A stretch of DNA of 35,835 nt from Clostridiales bacterium (GTDB lineage Bacteria; Bacillota; Desulfotomaculia; Desulfotomaculales; VENG01). A program made the translations under genes and the position numbers. The stretch lies in the NCBI GenBank assembly GCA_016278505.1, contig JADQBQ010000015.1, positions 1 to 35,835 on the forward strand, written 5' to 3'. The notes under the pieces were generated by a model. It searched no databases. It was not told the DNA's origin and worked only from the letters and a program-made list of their open reading frames with translations. Positions 1 to 35,835 of this stretch are shown piece by piece. The first letter of the stretch is position 1. Every line of letters starts with the position of its first letter.

Positions 1-202
1 CTTGCTGGGTGGGATTCGCACCCACTATATGACACGCCATTTCTCGGACGCACGGACTGTCCCCCTTTTTTGCATTTGTATTGGCCAGTTAATTGAAATT
101 TCTTAATAAAGGCAAATAATAAAAATTTTAGCTCTTGTGCTCATAATTAAACAAATCTAGCACAAAATAACACGAAATACGTTTAATGAGAAAGGGATCC
201 GT
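1..202. other. AT-rich region upstream of the ger operon
   Basis: No gene is visible. The first 50 bases contain a small inverted repeat (TGGGTG, 7-nt loop, CACCCA). A GACTGTCCCCC stretch followed by T6 near position 60 resembles the degenerate GTCCCC-type repeats seen elsewhere in the window. The rest is AT-rich and probably holds the ger promoter. A CATAATTA stretch near 140 could be a forespore sigma -10, but I found no convincing -35. Confidence 0.4.
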
Positions 203-1780
203 ATGCTCAGAATGCGGAAAAAGGAAAAGCAAACAAAAAACAGCAGCAACCAGCCACCCCAAACCCAGAACCAGCCTTTGTCAAAAAGTATTCAGGAAAA
301 CTTAGAGTACTTGAAAACGGTTTTTAATAATTGTTCCGACATTGTTTTCAGGGAGTTCCTGTTAGCACAAAAGGAAGAGATGAAGCTGGCCCTGGTTTAT
401 ATTGAAGGGTTGACAGATAAAAACCAGGTCAGTGAAGAGATAATGAAAGCCCTGGCGCTGGAAATGCCCATGGCCACTTCCAACACAGAAATCAGTAAAG
501 CCAATGCCCTGCATTATGTGAAAACAAGAGGTCTTTGCATCCACCAGGTTAAGGAAACCCGGATTTGCGGTGATGTGGTCAATGCCATTTTGTCCGGAAA
601 TACCATCTTACTGGTGGATGGACATGATACCGCCGTTATTAACAGCACCCAGGGCTGGGAAAAACGGTCTATTGAGGAATCAAAAACCGAAATAATTGTG
701 CGAGGCCCCCGGGAGGCGTTTGTAGAGACGCTTCGCACCAACACTTCTATGCTCCGGCGCAAAATTAAAAATCCGGACTTAAAAATTGAAACAATGGAAT
801 TGGGGGAGAAAACCCATACCAAGATTGCGCTGCTCTACGTGGCAGGGATAGTAAATGAAGGGTTGGTGGAGGAAGCCAGACAAAGGCTAGCCAGGATCAA
901 AATAGACGGTATCCTGGAGTCCGGTTACATTGAAGAGCTTATCTCGGACAACGCTTATACTCCATTCCCTACTATGGCCCATACCGACCGCCCGGACAGG
1001 GTAGCCGCTTACCTTTTGGAAGGCCGGATAGCAATCATGGTGGAAGGTACCCCGGTGGTTTTAACCGCACCCAGCGTATTCATAGAGGCCATTCAAACCC
1101 CCGAGGATTATTACGAGCGGTCTATTTTTATGTCGGCCATACGTGGACTTCGCATACTTGGTATGTTTTTGGCACTTACGTTACCTTCGCTTTATGTGGC
1201 AATTATTTCCTTCCATCACGAGATGCTTCCTACCCCCCTGCTTTTAAGTATAGCGGCACAGCGGGAAGCGGTGCCCCTGCCGGTCTTTGTGGAGGTACTG
1301 TTTATGGAAGTAGCCTTTGAAATCATCCGGGAGGCCGGCATCCGCCTGCCCCGCCCGGTGGGCCAGGCAGTAAGTATCGTGGCCGCACTGATCATTGGCG
1401 AGGCCGCGGTGTCTGCAGGCATGGTTGCCGGCGCCACTATCATTGTAGTGGCTCTCACCGCCATGGCTTCTTTCACTGTGTATTACAGCGGAAGCATAGC
1501 CTTTCGCATGCTGCGCTTTCCACTTATATTCCTGGCCGGGTCCCTGGGGTTATTTGGGCTGATATCGGGCCTTATTGTTATGGTGGTGCACATGGCCAGC
1601 CTGCGCTCCTTCGGAGTGCCATACCTGGAGCCCTTTGCACCAATTGTGCCGGGGGATTTAAAGGATTCAGTAGTTCGTGCGCCCTGGTGGGCAATTAAAA
1701 AACGTCCACACTTGATGGGCCAAAATGACCCGCGGCGGGCAAAACTCGGTATAAAACCAAAACCTCCGCGAAAAGGCTAA
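203..1780 (+). CDS. gerKA: Spore germination protein, GerA/GerKA family
   Basis: 525-residue membrane protein, the A subunit of a nutrient germinant receptor in the spore inner membrane. A long hydrophilic N-terminal half (about residues 1-300) contains family blocks such as GDVVNAILSGNT and the conserved IRGPREAFVETLRTNTSMLR-type region near residues 165-185. Four to five membrane segments follow (about 310-470), with the typical PLPVFVEVLFMEVAFEIIREAGIRLP-like segment around 355-380. The C-terminus is basic. The ATG is 6 nt after AAAGGG; an in-frame ATG at 212 is possible. It is the first gene of the ger operon, 16 nt before gerKB. Length and gene order fit the family. The germinant cannot be read from sequence. 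Confidence 0.95.
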   Translation: MLRMRKKEKQTKNSSNQPPQTQNQPLSKSIQENLEYLKTVFNNCSDIVFREFLLAQKEEMKLALVYIEGLTDKNQVSEEIMKALALEMPMATSNTEISKANALHYVKTRGLCIHQVKETRICGDVVNAILSGNTILLVDGHDTAVINSTQGWEKRSIEESKTEIIVRGPREAFVETLRTNTSMLRRKIKNPDLKIETMELGEKTHTKIALLYVAGIVNEGLVEEARQRLARIKIDGILESGYIEELISDNAYTPFPTMAHTDRPDRVAAYLLEGRIAIMVEGTPVVLTAPSVFIEAIQTPEDYYERSIFMSAIRGLRILGMFLALTLPSLYVAIISFHHEMLPTPLLLSIAAQREAVPLPVFVEVLFMEVAFEIIREAGIRLPRPVGQAVSIVAALIIGEAAVSAGMVAGATIIVVALTAMASFTVYYSGSIAFRMLRFPLIFLAGSLGLFGLISGLIVMVVHMASLRSFGVPYLEPFAPIVPGDLKDSVVRAPWWAIKKRPHLMGQNDPRRAKLGIKPKPPRKG

Positions 1781-1796
1781 GCAAGGAGGAAAAAAG

Positions 1797-2891
1797 TTGC
1801 TGGAAGACGGTAAAATCGACGGCAGGCAGGCCGTTTACCTGAACATCACATATGTAATAGCTACAGGCTTACTTGGAGTAAGTGCTATTGCCGCCGGCAA
1901 TGCAAAAAACGACGCCTGGATATCTTCCCTGCTGGCGACTTTCCTCAGCATGGGCATAGCCTGGTTGGTTGTAAAACTGGGCTCTATCTTTCCCGGTAAA
2001 ACCCTTATTACATATCAAGAAGATATTCTCGGTAAATGGCTTGGCAAGGCCACCTCATTTTTATATATTGCCTTTTTCATTCATATCTGTGCAATTATGG
2101 TCAGGGAGTACGGAGATTTCTTAATGGAAGCATTTTTTCAACATACACCCCTGATTGCTTTTAACATTGTTGTAATTGCTATGGCCGCTTTTACAGTCAG
2201 GCAGGGCTTAGAAGTGCTGGCCAGGGTAAACCAGATTTTTTTGCCCCTGATTGTGCTGTCAGTATTAATTATCATTGCCCTGGCTTTACCGGAACTGAAT
2301 TATAAAAGACTGCTGCCGCTGTTGGATACCGGCCCGGTGGAAATATTTAAAGGTTCTCTGGCCCCGCTGGCCTGGCACGGAGAAATAATAGCCATGGGCA
2401 TGATCATACCCTTTTTAATTAAACCGTCGGAAGCGAATAAAATTGCCTTTAAGTCACTGTTAGTAGTGGGCCTGATTTTTATAATTTCTATTGCCGGCAG
2501 CCTTGCTGCCTTCGGGCCCTTGGTAGGCTCCATGAGCTACCCGTTCCTGAACACAACCAGGATCATTAACGTCGGTAACGTCATTGAACGTGTGGAACCG
2601 CTGGTCATGGTAATCTGGTTGGCCGGGGGTTTCGTAAAAATTACTTTTTTTTATTATATATCTGTATTGGGTGCCGCCCAATGGCTTAAATTAAAGGATT
2701 TCCGTCCTTTGGTTCTGCCCGTAGGGCTGATTCTGGTCTCTCTATCCATGGCCGTAGGTGAGAAAGCTTTGGATATATTCCACTTTATCGCTCACATTTT
2801 TCCCTTCTACGGCTTATCCTTTGAGGCCGGTATTCCCCTGCTGCTTTTAGTGATCGCCTTGCTCCGAATAAAAGGGAGGCAAGTCTCTTGA
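1797..2891 (+). CDS. gerKB: Spore germination protein, GerB/GerKB family permease
   Basis: 364-residue integral membrane protein with about ten hydrophobic segments, of the APC-superfamily spore germination permease family (B subunit of the receptor, proposed germinant-binding channel). The N-terminus has the family pattern of a short polar stretch (DGRQAVYLNI) followed by TM1, then an AKNDAWIS loop. TTG is the start: AAGGAGG lies 7 nt upstream and no ATG fits. The stop overlaps the TTG start of gerKC (TTGA), so translation is probably coupled. It shares its whole architecture with the second permease at 4359-5441 but is clearly diverged from it, so this is an old duplication. Confidence 0.94.
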   Translation: MLEDGKIDGRQAVYLNITYVIATGLLGVSAIAAGNAKNDAWISSLLATFLSMGIAWLVVKLGSIFPGKTLITYQEDILGKWLGKATSFLYIAFFIHICAIMVREYGDFLMEAFFQHTPLIAFNIVVIAMAAFTVRQGLEVLARVNQIFLPLIVLSVLIIIALALPELNYKRLLPLLDTGPVEIFKGSLAPLAWHGEIIAMGMIIPFLIKPSEANKIAFKSLLVVGLIFIISIAGSLAAFGPLVGSMSYPFLNTTRIINVGNVIERVEPLVMVIWLAGGFVKITFFYYISVLGAAQWLKLKDFRPLVLPVGLILVSLSMAVGEKALDIFHFIAHIFPFYGLSFEAGIPLLLLVIALLRIKGRQVS

Positions 2892-4108
2892 AAGAGAAAT
2901 TAATCTGTATTTTGCTTATTATTTCCTGCCTTTTTATGCACGGCTGTTGGGACCGCAAAGAGCTTAATGAACTGGCCATAGTCCTTGCCGCCGGGGTTGA
3001 CACCGCACCGGAGGGAGACATAAAACTAACGGTGCAGATAGTAAGGCCCCGGGCCTTTGGCGGCGGCGCACAAAAACCCGGTGGGCAGCCCAAAGAAAAT
3101 AATGTATGGGTGCTTTCTCAAACCGGCCGCACTGTACTTGATGCTCAGCGACTGCTGGAGAAAAAGGTTTCCCGGCAAATCTACTGGGGACACAACGTCA
3201 TCGTTGTTTTCGGCCAAGACGCGGCGCGGGAAGGTTTAAATAAGTTTATAAATTTCTTTTCGCGCTCACCCCGGGTACGGGAGACCATCTGGGTTTTCGT
3301 GGCCAAAGGTAAAGCCCAAACAGTAATTGACAGTCACTCGCAATTGGAAAACACCTCGGCCCAGGCAGCGGGTTCCATGGTCAGGGCCGGCATAACTACA
3401 CCGGTAATGCTCAAAGACCTAAAAATGATGCTGACCAGTAAAGGTACCAATCCTGTACTTCCCTGCCTTGAACTCTCAGCCTCCGGTGACCCCCAGGGCC
3501 CGGGAATGAAAGAAAATATTCCTGCGGCACAGGGCAAACAGGAACAGTCCACCACGGTACACGCCGAAGCTACCCTTTGCGGAACAGGTGTATTTAAAAA
3601 GGACAAGTTAGTGGGTTGGCTGGACACATCCAAAACCAGGGGAATGCTCTGGCTGAGGGACCAGATGGAAAAAGGAGTAATCACCGTTCCCTCTGTAAAA
3701 GAGCCGGAAAAAAAGATATCCATAGACATTACCGGTGCCACTACAGAGGTGGAGCCTTTCTGGGATGGTCAAAATATATGGTTCGACGTCAAGATAGACA
3801 TGGAAGGAGATCTGGTGGAACAGCAATCTATGGAGGATTTAACCGATCCCCAGATTTATAAGGCTATTGAGGATAATGTATCCCAGGCCATAGAGCGCAA
3901 GGCAAGACAAAGCCTGGAAAAAGCACAGTATGAGTTTGAAGTTGACATTTTTGAGTTCGGACAAGCCTTTCACAGAAAGTATAAAAAAGAATGGAATCAA
4001 ATAAAAAACCGGTGGGATGAAGTATTTACAACCGTGGAGGTCAATATTTACGTGGAAACAACCTTAAGACGTACCGGCCTGGAGACGAAGCGGGCCATAA
4101 GACAGTAG
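2888..4108 (+). CDS. gerKC: Spore germination lipoprotein, GerC/GerKC family
   Basis: 406 residues. Signal peptide with a lipobox ending at Cys20 (FMHGC), followed directly by the family hallmark WDRKELNELAIV. It is therefore anchored in the spore inner membrane as the C subunit of the germinant receptor. The middle contains the GerC-type SRQIYWGHNVIVVFG segment, and the C-terminal domain (about 270-400) has a helical tail rich in Lys and Glu. The TTG start overlaps the gerKB stop; GGGAGGC lies upstream. Order A-B-C is usual for this operon type. Confidence 0.94.
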   Translation: MKEKLICILLIISCLFMHGCWDRKELNELAIVLAAGVDTAPEGDIKLTVQIVRPRAFGGGAQKPGGQPKENNVWVLSQTGRTVLDAQRLLEKKVSRQIYWGHNVIVVFGQDAAREGLNKFINFFSRSPRVRETIWVFVAKGKAQTVIDSHSQLENTSAQAAGSMVRAGITTPVMLKDLKMMLTSKGTNPVLPCLELSASGDPQGPGMKENIPAAQGKQEQSTTVHAEATLCGTGVFKKDKLVGWLDTSKTRGMLWLRDQMEKGVITVPSVKEPEKKISIDITGATTEVEPFWDGQNIWFDVKIDMEGDLVEQQSMEDLTDPQIYKAIEDNVSQAIERKARQSLEKAQYEFEVDIFEFGQAFHRKYKKEWNQIKNRWDEVFTTVEVNIYVETTLRRTGLETKRAIRQ

Positions 4109-4128
4109 GCCACATGGAGGGTGCAAAG

Positions 4129-4353
4129 ATGATACTGTTTTTACTTGTAATTGTATTTCTAGTTATAATCGGTCTTGAATTTCCACCCCTTGTAAGAACC
4201 AAACAGTGGCGGGAATTAATGGCTGTCTCTGTATTAATGCTGGTGGGCATGAGCCTGAGTACCGCCCTTGTGCTGGACATCCCCCTGCCCGATCCCAACA
4301 AACCATTGGAAATTGTTTTCAAGCCGCTGGTGGAGTGGATGATGGCAGAATGA
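4129..4353 (+). CDS. Small two-helix membrane protein in the ger operon
   Basis: 74 residues from the ATG at 4129. An in-frame ATG at 4114 is a poor start because GGAGGGTG, a good ribosome site 8 nt before 4129, would then lie inside the coding sequence. Two hydrophobic helices (about residues 1-15 and 30-50) are joined by a short basic, Trp-containing loop (VRTKQWRELM). The tail is EIVFKPLVEWMMAE. I do not recognise a named family. It sits between gerKC and the second permease with 20 nt and 5 nt gaps, so it is almost certainly co-transcribed and probably an accessory receptor component (inference). Confidence 0.7.
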   Translation: MILFLLVIVFLVIIGLEFPPLVRTKQWRELMAVSVLMLVGMSLSTALVLDIPLPDPNKPLEIVFKPLVEWMMAE

Positions 4354-4358
4354 AGTGA

Positions 4359-5441
4359 GTGATAAAAATGGAAAGAGTTAAAATTACGCCGGCTCAGGCC
4401 GGCGCTATATTAATAAATGTCATTATTTCGACTGCCATTATCATACTGCCCGGAGCGGCGGCCAAACATGACGCCTGGATTGTAACAATTATAGGTACAG
4501 CTATCGGCATAGCGGCTGCATTTATAATTACATGTCTTGGGAATTCCTTTCCCCGTCAAACCATAATTGAATACTCAGAAACATTATTGGGCAAGTACGC
4601 AGGCAAGGCAGTGGCAGCATTATTTCTTATCTTTTTCATTTATCTCGCCGGCCTAACCGTAAGGGATCTGGGGGATTTTGCCACAACCACGGACTATCAC
4701 CAAACCCCGCTGGTTGTGTTTCATATCGTCATAATTTCCATTGCCGTTTATGCCACACGTTGCGGTTTAGAGGTAATTGCCAGGGTTACGGAGCTGTTCC
4801 TGGTGATTATATTGGCTGCCATAAGTATAATATTAGCTGTCATAACTTTAATACCGGGCTTTGATTTTGCAAACCTCCTGCCTGTATTTGAAGCTGGGTA
4901 TAAACCATTTATTGCCGGTTCAATGGGCGCAGCTGACTTTTTAACACAATCTTTGGTGCTGGCTATGATAATTCCCTTTTTAACCAACAAAAAAGCAGCT
5001 GGGCCTGCTGCTTTTACCGGGGTCTTAATTTCAGGACTGTTATTAACAGTGACGGCGGTTTTCACCCTGGCGGTCTATGGCAAAATGGCAGTGGAACTTA
5101 CTTTCCCTTTTTTCAATGCGGTCAAAATAGTAAGCCTGGCTAAAACCATCGAGAGGTTGGATTTGATTTTAAAACCCATATGGTCTATGGCCGTAGTTAT
5201 GAAAGCTTCATTTCTGCTTTACATTACATCGCTGGGAACGGCCCAGTTATTAAAGCTGTCCAACCACAAACCGCTGGTCCTTCCCCTAGCCATAATTATA
5301 GTGGCTATGGCCCACCTGGTTTATACCACCGAGGTGGACTATCAAGCTGCTAAACAGGCGATCTCATTTTATACCCTTACCATGCAGCTATTGCTGCCAT
5401 TTTTACTGTTGACAATAGCTTTTATGAGGAAAAAAATGTAG
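4359..5441 (+). CDS. Second spore germination permease, GerB/GerKB family
   Basis: 360 residues, about ten membrane segments, same family as the product of 1797-2891. Shared features include the KHDAWIV loop after TM1, the FPRQTIIEYSETLLGKYAGK segment and the C-terminal LPFLLLTIAFMRKK end. GTG at 4359 is used here; an ATG three codons later (4368) is equally possible because neither has a strong ribosome site. It follows the small membrane protein by 5 nt and is the last gene of the operon. Two permeases in one operon could let one A/C pair work with alternative germinant-binding subunits (inference). Confidence 0.9.
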   Translation: MIKMERVKITPAQAGAILINVIISTAIIILPGAAAKHDAWIVTIIGTAIGIAAAFIITCLGNSFPRQTIIEYSETLLGKYAGKAVAALFLIFFIYLAGLTVRDLGDFATTTDYHQTPLVVFHIVIISIAVYATRCGLEVIARVTELFLVIILAAISIILAVITLIPGFDFANLLPVFEAGYKPFIAGSMGAADFLTQSLVLAMIIPFLTNKKAAGPAAFTGVLISGLLLTVTAVFTLAVYGKMAVELTFPFFNAVKIVSLAKTIERLDLILKPIWSMAVVMKASFLLYITSLGTAQLLKLSNHKPLVLPLAIIIVAMAHLVYTTEVDYQAAKQAISFYTLTMQLLLPFLLLTIAFMRKKM

Positions 5442-5446
5442 CCCTG

Positions 5447-5489
5447 GCGCAAGTGGGGACGGTTCTTGACTTGCGCTGCCCTGAACCGT
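5447..5489. terminator. Overlapping hairpins between convergent genes
   Basis: Two mutually exclusive stems: GCGCAAGT (5447-5454) with ACTTGCGC (5469-5476), and ACGGTTC (5459-5465) with GAACCGT (5483-5489), the latter followed by TTTT. They lie between the ger operon and the convergent L,D-transpeptidase gene. The core GGGGACGGTTC resembles a widespread degenerate repeat. Confidence 0.5.
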
Positions 5490-5490
5490 T

Positions 5491-6132
5491 TTACCTTATT
5501 TCAACTGGTGTCCCCTCTTCTACCAGACCAAAAATTTCAAGCACCTGCTTATTACTCATTCTGATGCAGCCACCCGAGACGTGCTTTCCTATTGAATCGG
5601 GTTCATTTGTACCGTGAATACCGTATTTGTGACCGGCAGGGGCTCTTTCATCATTATGTGCCCGCATATCATTTTTCCACGGCACACTGAGCCCCATCCA
5701 GCGCACCCCCAGCTGGGGATTTAATTCCCTGTCATTTTCAATCTTGTTGGCTATTTTAAATTTTCCCTCCGGTGTATATTGGGGCTTTTTACCTGTGGCA
5801 ACCGGGTAAGTTGCATACAATTCACCGCTTTTATACAGGTATAAACGATTTTCACTTTTATTAATAATTATTTTATCCCGGCTTGTACGAGGGTTAGGAT
5901 AAACAGACAAAACCTTAAACTCCGGCGTGAGCCCTATTAAAACAACATCATCATCCAGGGCCAGCTTGACGCCCTCCTTAATTGACATTCCTGCCAGCGG
6001 GGCAGTGCCGGCAGGCTTTTTACTCACCCTGTCTAAGCTCATGTCCTTACTCCAGCCGTAAACAATGAATATACCGGTAATGATAAAAATTATTGTGAAG
6101 GCATAAAACACTTTTCTTTTCATCTTATCCAT
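5491..6132 (-). CDS. L,D-transpeptidase (YkuD/ErfK family), membrane-anchored
   Basis: 213 residues from the ATG at 6132, which overlaps the stop of the upstream protease gene (ATGGATAA). A longer frame to 6153 is unlikely. An N-terminal membrane anchor (about residues 7-25) exports the protein. The YkuD domain occupies about 90-213 and carries the catalytic signature H173-GTNEP, H184 and SGGC189IRM, so it should make or edit 3-3 peptidoglycan cross-links or attach groups to peptidoglycan. No LysM domain is seen. It is the last gene of the hydrogenase-direction operon although unrelated in function. Spore-formers often use such enzymes in envelope or cortex remodelling, but that role is not shown here. 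Confidence 0.9.
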   Translation of the reverse strand: MDKMKRKVFYAFTIIFIITGIFIVYGWSKDMSLDRVSKKPAGTAPLAGMSIKEGVKLALDDDVVLIGLTPEFKVLSVYPNPRTSRDKIIINKSENRLYLYKSGELYATYPVATGKKPQYTPEGKFKIANKIENDRELNPQLGVRWMGLSVPWKNDMRAHNDERAPAGHKYGIHGTNEPDSIGKHVSGGCIRMSNKQVLEIFGLVEEGTPVEIR

Positions 6133-6601
6133 CCCACCCACCGCAGCTTGCATCTATCGGGTTTCGACAGTATGTTAAAATAATTTTAACCAGTTCCGGT
6201 ACTTTTTCTTCAATCTCTGGAGATAATTGAAAAGAATAATTTAAGTTTTTAGGCTCTACCCCTAGAATGATTACTCCAGGCCTGGCGCCGTGAAAAGCGG
6301 CCATTTTTAAAACATCACGGAAATGAACTTCATGTCGAATGCCATACTTTTCATCCTCACCGATGCACCCCGGGCCAACCCGGTAAACTGTTCCGGCCGG
6401 GCCTCCACCTAACATACTGTCCACCGCAATAACATGGTGGGACTGCAGCAAAAAACTCCAATAATTAAAGAAAGAACCTCCTGCTTCTACGGGCTGTACG
6501 TCCGAAGGCACAGGACATTTTTTTAACTCTTGTACGACGCGCGGGCCTATGCCGTCGTCACAGAAAAGTGGGTTACCAAGGCCTATTATTAACACTTTCA
6601 T
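6125..6601 (-). CDS. [NiFe]-hydrogenase maturation endopeptidase (HyaD/HybD/HycI family)
   Basis: 158 residues. Starts with the family block VLIIGLGNPLFCDDGIGP. Nickel-sensing ligands expected from HybD/HycI are present as Asp16, Asp61 (AVDS) and His90 or His93 (RHEVH). The enzyme removes the C-terminal tail of the hydrogenase large subunit after nickel insertion. Its likely substrate is encoded at 7748-9157 and ends in a 15-residue tail after DPCAACATH. It lies downstream of the cytochrome gene and overlaps the transpeptidase start by 8 nt. No hyp genes are in the window, so the other maturation factors must be encoded elsewhere. Confidence 0.95.
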   Translation of the reverse strand: MKVLIIGLGNPLFCDDGIGPRVVQELKKCPVPSDVQPVEAGGSFFNYWSFLLQSHHVIAVDSMLGGGPAGTVYRVGPGCIGEDEKYGIRHEVHFRDVLKMAAFHGARPGVIILGVEPKNLNYSFQLSPEIEEKVPELVKIILTYCRNPIDASCGGWDG

Positions 6602-6658
6602 GCCGGTATCTCCTCTTTTTTTAATCAGATGTGCATCGAATAAAGTTTTAGTTCTAAT

Positions 6659-7279
6659 TTACTTCGGTGTAAAATAACCTGTGAAAATGGACTTTAACTT
6701 TGACAGGTCGTCCGTAAGAGCGAAGTAAATGTGACCGGATAGTAAGCCGGTAATCACAGTGGCGCTTAAGTAGTGGACAAGGCGGGTTTTGCCCAGCCCA
6801 CCGAAAATCCGGCTCAGTTTTTGCAATTTACTCGCGGAATACATGGCATACCCGGTCAAAATTTGCAATGGAAATAGAACTGCCATCTGAACAAAGAGCA
6901 GCTTTTGCCCCGGGTTGTATTTAGGATAATGGGTTTTTTTCTTACGCAAAAAGATAGTGTACCTGAGGAATTTAGGCAGGGAAAGCATGTCTTTTCTATT
7001 GGGCAGTAAATCCTTATAATCACAGTTTGCCCATCCATAATAAGCCCGGGATATTAAGTATGAAACAAAAAAGTACTGGGCAGTAAAATGCATCTTTCTA
7101 GCAGTATCCATGTTATTAAAACTTTTAGTGCGGGAAGGCTTATGGACATAAAAACCATTAATGATCAGAGAAAATGTGGCCGGTACAAGCACCCAGTGCA
7201 TGGCCCGCAGCAGGCCGCTGTGACGTTTGACCGGTATTCCTTTCATTCTGATGCCCAACAATTTGTCCTGCCAATTCAT
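6659..7279 (-). CDS. b-type cytochrome, hydrogenase membrane subunit (HyaC/cytochrome b561-like)
   Basis: 206 residues from the ATG at 7279, which overlaps the stop of the ferritin-like gene (ATGA). A longer frame exists but would overlap that gene by 80 nt. Four membrane segments with histidines suited to haem binding: RHSGLLRAMHW in TM1, MHFTAQYFF in TM2, and LVHYLSATVITGLLSGHIYF in TM4. It probably passes electrons between the hydrogenase small subunit and menaquinone. The family resemblance is to Ni/Fe-hydrogenase and thiosulfate-reductase cytochrome b subunits. The cytoplasmic loop between TM2 and TM3 is strongly basic. Confidence 0.82.
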   Translation of the reverse strand: MNWQDKLLGIRMKGIPVKRHSGLLRAMHWVLVPATFSLIINGFYVHKPSRTKSFNNMDTARKMHFTAQYFFVSYLISRAYYGWANCDYKDLLPNRKDMLSLPKFLRYTIFLRKKKTHYPKYNPGQKLLFVQMAVLFPLQILTGYAMYSASKLQKLSRIFGGLGKTRLVHYLSATVITGLLSGHIYFALTDDLSKLKSIFTGYFTPK

Positions 7280-7725
7280 GCTTGGTTGCGGTCTAATTCT
7301 TTTAGTTTGTTGGCGAACCAGGCGGTATGCAGGTCCTCGTCTATGAGGTTGTCCCAAAGAGTATTGGAAAGGTGCTCGTCACTGACTCTGATAATCAGGT
7401 CTTTGTAATCCTTCATGGCCTTTTCTTCCAGGTTGATTCCTATTTTAAGTACCGCCCTGAGACCTAAAGCCCCGGACAAGAAACCGGCCGTCTTACCCAA
7501 AAGCGGCGAAATAACGTCTCCTATCTTAGTAGGTTTGGACCCCAGCTCCTTAATTTGCGCGGCTATATTATCCACATGCTGCTGCTCAATGCCCGCAACC
7601 CGGGTCAGGGTTTTAGTTAGGTAGATATCCTCCATAAACCGTGCTTGAGCCATATAAAAGTCCACCTGGTTTAACTCCAAGCTGTAAAACCAGTTTAGTT
7701 TAGCAATAAGTTCCTTCTCTTTCAT
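7276..7725 (-). CDS. COQ7/ferritin-like diiron four-helix protein in the hydrogenase operon
   Basis: 149 residues, no signal peptide. The spacing of acidic and histidine residues fits a carboxylate-bridged diiron site on four helices: Glu17, Glu47-x-x-His50, Glu100/Glu101 and Glu130-x-x-His133. A glycine-rich hydrophobic stretch (about 75-99, GKTAGFLSGALGLRAVLK) resembles the membrane-associated segment of COQ7-type proteins. It lies 22 nt downstream of the large subunit and overlaps the cytochrome by 4 nt, so all three should be made together. The function is unknown; oxygen or peroxide removal near the hydrogenase, or a quinone-related role, are possibilities. Ribosome site GGGGAGGGGC lies upstream of the ATG. 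Confidence 0.75.
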   Translation of the reverse strand: MKEKELIAKLNWFYSLELNQVDFYMAQARFMEDIYLTKTLTRVAGIEQQHVDNIAAQIKELGSKPTKIGDVISPLLGKTAGFLSGALGLRAVLKIGINLEEKAMKDYKDLIIRVSDEHLSNTLWDNLIDEDLHTAWFANKLKELDRNQA

Positions 7726-7747
7726 GGTGCCCCTCCCCGTCGCAAGC

Positions 7748-9157
7748 TTACACAGGTATAATAAATTCTTTTACCGGTTTTCCAGGTACAATAACGTGAG
7801 TGGCACATGCAGCACACGGGTCAAAAGAACGCACCACCCGGCTTATTTCCACCGGTTCCTTGTCATCTGCCACCGGAGTGCCCAGGAGAGCCTCCTCCAT
7901 TGGGCCCGGCTGCCCGGCTTCGTCCCGCGGGGACATATTCCAGGCTGTAGGGGTGATAATCTGGTAATGGGCAATTCTTCCCTTTTCTATACGCACCCAG
8001 TGTCCCAGCGGCCCGCGCATGGCCCCGGTAAGCCCGGTACCTTCCGCTTCCCGGGGTACTTTAAAGGGCTTATAAACAGGCTCTCCAGGATGCAACTCTT
8101 CCAGCCACGACTGCATCATTTGCCCTACTATTTGGGCTTCCAATGCCCTGGCCACAGTTCTGTCCATAGTGGATACACCCCGGCGGTATTTATTACTTAT
8201 CCACAGCCGAGCCAGAGGGCCCCCCTCCATTGATATTCCATCATACCGGGGGGCCTTAATCCAGCTATAAGCTCCTTCCTTTGACCTGTCCGGGTCCGTA
8301 TTACCCTCTGCAGGGTGCTGCGGATTTTCATTGCCCCGGTACCACGCGCTGGTTAAATCCTCTTGAACAGACTTAATGTTACCACCTTTCACATCACCGT
8401 TAGCTACCAGACCACCCGGAAAATATCTTTCCCTATCCTTTTCATCCCTGGGGAATAGACCATATTCCAACAAATTTGCCCGGCGCTGACCTATTTCATA
8501 ATAATCTGCATAGACCTCGGCTATAGTATACACATCTGGCAGCATTCTGTTATGTATAAAGTCATGTACTTTTTTTAGTTTATATTTAAAATCTAACAGC
8601 ACGTCTGCAGTGGGGGCTACTGTAGACCCACCGGCCAGCAGACTGTGGGGAAACGGGGCCTTGGCACCCAACACCGCCACCATTTCGTGGGTCAGGCGGG
8701 CCATTTCCAGGGATTGATAATAGTTTTGCAGCATGGAATCGTTAGTTTTTTTAGATAAGCGGAAACCTTTTTTATAACCCGGAATGAAGGGTGGCATGTC
8801 AGGTCCTTTAACATAATCAGGCAGACCTAAAAGGTAGAAATGTCTGATATGATTTTGTAGTATATCTGCCCCGAAAATTAAGTTGCGCAGTATATTTCCA
8901 TTGCGAGGGGGCCTGACACCGGCCGCATCCTCCAGGGCATAGGCAGCCGCAGTGCCGTGGGCCGAAGAACATATACCACATATTCTTTCCGTGAGGTAAC
9001 TGGCATCCCGGGGGTCCCGGTCCCGCATGATTAGCTCAAACCCCCGAAAAAACTGGCAGCTGCAGTGCGCATCCACTACCTTTCCATCTGATATAGTCAC
9101 CTCAACCACAAAGGGACTGTTGGAACGCGTAACCGGGTTGATGGTAATTTTTTTCAT
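7748..9157 (-). CDS. [NiFe]-hydrogenase large (catalytic) subunit
   Basis: 469 residues. The N-terminal nickel motif is RGFE...RICGIC...H (Cys60, Cys63, His67) and the C-terminal motif is DPCAACATH (Cys448, Cys451, His454). Together they supply the four cysteines that hold the Ni-Fe(CN)2CO site. After His454 comes a 15-residue tail ending EFIIPV, expected to be removed by the protease encoded at 6125-6601. The ligand is Cys, not selenocysteine. An unusual HCSCQFF lies just before the first motif. Length is near that of compact group 1 enzymes. The partner small subunit is 0.5 kb upstream rather than adjacent. The start ATG follows GGAGG. Confidence 0.97.
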   Translation of the reverse strand: MKKITINPVTRSNSPFVVEVTISDGKVVDAHCSCQFFRGFELIMRDRDPRDASYLTERICGICSSAHGTAAAYALEDAAGVRPPRNGNILRNLIFGADILQNHIRHFYLLGLPDYVKGPDMPPFIPGYKKGFRLSKKTNDSMLQNYYQSLEMARLTHEMVAVLGAKAPFPHSLLAGGSTVAPTADVLLDFKYKLKKVHDFIHNRMLPDVYTIAEVYADYYEIGQRRANLLEYGLFPRDEKDRERYFPGGLVANGDVKGGNIKSVQEDLTSAWYRGNENPQHPAEGNTDPDRSKEGAYSWIKAPRYDGISMEGGPLARLWISNKYRRGVSTMDRTVARALEAQIVGQMMQSWLEELHPGEPVYKPFKVPREAEGTGLTGAMRGPLGHWVRIEKGRIAHYQIITPTAWNMSPRDEAGQPGPMEEALLGTPVADDKEPVEISRVVRSFDPCAACATHVIVPGKPVKEFIIPV

Positions 9158-9246
9158 ACTTCCTCCGTACGTAAAGAGATAGAAAAAAAATTTTAGGGTA
9201 TTTCTTTTTGGAAAATATTTGAGGTATTCCTTTAGGGTCGTTTTCT

Positions 9247-9273
9247 GACAGGATTAACAGGATTTGCAGGATT
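9247..9273 (+). repeat. Short tandem repeat, ACAGGATT units
   Basis: Three imperfect 9-nt units (ACAGGATTA, ACAGGATTT, GCAGGATTG). Inverted, diverged copies lie at 9577-9602 and 9638-9654, so the island is bracketed by this family. Confidence 0.75.
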
Positions 9274-9353
9274 GTTTTTGAGCAGGATCATTACTTAAGA
9301 GCGTAGAAACATCATGGTTCTAAAAGAGCACTATTATTCGCAAAGATATAAGA

Positions 9354-9440
9354 TTGTCATTCTGAGTGCAGCGAAGAATCTGAGTATTTATGTGCGCTTA
9401 TAAGATTCTTCATTTCACTTCGTTTCATTCAAAATGACAT
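9354..9440. repeat. MITE-like inverted repeat (TGTCATTCTGAG type)
   Basis: The left arm begins TTGTCATTCTGAGTGCAGCG and ends AAGAATCT. The right arm runs from AGATTCTTCA to AAAATGACAT. The arms pair imperfectly, with a central segment of about 20 nt. No transposase is present nearby. Confidence 0.65.
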
Positions 9441-9501
9441 GAAACTAGACTTTTTCAGCAGTCCCAGACGAGTCCTCTTGCTTCCTTGCTTAAAAGTATT
9501 G

Positions 9502-9554
9502 TTTGGGTCTTGGCTTATGGGTCTTTTTAAAAGACCCATAAGCCAAGACCCAAA
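9502..9554. repeat. Perfect 26-bp-arm palindrome
   Basis: Arms 9502-9527 and 9529-9554 are exactly complementary around a single T. The left arm starts TTTGGGTCTTGGC. On the + strand it is followed by TAATTTTTTTG, so it could terminate + transcription. On the - strand, the direction of the hydrogenase genes, there is no T-run. Confidence 0.85.
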
Positions 9555-9660
9555 TAATTTTTTTGTTTTAATCTCTATCCCGCGTATCCCGTTAATCCCG
9601 TCAAAAATTGCCCTTTCTCTTTTAGGGTTAATAACAAAATCCTGTAATCCTGTCTAATTT

Positions 9661-10797
9661 TTAAAGTCTTTTTATTGCTTTTTTAACTGTCTTATTTAAT
9701 ATATTCTTGACCTTCCCGGCCGGGGTGGTTTCCAGTACTTGAAAACCTACTTTGGCGGGCATAAAGCCCTTTTTAATGGTCTTGGGCAGTCTGCCTTTCA
9801 GGATGCTGGTTAATAGATGTCCCCCTATTCCCGCGGCGGTTATTGTTCCCACCACGGCTCCAACCCTGTTGGCATTGACGGTCACTCCCGGCAGGTGGAT
9901 ATCCGGTAAGTGTTCAAAGAACGGTTCGCTGTAATCAGGAAATTCCGGGCTCACACACCCTATACAGGGAGTACTTGCACCCACCGGCCAGTTTAAGTGT
10001 TCCCCGTTCCACTGCCGCTGCGGGCAGTCAGCAAAGGTAACCGGACCTTTACACCCCTCTTTGTACATACACCAGGGTTCCCCCGGATGGGCCGAAAAGA
10101 TGCCGCTGTCAAAATAATGCCTGCGCTGGCACAAGTTATGTATGGTTTCCCCGAAAAACAAGGTGGGACGGTTATATTCATCAAGCTCCGGCTCTCCAAA
10201 CCAAATAAGATGGGCAAGGGTTCCACTGACCCAGTCCGGATGAACCGGGCACCCCGGAACATTAATCACTTTCCGATCCACTACGTCCTGTACCGACTTG
10301 CCCCATGTAGGATTAGGTCTTGCCGCGTATGGTCCGCCAAAGGCCGCACAGGTTCCCACAGCTACCACGTAACGGGACACAGAGGCCAATTCCCGCACTG
10401 CCTCCAGAGCGGTCAAAGGCCTTCCTTCCCTTAGCCCGATAACACAGGATAAACCTTCAAAGCGAGTGGGCACAGTGCCTTCTACAATTAAAATAAAATC
10501 CTCGAAATTACCGGCCATGGCATCCGTTAATACCCCTGTAGCCATATTCCCTTCTGCAGTCATAACAAAACTGTTATACCGAAAATCTATCAAATCTGAT
10601 ATAACCGCCCGGTAACCCGGGTCCAGAGAATTTAGGAAAGAAATAATATCACCGGCACAGGTATTGGTGCCCAACCATATTACAGGAGGGCGTTTGGCCT
10701 TATTTTCCTTAAGTAAATCTCCAACCAGTCCAGATGTAAGTCCGGTGTCACTGGTATTATTTTTAAATAAACTTATAAAATCCGTCTTGTTAATCAT
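9661..10797 (-). CDS. [NiFe]-hydrogenase small (Fe-S) subunit with Cys-to-Asp proximal ligand
   Basis: 378 residues from the ATG at 10797, which follows AGGTGA by 8 nt; the in-frame GTG at 10809 overlaps that ribosome site. Distal cluster ligands are present (IHNLCQRRHYF; PWCMYKEGC), as are medial ones (ADCPQRQW; TPCIGC). Three proximal ligands are present: Cys47, GTCAAFGG and NVPGCPVHP. The fourth proximal position is Asp50 (TCAGDI) instead of Cys, as described for actinobacterial-type group 1h hydrogenases. There is no Tat (RR) signal peptide, and a TAG stop in frame just upstream rules out a longer N-terminus. The C-terminal 90 residues include a weakly hydrophobic stretch and a basic tail (KTVKKAIKRL). 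Subgroup assignment needs a tree. Confidence 0.95.
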   Translation of the reverse strand: MINKTDFISLFKNNTSDTGLTSGLVGDLLKENKAKRPPVIWLGTNTCAGDIISFLNSLDPGYRAVISDLIDFRYNSFVMTAEGNMATGVLTDAMAGNFEDFILIVEGTVPTRFEGLSCVIGLREGRPLTALEAVRELASVSRYVVAVGTCAAFGGPYAARPNPTWGKSVQDVVDRKVINVPGCPVHPDWVSGTLAHLIWFGEPELDEYNRPTLFFGETIHNLCQRRHYFDSGIFSAHPGEPWCMYKEGCKGPVTFADCPQRQWNGEHLNWPVGASTPCIGCVSPEFPDYSEPFFEHLPDIHLPGVTVNANRVGAVVGTITAAGIGGHLLTSILKGRLPKTIKKGFMPAKVGFQVLETTPAGKVKNILNKTVKKAIKRL

Positions 10798-10854
10798 TTT
10801 TTTTGTCACCTATAACAATTCTTTCCCCGAAGCCATATTTTATGTAAAAGAAAA

Positions 10855-10882
10855 ATCCAAGGTTTTTATAAAAACCTTGGAT
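10855..10882 (-). terminator. Intrinsic terminator or attenuator upstream of hydrogenase genes
   Basis: Arms 10855-10868 and 10869-10882 are exactly complementary (14 bp, starting ATCCAAGG). On the - strand the stem is followed by TTTTTCTTTT. It sits only 58 nt before the small-subunit ATG, so it either ends transcription from the transporter operon or attenuates the hydrogenase operon. Confidence 0.7.
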
Positions 10883-11010
10883 TCGGGTTGTTAAGAAAGC
10901 TATGAGCTTAACCTTTCTTTTGCGCCCGCTCATGCGGTTAATCTCGCACTTTAGGCATATTACCTTGCCATATATATGGCAAGGGCTAAGGTATAAAGTG
11001 TATAAAGTAT

Positions 11011-11052
11011 AAAAAAGCGCGCGCTAAGGGAACTGATTGAGCGCGCTTTTTT
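11011..11052. repeat. GCGCGC hairpin with conserved loop (copy 1)
   Basis: Stem AAAAAAGCGCGC (11011-11022) with GCGCGCTTTTTT (11041-11052). The loop contains TAAGGGAACTGATTGA. A second copy with the same loop (TAAGGGAACTGATTTA, read on the - strand) is at 28781-28816. Both have A/T runs flanking the stem and so look like bidirectional terminators. Confidence 0.75.
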
Positions 11053-11056
11053 TCAG

Positions 11057-11183
11057 GCCAGGCTAAGGCTCAGTCGGACACTCCAGCGGGGTTCCCGCCC
11101 CATTCGCCGTCCTGGCTCAGGGGGCGGCTTCGCACGTCCTGTGCTCAGCCCCGCTTCCGCTTACCGACTTCGCCAAGCCTGGC
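11057..11183. other. GC-rich structured element, possible RNA
   Basis: A compact GC-rich block between AT-rich flanks. The outer stem is GCCAGGCT (11057-11064) with AGCCTGGC (11176-11183). A second nested stem is AGTCGG (11072-11077) with CCGACT (11164-11169). Inside are a GGGG...CCCC hairpin and two related CCTG-GCTCAG segments. Similarity to cobalamin riboswitches was considered and not supported. It could be a non-coding RNA or a dispersed structured repeat; the strand is unknown. Confidence 0.45.
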
Positions 11184-11273
11184 TGCTGCTCGATTCAATG
11201 CATCCGCTATCGCAAAAGACAGGTTTTTCAAAGGTCTTTTTATAAACCTTGTGACATTTAAATATAGAGCTTA

Positions 11274-12038
11274 CTAGCCAACACTGTGGTGTGGCTCTGT
11301 GTGAGGGACCAGAGAATGCGGCTTTTCCAGGCCGTGGGCCTGCATCAATGCCACATTGCCCATTATTTCCGCTGGCTGGCCGTCACTAACTATGCATCCT
11401 TCGTCTAATAAAATTACCCGGTCGCATACCTCCAGTATGAACTCCAGGTCATGGGAAGCAACAAGCATTGTTTCCTGTGATTGCTGCAAAAAATTAATCA
11501 GGCGCCTTCTATAACTACTATCCAGATTAGAGGTTGGCTCGTCGTATATTACCAGTTCCGGATGCATGGCTAATACTCCGGCAATGGCCACCATCCTCTT
11601 CTGCCCGCCGGAAAGATGATGCGGCGGGTATGCGGCAAATTCCTGGATACCGGTTAATGCCAGGGACTCCTTTACCCGGCTTTCCACATCCTTAGCGGAA
11701 AGGCCCAGATTTTTGGGGCCAAAGGCCACGTCATCCTCTACACAGGGGCAAAAAAGCTGGTCATCCGGATTCTGAAAAACCAGCCCCACTTCAGGGCAAA
11801 ATTTTCCCGGTACCACCTCCTGCCCGAACAGGCTAATGCTGCCGGAGACCGTTTTTAGTACACCGCAAATGAGCATAAAAACCGTAGTCTTTCCCGCTCC
11901 GTTAGGGCCAATTATGCCCACCCTCTCTCCCGGCCATACTTTTAGGTTCATATTCTTTATAACCGAGGAACGTTGAGGGTAACTAAATGATAGATTGTAA
12001 ATATCCAGCGCCGGTTCATTTTGAGTATTTTGTTTCAT
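11274..12038 (-). CDS. cbiO: ECF transporter ATP-binding protein (CbiO/NikO)
   Basis: 254 residues. Walker A GPNGAGKTT, Q-loop VFQNPDDQLF (with the DDQLF pattern typical of ECF ATPases), signature LSGGQKRMVAIA and Walker B LVIYDEPTS followed by the switch His in VASHDLEF. It hydrolyses ATP for uptake of Co2+ or Ni2+. The gene order M-Q-O with a NikL-like small protein, next to a [NiFe] hydrogenase, favours nickel (inference). It is the last gene of the operon; the ATG follows GGAGG. Confidence 0.94.
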   Translation of the reverse strand: MKQNTQNEPALDIYNLSFSYPQRSSVIKNMNLKVWPGERVGIIGPNGAGKTTVFMLICGVLKTVSGSISLFGQEVVPGKFCPEVGLVFQNPDDQLFCPCVEDDVAFGPKNLGLSAKDVESRVKESLALTGIQEFAAYPPHHLSGGQKRMVAIAGVLAMHPELVIYDEPTSNLDSSYRRRLINFLQQSQETMLVASHDLEFILEVCDRVILLDEGCIVSDGQPAEIMGNVALMQAHGLEKPHSLVPHTEPHHSVG

Positions 12039-12053
12039 AAAGAATCCTCCAAC

Positions 12054-12827
12054 TTAACGTATCAGTATTTGGCCTACTACAAAAGCTGCGGCAACCAGAA
12101 GTAATATAATTAGCCCCCAAAGGTCACGTGAATATGCTTCAAATTCTTCTTCATGCTGCCCGCCCCGGTTCACATCTGCCTGGCCATAACCACGCAGGGT
12201 CATAGCTTTATATACCCGGTCCGATTGTTCGTAGCTACGCACCAATATGGTGCCCGCCAGCGAAGCAAGAGTAACCAGACCCTTTATGTTATGTCCTTGA
12301 AACCCCCTTAGCCTCATGGCTGTTTGCATTGTTTTTAGGTTGTCGCTTATATCGTAAAGATAGCGGTAAGTGAACAAAATCATATCGGCCAGTATGGAAG
12401 GAAGGCCCAGAGCGCACATGGCCTTCACATTGGTTAAGAAAGGAGAAGTACCGAAAAGTATAATGCCCATAGTAAGAATAGATACAAATTTCACTGCAAT
12501 AAGCAGTAAGTCCAGGCACCCCTCTTGTTTTACAGACAGGGGTCCCAGGTGAAACAAAACGGTACTACCGGAAATAAAAGGGAGCAAAACTCCCATCATT
12601 AACAGAAAGAATCCGGGCAGTCGCATCCGGGCCAACAGGAAGGAAAGGGGCAGTTGGGAAACAGCATAGAGCACACCACTTACCGCAACCATAAAGGGAA
12701 GTAACTGCAAATTATCCACAAAGGAAAATGCAAATATTAAGGTCATAAATCCTACCAGTTTATATCTGGGATCCCAGCTGTGTAAAGGTGTCTCCAGGTA
12801 TGCATAACGATCCAGCTGTAACTTCAC
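12054..12827 (-). CDS. cbiQ: ECF transporter transmembrane protein (CbiQ/NikQ)
   Basis: 257 residues, five to six membrane segments. The CbiQ-type coupling region is present in the C-terminal half (MQTAMRLRGFQG and YKAMTLRGYG, the two Ala-Arg-Gly-like motifs that contact the ATPases). The start is GTG, 5-8 nt after GGAGGGG. It is separated from cbiM by 2 nt and from cbiO by 15 nt, so it belongs to one operon. It couples the ATPase to the substrate-binding CbiM subunit. Confidence 0.93.
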   Translation of the reverse strand: MKLQLDRYAYLETPLHSWDPRYKLVGFMTLIFAFSFVDNLQLLPFMVAVSGVLYAVSQLPLSFLLARMRLPGFFLLMMGVLLPFISGSTVLFHLGPLSVKQEGCLDLLLIAVKFVSILTMGIILFGTSPFLTNVKAMCALGLPSILADMILFTYRYLYDISDNLKTMQTAMRLRGFQGHNIKGLVTLASLAGTILVRSYEQSDRVYKAMTLRGYGQADVNRGGQHEEEFEAYSRDLWGLIILLLVAAAFVVGQILIR

Positions 12828-12829
12828 TG

Positions 12830-13468
12830 TTACCCCTCCAATAACTCCGGCTTAACACGCTGCAGAAAAACTGCCACCACGGCGGTAAAAACGCCCTCCA
12901 AAATCATTACCGGTATATGGGCCAGGGTAAGGGCGTAAATACTAGCCTGCTCCGCTTCCACATCTAAATGTGCCGGTATAGTGGTAACCAGGATAAAAAA
13001 GGCTGCCACCGCGGCAAGTGCAATCCCTCCACCGCCGGCCAAAAAACCGAATAAACCGGTAAGAACACGGTTTTCCCTGCCCAATATATTTCGGAGACGA
13101 AACAAATAGAAGGCCAGAAGGGCCGGCACACCAATGACAGTGGCGTTAACACCCAGCGTCGTGAGCCCTCCGTGTTGGAACATGATGGCCTGGAAAAAAA
13201 GCCCGATCAGAATGGCAGGAAAAGCATAGTAGCCCAGCACCACTCCCAAAAGGCCGTTTAACATTAGATGAACACTGGCCGGAGGTATAGGTATGTGTAT
13301 CCATGAGGCCACCAGAAAAGCAGCGGTCAAAAGTGATGCTTTAGGCATACCTTCCCGCGGATTCTCCTGCCGGCTGATTTTGCGAAGTGAAAACCATGCT
13401 GCCGCCCCGGCAGTAGCGTACCCACCAAGGCAGACAGCGGTGGGCAAAACCCCGTCAGGAATATGCAT
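12830..13468 (-). CDS. cbiM: ECF transporter substrate-binding protein (CbiM/NikM)
   Basis: 212 residues. It begins MHIPDGVLP; in this family the N-terminal Met-His takes part in metal binding. A further His-containing segment, ASWIHIPIPPASVHLMLNG, and FQHGGLTTLGVN are family-conserved. About six membrane helices. The ATG overlaps the stop of the NikL-like gene and follows AGGAGG. Specificity between Ni2+ and Co2+ cannot be settled from sequence. The NikL-like partner and the neighbouring [NiFe] hydrogenase suggest Ni2+; no cobalamin genes are in the window. Confidence 0.93.
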   Translation of the reverse strand: MHIPDGVLPTAVCLGGYATAGAAAWFSLRKISRQENPREGMPKASLLTAAFLVASWIHIPIPPASVHLMLNGLLGVVLGYYAFPAILIGLFFQAIMFQHGGLTTLGVNATVIGVPALLAFYLFRLRNILGRENRVLTGLFGFLAGGGGIALAAVAAFFILVTTIPAHLDVEAEQASIYALTLAHIPVMILEGVFTAVVAVFLQRVKPELLEG

Positions 13469-13914
13469 TAATTTTTCCTCCTCTTAAAAAATAAGGCTGT
13501 ACCGATAAGCCCCCATACCACGCAGGCCACCATAAGAACTATTTGCGTTGTGGTATACCCGGTACTTCCCGCAACCGCTTCCTCTCCATCTACATTAACA
13601 TGAATCATTCCTCCATGGCCGGCTTTACGCACCTGTATATCCCAGGTTCCCTGCATGGAAGGGTCCGGAGTGAAGGTAAAGCGGCCTTTTTCGTCACACT
13701 GCCCTGTCTTCCATGGAGTGGAGGGGTCATCCGGAGAATAGATAGTCACCTGTCCGTTACTTACAGGTTCGCCAGTATCATAGCTTGCAGTAAACTCCAC
13801 TGCCTTTGTGGTCTGGTATTCGATGTTAACCCCGTGACCGAATGCCGCCGCAGGTAAGGAAAATAAAAATATAATCGCTGCTAAAAAGATAAAAGATCTC
13901 ATTCCATTCATCAT
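13468..13914 (-). CDS. NikL/CbiL-like small transporter component
   Basis: 148 residues from the ATG at 13914 (AAAGGATGG upstream); a longer frame runs into the upstream gene. Signal peptide (about 1-25, ending PAAAFG) followed by a mature N-terminus HGVNIEY, an Ig-like beta domain (about 30-110, GQVTIYSPDD...GTWDIQVRKAGHGG) and a C-terminal membrane helix with a KRRKN tail. This is the layout of NikL-type extracytoplasmic subunits of nickel ECF transporters. Histidines at the new N-terminus and in GHGGMIH could bind metal. Confidence 0.8.
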   Translation of the reverse strand: MMNGMRSFIFLAAIIFLFSLPAAAFGHGVNIEYQTTKAVEFTASYDTGEPVSNGQVTIYSPDDPSTPWKTGQCDEKGRFTFTPDPSMQGTWDIQVRKAGHGGMIHVNVDGEEAVAGSTGYTTTQIVLMVACVVWGLIGTALFFKRRKN

Positions 13915-13942
13915 TAATTCGCCATCCTTTACTTCACCCTCT

Positions 13943-14770
13943 TCAAAGTACTTCACAGTAACAGTGGCCTTCACCCACATGTCCCAAAGTGGTAAGCATT
14001 GTTTCAAGTTTTTGATAATCTTCGGGTGAGAGTTTTTCTTTTAACCCTGCCATATTTATCTCCACGTTACCATCTGCGGCCAGGCCTGCAAAGGGCGCAA
14101 AACCAGGTGCTCCCACATTAAGCTCATCGTCAGCAGGTGTTCCCGCATCACCGAAAATGTGATCGAAATGGAATGTCATTTCCAGATCAGTGTTTCCCCC
14201 CTCCTGTACAATTCCCTTGCGTTGGTCACCGATAAATTCACCGCCGGTATACTTATACTCTTTTTCATTCTTTAAAGTAAAATTAACGGTTTTCCCGTTC
14301 TTTACCGCTGCACCGGCAATTACCAGCGAATAGCCCTGGGCCGGCCCTTCAGAAGCTTTTAGCATTTGCCAGGAGATGGCGTTATAATGACCAACGGGCA
14401 CTTCCTTTTCACTAACCAGAATAGGTAAAGCGTTTTGGTCACCTGCAGCCAAATCCACCGTATGCGCCCCTGGGATGATTGTTTTTGTTGCAGCCTGAAC
14501 CTCACCGCCTGCATGGGCGTCGTAAGGAGGATCGGATTGGTAAGCAGTTATATCTGCCAGGTTAACATATACATGGTTAAAGGAAACATCCCAGCCATCC
14601 TTGGAGGTAAAACCCTGCCTTACAAAGTCCTCACCATTCGCAGTAAATTGCAGTGTTCCGGTTTTGTTTTCGCTTTGCTCTGCCCGGTCACCCGTACCGC
14701 CTGAGCCGCAACCGGCTAGAATAGCCGCCAGAAAAGTGAGTAATACCGCCATGTAATAAAATTTCTTCAT
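13943..14770 (-). CDS. DUF4382-type lipoprotein with His/Cys-rich C-terminus
   Basis: 275 residues. Lipoprotein signal with lipobox LAGC at about residue 21. The body (about 40-200) resembles the DUF4382 family of extracytoplasmic beta-rich proteins (GWDVSFNHVYVNLADITAY, VPVGHYNAISW). Potential metal ligands cluster in the second half: FHFDHIFGD and the extreme C-terminus GHVGEGHCYCEVL. It is the first gene of the transporter operon, 28 nt before the NikL-like gene, so an extracellular nickel/cobalt-binding or sensing role is plausible but unproven. It is preceded by an unusual leader (see 14861-14968). Confidence 0.7.
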   Translation of the reverse strand: MKKFYYMAVLLTFLAAILAGCGSGGTGDRAEQSENKTGTLQFTANGEDFVRQGFTSKDGWDVSFNHVYVNLADITAYQSDPPYDAHAGGEVQAATKTIIPGAHTVDLAAGDQNALPILVSEKEVPVGHYNAISWQMLKASEGPAQGYSLVIAGAAVKNGKTVNFTLKNEKEYKYTGGEFIGDQRKGIVQEGGNTDLEMTFHFDHIFGDAGTPADDELNVGAPGFAPFAGLAADGNVEINMAGLKEKLSPEDYQKLETMLTTLGHVGEGHCYCEVL

Positions 14771-14860
14771 AATTTCTTTTCCTCCCGATTAAATTTTAAA
14801 ACCGGGCTCCGATCCCTGGATTCCGTAGTAAACTAATTACCAGCGCTAGTAAATAAAAAC

Positions 14861-14904
14861 ACCACGAAAGAATCCCTGCTTCTTGCAGAGAATACCTCCG
14901 TGGT
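14861..14904 (-). terminator. Terminator-like leader hairpin upstream of the DUF4382 gene
   Basis: On the - strand: ACCACG...CGTGGT stem (14899-14904 with 14861-14866), an inner stem CTCTGC/GCAGGG, then GTTTTTATTT. It lies 90 nt before the gene. It corresponds in position and partly in sequence to the hairpin at 15515-15563. It could be an attenuator, or it could end transcription from the DUF3842 gene. Confidence 0.6.
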
Positions 14905-14951
14905 ATTTAACTTTGTATTTATTTGTTATTATGATTTACCAATCGTCGTGC

Positions 14952-14968
14952 GGTGGATTCATTCCACC
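14952..14968 (-). promoter_or_regulatory. GGTGGA-N5-TCCACC inverted repeat
   Basis: Six-bp arms, 47 nt upstream (in - direction) of the ACCACG hairpin. The same motif and arrangement occur at 15612-15627. Either a protein operator or the first hairpin of a leader RNA. Confidence 0.55.
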
Positions 14969-15055
14969 TATTTCACGATTAATTCGCCATACAAACCTGA
15001 TATCCTGCAATATTAAAAAAATAATCTTCAATATTCAAAATAATTTTACAAAGAA

Positions 15056-15490
15056 TTATAAATTAAGGAATGTACGTATCCTGTCCACCAACACATCCAC
15101 AAGATGTGGCAGCGGTTCCGTGGAGCTACCGATTAATTCCACTCCGGAACGATTCAAATGCAACACATATTTAGGGGCTGGCGATAGGGCCACCGCCTCG
15201 GCCGCGGGAGTGGTCATTTCACCGCTGAAACCAAATGGCATAAGCATTCCGACGGCACCCGCCAGCAAGTCAATCCGCTGTGCATTATAAACAATGGCGC
15301 TTTCTCCGCTGGCCACCTCATTTGCACCCGCTTTATACATACGGCCTGCAGCAAGGGCATTAGTACCCAGGGCGATAATTTCAGCCCGCGCGGCCGGCAG
15401 CGCCATGGCCAGCTTTTCCACCACCTGCGCCCCTATGCCGCCGCCCTGCCCGTCAATAACACCTATTCGATAAATTTTTTCTTTACTCAT
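15056..15490 (-). CDS. DUF3842 family protein
   Basis: 144 residues from the ATG at 15490 (AAGGAG upstream); the longer frame to 15550 runs through the terminator hairpin. Family blocks: RIGVIDGQGGGIGAQVVEKL at the N-terminus (Rossmann-like glycine-rich loop), ALGTNALAAGRMYKAGANE, ESAIVYNAQRIDLLAGAVG, and a C-terminal LNRSGVELIG. This is a small cytoplasmic family with no assigned function. It stands alone, with a leader matching that of the next gene downstream, suggesting shared control with the DUF4382/metal transporter operon. Confidence 0.85.
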   Translation of the reverse strand: MSKEKIYRIGVIDGQGGGIGAQVVEKLAMALPAARAEIIALGTNALAAGRMYKAGANEVASGESAIVYNAQRIDLLAGAVGMLMPFGFSGEMTTPAAEAVALSPAPKYVLHLNRSGVELIGSSTEPLPHLVDVLVDRIRTFLNL

Positions 15491-15514
15491 AATTTGTAGT
15501 CTCCTTACACAAAA

Positions 15515-15563
15515 AAACCATGAAGTTAGCCCACTCCAAGTGTGGCACAAACCTTCATGGTTT
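15515..15563 (-). terminator. Terminator-like leader hairpin upstream of the DUF3842 gene
   Basis: On the - strand, AAACCATGAAG pairs with CTTCATGGTTT (15553-15563 with 15515-15525, 11 bp) and is followed by a T7 run. An inner GCCAC/GTGGGC helix is possible. The T-run ends only about 20 nt before the ATG, which suits transcription attenuation. Confidence 0.65.
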
Positions 15564-15611
15564 AGTTCTTAATTATCATATTATGTGTATCTCAATATAA
15601 AAATGCTTTCT

Positions 15612-15627
15612 GGTGGTTCTTACCACC
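15612..15627 (-). promoter_or_regulatory. GGTGGT-N4-ACCACC inverted repeat
   Basis: Six-bp arms, 48-50 nt upstream of the hairpin at 15515-15563. Matches the motif at 14952-14968 in sequence, spacing and orientation. Confidence 0.55.
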
Positions 15628-15678
15628 TATTAATAATAGTTTCTATATGCTGGTCTTAATTCCTTCTTTTAAAAATAT

Positions 15679-16239
15679 TTAATCAGCCAGACTGGCACCT
15701 ATTTCAATAATCTTGACCTTATCCCTGCCAATAATAAAATGTATCTTTTCATTTTCACCTTTTGTGTAATTAAGGGTAAAATAGCTGGGGTCAGAAGTAT
15801 GCCTGGACTGTACCCTTGCCCCTTCACCGTATTGTTCAATTACTTTTTGGTAAGAATCTCCTAACTTAATTCCACTGGATGTTTCCGGCGGTAATACAGT
15901 AATAACTTTATCACTGGAATCTGAAAAGGCAACATGAAAATCCTTTCCATATGTCCAGCTGGTAATTGATTCACGCAGTTGGCTGTCTTCTTTCTCCACC
16001 GGCTCACCCAGTACATCTATCACTTCCTGCTTAGTCATGCCGGGCTTTACACCGTTGTAAACAAACAAACTGTCTGCCAATTGTCCTTCAGCCGATTTAT
16101 TGTTACCCGAGTTTTCTCCGTTTTCCTGCGCCTGGTCTTGGGATGGCTGATTATTTCCGTCACCAGTAGAAGCACAAGCGGCCAATACCAGGATAAGACC
16201 GGTTAGAAACAACGCTGTCACCACTCGTTTCGATTGCAC
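15679..16239 (-). CDS. Lipoprotein with SmpA/OmlA (BamE-like) repeats
   Basis: 186 residues from a GTG start preceded by AAGGAGGGA. Signal peptide with lipobox LAAC (Cys22), a low-complexity Gln/Asn/Ser linker (about 25-55), then two BamE-like units. The first has the hallmark VKPGMTKQEVIDVLGEP (about 67-83); the second is IKLGDSYQKVIEQYGEG (about 123-139). In monoderm bacteria such domains sit on the outer face of the membrane; the role is unknown. It is transcribed alone or ahead of the DUF3842 gene. Confidence 0.75.
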   Translation of the reverse strand: MQSKRVVTALFLTGLILVLAACASTGDGNNQPSQDQAQENGENSGNNKSAEGQLADSLFVYNGVKPGMTKQEVIDVLGEPVEKEDSQLRESITSWTYGKDFHVAFSDSSDKVITVLPPETSSGIKLGDSYQKVIEQYGEGARVQSRHTSDPSYFTLNYTKGENEKIHFIIGRDKVKIIEIGASLAD

Positions 16240-16312
16240 AAAATGTCCCTCCTTGACTAACTCAATTATTCATTCAATACTTAGACGATAAGCCGGAGGT
16301 ACATGTTCCCGT

Positions 16313-16365
16313 AAAAAAACCAATAACTCAACACTAGGTGCCTGGCACCCAGTGTTGAGTTATTG
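16313..16365 (-). terminator. Intrinsic terminator overlapping the GalT-like stop codon
   Basis: 15-bp arms CAATAACTCAACACT (16321-16335) with their complement at 16351-16365, plus an inner GGTGCC/GGCACC helix after one mismatch. A T7 run follows on the - strand (16313-16319). The TAA stop at 16360-16362 is inside the stem. Confidence 0.85.
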
Positions 16366-17460
16366 TGGCCGCAGTAGCTGTGCCACGGCGAAAGGATCGG
16401 AGCTTATTACACTGGTTGCGTATAGTTCCATGGCACCCACATCTGCGGTACGGCTAAAAACACTTCCGCGATCTACCACCCGGGCGATTAAGGGGAAATC
16501 GCTCCATCCTTGAACTCCCTTATTTAAAGGCGGTAGGTAAAGTACTACATTGAAGCTGTTCAGAGCTGCCTTTTCCTTCAAGGAATCCAATACCCCAAAC
16601 ACTGACCGTCCCGCCGAAACCAGAAGTTCCGGGCCGGCATGGCCCGGTATTATTATCCATGTCTCCTTTTCTTTGATGGGAGTGAGTATGGTCATATAAC
16701 GAGCTGCATCCCGGCTCCACCCCAAACCCAAGCAGCTATGTACATCATAAAGGTCTTTAAAGTAATTACTACCATATTCCCTTTGGTAACTCAAAGAGCA
16801 TCTCCGCAGCCAATCTATTTTTGGATAATGACGCCCGCGGGTTAGTGTAAGCTGCAGGTGACCGTGAACCACTGAAGAACCTGCAGGCCAGAGACAGTTC
16901 CACATCAAGAAGGGATAATAAACGCCTCTGTCGCCCTCTTTGGCGGCATACCGGGAGGCTTCAATAAACCAGCGGGCGGCCACCCTAAAGTAATCTTCCA
17001 CCATGGTCTGATTAAACTTAAGGGGGTGGTGCTCCCGGGGTATAACCAGACTATGAAAACCGTCATATTTGGCTACATTAGCGGCAGTGGTACAATAAAC
17101 CCCTTCTATGCGCCCGAATGCGTCCGCCGGGGTACGCTTAAGTGGAGAACAGAAAGGACATCCCTGGCGATAACTGTCCACCAGTGCATCCAAGTCACGG
17201 TCTTGATGAGCATCTACAGGTCTTTTGCCCCGTAAATGGTTAAATAGTGCCCCTTCACCGGTAATTAAGTTAGTAATTCTAACTATCTTTTGTTTTTCCA
17301 CTTCTTCCACGCTGCCGAACCTTTTGGCCGTCCATTCCCGCACACCGTTGACAAGTTTTAGGCGGCCGGGCAAAATGTCTAGATCATAGATTCTTTGGAA
17401 CAGTTTCTGTTTGCAGTCCGAGAGGTTTGCAACCAATGACGAGAGCTGGAAAATGGACAT
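16360..17460 (-). CDS. GalT/HIT-like nucleotidyltransferase or phosphorylase
   Basis: 366 residues from the ATG at 17460 (AGGCGG upstream). An open frame extends to 17583 but crosses a terminator and the previous gene. CPFC at 101-104 and the HIT-type active-site motif HGHLQ at 199-203 (H-x-H-x-Q, as in galactose-1-phosphate uridylyltransferase) are present. GalT-family enzymes transfer or phosphorolyse nucleotide-sugars. It follows a TreT-like glycosyltransferase that would use or make an NDP-glucose, so an NDP-glucose phosphorylase function is attractive (inference). An ADP-glucose phosphorylase-like or DUF4922-type assignment is also possible. Confidence 0.65.
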   Translation of the reverse strand: MSIFQLSSLVANLSDCKQKLFQRIYDLDILPGRLKLVNGVREWTAKRFGSVEEVEKQKIVRITNLITGEGALFNHLRGKRPVDAHQDRDLDALVDSYRQGCPFCSPLKRTPADAFGRIEGVYCTTAANVAKYDGFHSLVIPREHHPLKFNQTMVEDYFRVAARWFIEASRYAAKEGDRGVYYPFLMWNCLWPAGSSVVHGHLQLTLTRGRHYPKIDWLRRCSLSYQREYGSNYFKDLYDVHSCLGLGWSRDAARYMTILTPIKEKETWIIIPGHAGPELLVSAGRSVFGVLDSLKEKAALNSFNVVLYLPPLNKGVQGWSDFPLIARVVDRGSVFSRTADVGAMELYATSVISSDPFAVAQLLRPQ

Positions 17461-17510
17461 GCGAAAACCGCCTCTCATAAATATGGCAAAGTATATTTTG
17501 CTAAAGTAAT

Positions 17511-17534
17511 AAAAATCCCCGGCTGTGGCCGGGG
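17511..17534 (-). terminator. Intrinsic terminator after the TreT-like gene
   Basis: On the - strand, CCCCGGC-CACA-GCCGGGG (17528-17534 with 17517-17523) followed by ATTTTTATT. It starts 13 nt after the glycosyltransferase stop, so the GalT-like gene is reached by partial read-through or has its own promoter. Confidence 0.8.
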
Positions 17535-17546
17535 AGGGGGAATTTT

Positions 17547-18746
17547 TTACACCTGCGTTTCGTTTATTAACATCTCCAGCCACCGTTCCAAGTATACCGG
17601 CAGGATAAAGTTATCACGCACGTGCTCCTTGCCCGCGGTACCTAAACGGTCAGCCAATTTGGGGTCATTGAGTAAACGAACCGCTGCCGAGGCCACTTCT
17701 TCCACCGCCTGGGCCTGGAGCCCGGTTTCTTCCTGTAACACCTGAGTTTTTATACCCCCTACAGGGCTGGCCACCAATGGCCTGCCTTTCCACAAACCCT
17801 CGGTGACGGTAAGCCCGAATCCTTCTCGAACGGACTTTTGAATAATAATGGCCGCCGCACGCTGCAGAGCATTTATCTCCAAATCACTGCCGGAAGGCAA
17901 TTCTCTAATAAAAATATCCGGATCGTCCGCTGCTTCTCTTAAGACCGCTTCCAGAACCTGTACTCCCTCCGGATCATCACTGGCACCTCCGCCCGCCAGA
18001 ACTAACCGGCAGGGGATCTCCTGCCGTACCAGATGGAAGGCACCCACAACTCCGATAGGGTCCTTAAGCCAATCAAATCGCGAAACCTGCATCAATAAAG
18101 GTAAGTCCCTGGGAATACCCAGCCGATCAAAAACACTCTCAATTTCTTGATCCGTCAGATCGCGGTTCTTTTCTGCCAGCGGATCTATAGCCGGCGGCAT
18201 AATATAGTGCCGTTTGTCAGCGTCCTTAACATATTCAGGCAGGTGATAAACAGATGCATCACACCAGGTAACCATGGGCCGCAAAAAATTCCACACCCGG
18301 GGGTCACAATCCACGGGATCAATATGGCAGTACCAGATCCAGGTACCACTATGCCCTGAGCGAACCTCCGTCAGCCCGAGGGGCTGTTGGTCATGTAGAA
18401 TAACAAAATCCGCATCCTGCCTGATAATATCTTGGTTTCTGCGATTCACACGCCGGTACAAATCCATCATTTCCTGGGTTACTTCAACTTGCTGGCCGTG
18501 AAAAGCATTATGAAAAACTTTAGTTACCCTGAAAAATTCAGGTGTACCCTCCATTACATCCCAAATGACGCGTAACCCCACATCTTCCATCAAAGGAACC
18601 AGGCGTTTTAATATTTCGGCTACGCCCCCACCGGCTGCTGTAGAATTAATATGCTGTATTGTTTTTCCTTCCAACTTGGAAGCCAAGTTTTTGATGGAAT
18701 GTATTCTTTCTTTCCCTAAAATTTCTTCGTAATCATGTAGTTTCAT
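17547..18746 (-). CDS. treT: Trehalose glycosyltransferring synthase-like GT4 glycosyltransferase (TreT-like)
   Basis: 399 residues from the ATG at 18746 (GGAGG upstream); the frame to 18809 is a non-coding extension. GT-B fold family 4. The TreT-type N-terminus HINSTAAGGGVAEILKRLVPLM (about residues 33-54), VTKVFHNAFHG and ILHDQQPLGL are present, as is the C-terminal NDP-sugar motif SVREGFGLTVTEGLWKGRP with its E-x7-E. TreT enzymes make trehalose from NDP-glucose and glucose, reversibly. It pairs with the GalT-like gene downstream. Possible role: storage or compatible-solute trehalose metabolism. Confidence 0.8.
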   Translation of the reverse strand: MKLHDYEEILGKERIHSIKNLASKLEGKTIQHINSTAAGGGVAEILKRLVPLMEDVGLRVIWDVMEGTPEFFRVTKVFHNAFHGQQVEVTQEMMDLYRRVNRRNQDIIRQDADFVILHDQQPLGLTEVRSGHSGTWIWYCHIDPVDCDPRVWNFLRPMVTWCDASVYHLPEYVKDADKRHYIMPPAIDPLAEKNRDLTDQEIESVFDRLGIPRDLPLLMQVSRFDWLKDPIGVVGAFHLVRQEIPCRLVLAGGGASDDPEGVQVLEAVLREAADDPDIFIRELPSGSDLEINALQRAAAIIIQKSVREGFGLTVTEGLWKGRPLVASPVGGIKTQVLQEETGLQAQAVEEVASAAVRLLNDPKLADRLGTAGKEHVRDNFILPVYLERWLEMLINETQV

Positions 18747-18865
18747 TTTACGGCCCCTCCATAAAATATTTCCCCTGTAGCTTTTCCAGCGTTGCACAGT
18801 ATATTCCACCGGTTAACAGTATTTTTTATTTAAACCCGGTAAGAACGGAAGAGACCAGTTATACC

Positions 18866-19873
18866 TTAGTCCAACCTGCCCGATGCTTCAGCCAGCATAT
18901 GACGTACCGGCAAGCTGTACGGACATTTTTCCTCACATTCACCGCACTCAATACAATCACTGGCCTTTACCGGCAAGTCCCGGTAACGATCTAATGCCCA
19001 GTCCTGCATATCGTAACGCGTATAATAACCGTCAAATAAAAAGATCATGGGTATATTTATCCCCTGTGGGCAGGGTTGACAATATTCACAGCGCCTACAA
19101 AAAGTATTACCCAATATTCCTGCATCATTCTCAAGCTCTTTCATCTCATCGGCCGTTAAAGTAGCCGGCATTTCTCCCGCCAGGGCATTCTCATCCACCT
19201 GGCTCACAGAATCCATGCCTGGAATTATTACCGAAACTGGATACTGCTGAATAAAACGCAGCGCAAGATTGGCGTTTTTCAAGGCACCTCCGGCCAGTGG
19301 TTTCATGATAATTACCCCGGCATTTGTTTTCTCTGCCTGATCAAATAGCTCCCGAGTGCCATCTGTTTCCACAGCATTGAAAGGGAATTGTACGGTTTCC
19401 AATTCTGCCTCTTTAAGAGCTTTAACCAGTATATCTTTCACATGGCCGGTAATCCCGATATGCTTAACCACGCCGTCCTTCTTAGCTTCTTTTAAAGCAG
19501 CCAGGGCACCGTCCGGCGCCAGAACCTGCTCCAATGCCTCTTGTTCTTTAACGTTATGTAGCTGGTACAGGTCAATATAATCAACCCTGAAATCCTTCAG
19601 GCTGTTTTGTATTTCCTCGGCCATAGCATCCCTGGACCTAGCCATCGATTTAGTGGCAATTATCGCCTTTTTTCTTCTTTTGCTTAAAACGGCACCTAAT
19701 TTTTTTTCGCTATCAGTATAGCCTCTGGCAGTATCAAAAAAGTTTATGCCCCTGTCCAGCGCCCTGTTTACTACCACAGCGGCGTCTTCACTGGACACCC
19801 GCTGAACCGGAATGCCACCAAAGCCAATAACCGAAACCTTCAAACCTGTTTGGCCCAGAACTCTGTAATTCAT
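18866..19873 (-). CDS. Aldo/keto reductase with C-terminal double 4Fe-4S domain
   Basis: 335 residues. TIM-barrel aldo/keto reductase with the catalytic tetrad visible: Asp47, Tyr52 (FFDTARGYTDSE), Lys75 (IIATKS) and His106 (DLYQLHN). The C-terminus has one full CxxCxxCxxCP set (Cys259, 262, 265, 268) and a second CxxCxxCxxxCP (Cys307, 310, 313, 317), each able to hold a 4Fe-4S cluster. This fusion is common in anaerobes and suggests ferredoxin-linked reduction of a carbonyl substrate. The substrate is unknown. The ATG follows GGGGGA. Monocistronic, with an AT-rich divergent region upstream. Confidence 0.92.
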   Translation of the reverse strand: MNYRVLGQTGLKVSVIGFGGIPVQRVSSEDAAVVVNRALDRGINFFDTARGYTDSEKKLGAVLSKRRKKAIIATKSMARSRDAMAEEIQNSLKDFRVDYIDLYQLHNVKEQEALEQVLAPDGALAALKEAKKDGVVKHIGITGHVKDILVKALKEAELETVQFPFNAVETDGTRELFDQAEKTNAGVIIMKPLAGGALKNANLALRFIQQYPVSVIIPGMDSVSQVDENALAGEMPATLTADEMKELENDAGILGNTFCRRCEYCQPCPQGINIPMIFLFDGYYTRYDMQDWALDRYRDLPVKASDCIECGECEEKCPYSLPVRHMLAEASGRLD

Positions 19874-20031
19874 ACTTATCCCCCATTCCTTTAATATTTT
19901 AGAGTATCACCTTTGCTTTAGTAAGTTCACTGGCAGTTAGTACTTATATAATTAATTTTATTTTAAACAAGCTATTCCTTCTTTAAAAATTAATCGTTAA
20001 CTTTGCCACTTTCACCTTTATCCTGATAATG

Positions 20032-20040
20032 CATATTATA
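20032..20040 (+). promoter_or_regulatory. Possible mother-cell sigma (E/K) -10 element
   Basis: CATATTATA matches the CATANNNTA pattern of SigE/SigK -10 boxes. An AC dinucleotide 16 nt upstream could be a SigK -35. It lies 42 nt before the 20082 start. Weak on its own, but the genes downstream look sporulation-related. Confidence 0.35.
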
Positions 20041-20081
20041 TTTATAAAATCTTATACAACACGAAAGGAGGAGGATCATCT

Positions 20082-20294
20082 ATGAATGTAAACCCGTATA
20101 CCCTTTTTTTAATCCTCATTTTACTGGTATTAAGCACCGATAAAGACGCTGATGCAAAACTGATGTTTTTAAAGAATTTTACTGAACAAACTTCTCATTC
20201 CCTAAGTTCTGTAAGGGAAGGAGTTGAAAGTATGCAGGCAAGCTTCCAACAAGCCCATGCCTTGTTTGCAGGTGCTTCCAACAAGCCTGCCTAG
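20082..20294 (+). CDS. Small protein with N-terminal hydrophobic helix
   Basis: 70 residues. Starts MNVNPYTLFLILILLVLSTD, a short membrane helix like that of YjcZ-type sporulation proteins, then a polar, probably helical tail (about 25-70) with regularly spaced Gln/His/Ser. A strong ribosome site, AAAGGAGGAGG, precedes the ATG. No named family is recognised. It is in a run of tiny membrane proteins, suggesting a spore-coat or membrane role (inference). Confidence 0.7.
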   Translation: MNVNPYTLFLILILLVLSTDKDADAKLMFLKNFTEQTSHSLSSVREGVESMQASFQQAHALFAGASNKPA

Positions 20295-20414
20295 ACAGAC
20301 GTAACTGCAAATAAATTATTTAATTTTTATTTGGATGAGTAACAAGTTGTAGGATTAGTTAATATTATGAATTAGGACCACAAAACACCATTCTAAAAAA
20401 GGAGGTTACTCTAC

Positions 20415-20540
20415 ATGGGTTACGGCGGAGGCGAATGTGGCGGAACATACTTTGACGGTTCTTTTATCCTGTTCCTCATTTTGATTCTTCTGGTCTTTGG
20501 TATGGGACCATTCTTCGGTGGGTACGCAGCCAAGAAATAA
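20415..20540 (+). CDS. YjcZ-like very small glycine-rich membrane protein
   Basis: 41 residues beginning MGYGGGECGGTYFDG, followed by one hydrophobic helix (FILFLILILLVFGMG) and ending GYAAKK. The layout of Gly/Tyr-rich head, single helix and short tail is that of YjcZ/sporulation-type small proteins. The ribosome site AAAGGAGG is perfect. It faces a homologous gene (20633-20743) across a perfect palindromic terminator. Confidence 0.8.
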   Translation: MGYGGGECGGTYFDGSFILFLILILLVFGMGPFFGGYAAKK

Positions 20541-20564
20541 CACTCTTACTTTCTTTGTAAGTAT

Positions 20565-20614
20565 AATGAATAAAAGATAGCCCAATCATATGATTGGGCT
20601 ATCTTTTATTCATT
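20565..20614. terminator. Perfect bidirectional terminator between convergent small genes
   Basis: 25-bp arms with no loop, exactly self-complementary around 20589/20590 (core GCCCAATCATATGATTGGGC). AT-rich outer ends give T-rich tails on both strands. It serves the convergent genes 20415-20540 (+) and 20633-20743 (-). Confidence 0.85.
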
Positions 20615-20632
20615 CATTTCCACGCTGTTAGT

Positions 20633-20743
20633 CTATTTTTCGGCTGCACCAAAGCAGCCGAAAAATGGGAACATTGCGAAGACAAGCAGGATTAAAACCA
20701 AGAATAAAATCCAAGCTCCACCGCCGCCACATCCGTATGCCAT
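20633..20743 (-). CDS. YjcZ-like very small glycine-rich membrane protein
   Basis: 36 residues beginning MAYGCGGGGA, then the helix WILFLVLILLVFAMFPFFG and tail CFGAAEK. A clear relative of the 41-residue protein encoded convergently at 20415-20540 (shared ILFLxLILLVF core). The ribosome site AAAGGAGG is perfect. The gene is too short for routine gene callers but is well supported by the ribosome site, homologous neighbour and shared terminator. Confidence 0.8.
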   Translation of the reverse strand: MAYGCGGGGAWILFLVLILLVFAMFPFFGCFGAAEK

Positions 20744-20838
20744 AAAAATTCCTCCTTTAAATTTATAATTCCAAATTATTCACACCCAATTTAAAGTGTC
20801 ACTGTCCCCAGTAAATCTTTTAGCCATAAGTTCAAAAA

Positions 20839-21888
20839 TTATCCAATTTGTTTCTTATAAATACGGTACAATTTAATGATTTCCCCACCAAACATGGGCT
20901 TAATTATCTTTCTTTTGACCACCTCGTTACTTTCCGCAACCTGCGAGGCCTCGCCTTCCGTATAGCCCAGTTCTTGGCACCGGTTATAAAACTCTTTCAA
21001 AACTGCCCAGTGAATGCCGCGGTGCTGGAACTCAGGCACTATGCCTCCGATAGCCAGTCGTATTACTCCATTGGTACCGTTTTTGTCCGGTTTCTTATAG
21101 GGGATAGATAACAACATACCCGCCGGCTTTTTATCAACTTCAGCAATAATAAATAAGCTGGGAGGGACTCTCCCGGCAAGGCTGAGCAAAAATCCCTGCG
21201 CATCACCCGTAGTCATGGGAATGAATCCCCAAATTCTGGCCATGGCCTTATTGTTAATCTGCTGAAGTATTTGGGCTTCCTTAAATAATGCTGCATAATT
21301 GACGGACCGGACCACAACCCCGGGCAGTTCTTCCGCCCTTTGCAACTTTTCAGGCATAGATTCCGGTAATTTCCATTTAAAACACTCTAAGTCGTGCACC
21401 TTAGGCATTCCTGCTGTCTCCACTAAACTCTGATAGTACGTGGGATTGTATGGTATTTCACCGTGAGATTCATATTCAAAACCTTTTACCAATAACCCCA
21501 CCTGCTCGTTAGTATTCAGCGTGGCCGGCCCGATCATTACCTCCTTCTTTTTTTCTTTCAGCCAGCCGGCGGCGGCATTAAGCAAATCCTTAGCAACTTC
21601 AGAGTCATTGATGCATTCAAAGCAACCCCAGAATCCTTCTTGCGGCCGGGGATTTAAGGTGTCAATGGATGCGGTTATCCGTCCCACCGGCTTATCCCCA
21701 TCCATGGCAACAAAGTTGGCATAGACTATATGCTGCAATGTGGAATTCGCCAGCGGTGTAAATTTCATCCTGACAGCCCCACTGCTTGCATTAGGGGGAA
21801 TAGAATTTTCCCCGTAGACCAGGGACGGTACCGCTAGAAAACTTTCCATAGCGGCATTGTTTTTTACCCTAATGATTTTGGGTGCCAT
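20839..21888 (-). CDS. GNAT-like N-acetyltransferase family protein
   Basis: 349 residues, no signal or membrane segment. The C-terminal half has GNAT features: a beta strand with IIAEVDKKPAGMLLSIP, then AIGGIVPEFQHRGIHWAVLKEF (acetyl-CoA pyrophosphate loop, Q-x-R-G-x-x pattern) and a helix rich in NEVVKRKI. The N-terminal half carries a second, degenerate acetyltransferase-like domain (FVAMDGDKPVGRITASID). The family is large and uncharacterised; the substrate is unknown. The ATG follows GGAGG. Monocistronic, divergent from the proline-rich small gene. Confidence 0.75.
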   Translation of the reverse strand: MAPKIIRVKNNAAMESFLAVPSLVYGENSIPPNASSGAVRMKFTPLANSTLQHIVYANFVAMDGDKPVGRITASIDTLNPRPQEGFWGCFECINDSEVAKDLLNAAAGWLKEKKKEVMIGPATLNTNEQVGLLVKGFEYESHGEIPYNPTYYQSLVETAGMPKVHDLECFKWKLPESMPEKLQRAEELPGVVVRSVNYAALFKEAQILQQINNKAMARIWGFIPMTTGDAQGFLLSLAGRVPPSLFIIAEVDKKPAGMLLSIPYKKPDKNGTNGVIRLAIGGIVPEFQHRGIHWAVLKEFYNRCQELGYTEGEASQVAESNEVVKRKIIKPMFGGEIIKLYRIYKKQIG

Positions 21889-21954
21889 ATTAATCCTCCA
21901 ATTCTACCTTTCCATCTTTTGCCTCCGGTTCATAGTATTCAAAAATTTTGTCAG

Positions 21955-21979
21955 ATGTTACGGAACAATGTTGTAACAT
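21955..21979. promoter_or_regulatory. ATGTTAC-N11-GTAACAT inverted repeat
   Basis: Seven-bp perfect arms in the divergent intergenic region between the GNAT gene (-) and the proline-rich small gene (+), 48 nt before the latter's ATG. The dyad has the size of a helix-turn-helix dimer operator. Confidence 0.4.
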
Positions 21980-22026
21980 TATTGAACCTTATCTATATAC
22001 TGGTAATAAAAACAGGAGGGATATTG

Positions 22027-22224
22027 ATGGGATATGGATTTGGCCCACCACCCGCACCTAAACAACCTAAAAGCGGCGATAAAAAGGGGAACTATATGCC
22101 TGGCTTTCCCTGGGAAAAACTTGTGCCTCCCGGTTTTCCCTGGCAAGTTCCTAAACAAGACCCCAAGCAAGAAGTTCCGCCATTTTGGCCATGGTTTAGC
22201 CCCAAGAAGAAAAAAGGAAAATAG
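22027..22224 (+). CDS. Small proline/lysine/tryptophan-rich protein
   Basis: 65 residues: MGYGFGPPPAPKQP head, two PGFPW repeats (PGFPWEKLVP and PGFPWQVPKQ), then FWPWFSPKKKKGK. No membrane helix. The MGYG start resembles the YjcZ-like proteins nearby. AGGAGGG precedes the ATG. The low-complexity cationic composition suggests a structural or coat-associated role, perhaps in spores (inference). No family recognised. Confidence 0.75.
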   Translation: MGYGFGPPPAPKQPKSGDKKGNYMPGFPWEKLVPPGFPWQVPKQDPKQEVPPFWPWFSPKKKKGK

Positions 22225-22228
22225 TTAT

Positions 22229-22265
22229 AAAGCCAAGGTCCGGGTAATGCCCGGACCTTGGCTTT
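22229..22265 (+). terminator. Intrinsic terminator
   Basis: 16-bp perfect stem, AAAGCCAAGGTCCGGG with its complement, loop TAATG, then TTTTC. It ends the proline-rich small gene before the pst operon. Confidence 0.85.
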
Positions 22266-22274
22266 TCATTTGCT

Positions 22275-22322
22275 TTTACACAAACTAAAGGTCTTCTTTA
22301 CAATCTTTACAAAGCATTTATG
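22275..22322 (+). promoter_or_regulatory. Candidate Pho box cluster upstream of pstC
   Basis: TTTACA at 22275, 22297 and 22306 and TTTATG at 22317. The pair 22297/22306 is TTTACA-N3-TTTACA, the same arrangement as at 25602-25616 before pstS. Some copies are 11 or 22 nt apart, as in PhoP sites of Firmicutes. PhoP is encoded at 30664-31362. Confidence 0.55.
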
Positions 22323-22393
22323 CATACTTAAAAATAATCTACTAGAGTGGTACCAAAGACTTGGTATTTTTTTTATTTGGGGGACTTGCTTAT

Positions 22394-23293
22394 ATGAACA
22401 AAAAAATAGTGAGGTATTACGAAAAAGGCATAAAGTACGTATTAGCATTAACAGCCGGAACGTCAATTCTTATCTTGTTTTTAATCTTTTTCTTTTTGTT
22501 TCGCGAGGGTGCAGGTGTTTTTGCTCACGTAAACATATTAGATTTTGTATTTGGGAAAGATTGGTCCCCGGTTTCCGAACCGCCGGTATTCGGAGCTCTT
22601 CCCTTGATAGCCGGATCCATGGTGGTAACCTTTGGAGCAGGGATGATAGCAATTCCAACCGGAATCGGTATTGCCGTTTTTCTTGCGGAAATGGCACCGC
22701 ACAGCGTGCGTGAGATTGCAAAGGCAATCATTGAGCTTTTGGCCGGTGTACCTTCGGTTGTATACGGCTTTATAGGCTTAACCATACTGGCACCCCTAAT
22801 AAAAGACATTTTTAACCTACCCAGCGCGCTTTCCGCCTTCACCGCCTCTGTAGTACTGGCTGTGATGGCCCTGCCCACTGTGGTAAGTATTTCGGAGGAT
22901 GCGTTAAATGCGGTGCCCCAGGATTTTAGGGAAGCCTCATTAGCCCTGGGAGCTACCAAGTGGGAGACAACGCTTCGCGTTGTACTACCCAGTGCCCGAT
23001 CCGGGCTTATAGCCGCTTCCATGTTGGGCCTGGGACGCGCCATAGGAGAAACAATGGCCGTTTTGATGGTGGCAGGTAACGCCACACTCATCCCCCACTC
23101 CATTTTTGACCCCGTACGAACCATCACTGCCGATATCGCTGCTGAGATGGGAGAGACTGTTCAAGGCGGTCTTCATTATCAGGCTCTGTTCGGACTTGGA
23201 ATGGTACTTTTCGTTATCACTTTTTTCATTAACCTGATAACTGACCTGGTATTTGCTAAAACATCTTCCATTAAAAGAGGTGCGTCGTTGTGA
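22394..23293 (+). CDS. pstC: Phosphate ABC transporter permease PstC
   Basis: 299 residues from the ATG at 22394 (GGGGA upstream); a TTG 33 nt earlier is in frame but would add a poor N-terminus. Six membrane helices. Permease coupling region [25 protein letters not shown] and conserved GLGRAIGETMAVLMVAGN. With PstA it forms the membrane channel for high-affinity phosphate uptake. First gene of the pst cluster; its stop overlaps the pstA start (GTGA). Confidence 0.96.
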   Translation: MNKKIVRYYEKGIKYVLALTAGTSILILFLIFFFLFREGAGVFAHVNILDFVFGKDWSPVSEPPVFGALPLIAGSMVVTFGAGMIAIPTGIGIAVFLAEMAPHSVREIAKAIIELLAGVPSVVYGFIGLTILAPLIKDIFNLPSALSAFTASVVLAVMALPTVVSISEDALNAVPQDFREASLALGATKWETTLRVVLPSARSGLIAASMLGLGRAIGETMAVLMVAGNATLIPHSIFDPVRTITADIAAEMGETVQGGLHYQALFGLGMVLFVITFFINLITDLVFAKTSSIKRGASL

Positions 23294-24138
23294 TATCCAG
23301 GCGATTAAAAGAACGACTAGGTTTCGGTTCACTAGCCATATGTACAATATTGGCTATTATTCCGTTAATTGGTATCATTGGTTTTTTGATCTGGAAAGGA
23401 GGCCCGGCCATAACGTGGGAATTTTTAACTCAACCGCCTCGTAAATTTCTTACGGAAGGCGGTATTTTCCCCGCCATTGTCGGAACATTAGGTCTTACCC
23501 TGGGTACCATTGTGGTAGCCCTCCCGCTGGGTATAGGCACTGCAATATATCTGGTGGAATATGCAAAGAGAAACTTCTTTACCACGTTGGTAAGGATTGC
23601 CATAGTAAATCTGGCCGGAGTACCGTCTGTTGTTTATGGCCTATTCGGTATGGGTCTTTTCGTATTAACACTGAATTTGGGACGTTCTCTGGTTGCCGGT
23701 GCCCTTACATTAGGATTTCTCACCCTCCCGGTGATTATTTCCACGGCGGAAGAAGCCCTCTTGTCAGTACCGGATGATTATCGCCACGCCAGCCTGGCCC
23801 TGGGTGCCACCCGCTGGCAGACCATCAGGCGGGTAGTGCTCCCTGCTGCATTACCATCTATTATCACCGGCGCCATACTTGGCATTGGGCGGGCAGCAGG
23901 AGAAACTGCGCCTATTATGTTTACGGCAGCAGCCATTTACATTCCCAGCCTGCCCCGAACAATCTTCGACCAGGTTATGGCACTTCCATATCACCTTTAT
24001 GCCGTAGCCACACAAATTCCTAACGTACCTGAGCCCATGGCCTACGGCTCGGCCATTGTACTGCTGGCAATAGTGGGCGGGCTAAACTTGATTGCTGTCA
24101 TTATCAGGACCAAAATGAGACTGAAAAACATGAGGTGA
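23290..24138 (+). CDS. pstA: Phosphate ABC transporter permease PstA
   Basis: 282 residues with a GTG start overlapping the pstC stop. Six membrane helices. Coupling motif [25 protein letters not shown] and [18 protein letters not shown], both typical of PstA. Partner of PstC; translation is probably coupled. pstB follows 4 nt later. Confidence 0.96.
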
Positions 24139-24142
24139 TTAT

Positions 24143-24907
24143 ATGACAGAAAAACCGAATAAAATGCAAACTAATAACCTTAACTTTTTTTATAAGGATT
24201 TTCATGCTTTGTATGATATCAATTTACCGGTCAGACAAAACGCAGTTACTGCCTTGATTGGGCCCTCCGGTTGTGGCAAATCGACTTTTTTACGCACCCT
24301 AAACCGGATGAACGACGTTATCAACGGAAGTAAAGCTAAGGGAGAAGTATTATTGGACGGGAAGAATGTGTATGATGCAGACGTAGATCCCGTAGACCTA
24401 CGTAAAAAAGTAGGTATGGTATTTCAGAAACCAAATCCCTTTCCCATGTCTATTTTCGACAATTTGGCCTACGGGCCCCGTATTCACGGAATTAAAAACC
24501 GGGGGCGGCTAAATGAAATCGTGGAAAACAGTTTAAAAGATGCTGCTCTCTGGGATGAGGTCAAAGACAGGCTGCAGCAATCGGCTATGGGACTTTCGGG
24601 CGGGCAACAGCAGCGGCTGGTGATTGCTCGTGTACTGGCCGTGGAGCCGGAAGTTATTTTGATGGATGAGCCTGCCTCAGCCCTGGATCCCATCTCCACA
24701 TCCAAGCTGGAAGACCTGATTTACCAGCTGAAAGAAAATTACACCATCGTCATCGTAACCCATAATATGCAGCAGGCGGCCAGGGTATCCGACTATACCG
24801 GGTTCTTTCTAAACGGAGAAATGGTAGAATATGATGTTACCAATACTATTTTTACCGCACCCAGAGATAAACGTACTGAAGACTACATTACAGGCAGATT
24901 TGGTTAA
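24143..24907 (+). CDS. pstB: Phosphate ABC transporter ATP-binding protein PstB
   Basis: 254 residues. Walker [10 protein letters not shown], PstB-specific [12 protein letters not shown]-loop [16 protein letters not shown], signature [13 protein letters not shown], Walker [14 protein letters not shown] and switch His VTHNMQQA. It ends with the family-typical DYITGRFG. It powers phosphate import through PstCA. AGGTGA precedes the ATG. Confidence 0.98.
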
Positions 24908-24919
24908 GGGGGTTTATAT

Positions 24920-25576
24920 ATGGTGAGAGAATCTTTCCAAGAACAGCTGAATCAACTACGAGATAATATTTTACGAATGGGCAACCTGGTGGAAAGGGCT
25001 ATTGAGTTGGCCATCACTTCACTTAAGAAACATGATGTAGACTTGGCCGAAAAAGTAGTGATGGACGATGAGAAAATTGATGACTTAGAACAAACCATTG
25101 AAAAACAATGCTTGACACTCTTAGCACTGCAGCAGCCAATGGCCCGTGATCTCCGGTTTATTAGTACGGCTCTCAAAATAGATACAGACCTGGAAAGAAT
25201 GGGTGATTACGCCTGTAATATTGCTAAAATTGTGCTTACATTAGGCAATGAGCCTTTCATAAAACCGCTGGTTGATCTGCCTCGCATGGCGGAAACGGCG
25301 CAAGAGATGGTGCGGGATAATCTTAAGGCATATGTCAACAGGGATAAAGAGCTGGCCATAAAGGCCGCGGAAAAGGATCACGCCATTGATAACCTTTACA
25401 ATCAGATTTTTAGAGAATTATTAGTGTTAATGACCAATAATCCCCGGAATATAAGGCAGGCCACTTACCTGCTGCTGGTTGCGCGGCACCTAGAGCGTAT
25501 AGGAGATCACGCCACCAATTTCAGCGAATGGATAATTTACATGATCACCGGAGAGCTAGTGGAATTAAATGAATAG
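24920..25576 (+). CDS. phoU: Phosphate signalling protein PhoU
   Basis: 218 residues, all-helical, two PhoU repeats. Metal-binding E/DxxxD-type segments are visible as DDEKIDDLEQTIE (first half) and ERIGDHATNFSEWI (second half). It links Pst transport state to the PhoR kinase and represses the Pho response when phosphate is plentiful. It follows pstB by 12 nt with AAGGGGG as ribosome site. Confidence 0.96.
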   Translation: MVRESFQEQLNQLRDNILRMGNLVERAIELAITSLKKHDVDLAEKVVMDDEKIDDLEQTIEKQCLTLLALQQPMARDLRFISTALKIDTDLERMGDYACNIAKIVLTLGNEPFIKPLVDLPRMAETAQEMVRDNLKAYVNRDKELAIKAAEKDHAIDNLYNQIFRELLVLMTNNPRNIRQATYLLLVARHLERIGDHATNFSEWIIYMITGELVELNE

Positions 25577-25601
25577 TTATATACAAACCTTTTAAACTGT
25601 C

Positions 25602-25653
25602 TTTACGAAATTTACAATTCCTTCACTTCGCATTTAAATCAATCTGCTATATT
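25602..25653 (+). promoter_or_regulatory. Candidate Pho box and extended -10 upstream of pstS
   Basis: TTTACG (25602), TTTACA (25611) and TTCACT (25622), then an extended -10 TGCTATATT (25645-25653). The first pair has the same N3 spacing as that before pstC. This gives pstS its own phosphate-controlled promoter inside the cluster. Confidence 0.55.
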
Positions 25654-25713
25654 TGATGTTGAACGGGTACAAACCCCCAAATTTAATAAAAGAGAAAGAG
25701 AGGGCTTAATTGA

Positions 25714-26601
25714 ATGGCAAAGAAACTGTCTCGTATTGGAATGGCACTTCTTGCGGTACTTCTCGTGGCAGGCTTAGTAATCGGTTGCGGCGGTAATGCT
25801 GCAACCGAGGGAGAAGAGCAGAATCAGCAAGGTGGAAGTGAAGAGCTAAGCGGAATGCTGCAGGTCAACGGCTCAACAACAGTTGCCCCTGTTGGCCAGG
25901 CTTGGGCAGAAAAATTTAATGAAAAGCATCCCAATGTAGACGTAGTAGTTTCAGGCACCGGTTCGGGTGACGGTATTGCCGCTCTTATTAACGGTACTAC
26001 CGATATCGCTATGGCATCCCGCAAAATGAAAGACAAAGAACGTGATAGGATTGATGGCACTCCCAAAGAAATCGTAGTTGGCCGCGACGGCCTGGCAGTA
26101 GTTGTTCATCCTGATAATCCCGTGGATTCCTTGAGCATGGCAGAAATTAAGGACATCTTTACCGGTCAGATTACCAACTGGCAAGAAGTAGGCGGGGAAG
26201 ACGCTGAAATCATAGTATATACCAGGGATACAAGTTCAGGCACCTATGGCTTCTTCAAAGAATTTGTCCTGGATGACCAAGATTACCTCAAATCCGGAAG
26301 GGCTACCGCTTCTAACGCAGCAATTGCCAATTCGGTGGCAGGTGAAGAAACGGCAATTGGTTACTGCGGACTGGCTTTTCTAGACGATAAAATTAAAGGT
26401 ATAAGCGTTAGCAAAGACGGCGGAGAGCCCGTTGAGCCCACCCTGGAAAAAGCTAAAGCAGGAGAATATCCCATCGTACGTGACTTAAACATGTACACCA
26501 TCGGTGAACCCGAAGGCCTGGCTAAAGAATTTCTGGACTATGGTTTTAGTTCCGAAGGTCAAGCAATCATAGAAGCAGTTGGCTATCTCCCTGTTAAATG
26601 A
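25714..26601 (+). CDS. pstS: Phosphate-binding lipoprotein PstS
   Basis: 295 residues. Lipoprotein signal with lipobox VIGC (about Cys25) and a short Glu/Gln linker. Phosphate-binding loops are present: NGSTTVAPVGQAWAEKF, GTGSGDGIAALINGTTDIAMASR and TRDTSSGTYGFFKEF. It captures extracellular phosphate for PstCAB. It is unusual in being the last gene, after phoU, with its own promoter; in most pst operons pstS comes first. Confidence 0.97.
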   Translation: MAKKLSRIGMALLAVLLVAGLVIGCGGNAATEGEEQNQQGGSEELSGMLQVNGSTTVAPVGQAWAEKFNEKHPNVDVVVSGTGSGDGIAALINGTTDIAMASRKMKDKERDRIDGTPKEIVVGRDGLAVVVHPDNPVDSLSMAEIKDIFTGQITNWQEVGGEDAEIIVYTRDTSSGTYGFFKEFVLDDQDYLKSGRATASNAAIANSVAGEETAIGYCGLAFLDDKIKGISVSKDGGEPVEPTLEKAKAGEYPIVRDLNMYTIGEPEGLAKEFLDYGFSSEGQAIIEAVGYLPVK

Positions 26602-26671
26602 GCAAAGTACCCATGGTTAATTTCCCTTTGCTGAGAAATAATAATTTCAACACTGCTAGGGGGAATAATCA

Positions 26672-27637
26672 TTGTCTAATGATTTTAGAAAAATTGCCAT
26701 TGTCGGCGTTGGCTCCGTTGGCGCTTCGATTGCTTATGCAATTATGATCAGCGGGCTTGTAAGCGAAATGGTATTAGTAGACCTGGATAAAAATCGCGCC
26801 CAAGGCGAGGCAATGGACCTAGCCCACGGTGCATCATTTATTAAGCCTATCAAAGTGTACGCGGGTGAATACAGTGATTGCCATGATGCAGATATTATAG
26901 TTTTTGCCGCCGGTGCAAATCAAAAACCGGGGGAAACAAGGCTTGACCTGATAAACAAAAATTGCAAAGTTGTACAAGAGGCTCTGCCACAATTGATGCC
27001 CCCGGACAGCCCGTCAATACTATTGATGGTATCAAATCCCGTGGATATTGTTACTTATGTTGCGCTGCAGGTCACCGACACCCCAGTGGAAAGAATAATA
27101 GGGTCAGGAACGGTTTTGGATAGTTCCCGCTTCAAATATTTGATAGGAGAGCATTGTCAGGTGGCAACGCGTAATATACACGCCTATGTGGTTGGTGAAC
27201 ACGGTGACTCCGAGGTTCCCTTGTGGAGCAGGGCCAATATTATGGGCCTTCCGGTAGAAGATTTTTGTTGCCGGCTGGCGATTTCCTGTTTCAATAAGGA
27301 TGAAATTAGCCGCAGAGTAAAAGAAGCCGCTTATGAAGTTATAAAGAGGAAAGGGGCCACTTATTACGCTATTGGCCTGGCGGTAAAGAGAATATGTGAA
27401 AATATACTACGTAACGAAAATTCCATATTGACGGTTTCGGGACTTCTACAGGGAGAATACGGTATAAGTAATGTATGCATGAGCCTTCCAGCCGTAATTA
27501 ACAGGAACGGGCGAGTACGTCCCCTTCCTGTTGATATTGCCCCAGATGAGCTGGATGCTCTGATAAAATCTGCCCAAATTTTAGGTTCAACGCAACAGAA
27601 GATAGGCTATTCCCCTGCTGTATTTGATACACCATGA
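26672..27637 (+). CDS. ldh: L-lactate dehydrogenase
   Basis: 321 residues from a TTG start 8 nt after AGGGGGA; no in-frame ATG is near. NAD-binding VGVGSVGASIAYA; substrate loop GANQKPGETR with Gln84 (lactate- rather than malate-type) and Arg90; catalytic His177 in VVGEHGDSEVP; Arg153 in LDSSRFK. It interconverts pyruvate and L-lactate with NADH. It is 70 nt downstream of pstS, probably a separate unit. Cys-rich patches (EDFCCRL, SCFNK) are slightly unusual. Confidence 0.93.
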   Translation: MSNDFRKIAIVGVGSVGASIAYAIMISGLVSEMVLVDLDKNRAQGEAMDLAHGASFIKPIKVYAGEYSDCHDADIIVFAAGANQKPGETRLDLINKNCKVVQEALPQLMPPDSPSILLMVSNPVDIVTYVALQVTDTPVERIIGSGTVLDSSRFKYLIGEHCQVATRNIHAYVVGEHGDSEVPLWSRANIMGLPVEDFCCRLAISCFNKDEISRRVKEAAYEVIKRKGATYYAIGLAVKRICENILRNENSILTVSGLLQGEYGISNVCMSLPAVINRNGRVRPLPVDIAPDELDALIKSAQILGSTQQKIGYSPAVFDTP

Positions 27638-27654
27638 AATATAATTAATGCCAG

Positions 27655-28023
27655 TTAAATTCCTATACAATTTGACTTTAAATGTGCTTTTAGAAATTCC
27701 CTATCTCGCTGCTGTTTTAATATTGATAACTTTTGAGCCATGTTATAATTCTGGTTAAAAAGGCAATAGATCATTTTTTCCATAGACATCCGGGACAACA
27801 GCACCTTGTCATTAGAAGCTAATACGCCAAATCTACGGATAAAATAATAATCACCAGGTTTTATGCTTACTCCAAACAAATCCTTGAAATTTGACCTAGC
27901 CTTTATAGTTTTCCATTCATTTGGTGTCCGTGCTTCATTGAGCCCGTTTAAAAGATTAACATATTCCAGCAGTTTTTCGTCGTTATAATAGATGCTGTCG
28001 GCTTCGGCTTTTGCCCCAATCAT
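27655..28023 (-). CDS. Unrecognised 122-residue protein
   Basis: No family recognised and no signal or membrane segment. A polar helical N-terminus (YNDEKLLEYVNLLNGLNEA) is followed by a compact middle (IKPGDYYFIRRFGVLASNDKVLLSRMSMEKMIYCLF) and a basic C-terminus. AGGAGAG precedes the ATG with good spacing. It lies between ldh and a Spy-like gene, convergent with ldh (17 nt apart). Confidence 0.6.
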   Translation of the reverse strand: MIGAKAEADSIYYNDEKLLEYVNLLNGLNEARTPNEWKTIKARSNFKDLFGVSIKPGDYYFIRRFGVLASNDKVLLSRMSMEKMIYCLFNQNYNMAQKLSILKQQRDREFLKAHLKSNCIGI

Positions 28024-28157
28024 TTTGTCAGCTCTCCTTTGTTTTTACTCTTTGCATCATACCCTTTCAATGCTATGTGTTTAATATATCTTATTATTTT
28101 CTAATTAAAGTTACGGACATTTAAACTATTTGTAACAAGGGATTAAGAAGACTAAGC

Positions 28158-28210
28158 AAAAAAGGGACAGGCACCTTTTTTAAAATTCAAAAAAAGGAAC
28201 CTGCCCCTTT
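28158..28210 (-). terminator. Intrinsic terminator after the Spy-like gene
   Basis: On the - strand AAAGGGGCAGG (28200-28210) pairs with CCTGTCCCTTT (28161-28171) with one G-U. The inner part is A/T-rich and a T6 run follows. The GGGACAGGCACC core belongs to the degenerate GTCCCC-type repeats in this window. Confidence 0.75.
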
Positions 28211-28232
28211 CTATGTGTTAAAAACCAGAAGC

Positions 28233-28688
28233 TTAACGCCCGGCAAAACCGCCGCCGAAACCACGACCTCCACGGAAGCCGCAGCCTCCGTTTCTGACCA
28301 TTTCAGCGAGCTGTTCATCGGTAAATTGGGACATCATCTCACTGCGGTACTGCTCGCGCTGCTGATACATTTGCTGGCGCAGATTGTTCAGCTCGTTGAG
28401 TTTGGCCTCAGCCTGGGCTTGGTCGGCACCCGGCTGCCAACGCAGGCTGCGCAAGTCGTTGCTCAGCTGCTGCATTTTGGTGCGCTCATCCTGCATTTCA
28501 TTGAAGTGCTTTGACTGAATATCCTGTACCGCCTTTGCCTGCTTGTCAGTCAGCTTCAGCAGGTCGGCCATATTGACCCAGTTGTCACCGGAAAAGCCCC
28601 GGGGACCGCCACCCCAAGCAAATGCTACCTGGGCAAAAACCAGCACCAGCACTATACTCATGGATACCAATAATAATTTACGCTTCAT
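28233..28688 (-). CDS. Spy/CpxP/ZraP-like exported helical protein
   Basis: 151 residues from the ATG at 28688 (AAAGGAGGTG upstream). Signal peptide about 1-24, cleaved near AFA-WGG. The mature part is an extended helical protein: LLKLTDKQAKAVQDIQSKHFNEM, then charged heptads with QQMYQQREQYRSEMM (LTxxQ-type motif). The tail is Gly/Arg/Phe-rich with one Cys (GGCGFRGGRGFGGGFAGR). Related proteins act as periplasmic chaperones or metal-stress sensors in diderms. In this monoderm it would sit outside the membrane. Confidence 0.75.
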   Translation of the reverse strand: MKRKLLLVSMSIVLVLVFAQVAFAWGGGPRGFSGDNWVNMADLLKLTDKQAKAVQDIQSKHFNEMQDERTKMQQLSNDLRSLRWQPGADQAQAEAKLNELNNLRQQMYQQREQYRSEMMSQFTDEQLAEMVRNGGCGFRGGRGFGGGFAGR

Positions 28689-28780
28689 TGTTTCACCTCC
28701 TTTGCAGTTTTCTATATTTATTGTACCCATAAATTTTGATCAAGTTGTGAACAAACTCCGAACAAATTCCGAACTACAAG

Positions 28781-28816
28781 AAAAGCGCGCTAAATCAGTT
28801 CCCTTAGCGCGCTTTT
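28781..28816. terminator. GCGCGC hairpin with conserved loop (copy 2), phoR terminator
   Basis: 13-bp stem AAAAGCGCGCTAA (28781-28793) with TTAGCGCGCTTTT (28804-28816), 52 nt after the phoR stop. The loop region read on the - strand shares 15 of 16 bases (TAAGGGAACTGATTTA) with the hairpin at 11011-11052. Confidence 0.8.
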
Positions 28817-28868
28817 TAGTACTTTTTTTTCCTCAGTAACATTAACAACCGTATGGGCGTTTTATCAT

Positions 28869-30641
28869 TTAATAACAATTTTTGGGCAATGCAAAAAAGA
28901 ATTCCGATCCCTCTCCGTGCTTACTAGTTACGCCCACCGTTCCGCCGTGTATATCAACCAGGTGTTTTACTATGCTGAGACCCAGTCCTGTACCACCCTG
29001 ATCCCTACTACGAGTCTTATCAACACGGTAAAACCTTTCAAAGACCCGTCCTATATCTTCCGGTGGTATACCCATGCCGGTATCTCGAACTCTCACTATA
29101 ACATCTTTTTCCCGCTCTTCAACTGCTATTTCAATTACGCCACCATCCGGTGAATACTTGACGGCGTTGTCAACCAGGTTAACTAATATCTGCTCCACAA
29201 TATCTCTGTCAACAGCTGCTATTACGGTTTTTTCAGGTAATTCAATGTGGACATTTAAGTTCTTACTTTTAATTTGACCGCTAAGGTTTTGGACAGTGTT
29301 CCGGATAATAGAAGATAAATCCTCCGGTTTAAAATTCAATTCTACCTGCTTGCCTTCTAATCGGGATAATTCTAAAAGATCCTGGATGACTCTTTTTAAC
29401 CTGTCAGCCTCCTTGTCTATAATCTCCACGAACTCCCGATTAGTTTCGGGATCATCTATTGCCCCGTCCAACAATGTTTCGGTGAATCCTTTGATGGACG
29501 TCACCGGAGTTTTTAACTCGTGGGAAACATTGCCGACAAAGTCTTTACGCATTCTTTCAACCTTTCGTTGTTCGGTTATGTCGTGTAAAACTGCCACTAC
29601 CCCTATGCAATCTCCCTTATTATTGTGGATAGGGGATATAACAACCTGTAATGCCGCCTCTTCCGGGTTCTCTATCTTTATCTCCCGCTCCAGTGCTCCA
29701 CAGCTTTTTAAGGCATTATCTATTGCGGCCGAGAGCTCAGGATGTTTAATTAACGCATCATGTACTACACCCTTGCTCCCCTCACCCGTAAAGGACAGAA
29801 ACCTTTCCGCAGCCGGGTTTACCAGGTCTACCTGTCTTTTCCCATTGATAAAGATGACCCCACTGGTCATGTTGGTCAAAACTGTTTCCAGCCTATTTTT
29901 ACCTTCTGAAATTAAACGTACTTTCTCTTTAATGGTAATCGCCATGTGATTGAGTGCCCCGGCAAGCTCACCTATCTCGTCACTGCTTTTTACTTGGGCC
30001 CGAAAATCAAAGTCCCCCCTGGAAACACGCCTGGTAAATTCCATCAATTTTTCAACCGGACCGGTCACCATTTTACTAAGCACAAAGCTTATCACAATGG
30101 TACAAAAAACGGCCACTAAAACAGCTGCCGTTATCACCGACCACAACTTAGAGAAAGCCTGGCGTGTTTCCGTAATCGGTACAGCTAAGCGCATATAGCC
30201 GGAAGTTTTACCATTTTCAGTAATAGGCACGGCCACATACATCATATCCTTGTCTAATGTACTGCTGTAACGAATGGCCATTCCTTCTTTTTTATTCATT
30301 GTTCTTTGAATTTCAGGTCTGTTAATATGACTTTCCATTTCTGGGGCAAACTCTTCTGAATCCCCTAAAACCTTACCGGCAATATTAATGATTGTTACCC
30401 TTGCTCCCACATCACTACTGATTTTATCTGCCTGACTTTCCATAAAATCAAAGTTCCAGTCACCATTTGTTTCTTTTATTAAACGGGATGCCAAAAAAGC
30501 CTGGGATTCCAACCTGGTTTCCAAATTATTGTAGAAATAGCCTTTGAGGGAGCTCATTAAGAATACACCCAGCACCAGCATGGATAAGATTACCAGTCCT
30601 ATATAAGTTGCCGTTAATCTCCAACGCAATCGCTTAAACAT
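28869..30641 (-). CDS. phoR: Phosphate-regulon sensor histidine kinase PhoR
   Basis: 590 residues. TM1 about 12-32, extracytoplasmic domain about 33-165, TM2 about 167-190, HAMP about 190-243, PAS about 250-355. The HisKA phospho-acceptor is His374 in VSHELKTPVTS. The ATPase domain has N-box LVNLVDNAVKYS, G1 DTGMGIPP and G2 GTGLGLS. It follows phoP by 22 nt (GGAGG before the ATG). Assignment to the phosphate system rests on architecture, the phoP partner and the nearby pst-phoU cluster. Confidence 0.9.
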   Translation of the reverse strand: MFKRLRWRLTATYIGLVILSMLVLGVFLMSSLKGYFYNNLETRLESQAFLASRLIKETNGDWNFDFMESQADKISSDVGARVTIINIAGKVLGDSEEFAPEMESHINRPEIQRTMNKKEGMAIRYSSTLDKDMMYVAVPITENGKTSGYMRLAVPITETRQAFSKLWSVITAAVLVAVFCTIVISFVLSKMVTGPVEKLMEFTRRVSRGDFDFRAQVKSSDEIGELAGALNHMAITIKEKVRLISEGKNRLETVLTNMTSGVIFINGKRQVDLVNPAAERFLSFTGEGSKGVVHDALIKHPELSAAIDNALKSCGALEREIKIENPEEAALQVVISPIHNNKGDCIGVVAVLHDITEQRKVERMRKDFVGNVSHELKTPVTSIKGFTETLLDGAIDDPETNREFVEIIDKEADRLKRVIQDLLELSRLEGKQVELNFKPEDLSSIIRNTVQNLSGQIKSKNLNVHIELPEKTVIAAVDRDIVEQILVNLVDNAVKYSPDGGVIEIAVEEREKDVIVRVRDTGMGIPPEDIGRVFERFYRVDKTRSRDQGGTGLGLSIVKHLVDIHGGTVGVTSKHGEGSEFFFALPKNCY

Positions 30642-30663
30642 AGTATCCTCCGGACACCGGCGG

Positions 30664-31362
30664 TTAAGAAACGGGCTCCGTAAATTTGTAACCCACGCCC
30701 CGTACCGTTTTTATATAAGCCGGTCTTTTCGGATTTTCTTCAATTTTCTCCCTTAAATGACTTACATGCACATCGACAATCCTGGTGTCACCTGCATATG
30801 TATACCCCCATAGATGGTTAAGGAGAACATCCCTGGTCATTACACGCCCCATATTCCGCGCTAAAAAATCCAGTAATTCAAACTCCTTTGGCGTCAGTTC
30901 CACCGGCTGGTTCTTTACATTTACTTCGTATCTTGACGAGTCGATAACCAGATCACCGATAATTATGCTTTCACGGCTCGCATTTTCTACCTTAGTATTT
31001 GTACGTCTTAATACTGCCTTAACCCGAGCCAGTAATTCCCGGGGGCTAAACGGTTTAGTAATATAATCATCAGCACCCAATTCAAGCCCCAGCACCGTGT
31101 CTATTTCCTCGTCCTTGGCGGTAACCATTATAACGGCCACAGGTATGTTCTCCTGCCGGATACGGCGACAGACTTCAAGGCCGTCCACCCGGGGCAGCAT
31201 AATATCAAGAAGTACCAAGTCAGGCTTCTCGTCCCGCGCCAACTGCAACGCCTCTTCACCATCATACGCCTTCAAGGTTTTAAAGCCCTCTTTCTCCAGG
31301 TTAAAGGTTACCAGCCTAACTATAGACTTTTCATCGTCAACAACCAGGATTTTCTGAGCCAT
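30664..31362 (-). CDS. phoP: Phosphate-regulon response regulator PhoP/PhoB (OmpR family)
   Basis: 232 residues. Receiver domain with acidic pocket VVDDE and phospho-acceptor Asp53 (LVLLDIMLP), switch Thr in MVTAKDE and Lys in YITKPFSPREL. C-terminal winged helix about 130-230 (VELTPKEFELLDFLARNMGRV, DVHVSHLREKIE, YIKTVRGVGYKF). It probably binds the TTTACR repeats before pstC and pstS. GGAGGT precedes the ATG; phoR follows. Confidence 0.93.
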   Translation of the reverse strand: MAQKILVVDDEKSIVRLVTFNLEKEGFKTLKAYDGEEALQLARDEKPDLVLLDIMLPRVDGLEVCRRIRQENIPVAVIMVTAKDEEIDTVLGLELGADDYITKPFSPRELLARVKAVLRRTNTKVENASRESIIIGDLVIDSSRYEVNVKNQPVELTPKEFELLDFLARNMGRVMTRDVLLNHLWGYTYAGDTRIVDVHVSHLREKIEENPKRPAYIKTVRGVGYKFTEPVS

Positions 31363-31459
31363 TATCTGACCTCCGGAAAATTAGAGTTATGGCGAGAAAT
31401 TCGTCCTGATTACAGTCAAATCCTGCTCAAAAACCCATATACCAATACCCTTAAAATAA

Positions 31460-31492
31460 TAATACAATACCCTAAACTAGAGTATTGTATTA
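31460..31492. promoter_or_regulatory. TAATACAATAC inverted repeat upstream of phoP
   Basis: 11-bp perfect arms (31460-31470 and 31482-31492), 11-nt spacer. An AATACCC direct repeat overlaps it. It lies in the divergent region between phoP (-) and the antitoxin (+), so it is an operator candidate rather than a terminator. The rest of 31363-31565 is AT-rich with nothing recognisable. Confidence 0.4.
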
Positions 31493-31565
31493 CACCTTAA
31501 GTTCCTTCCTTTATAATAAATATTAAAAAGAGCTGTAATAAAGATTTTAAGACTTCTTTATTGAT

Positions 31566-31600
31566 GATTTAGCATAATTATGATAATATCATGCTAAATC
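31566..31600 (+). promoter_or_regulatory. Toxin-antitoxin operator and promoter
   Basis: GATTTAGCAT (31566-31575) with ATGCTAAATC (31591-31600), 15-nt spacer containing a -10-like TATGAT (31579-31584). Flanking TTATTGAT/ATCAATAA bases extend the symmetry. Placement over the promoter 18 nt before the antitoxin start fits autoregulation by a Phd/YefM complex. Confidence 0.65.
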
Positions 31601-31617
31601 AATAAAGGGGTGATAAT

Positions 31618-31905
31618 ATGCCACATATAAGACCGGTTTCAGATTTGCGAAACAATTTTGCTGATATTTCGAGGACGGTACACGAAACAGCAGAACCTGT
31701 GTTCCTGACTAAGAATGGTTATGGTGACATGGTTGTAATGAGTATTGAAGCCTATGAGCGCAAATTGTTTGAAAGTGAAATCTATTTTAAGCTGAAAGAA
31801 GCAGAGTTAGAAGCAAAATCTACCGGTGTACGTTATTCGCATGAAAAAGTGTTTTCTGATTTAAGGAAAAATCTTGCTGATAAGATTGGCAAGGATAATG
31901 TATAA
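31618..31905 (+). CDS. Phd/YefM-family antitoxin
   Basis: 95 residues. The DNA-binding N-terminal fold is recognisable: IRPVSDLRNNFADISRTVHE (YefM-type SDLRNNF), then PVFLTKNGYGDMVVMSIEAYER. The C-terminal half is charged and probably wraps the toxin. GGGGTGAT precedes the ATG. The last codons overlap the toxin start, as usual for coupled pairs, and an inverted repeat covers its promoter. Confidence 0.9.
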   Translation: MPHIRPVSDLRNNFADISRTVHETAEPVFLTKNGYGDMVVMSIEAYERKLFESEIYFKLKEAELEAKSTGVRYSHEKVFSDLRKNLADKIGKDNV

Positions 31906-32203
31906 GTTAAAATACCTACCTTTGGCACAAATGGATTTGAGAAATATTACGAGTTATATTGCCGACAGCCTTAAAGCACCAAAGGCTGCCATGGATTTGG
32001 TTAATGCCCTTGACAATTCAATTTCCCGGCTTCAAAAATTTCCATACTCTTGTAAGGTATATCAACCAATAAAACAGCTTGAAGCTGAATACAGAATGTT
32101 ACCTGTAAAAAATTACATGGTATTCTATATGGTGACTGAGCATGAGGTAGAAATACACAGAATTATTTATGCCAGGATGAATCTTGAAAAGCTTATCAAA
32201 TAG
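31898..32203 (+). CDS. RelE/ParE-superfamily toxin
   Basis: 101 residues from the ATG at 31898, inside the end of the antitoxin gene (ATGTATAA overlap). Superfamily features: LPLAQMDLRNITSYIAD helix, RLQKFPYSCKVY, YRMLPVKNYMVFYMV strand and the C-terminal VEIHRIIYARMNLEKLI block. Probably an mRNA-cleaving or gyrase-directed toxin; sequence alone does not decide. Its TAG stop is only 6 bp before the first CRISPR repeat, with no terminator between. Confidence 0.88.
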   Translation: MYKLKYLPLAQMDLRNITSYIADSLKAPKAAMDLVNALDNSISRLQKFPYSCKVYQPIKQLEAEYRMLPVKNYMVFYMVTEHEVEIHRIIYARMNLEKLIK

Positions 32204-32975
32204 CCTCAAGTTTCAATCCACACTCCCGTACCGGGAGTGACAGATTACTTCGAAGCTTATGGGATAGATGAAAGTGTTTCAATCCACACTCCCGTACCGG
32301 GAGTGACGGTGTGCGAGCTGGATATATATTAGACCTACAGCGTTTCAATCCACACTCCCGTACCGGGAGTGACAACTTTATCAGCGAAGAAAAACCAAGA
32401 CACTCTTGTTTCAATCCACACTCCCGTACCGGGAGTGACAATAGCTTATCTCCTGCTGAGTTGGCCATCAGGGTTTCAATCCACACTCCCGTACCGGGAG
32501 TGACCGCCCAGGCTGAAGCCGAGCGTATTAAGAAGCTGGAGTTTCAATCCACACTCCCGTACCGGGAGTGACGAAACGGATCGGATGGATGGAGATATGC
32601 CTATCGGTTTCAATCCACACTCCCGTACCGGGAGTGACTAACTAATTAGTTGCTTTATGTCGTTCTATCACTTATCGGTTTCAATCCACACTCCCGTACC
32701 GGGAGTGACGGTTAGTAGGCGAGAAATAGTGTTCAATGTTTACGTTTCAATCCACACTCCCGTACCGGGAGTGACCTTGCCGGTTAAATTTGATTTGAGG
32801 TTGATGTCATGTTTCAATCCACACTCCCGTACCGGGAGTGACCCGGACACGGTGGTTCGTATTGTCGAGAGCCGACAGTTTCAATCCACACTCCCGTACC
32901 GGGAGTGACCTTGATTCACTGTCAAAATATACACAATACCGGGGTTTCAATCCACACTCCCGTACCGGGAGTGAC

Positions 32976-33010
32976 CTTCCATTTCTCCCGGCCCTCGTTG
33001 CGCCTGTCCT
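32976..33010 (-). other. Spacer 12, diverged partner of spacer 53
   Basis: 35 nt. Shares its last 18 bases (CTCGTTGCGCCTGTCCT and one upstream base) and most of the rest with the spacer at 35699-35734. On the - strand it reads in frame as DRRNEGREKWK. Confidence 0.85.
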
Positions 33011-34371
33011 GTTTCAATCCACACTCCCGTACCGGGAGTGACATTGGGCCATCCAAGGTCGATACAATATAAGGGAGTTTCAATCCACACTCCCGTACCG
33101 GGAGTGACGCAGCACACGTCACGGCACACGCAAGGATGATGTTGTTTCAATCCACACTCCCGTACCGGGAGTGACCATATTGTGGCTATGATAAGTTTAG
33201 AAAATTAATAGTTTCAATCCACACTCCCGTACCGGGAGTGACAGCAAAATATGAGAGCACGGCAAAACTTTCTGGGTTTCAATCCACACTCCCGTACCGG
33301 GAGTGACGGGCCGCAACGCTTGGAACGTGGTGTCTCAGATATGTTTCAATCCACACTCCCGTACCGGGAGTGACCCATAATTGTTGCCTGTCTATACAGT
33401 TTGTTGTGTTTCAATCCACACTCCCGTACCGGGAGTGACACCGATCCCGCCTGGGAAAAGATAAATAATCACGTGTTTCAATCCACACTCCCGTACCGGG
33501 AGTGACATAACCTACGGCTGCCAGGGTGTAGGCGTCTTGATATGTTTCAATCCACACTCCCGTACCGGGAGTGACGATCAAGGATTAATCTTAGCCTGGA
33601 TAGAGTAATTGTTTCAATCCACACTCCCGTACCGGGAGTGACGAAAAACAGTTAAGCTAACCCCTGAAGATAAACAGTTTCAATCCACACTCCCGTACCG
33701 GGAGTGACGCAATATCAGGGATACAATATGGAGATGCAAACAGGTTTCAATCCACACTCCCGTACCGGGAGTGACTTCTGTGCCAGAATTACTTTCTGCT
33801 GAATTAGATGTTTCAATCCACACTCCCGTACCGGGAGTGACATTTGCATGGGATAATGAACAACTGGAACGGGCCGTTTCAATCCACACTCCCGTACCGG
33901 GAGTGACGTGTACCCTTCATAAAAACAGGTTTCTTGTGCCTTGTTTCAATCCACACTCCCGTACCGGGAGTGACCTAAATATATTTTTTTGTTATATTTT
34001 ATTGCAATAGTTTCAATCCACACTCCCGTACCGGGAGTGACAGAAATTTCTAACGGAGCTAATACTTTATTAATAGTTTCAATCCACACTCCCGTACCGG
34101 GAGTGACGTTAGGGGATAATCTTCTAAAGTACAAATCCCTGTTTCAATCCACACTCCCGTACCGGGAGTGACAGTTAAAACAAGCAGGGAATTGGAGTTC
34201 AGATCCGTTTCAATCCACACTCCCGTACCGGGAGTGACTAGTACAACAAAAGCATATCGGACCAAATTGCAAGTTTCAATCCACACTCCCGTACCGGGAG
34301 TGACTTGGCATTGAACGCAGAGGAATCAGGGAATTATGAGTTTCAATCCACACTCCCGTACCGGGAGTGAC

Positions 34372-34408
34372 TGGAGGAGGTCACACAATGAATTATAAGG
34401 ACGTATTG
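34372..34408 (+). other. Spacer 33, contains a ribosome site and start codon
   Basis: 37 nt. On the + strand it reads GGAGGAGGTCACACAATG and then codes for MNYKDVL, so it appears to be taken from the translation start of a target gene. Confidence 0.55.
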
Positions 34409-34571
34409 GTTTCAATCCACACTCCCGTACCGGGAGTGACGTTTGATCTGTGGATCGGTGCCTACTGGGACAAGGGTTTCAATCCACACTCCCGTACCGG
34501 GAGTGACGACAATCCTGGAAAACAGGGGTGGAGTTAATAGTTTCAATCCACACTCCCGTACCGGGAGTGAC

Positions 34572-34673
34572 TTCACACCCACCAAACAACTCAATAATAC
34601 ACCCCAGTTTCAATCCACACTCCCGTACCGGGAGTGACTTCACACCCACCAAACAACTCAATAATACACCCCA
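34572..34673 (-). repeat. Duplicated spacer-repeat unit (spacers 36 and 37)
   Basis: Spacers 34572-34606 and 34639-34673 are identical (35 nt, starting TTCACACCCACC), separated by one repeat. Most simply explained by duplication of one spacer-repeat unit within the array. Confidence 0.95.
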
Positions 34674-35698
34674 GTTTCAATCCACACTCCCGTACCGGGA
34701 GTGACTAACACGTGACGTGACGTAATGCAATAGAATACCGTTTCAATCCACACTCCCGTACCGGGAGTGACGCAAGAAAGAAAAACTTGGATAGATAATA
34801 ACATTGTTTCAATCCACACTCCCGTACCGGGAGTGACCAGTATGCTTAAATGTGTTATTTGCCTGTTATGTGTTTCAATCCACACTCCCGTACCGGGAGT
34901 GACTAACCTTAAGACATTATCTCGATGGTACATACCCGTTTCAATCCACACTCCCGTACCGGGAGTGACGGCCATGACTCCTAATGAATGGCGGCATGTG
35001 ATGTTTCAATCCACACTCCCGTACCGGGAGTGACATTGCACCAGGGGGAAGCTGTATTATCCAGGACTGTTTCAATCCACACTCCCGTACCGGGAGTGAC
35101 AGCCAGCAGGGTACCCTTGGAAGTCACAGATGCAGTTTCAATCCACACTCCCGTACCGGGAGTGACCAGACTACCTTTCCGTCTACCATGCCATGCTTCA
35201 TGTTTCAATCCACACTCCCGTACCGGGAGTGACGAGAGAGTTGTGTATTTACGCCGAGCAGGTAAAAAGTTTCAATCCACACTCCCGTACCGGGAGTGAC
35301 TAGATCAGCACAAAACCACCTACAATCGTCGGATGTTTCAATCCACACTCCCGTACCGGGAGTGACGAGATAGCTATGAGGAATAAAGAGATATTTAAAA
35401 AGTTTCAATCCACACTCCCGTACCGGGAGTGACTACAATATCATAGATAATGTCAGATCAAAATATGGTTTCAATCCACACTCCCGTACCGGGAGTGACA
35501 CCCCTGCTTGTCTATTCTTACCGTTGCCCAAAAGGTTTCAATCCACACTCCCGTACCGGGAGTGACTATAGTTTAGAATTAACTACAATAAATAAATATT
35601 GTTTCAATCCACACTCCCGTACCGGGAGTGACAAAGTCAATAATGACAAGGGTTTCAGCAAATTAAGTTTCAATCCACACTCCCGTACCGGGAGTGAC

Positions 35699-35734
35699 CT
35701 TTCCAGTTCTCCCGGTTCTCGTTGCGCCTGTCCT
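35699..35734 (-). other. Spacer 53, diverged partner of spacer 12
   Basis: 36 nt. On the - strand it reads in frame as DRRNENRENWK, matching the product of spacer 12 except for Gly-to-Asn and Lys-to-Asn. Two spacers from homologous genes of different invaders. Confidence 0.85.
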
Positions 35735-35835
35735 GTTTCAATCCACACTCCCGTACCGGGAGTGACTCGGCAACTCATAAGATACTACATCTGACCTATC
35801 TTCGTTTCAATCCACACTCCCGTACCGGGAGTGAC

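Follow-up and report, generated by a model that had tools for sequence, protein, structure and literature searches.

A widespread, so far undescribed family of tandem-hairpin leaders, probably an RNA switch, at the head of nickel/cobalt-handling messages in anaerobic bacteria

Efflux genes are served by the NiCo (czcD) riboswitch, which folds into a compact four-way junction. Other riboswitches consist of tandem hairpins whose loops are conserved, like guanidine-II (mini-ykkC), in which ACGR tetraloops kiss. In the RNA substrates of ANTAR-domain regulators, both hairpins have a hexaloop with A at position 1 and G at position 4. They are separated by a linker of 5-12 nt, and lengths of 3 or 14 nt are detrimental (PMC3369931). 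At the DNA level, the delta-proteobacterial NikR consensus is GTGTTAC-N13/14-GTAACAC, and NikR is predicted to repress a Ni-free [Fe] hydrogenase in response to nickel (PMC545781).

We analyzed a stretch of 35,835 nucleotides from a Clostridiales bacterium of the class Desulfotomaculia (contig JADQBQ010000015.1), called the window here. Its two leaders, both on the minus strand, are described in Table 1. An earlier note on this DNA had reported two GGTGGW-N4/5-WCCACC inverted repeats, each followed by an AT-rich spacer and a T-run hairpin, upstream of a DUF3842 gene and a DUF4382-CbiM operon, and all of these elements were recovered. The repeats form the 5' hairpin HP1, which lies 45 nt (leader 1) and 48 nt (leader 2) from the next hairpin, HP2. 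The T-run hairpins fold with -26.4 kcal/mol (ACCACG..CGTGGT) and -21.6 kcal/mol (ACCATG..CATGGT), and the whole leaders reach z-scores of -6.8 and -4.1 against shuffled sequences. The repeat pattern has no other match in the window, where chance would give 0.04, and shuffled sequences never contained two. Genome-wide, the bare repeat is found at chance level, in 12 places versus 12 for a reversed control pattern, so that the significance sits in the combination of repeat and terminator and not in the repeat alone. Three features were absent from the earlier note: HP2 within the 5' arm of the terminator, a nested hairpin HP3, and an (A)NGRA loop common to the three hairpins.

Table 1. Positions of the leader elements and of the genes behind them in the window.
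Feature	Position	Strand	Description
HP1, leader 1	14952..14968	-	GGTGGA[ATGAA]TCCACC; at or near RNA 5' end
Outer stem enclosing HP1	14941..14980	-	AATCGT/ACGATT; from fold; leader 1 only
HP2, leader 1 (antiterminator hairpin)	14892..14906	-	ATACC[ACGGA]GGTAT
HP3, leader 1	14874..14890	-	CTCTGC[AAGAA]GCAGGG; nested in terminator
Intrinsic terminator, leader 1	14859..14906	-	Arms ATACCACG/CGTGGTGT, then TTTTT; from fold; R2 match 14856-14906, 41.6 bits
HP1, leader 2	15612..15627	-	GGTGGT[AAGA]ACCACC
HP2, leader 2 (antiterminator hairpin)	15549..15563	-	AAACC[ATGAA]GGTTT
HP3, leader 2	15529..15546	-	Nested in terminator; from fold
Intrinsic terminator, leader 2	15515..15563	-	Arms AAACCATG(AAG)/(CTT)CATGGTTT, T-run; from fold; R2 match 15512-15563, 47.1 bits
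Possible promoter	15633..15659	-	TTAAGA-15-TATTAT, short spacing, directly 5' of leader 2 HP1; predicted
DUF4382 lipoprotein gene	13943..14770	-	First gene of the operon after leader 1; Pfam match under curated cut-off
YtkA/CarboxypepD_reg-like periplasmic protein	13468..13911	-	Weak match; NikL-like position (NikK/NikL precedent, PMC545781)
CbiM/NikM permease	12830..13468	-	Pfam PF01891
CbiQ/NikQ	12054-12827	-	ORF; assigned from sequence and operon order
CbiO/NikO ATPase	11274-12038	-	ORF; assigned from sequence and operon order
DUF3842 gene	15056..15490	-	Behind leader 2; Pfam PF12953, E 1.4e-42

The leader is built of HP1, an AT-rich spacer, the antiterminator hairpin HP2 (CC[AYGRA]GG) and a terminator (CCAYGRAG/CTYCRTGG-Tn) with HP3 nested inside. 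The 5' arm and loop of HP2 double as the 5' arm of the intrinsic terminator. The segment AACCAYG can pair with the terminator 3' arm (CRTGGTT), or else its AACC pairs with the GGTT just 3', leaving AYGRA as the pentaloop of HP2. The loop bases AYG are terminator bases too, and in many cases R also has a partner in the 3' arm (CCATGGAG..CTCCATGG). Among 20 aligned terminator regions, the core C-A-N-G-N-A is invariant.

Both structures covary. In the alignment also used for the first HP2 test, 92.4% of the terminator cells are paired, with 22 double changes versus 5.5 after shuffling. For the 139 distinct rows found by the covariance model, the terminator shows 132 double changes (42 shuffled) and HP2, paired at 88%, shows 84 (32 shuffled); the sequences are related, so that shuffles overstate significance and the slid controls, which lie far lower for HP2, are the safer measure. 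HP2 was absent from the structure imposed by the model, and its covariation is therefore a largely independent check. The C/T-G/A exchange between the two window hairpins is compensatory, as the earlier note had said, and recurs in these 139 relatives as C-G in 72 and U-A in 57.

The switching mode envisaged in that note, with HP1 pairing with the terminator arm, found no support: the longest complementarity averages 4.19 nt, versus 4.12 nt after exchanging terminators among leaders (93 of 300 as high). The real alternative to the terminator is HP2, within the terminator's own 5' arm. Folding of the window leaders makes the terminator more stable than the HP2 form by 10-13 kcal/mol. This difference implies that the default state is OFF and that HP2 must be held by something.

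The HP2 loop is a pentaloop AYGRA (ATGAA, ACGAA, ACGGA or ATGGA) in 131 of 133 leaders. Within the 130 nt upstream, an HP1 of at least five pairs whose loop is NGRA or NNGRA was detected in 64 of the 127 non-redundant leaders, compared to 3.4 (maximum 7) in dinucleotide shuffles. An HP3 with an NGRA-type loop lies inside the terminator in 52/133 (1.5 in shuffles). In the HP1 test, control loops such as GNRA, NARG and NCRA stay at about chance level; NRGA, which overlaps NGRA, is also raised. Under the strict definition, HP1 is missing from roughly every second leader, and in some leaders (L067, L068) transcription seemingly begins right at HP2. The spacer between HP1 and HP2 has a median length of 49 nt (quartiles 39-62, 10th-90th percentile 32-68, range 6-119). 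In five loci, tandem HP2/terminator units stand ~70-280 nt apart before a single gene (L287 at 3518 and 3793, L113 at 5212 and 5317, L102 at 3514 and 3789, L122 and L214), as if two attenuators were stacked.

Counting Watson-Crick stems only, the HP1 loop motif occurs on the transcribed strand of 39 leaders and on the opposite strand of one (n = 127), which favors recognition as RNA over a DNA operator. The best predicted promoter has a -10 element ending at most 20 nt 5' of HP1 in 33 of 70 leaders, which would place HP1 ahead of any other structure in the transcript. These results bear on the simpler explanation offered in the earlier note, a protein operator plus an ordinary terminator. In this view a repressor would bind HP1 as DNA, and the second element would simply terminate transcription, for instance that of the upstream gene. 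The perfect inverted repeats near predicted promoters would suit an operator. However, the strand bias of 39 to 1 does not, HP1 stem sequences differ freely among leaders as long as loop and pairing stay, and the terminators overlap with a conserved HP2 and are followed by targets in the same direction. We regard an operator as highly improbable.

Both window leaders are RNA attenuators of a large family missing from Rfam, an undescribed but widespread RNA switch opening nickel/cobalt-handling messages. As the earlier note had stated, no known riboswitch is matched: no Rfam family reaches its gathering score in the window, and 14 related loci gave no relevant match. One candidate, TEG147, was rejected, being terminator-like and scoring 27.2 bits for a cut-off of 56.1, about half the gathering score. 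The literature searched, largely outside subscription journals, contained no description of such a leader, recent ncRNA surveys nothing relevant, and no paper on DUF3842 was found there. A first covariance model, R1, caught only three pairs and was superseded by R2. Within the class, R2 matches 83 of 113 genomes, with as many as 19 matches in one genome; across the phylum, it matches 102 of 378. The relatives include Desulfotomaculum, Desulforudis and Peptococcaceae genomes. Three loci from Desulfobacterota (L282, L286, L287) likewise have an R2 match 5' of DUF4382, each folding with an ANGAA-loop HP1. The genome of the window contains three convincing copies, the third one being located before an FmdE gene (23.2 bits).

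A dozen other genomes of the class encode orthologues of the DUF4382 protein, in part as fragments; those in the same operon are 62-69% identical. The neighbors, where read, again form DUF4382-YtkA-CbiM(-CbiQ) operons. The leaders of these relatives and of the window's DUF3842 subfamily follow the same plan with diverged sequence. Copies upstream of DUF3842, DUF4382 and CbiM/NikM genes, with covarying stems, bear out the attenuation leader with nickel/cobalt targets that the earlier note had considered conceivable.

The genes behind the leaders encode NikA, NikBC, CbiM with or without PDGLE, CbiQ, CobN, FmdE, DUF3842 and DUF4382, but also FecB/FecCD-type carriers, a ZnuA-type protein, a CooC/MinD-like ATPase, a HycI-like protein, SAM methyltransferases and a [FeFe] hydrogenase with a TAT signal. 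A listed target gene lies downstream on the same strand in 128 of 156 leaders, versus 17/156 on the divergent side; the list was compiled from the matches themselves, so that the first count is partly circular and only supportive, a circularity limited by the divergent-side control. The TAT-signal [FeFe] hydrogenase follows the leader in three loci (L128, L145, L157), which suggests a switch to a nickel-free isozyme. Short ACT-like proteins (..RIGVIGIVVENR..), with weak NikR_C matches in some genomes, adjoin DUF3842 or follow a leader in L301, L303, L305, L116 and L129. They are possible nickel-sensing partners.

The metal itself is indicated by a comparison with NikR. A NikR_C search of the class returned a single high-scoring NikR (84.7 bits, genome G053), whose gene heads the same DUF4382-YtkA-NikM-NikQ-NikO operon (L300, G053:C14:63500-69500), with the DUF4382 gene apparently split over two frames. 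Upstream of this nikR lies the site GTGTTAT-N14-GTAACAC, close to the consensus of PMC545781. No leader was detected in this genome, which is weak evidence of absence as the assembly is 72% complete. The occurrence of the same operon under nikR, with no leader detected, points to nickel. The other NikR_C matches in the class (20-27 bits), where read, look not like NikR but like short ACT proteins, which we take to be of the TM1266 type. The genome of the window has no NikR_C match, although a gene missing from a draft genome counts for little. The CobN (cobalt/corrinoid) and ZnuA-type targets weaken the case for nickel alone. Judged from these gene contexts, nickel shortage would be the signal, with cobalt as an alternative via CobN. 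Downstream of the NikMQO operon (6125-10809), the ORF sequences resemble a [NiFe] hydrogenase large and small subunit, a cytochrome b and a maturation protease, which would fit a nickel supply for hydrogenase.

The computations yield two exclusive covarying structures, a shared loop motif, strand specificity, target genes and distribution. From these we infer that a protein and not the metal binds the RNA, that nickel is the signal and that binding means ON. The leaders would then be transcription attenuators of a nickel (possibly nickel/cobalt) starvation regulon, read by a trans-acting RNA-binding factor of the (A)NGRA loops, a reading to which we assign a probability of roughly 0.6. Transcription would begin at or just before HP1 and, by default, the terminator would form and stop RNA polymerase. 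When metal is scarce, the factor, probably dimeric or oligomeric, would grip HP1 and HP2, perhaps also HP3, by their (A)NGRA loops. HP2 would thereby be kept folded, its 5' arm and loop held off the terminator 3' arm, and polymerase would read through into DUF3842 and into the DUF4382-NikLMQO nickel uptake operon.

A direct riboswitch would dispense with the factor, the tandem NGRA hairpins themselves binding Ni2+/Co2+ or a metal-dependent metabolite and choosing between HP2 and terminator. The regulon handles metals, the exclusive structures covary, tandem hairpins have a precedent in guanidine-II, and none of the candidate proteins tested co-occurs perfectly with the leaders. Nevertheless, conservation is restricted to 4-5 loop bases over a spacing of 6-119 nt, unlike a compact aptamer. 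The HP1 loops (e.g., AAGA) and HP2 loops are not mutually complementary, and HP2 would have to overcome the whole 10-13 kcal/mol deficit. We consider a riboswitch unlikely. With only loop bases and pairing conserved and an elastic linker, a protein bridging NGRA loops is likelier than an aptamer, and the variable spacer suits such a protein.

Among the proteins encoded behind the leaders, DUF3842 itself could be the RNA-binding regulator, controlling its own synthesis. It is one of the commonest targets and is encoded in 81 of the 87 genomes where R2 finds a leader at E<=1e-3 (R2 E-values being rough; Fisher p about 5e-27), a co-occurrence statistic inflated by shared ancestry. However, a 99% complete genome (G114) has five leader matches, with a typical target cluster where inspected, and no DUF3842 match, and 89 genomes encode DUF3842 with no leader detected. 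The DUF3842 model is Rossmann-like, with weak fold matches to nucleotide-binding enzymes, no RNA-binding homologue and no close PDB match. In spite of the tight co-occurrence, DUF3842 was rejected as the regulator for the G114 exception and for a predicted fold giving no hint of RNA binding, and we rate this possibility as decidedly improbable.

A factor-read attenuator would explain the control of nickel uptake in many nickel-dependent anaerobes (users of hydrogenase and CO-dehydrogenase) that mostly lack a recognizable NikR. It would also predict an undiscovered RNA-binding metal sensor. The short motif of the family is a marker as well, linking metal homeostasis to uncharacterized families: DUF3842, DUF4382, FmdE-like and CooC-like proteins, and SAM methyltransferases encoded next to ABC transporters.

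Two further repeated structures were observed in the window. A long perfect hairpin at 16321-16365 has a CAGGCACC core and a T-run (CAATAACTCAACACTGGGTGCCAGGCACC...). L047 has a similar palindrome, GTGCCAGGCAC, 5' of its DUF4382 gene, so that the hairpin may belong to a dispersed class of palindromic elements. The region ~32200-35835 resembles a CRISPR array: SIHTPVPGVT, SLPVRECGLK and VTPGTGVWIE recur in many short ORFs of different frames, the pattern that direct repeats in tandem, separated by spacers, would produce.

In comparison with described systems, the leaders are organized like those of the ANTAR proteins EutV, NasR and AmiR, with termination by default. Both kinds have a pair of small hairpins whose loops resemble each other, and the downstream hairpin shares sequence with the 5' half of the terminator (PMC3369931). 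An ANTAR-domain regulator might thus read them as variant P1/P2 elements, and ANTAR genes are present in 99 of the 113 genomes of the class. However, instead of A1/G4 hexaloops and a 5-12 nt linker, the leaders have (A)NGRA tetra- or pentaloops, a median linker of 49 nt and a third hairpin within the terminator. ANTAR targets concern nitrogen and ethanolamine, those of the leaders nickel and cobalt. The domain (PF03861) was detected in 38 of 47 leader-bearing genomes, that of the window included, but not in the other nine, of which eight are at least 95% complete and one is a single contig; conversely, ANTAR-rich genomes without leaders exist (G038-G042, G055-G058). Canonical ANTAR control was rejected for this misfit of loop type, linker and gene distribution, and we think a variant form quite unlikely.

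CsrA/RsmA sites (ANGGA in hairpin loops) also consist of several hairpins presenting a GRA loop, at a spacing that a dimer can bridge. CsrA was rejected in turn, as the HP2 loop reads GAA and not GGA in 98/133 leaders and the gene is missing in leader carriers; it is present in the window's genome but was not found in the leader-rich family f8 (G044-G051, 1-7 leaders each). The NiCo (czcD) and other Rfam metal riboswitches share an RNA control tied to nickel/cobalt, whereas the leaders are tandem hairpins before uptake genes and match no Rfam family at gathering score. Guanidine-II has tandem hairpins with conserved loops as well, but the leader loops are neither ACGR nor complementary, again with no Rfam match.

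The NikR regulon comprises the same type of operon (NikMQO and accessory periplasmic proteins), and a Ni-free [FeFe] hydrogenase is among the leader targets too. In contrast, NikR is a DNA-binding repressor and is almost absent from the class, where the leader seems to take its place. That the leaders are the RNA half of an undescribed nickel-starvation control in Firmicutes and Desulfobacterota, replacing NikR and served by a sensor outside the known antiterminator families, is in our view an even bet.
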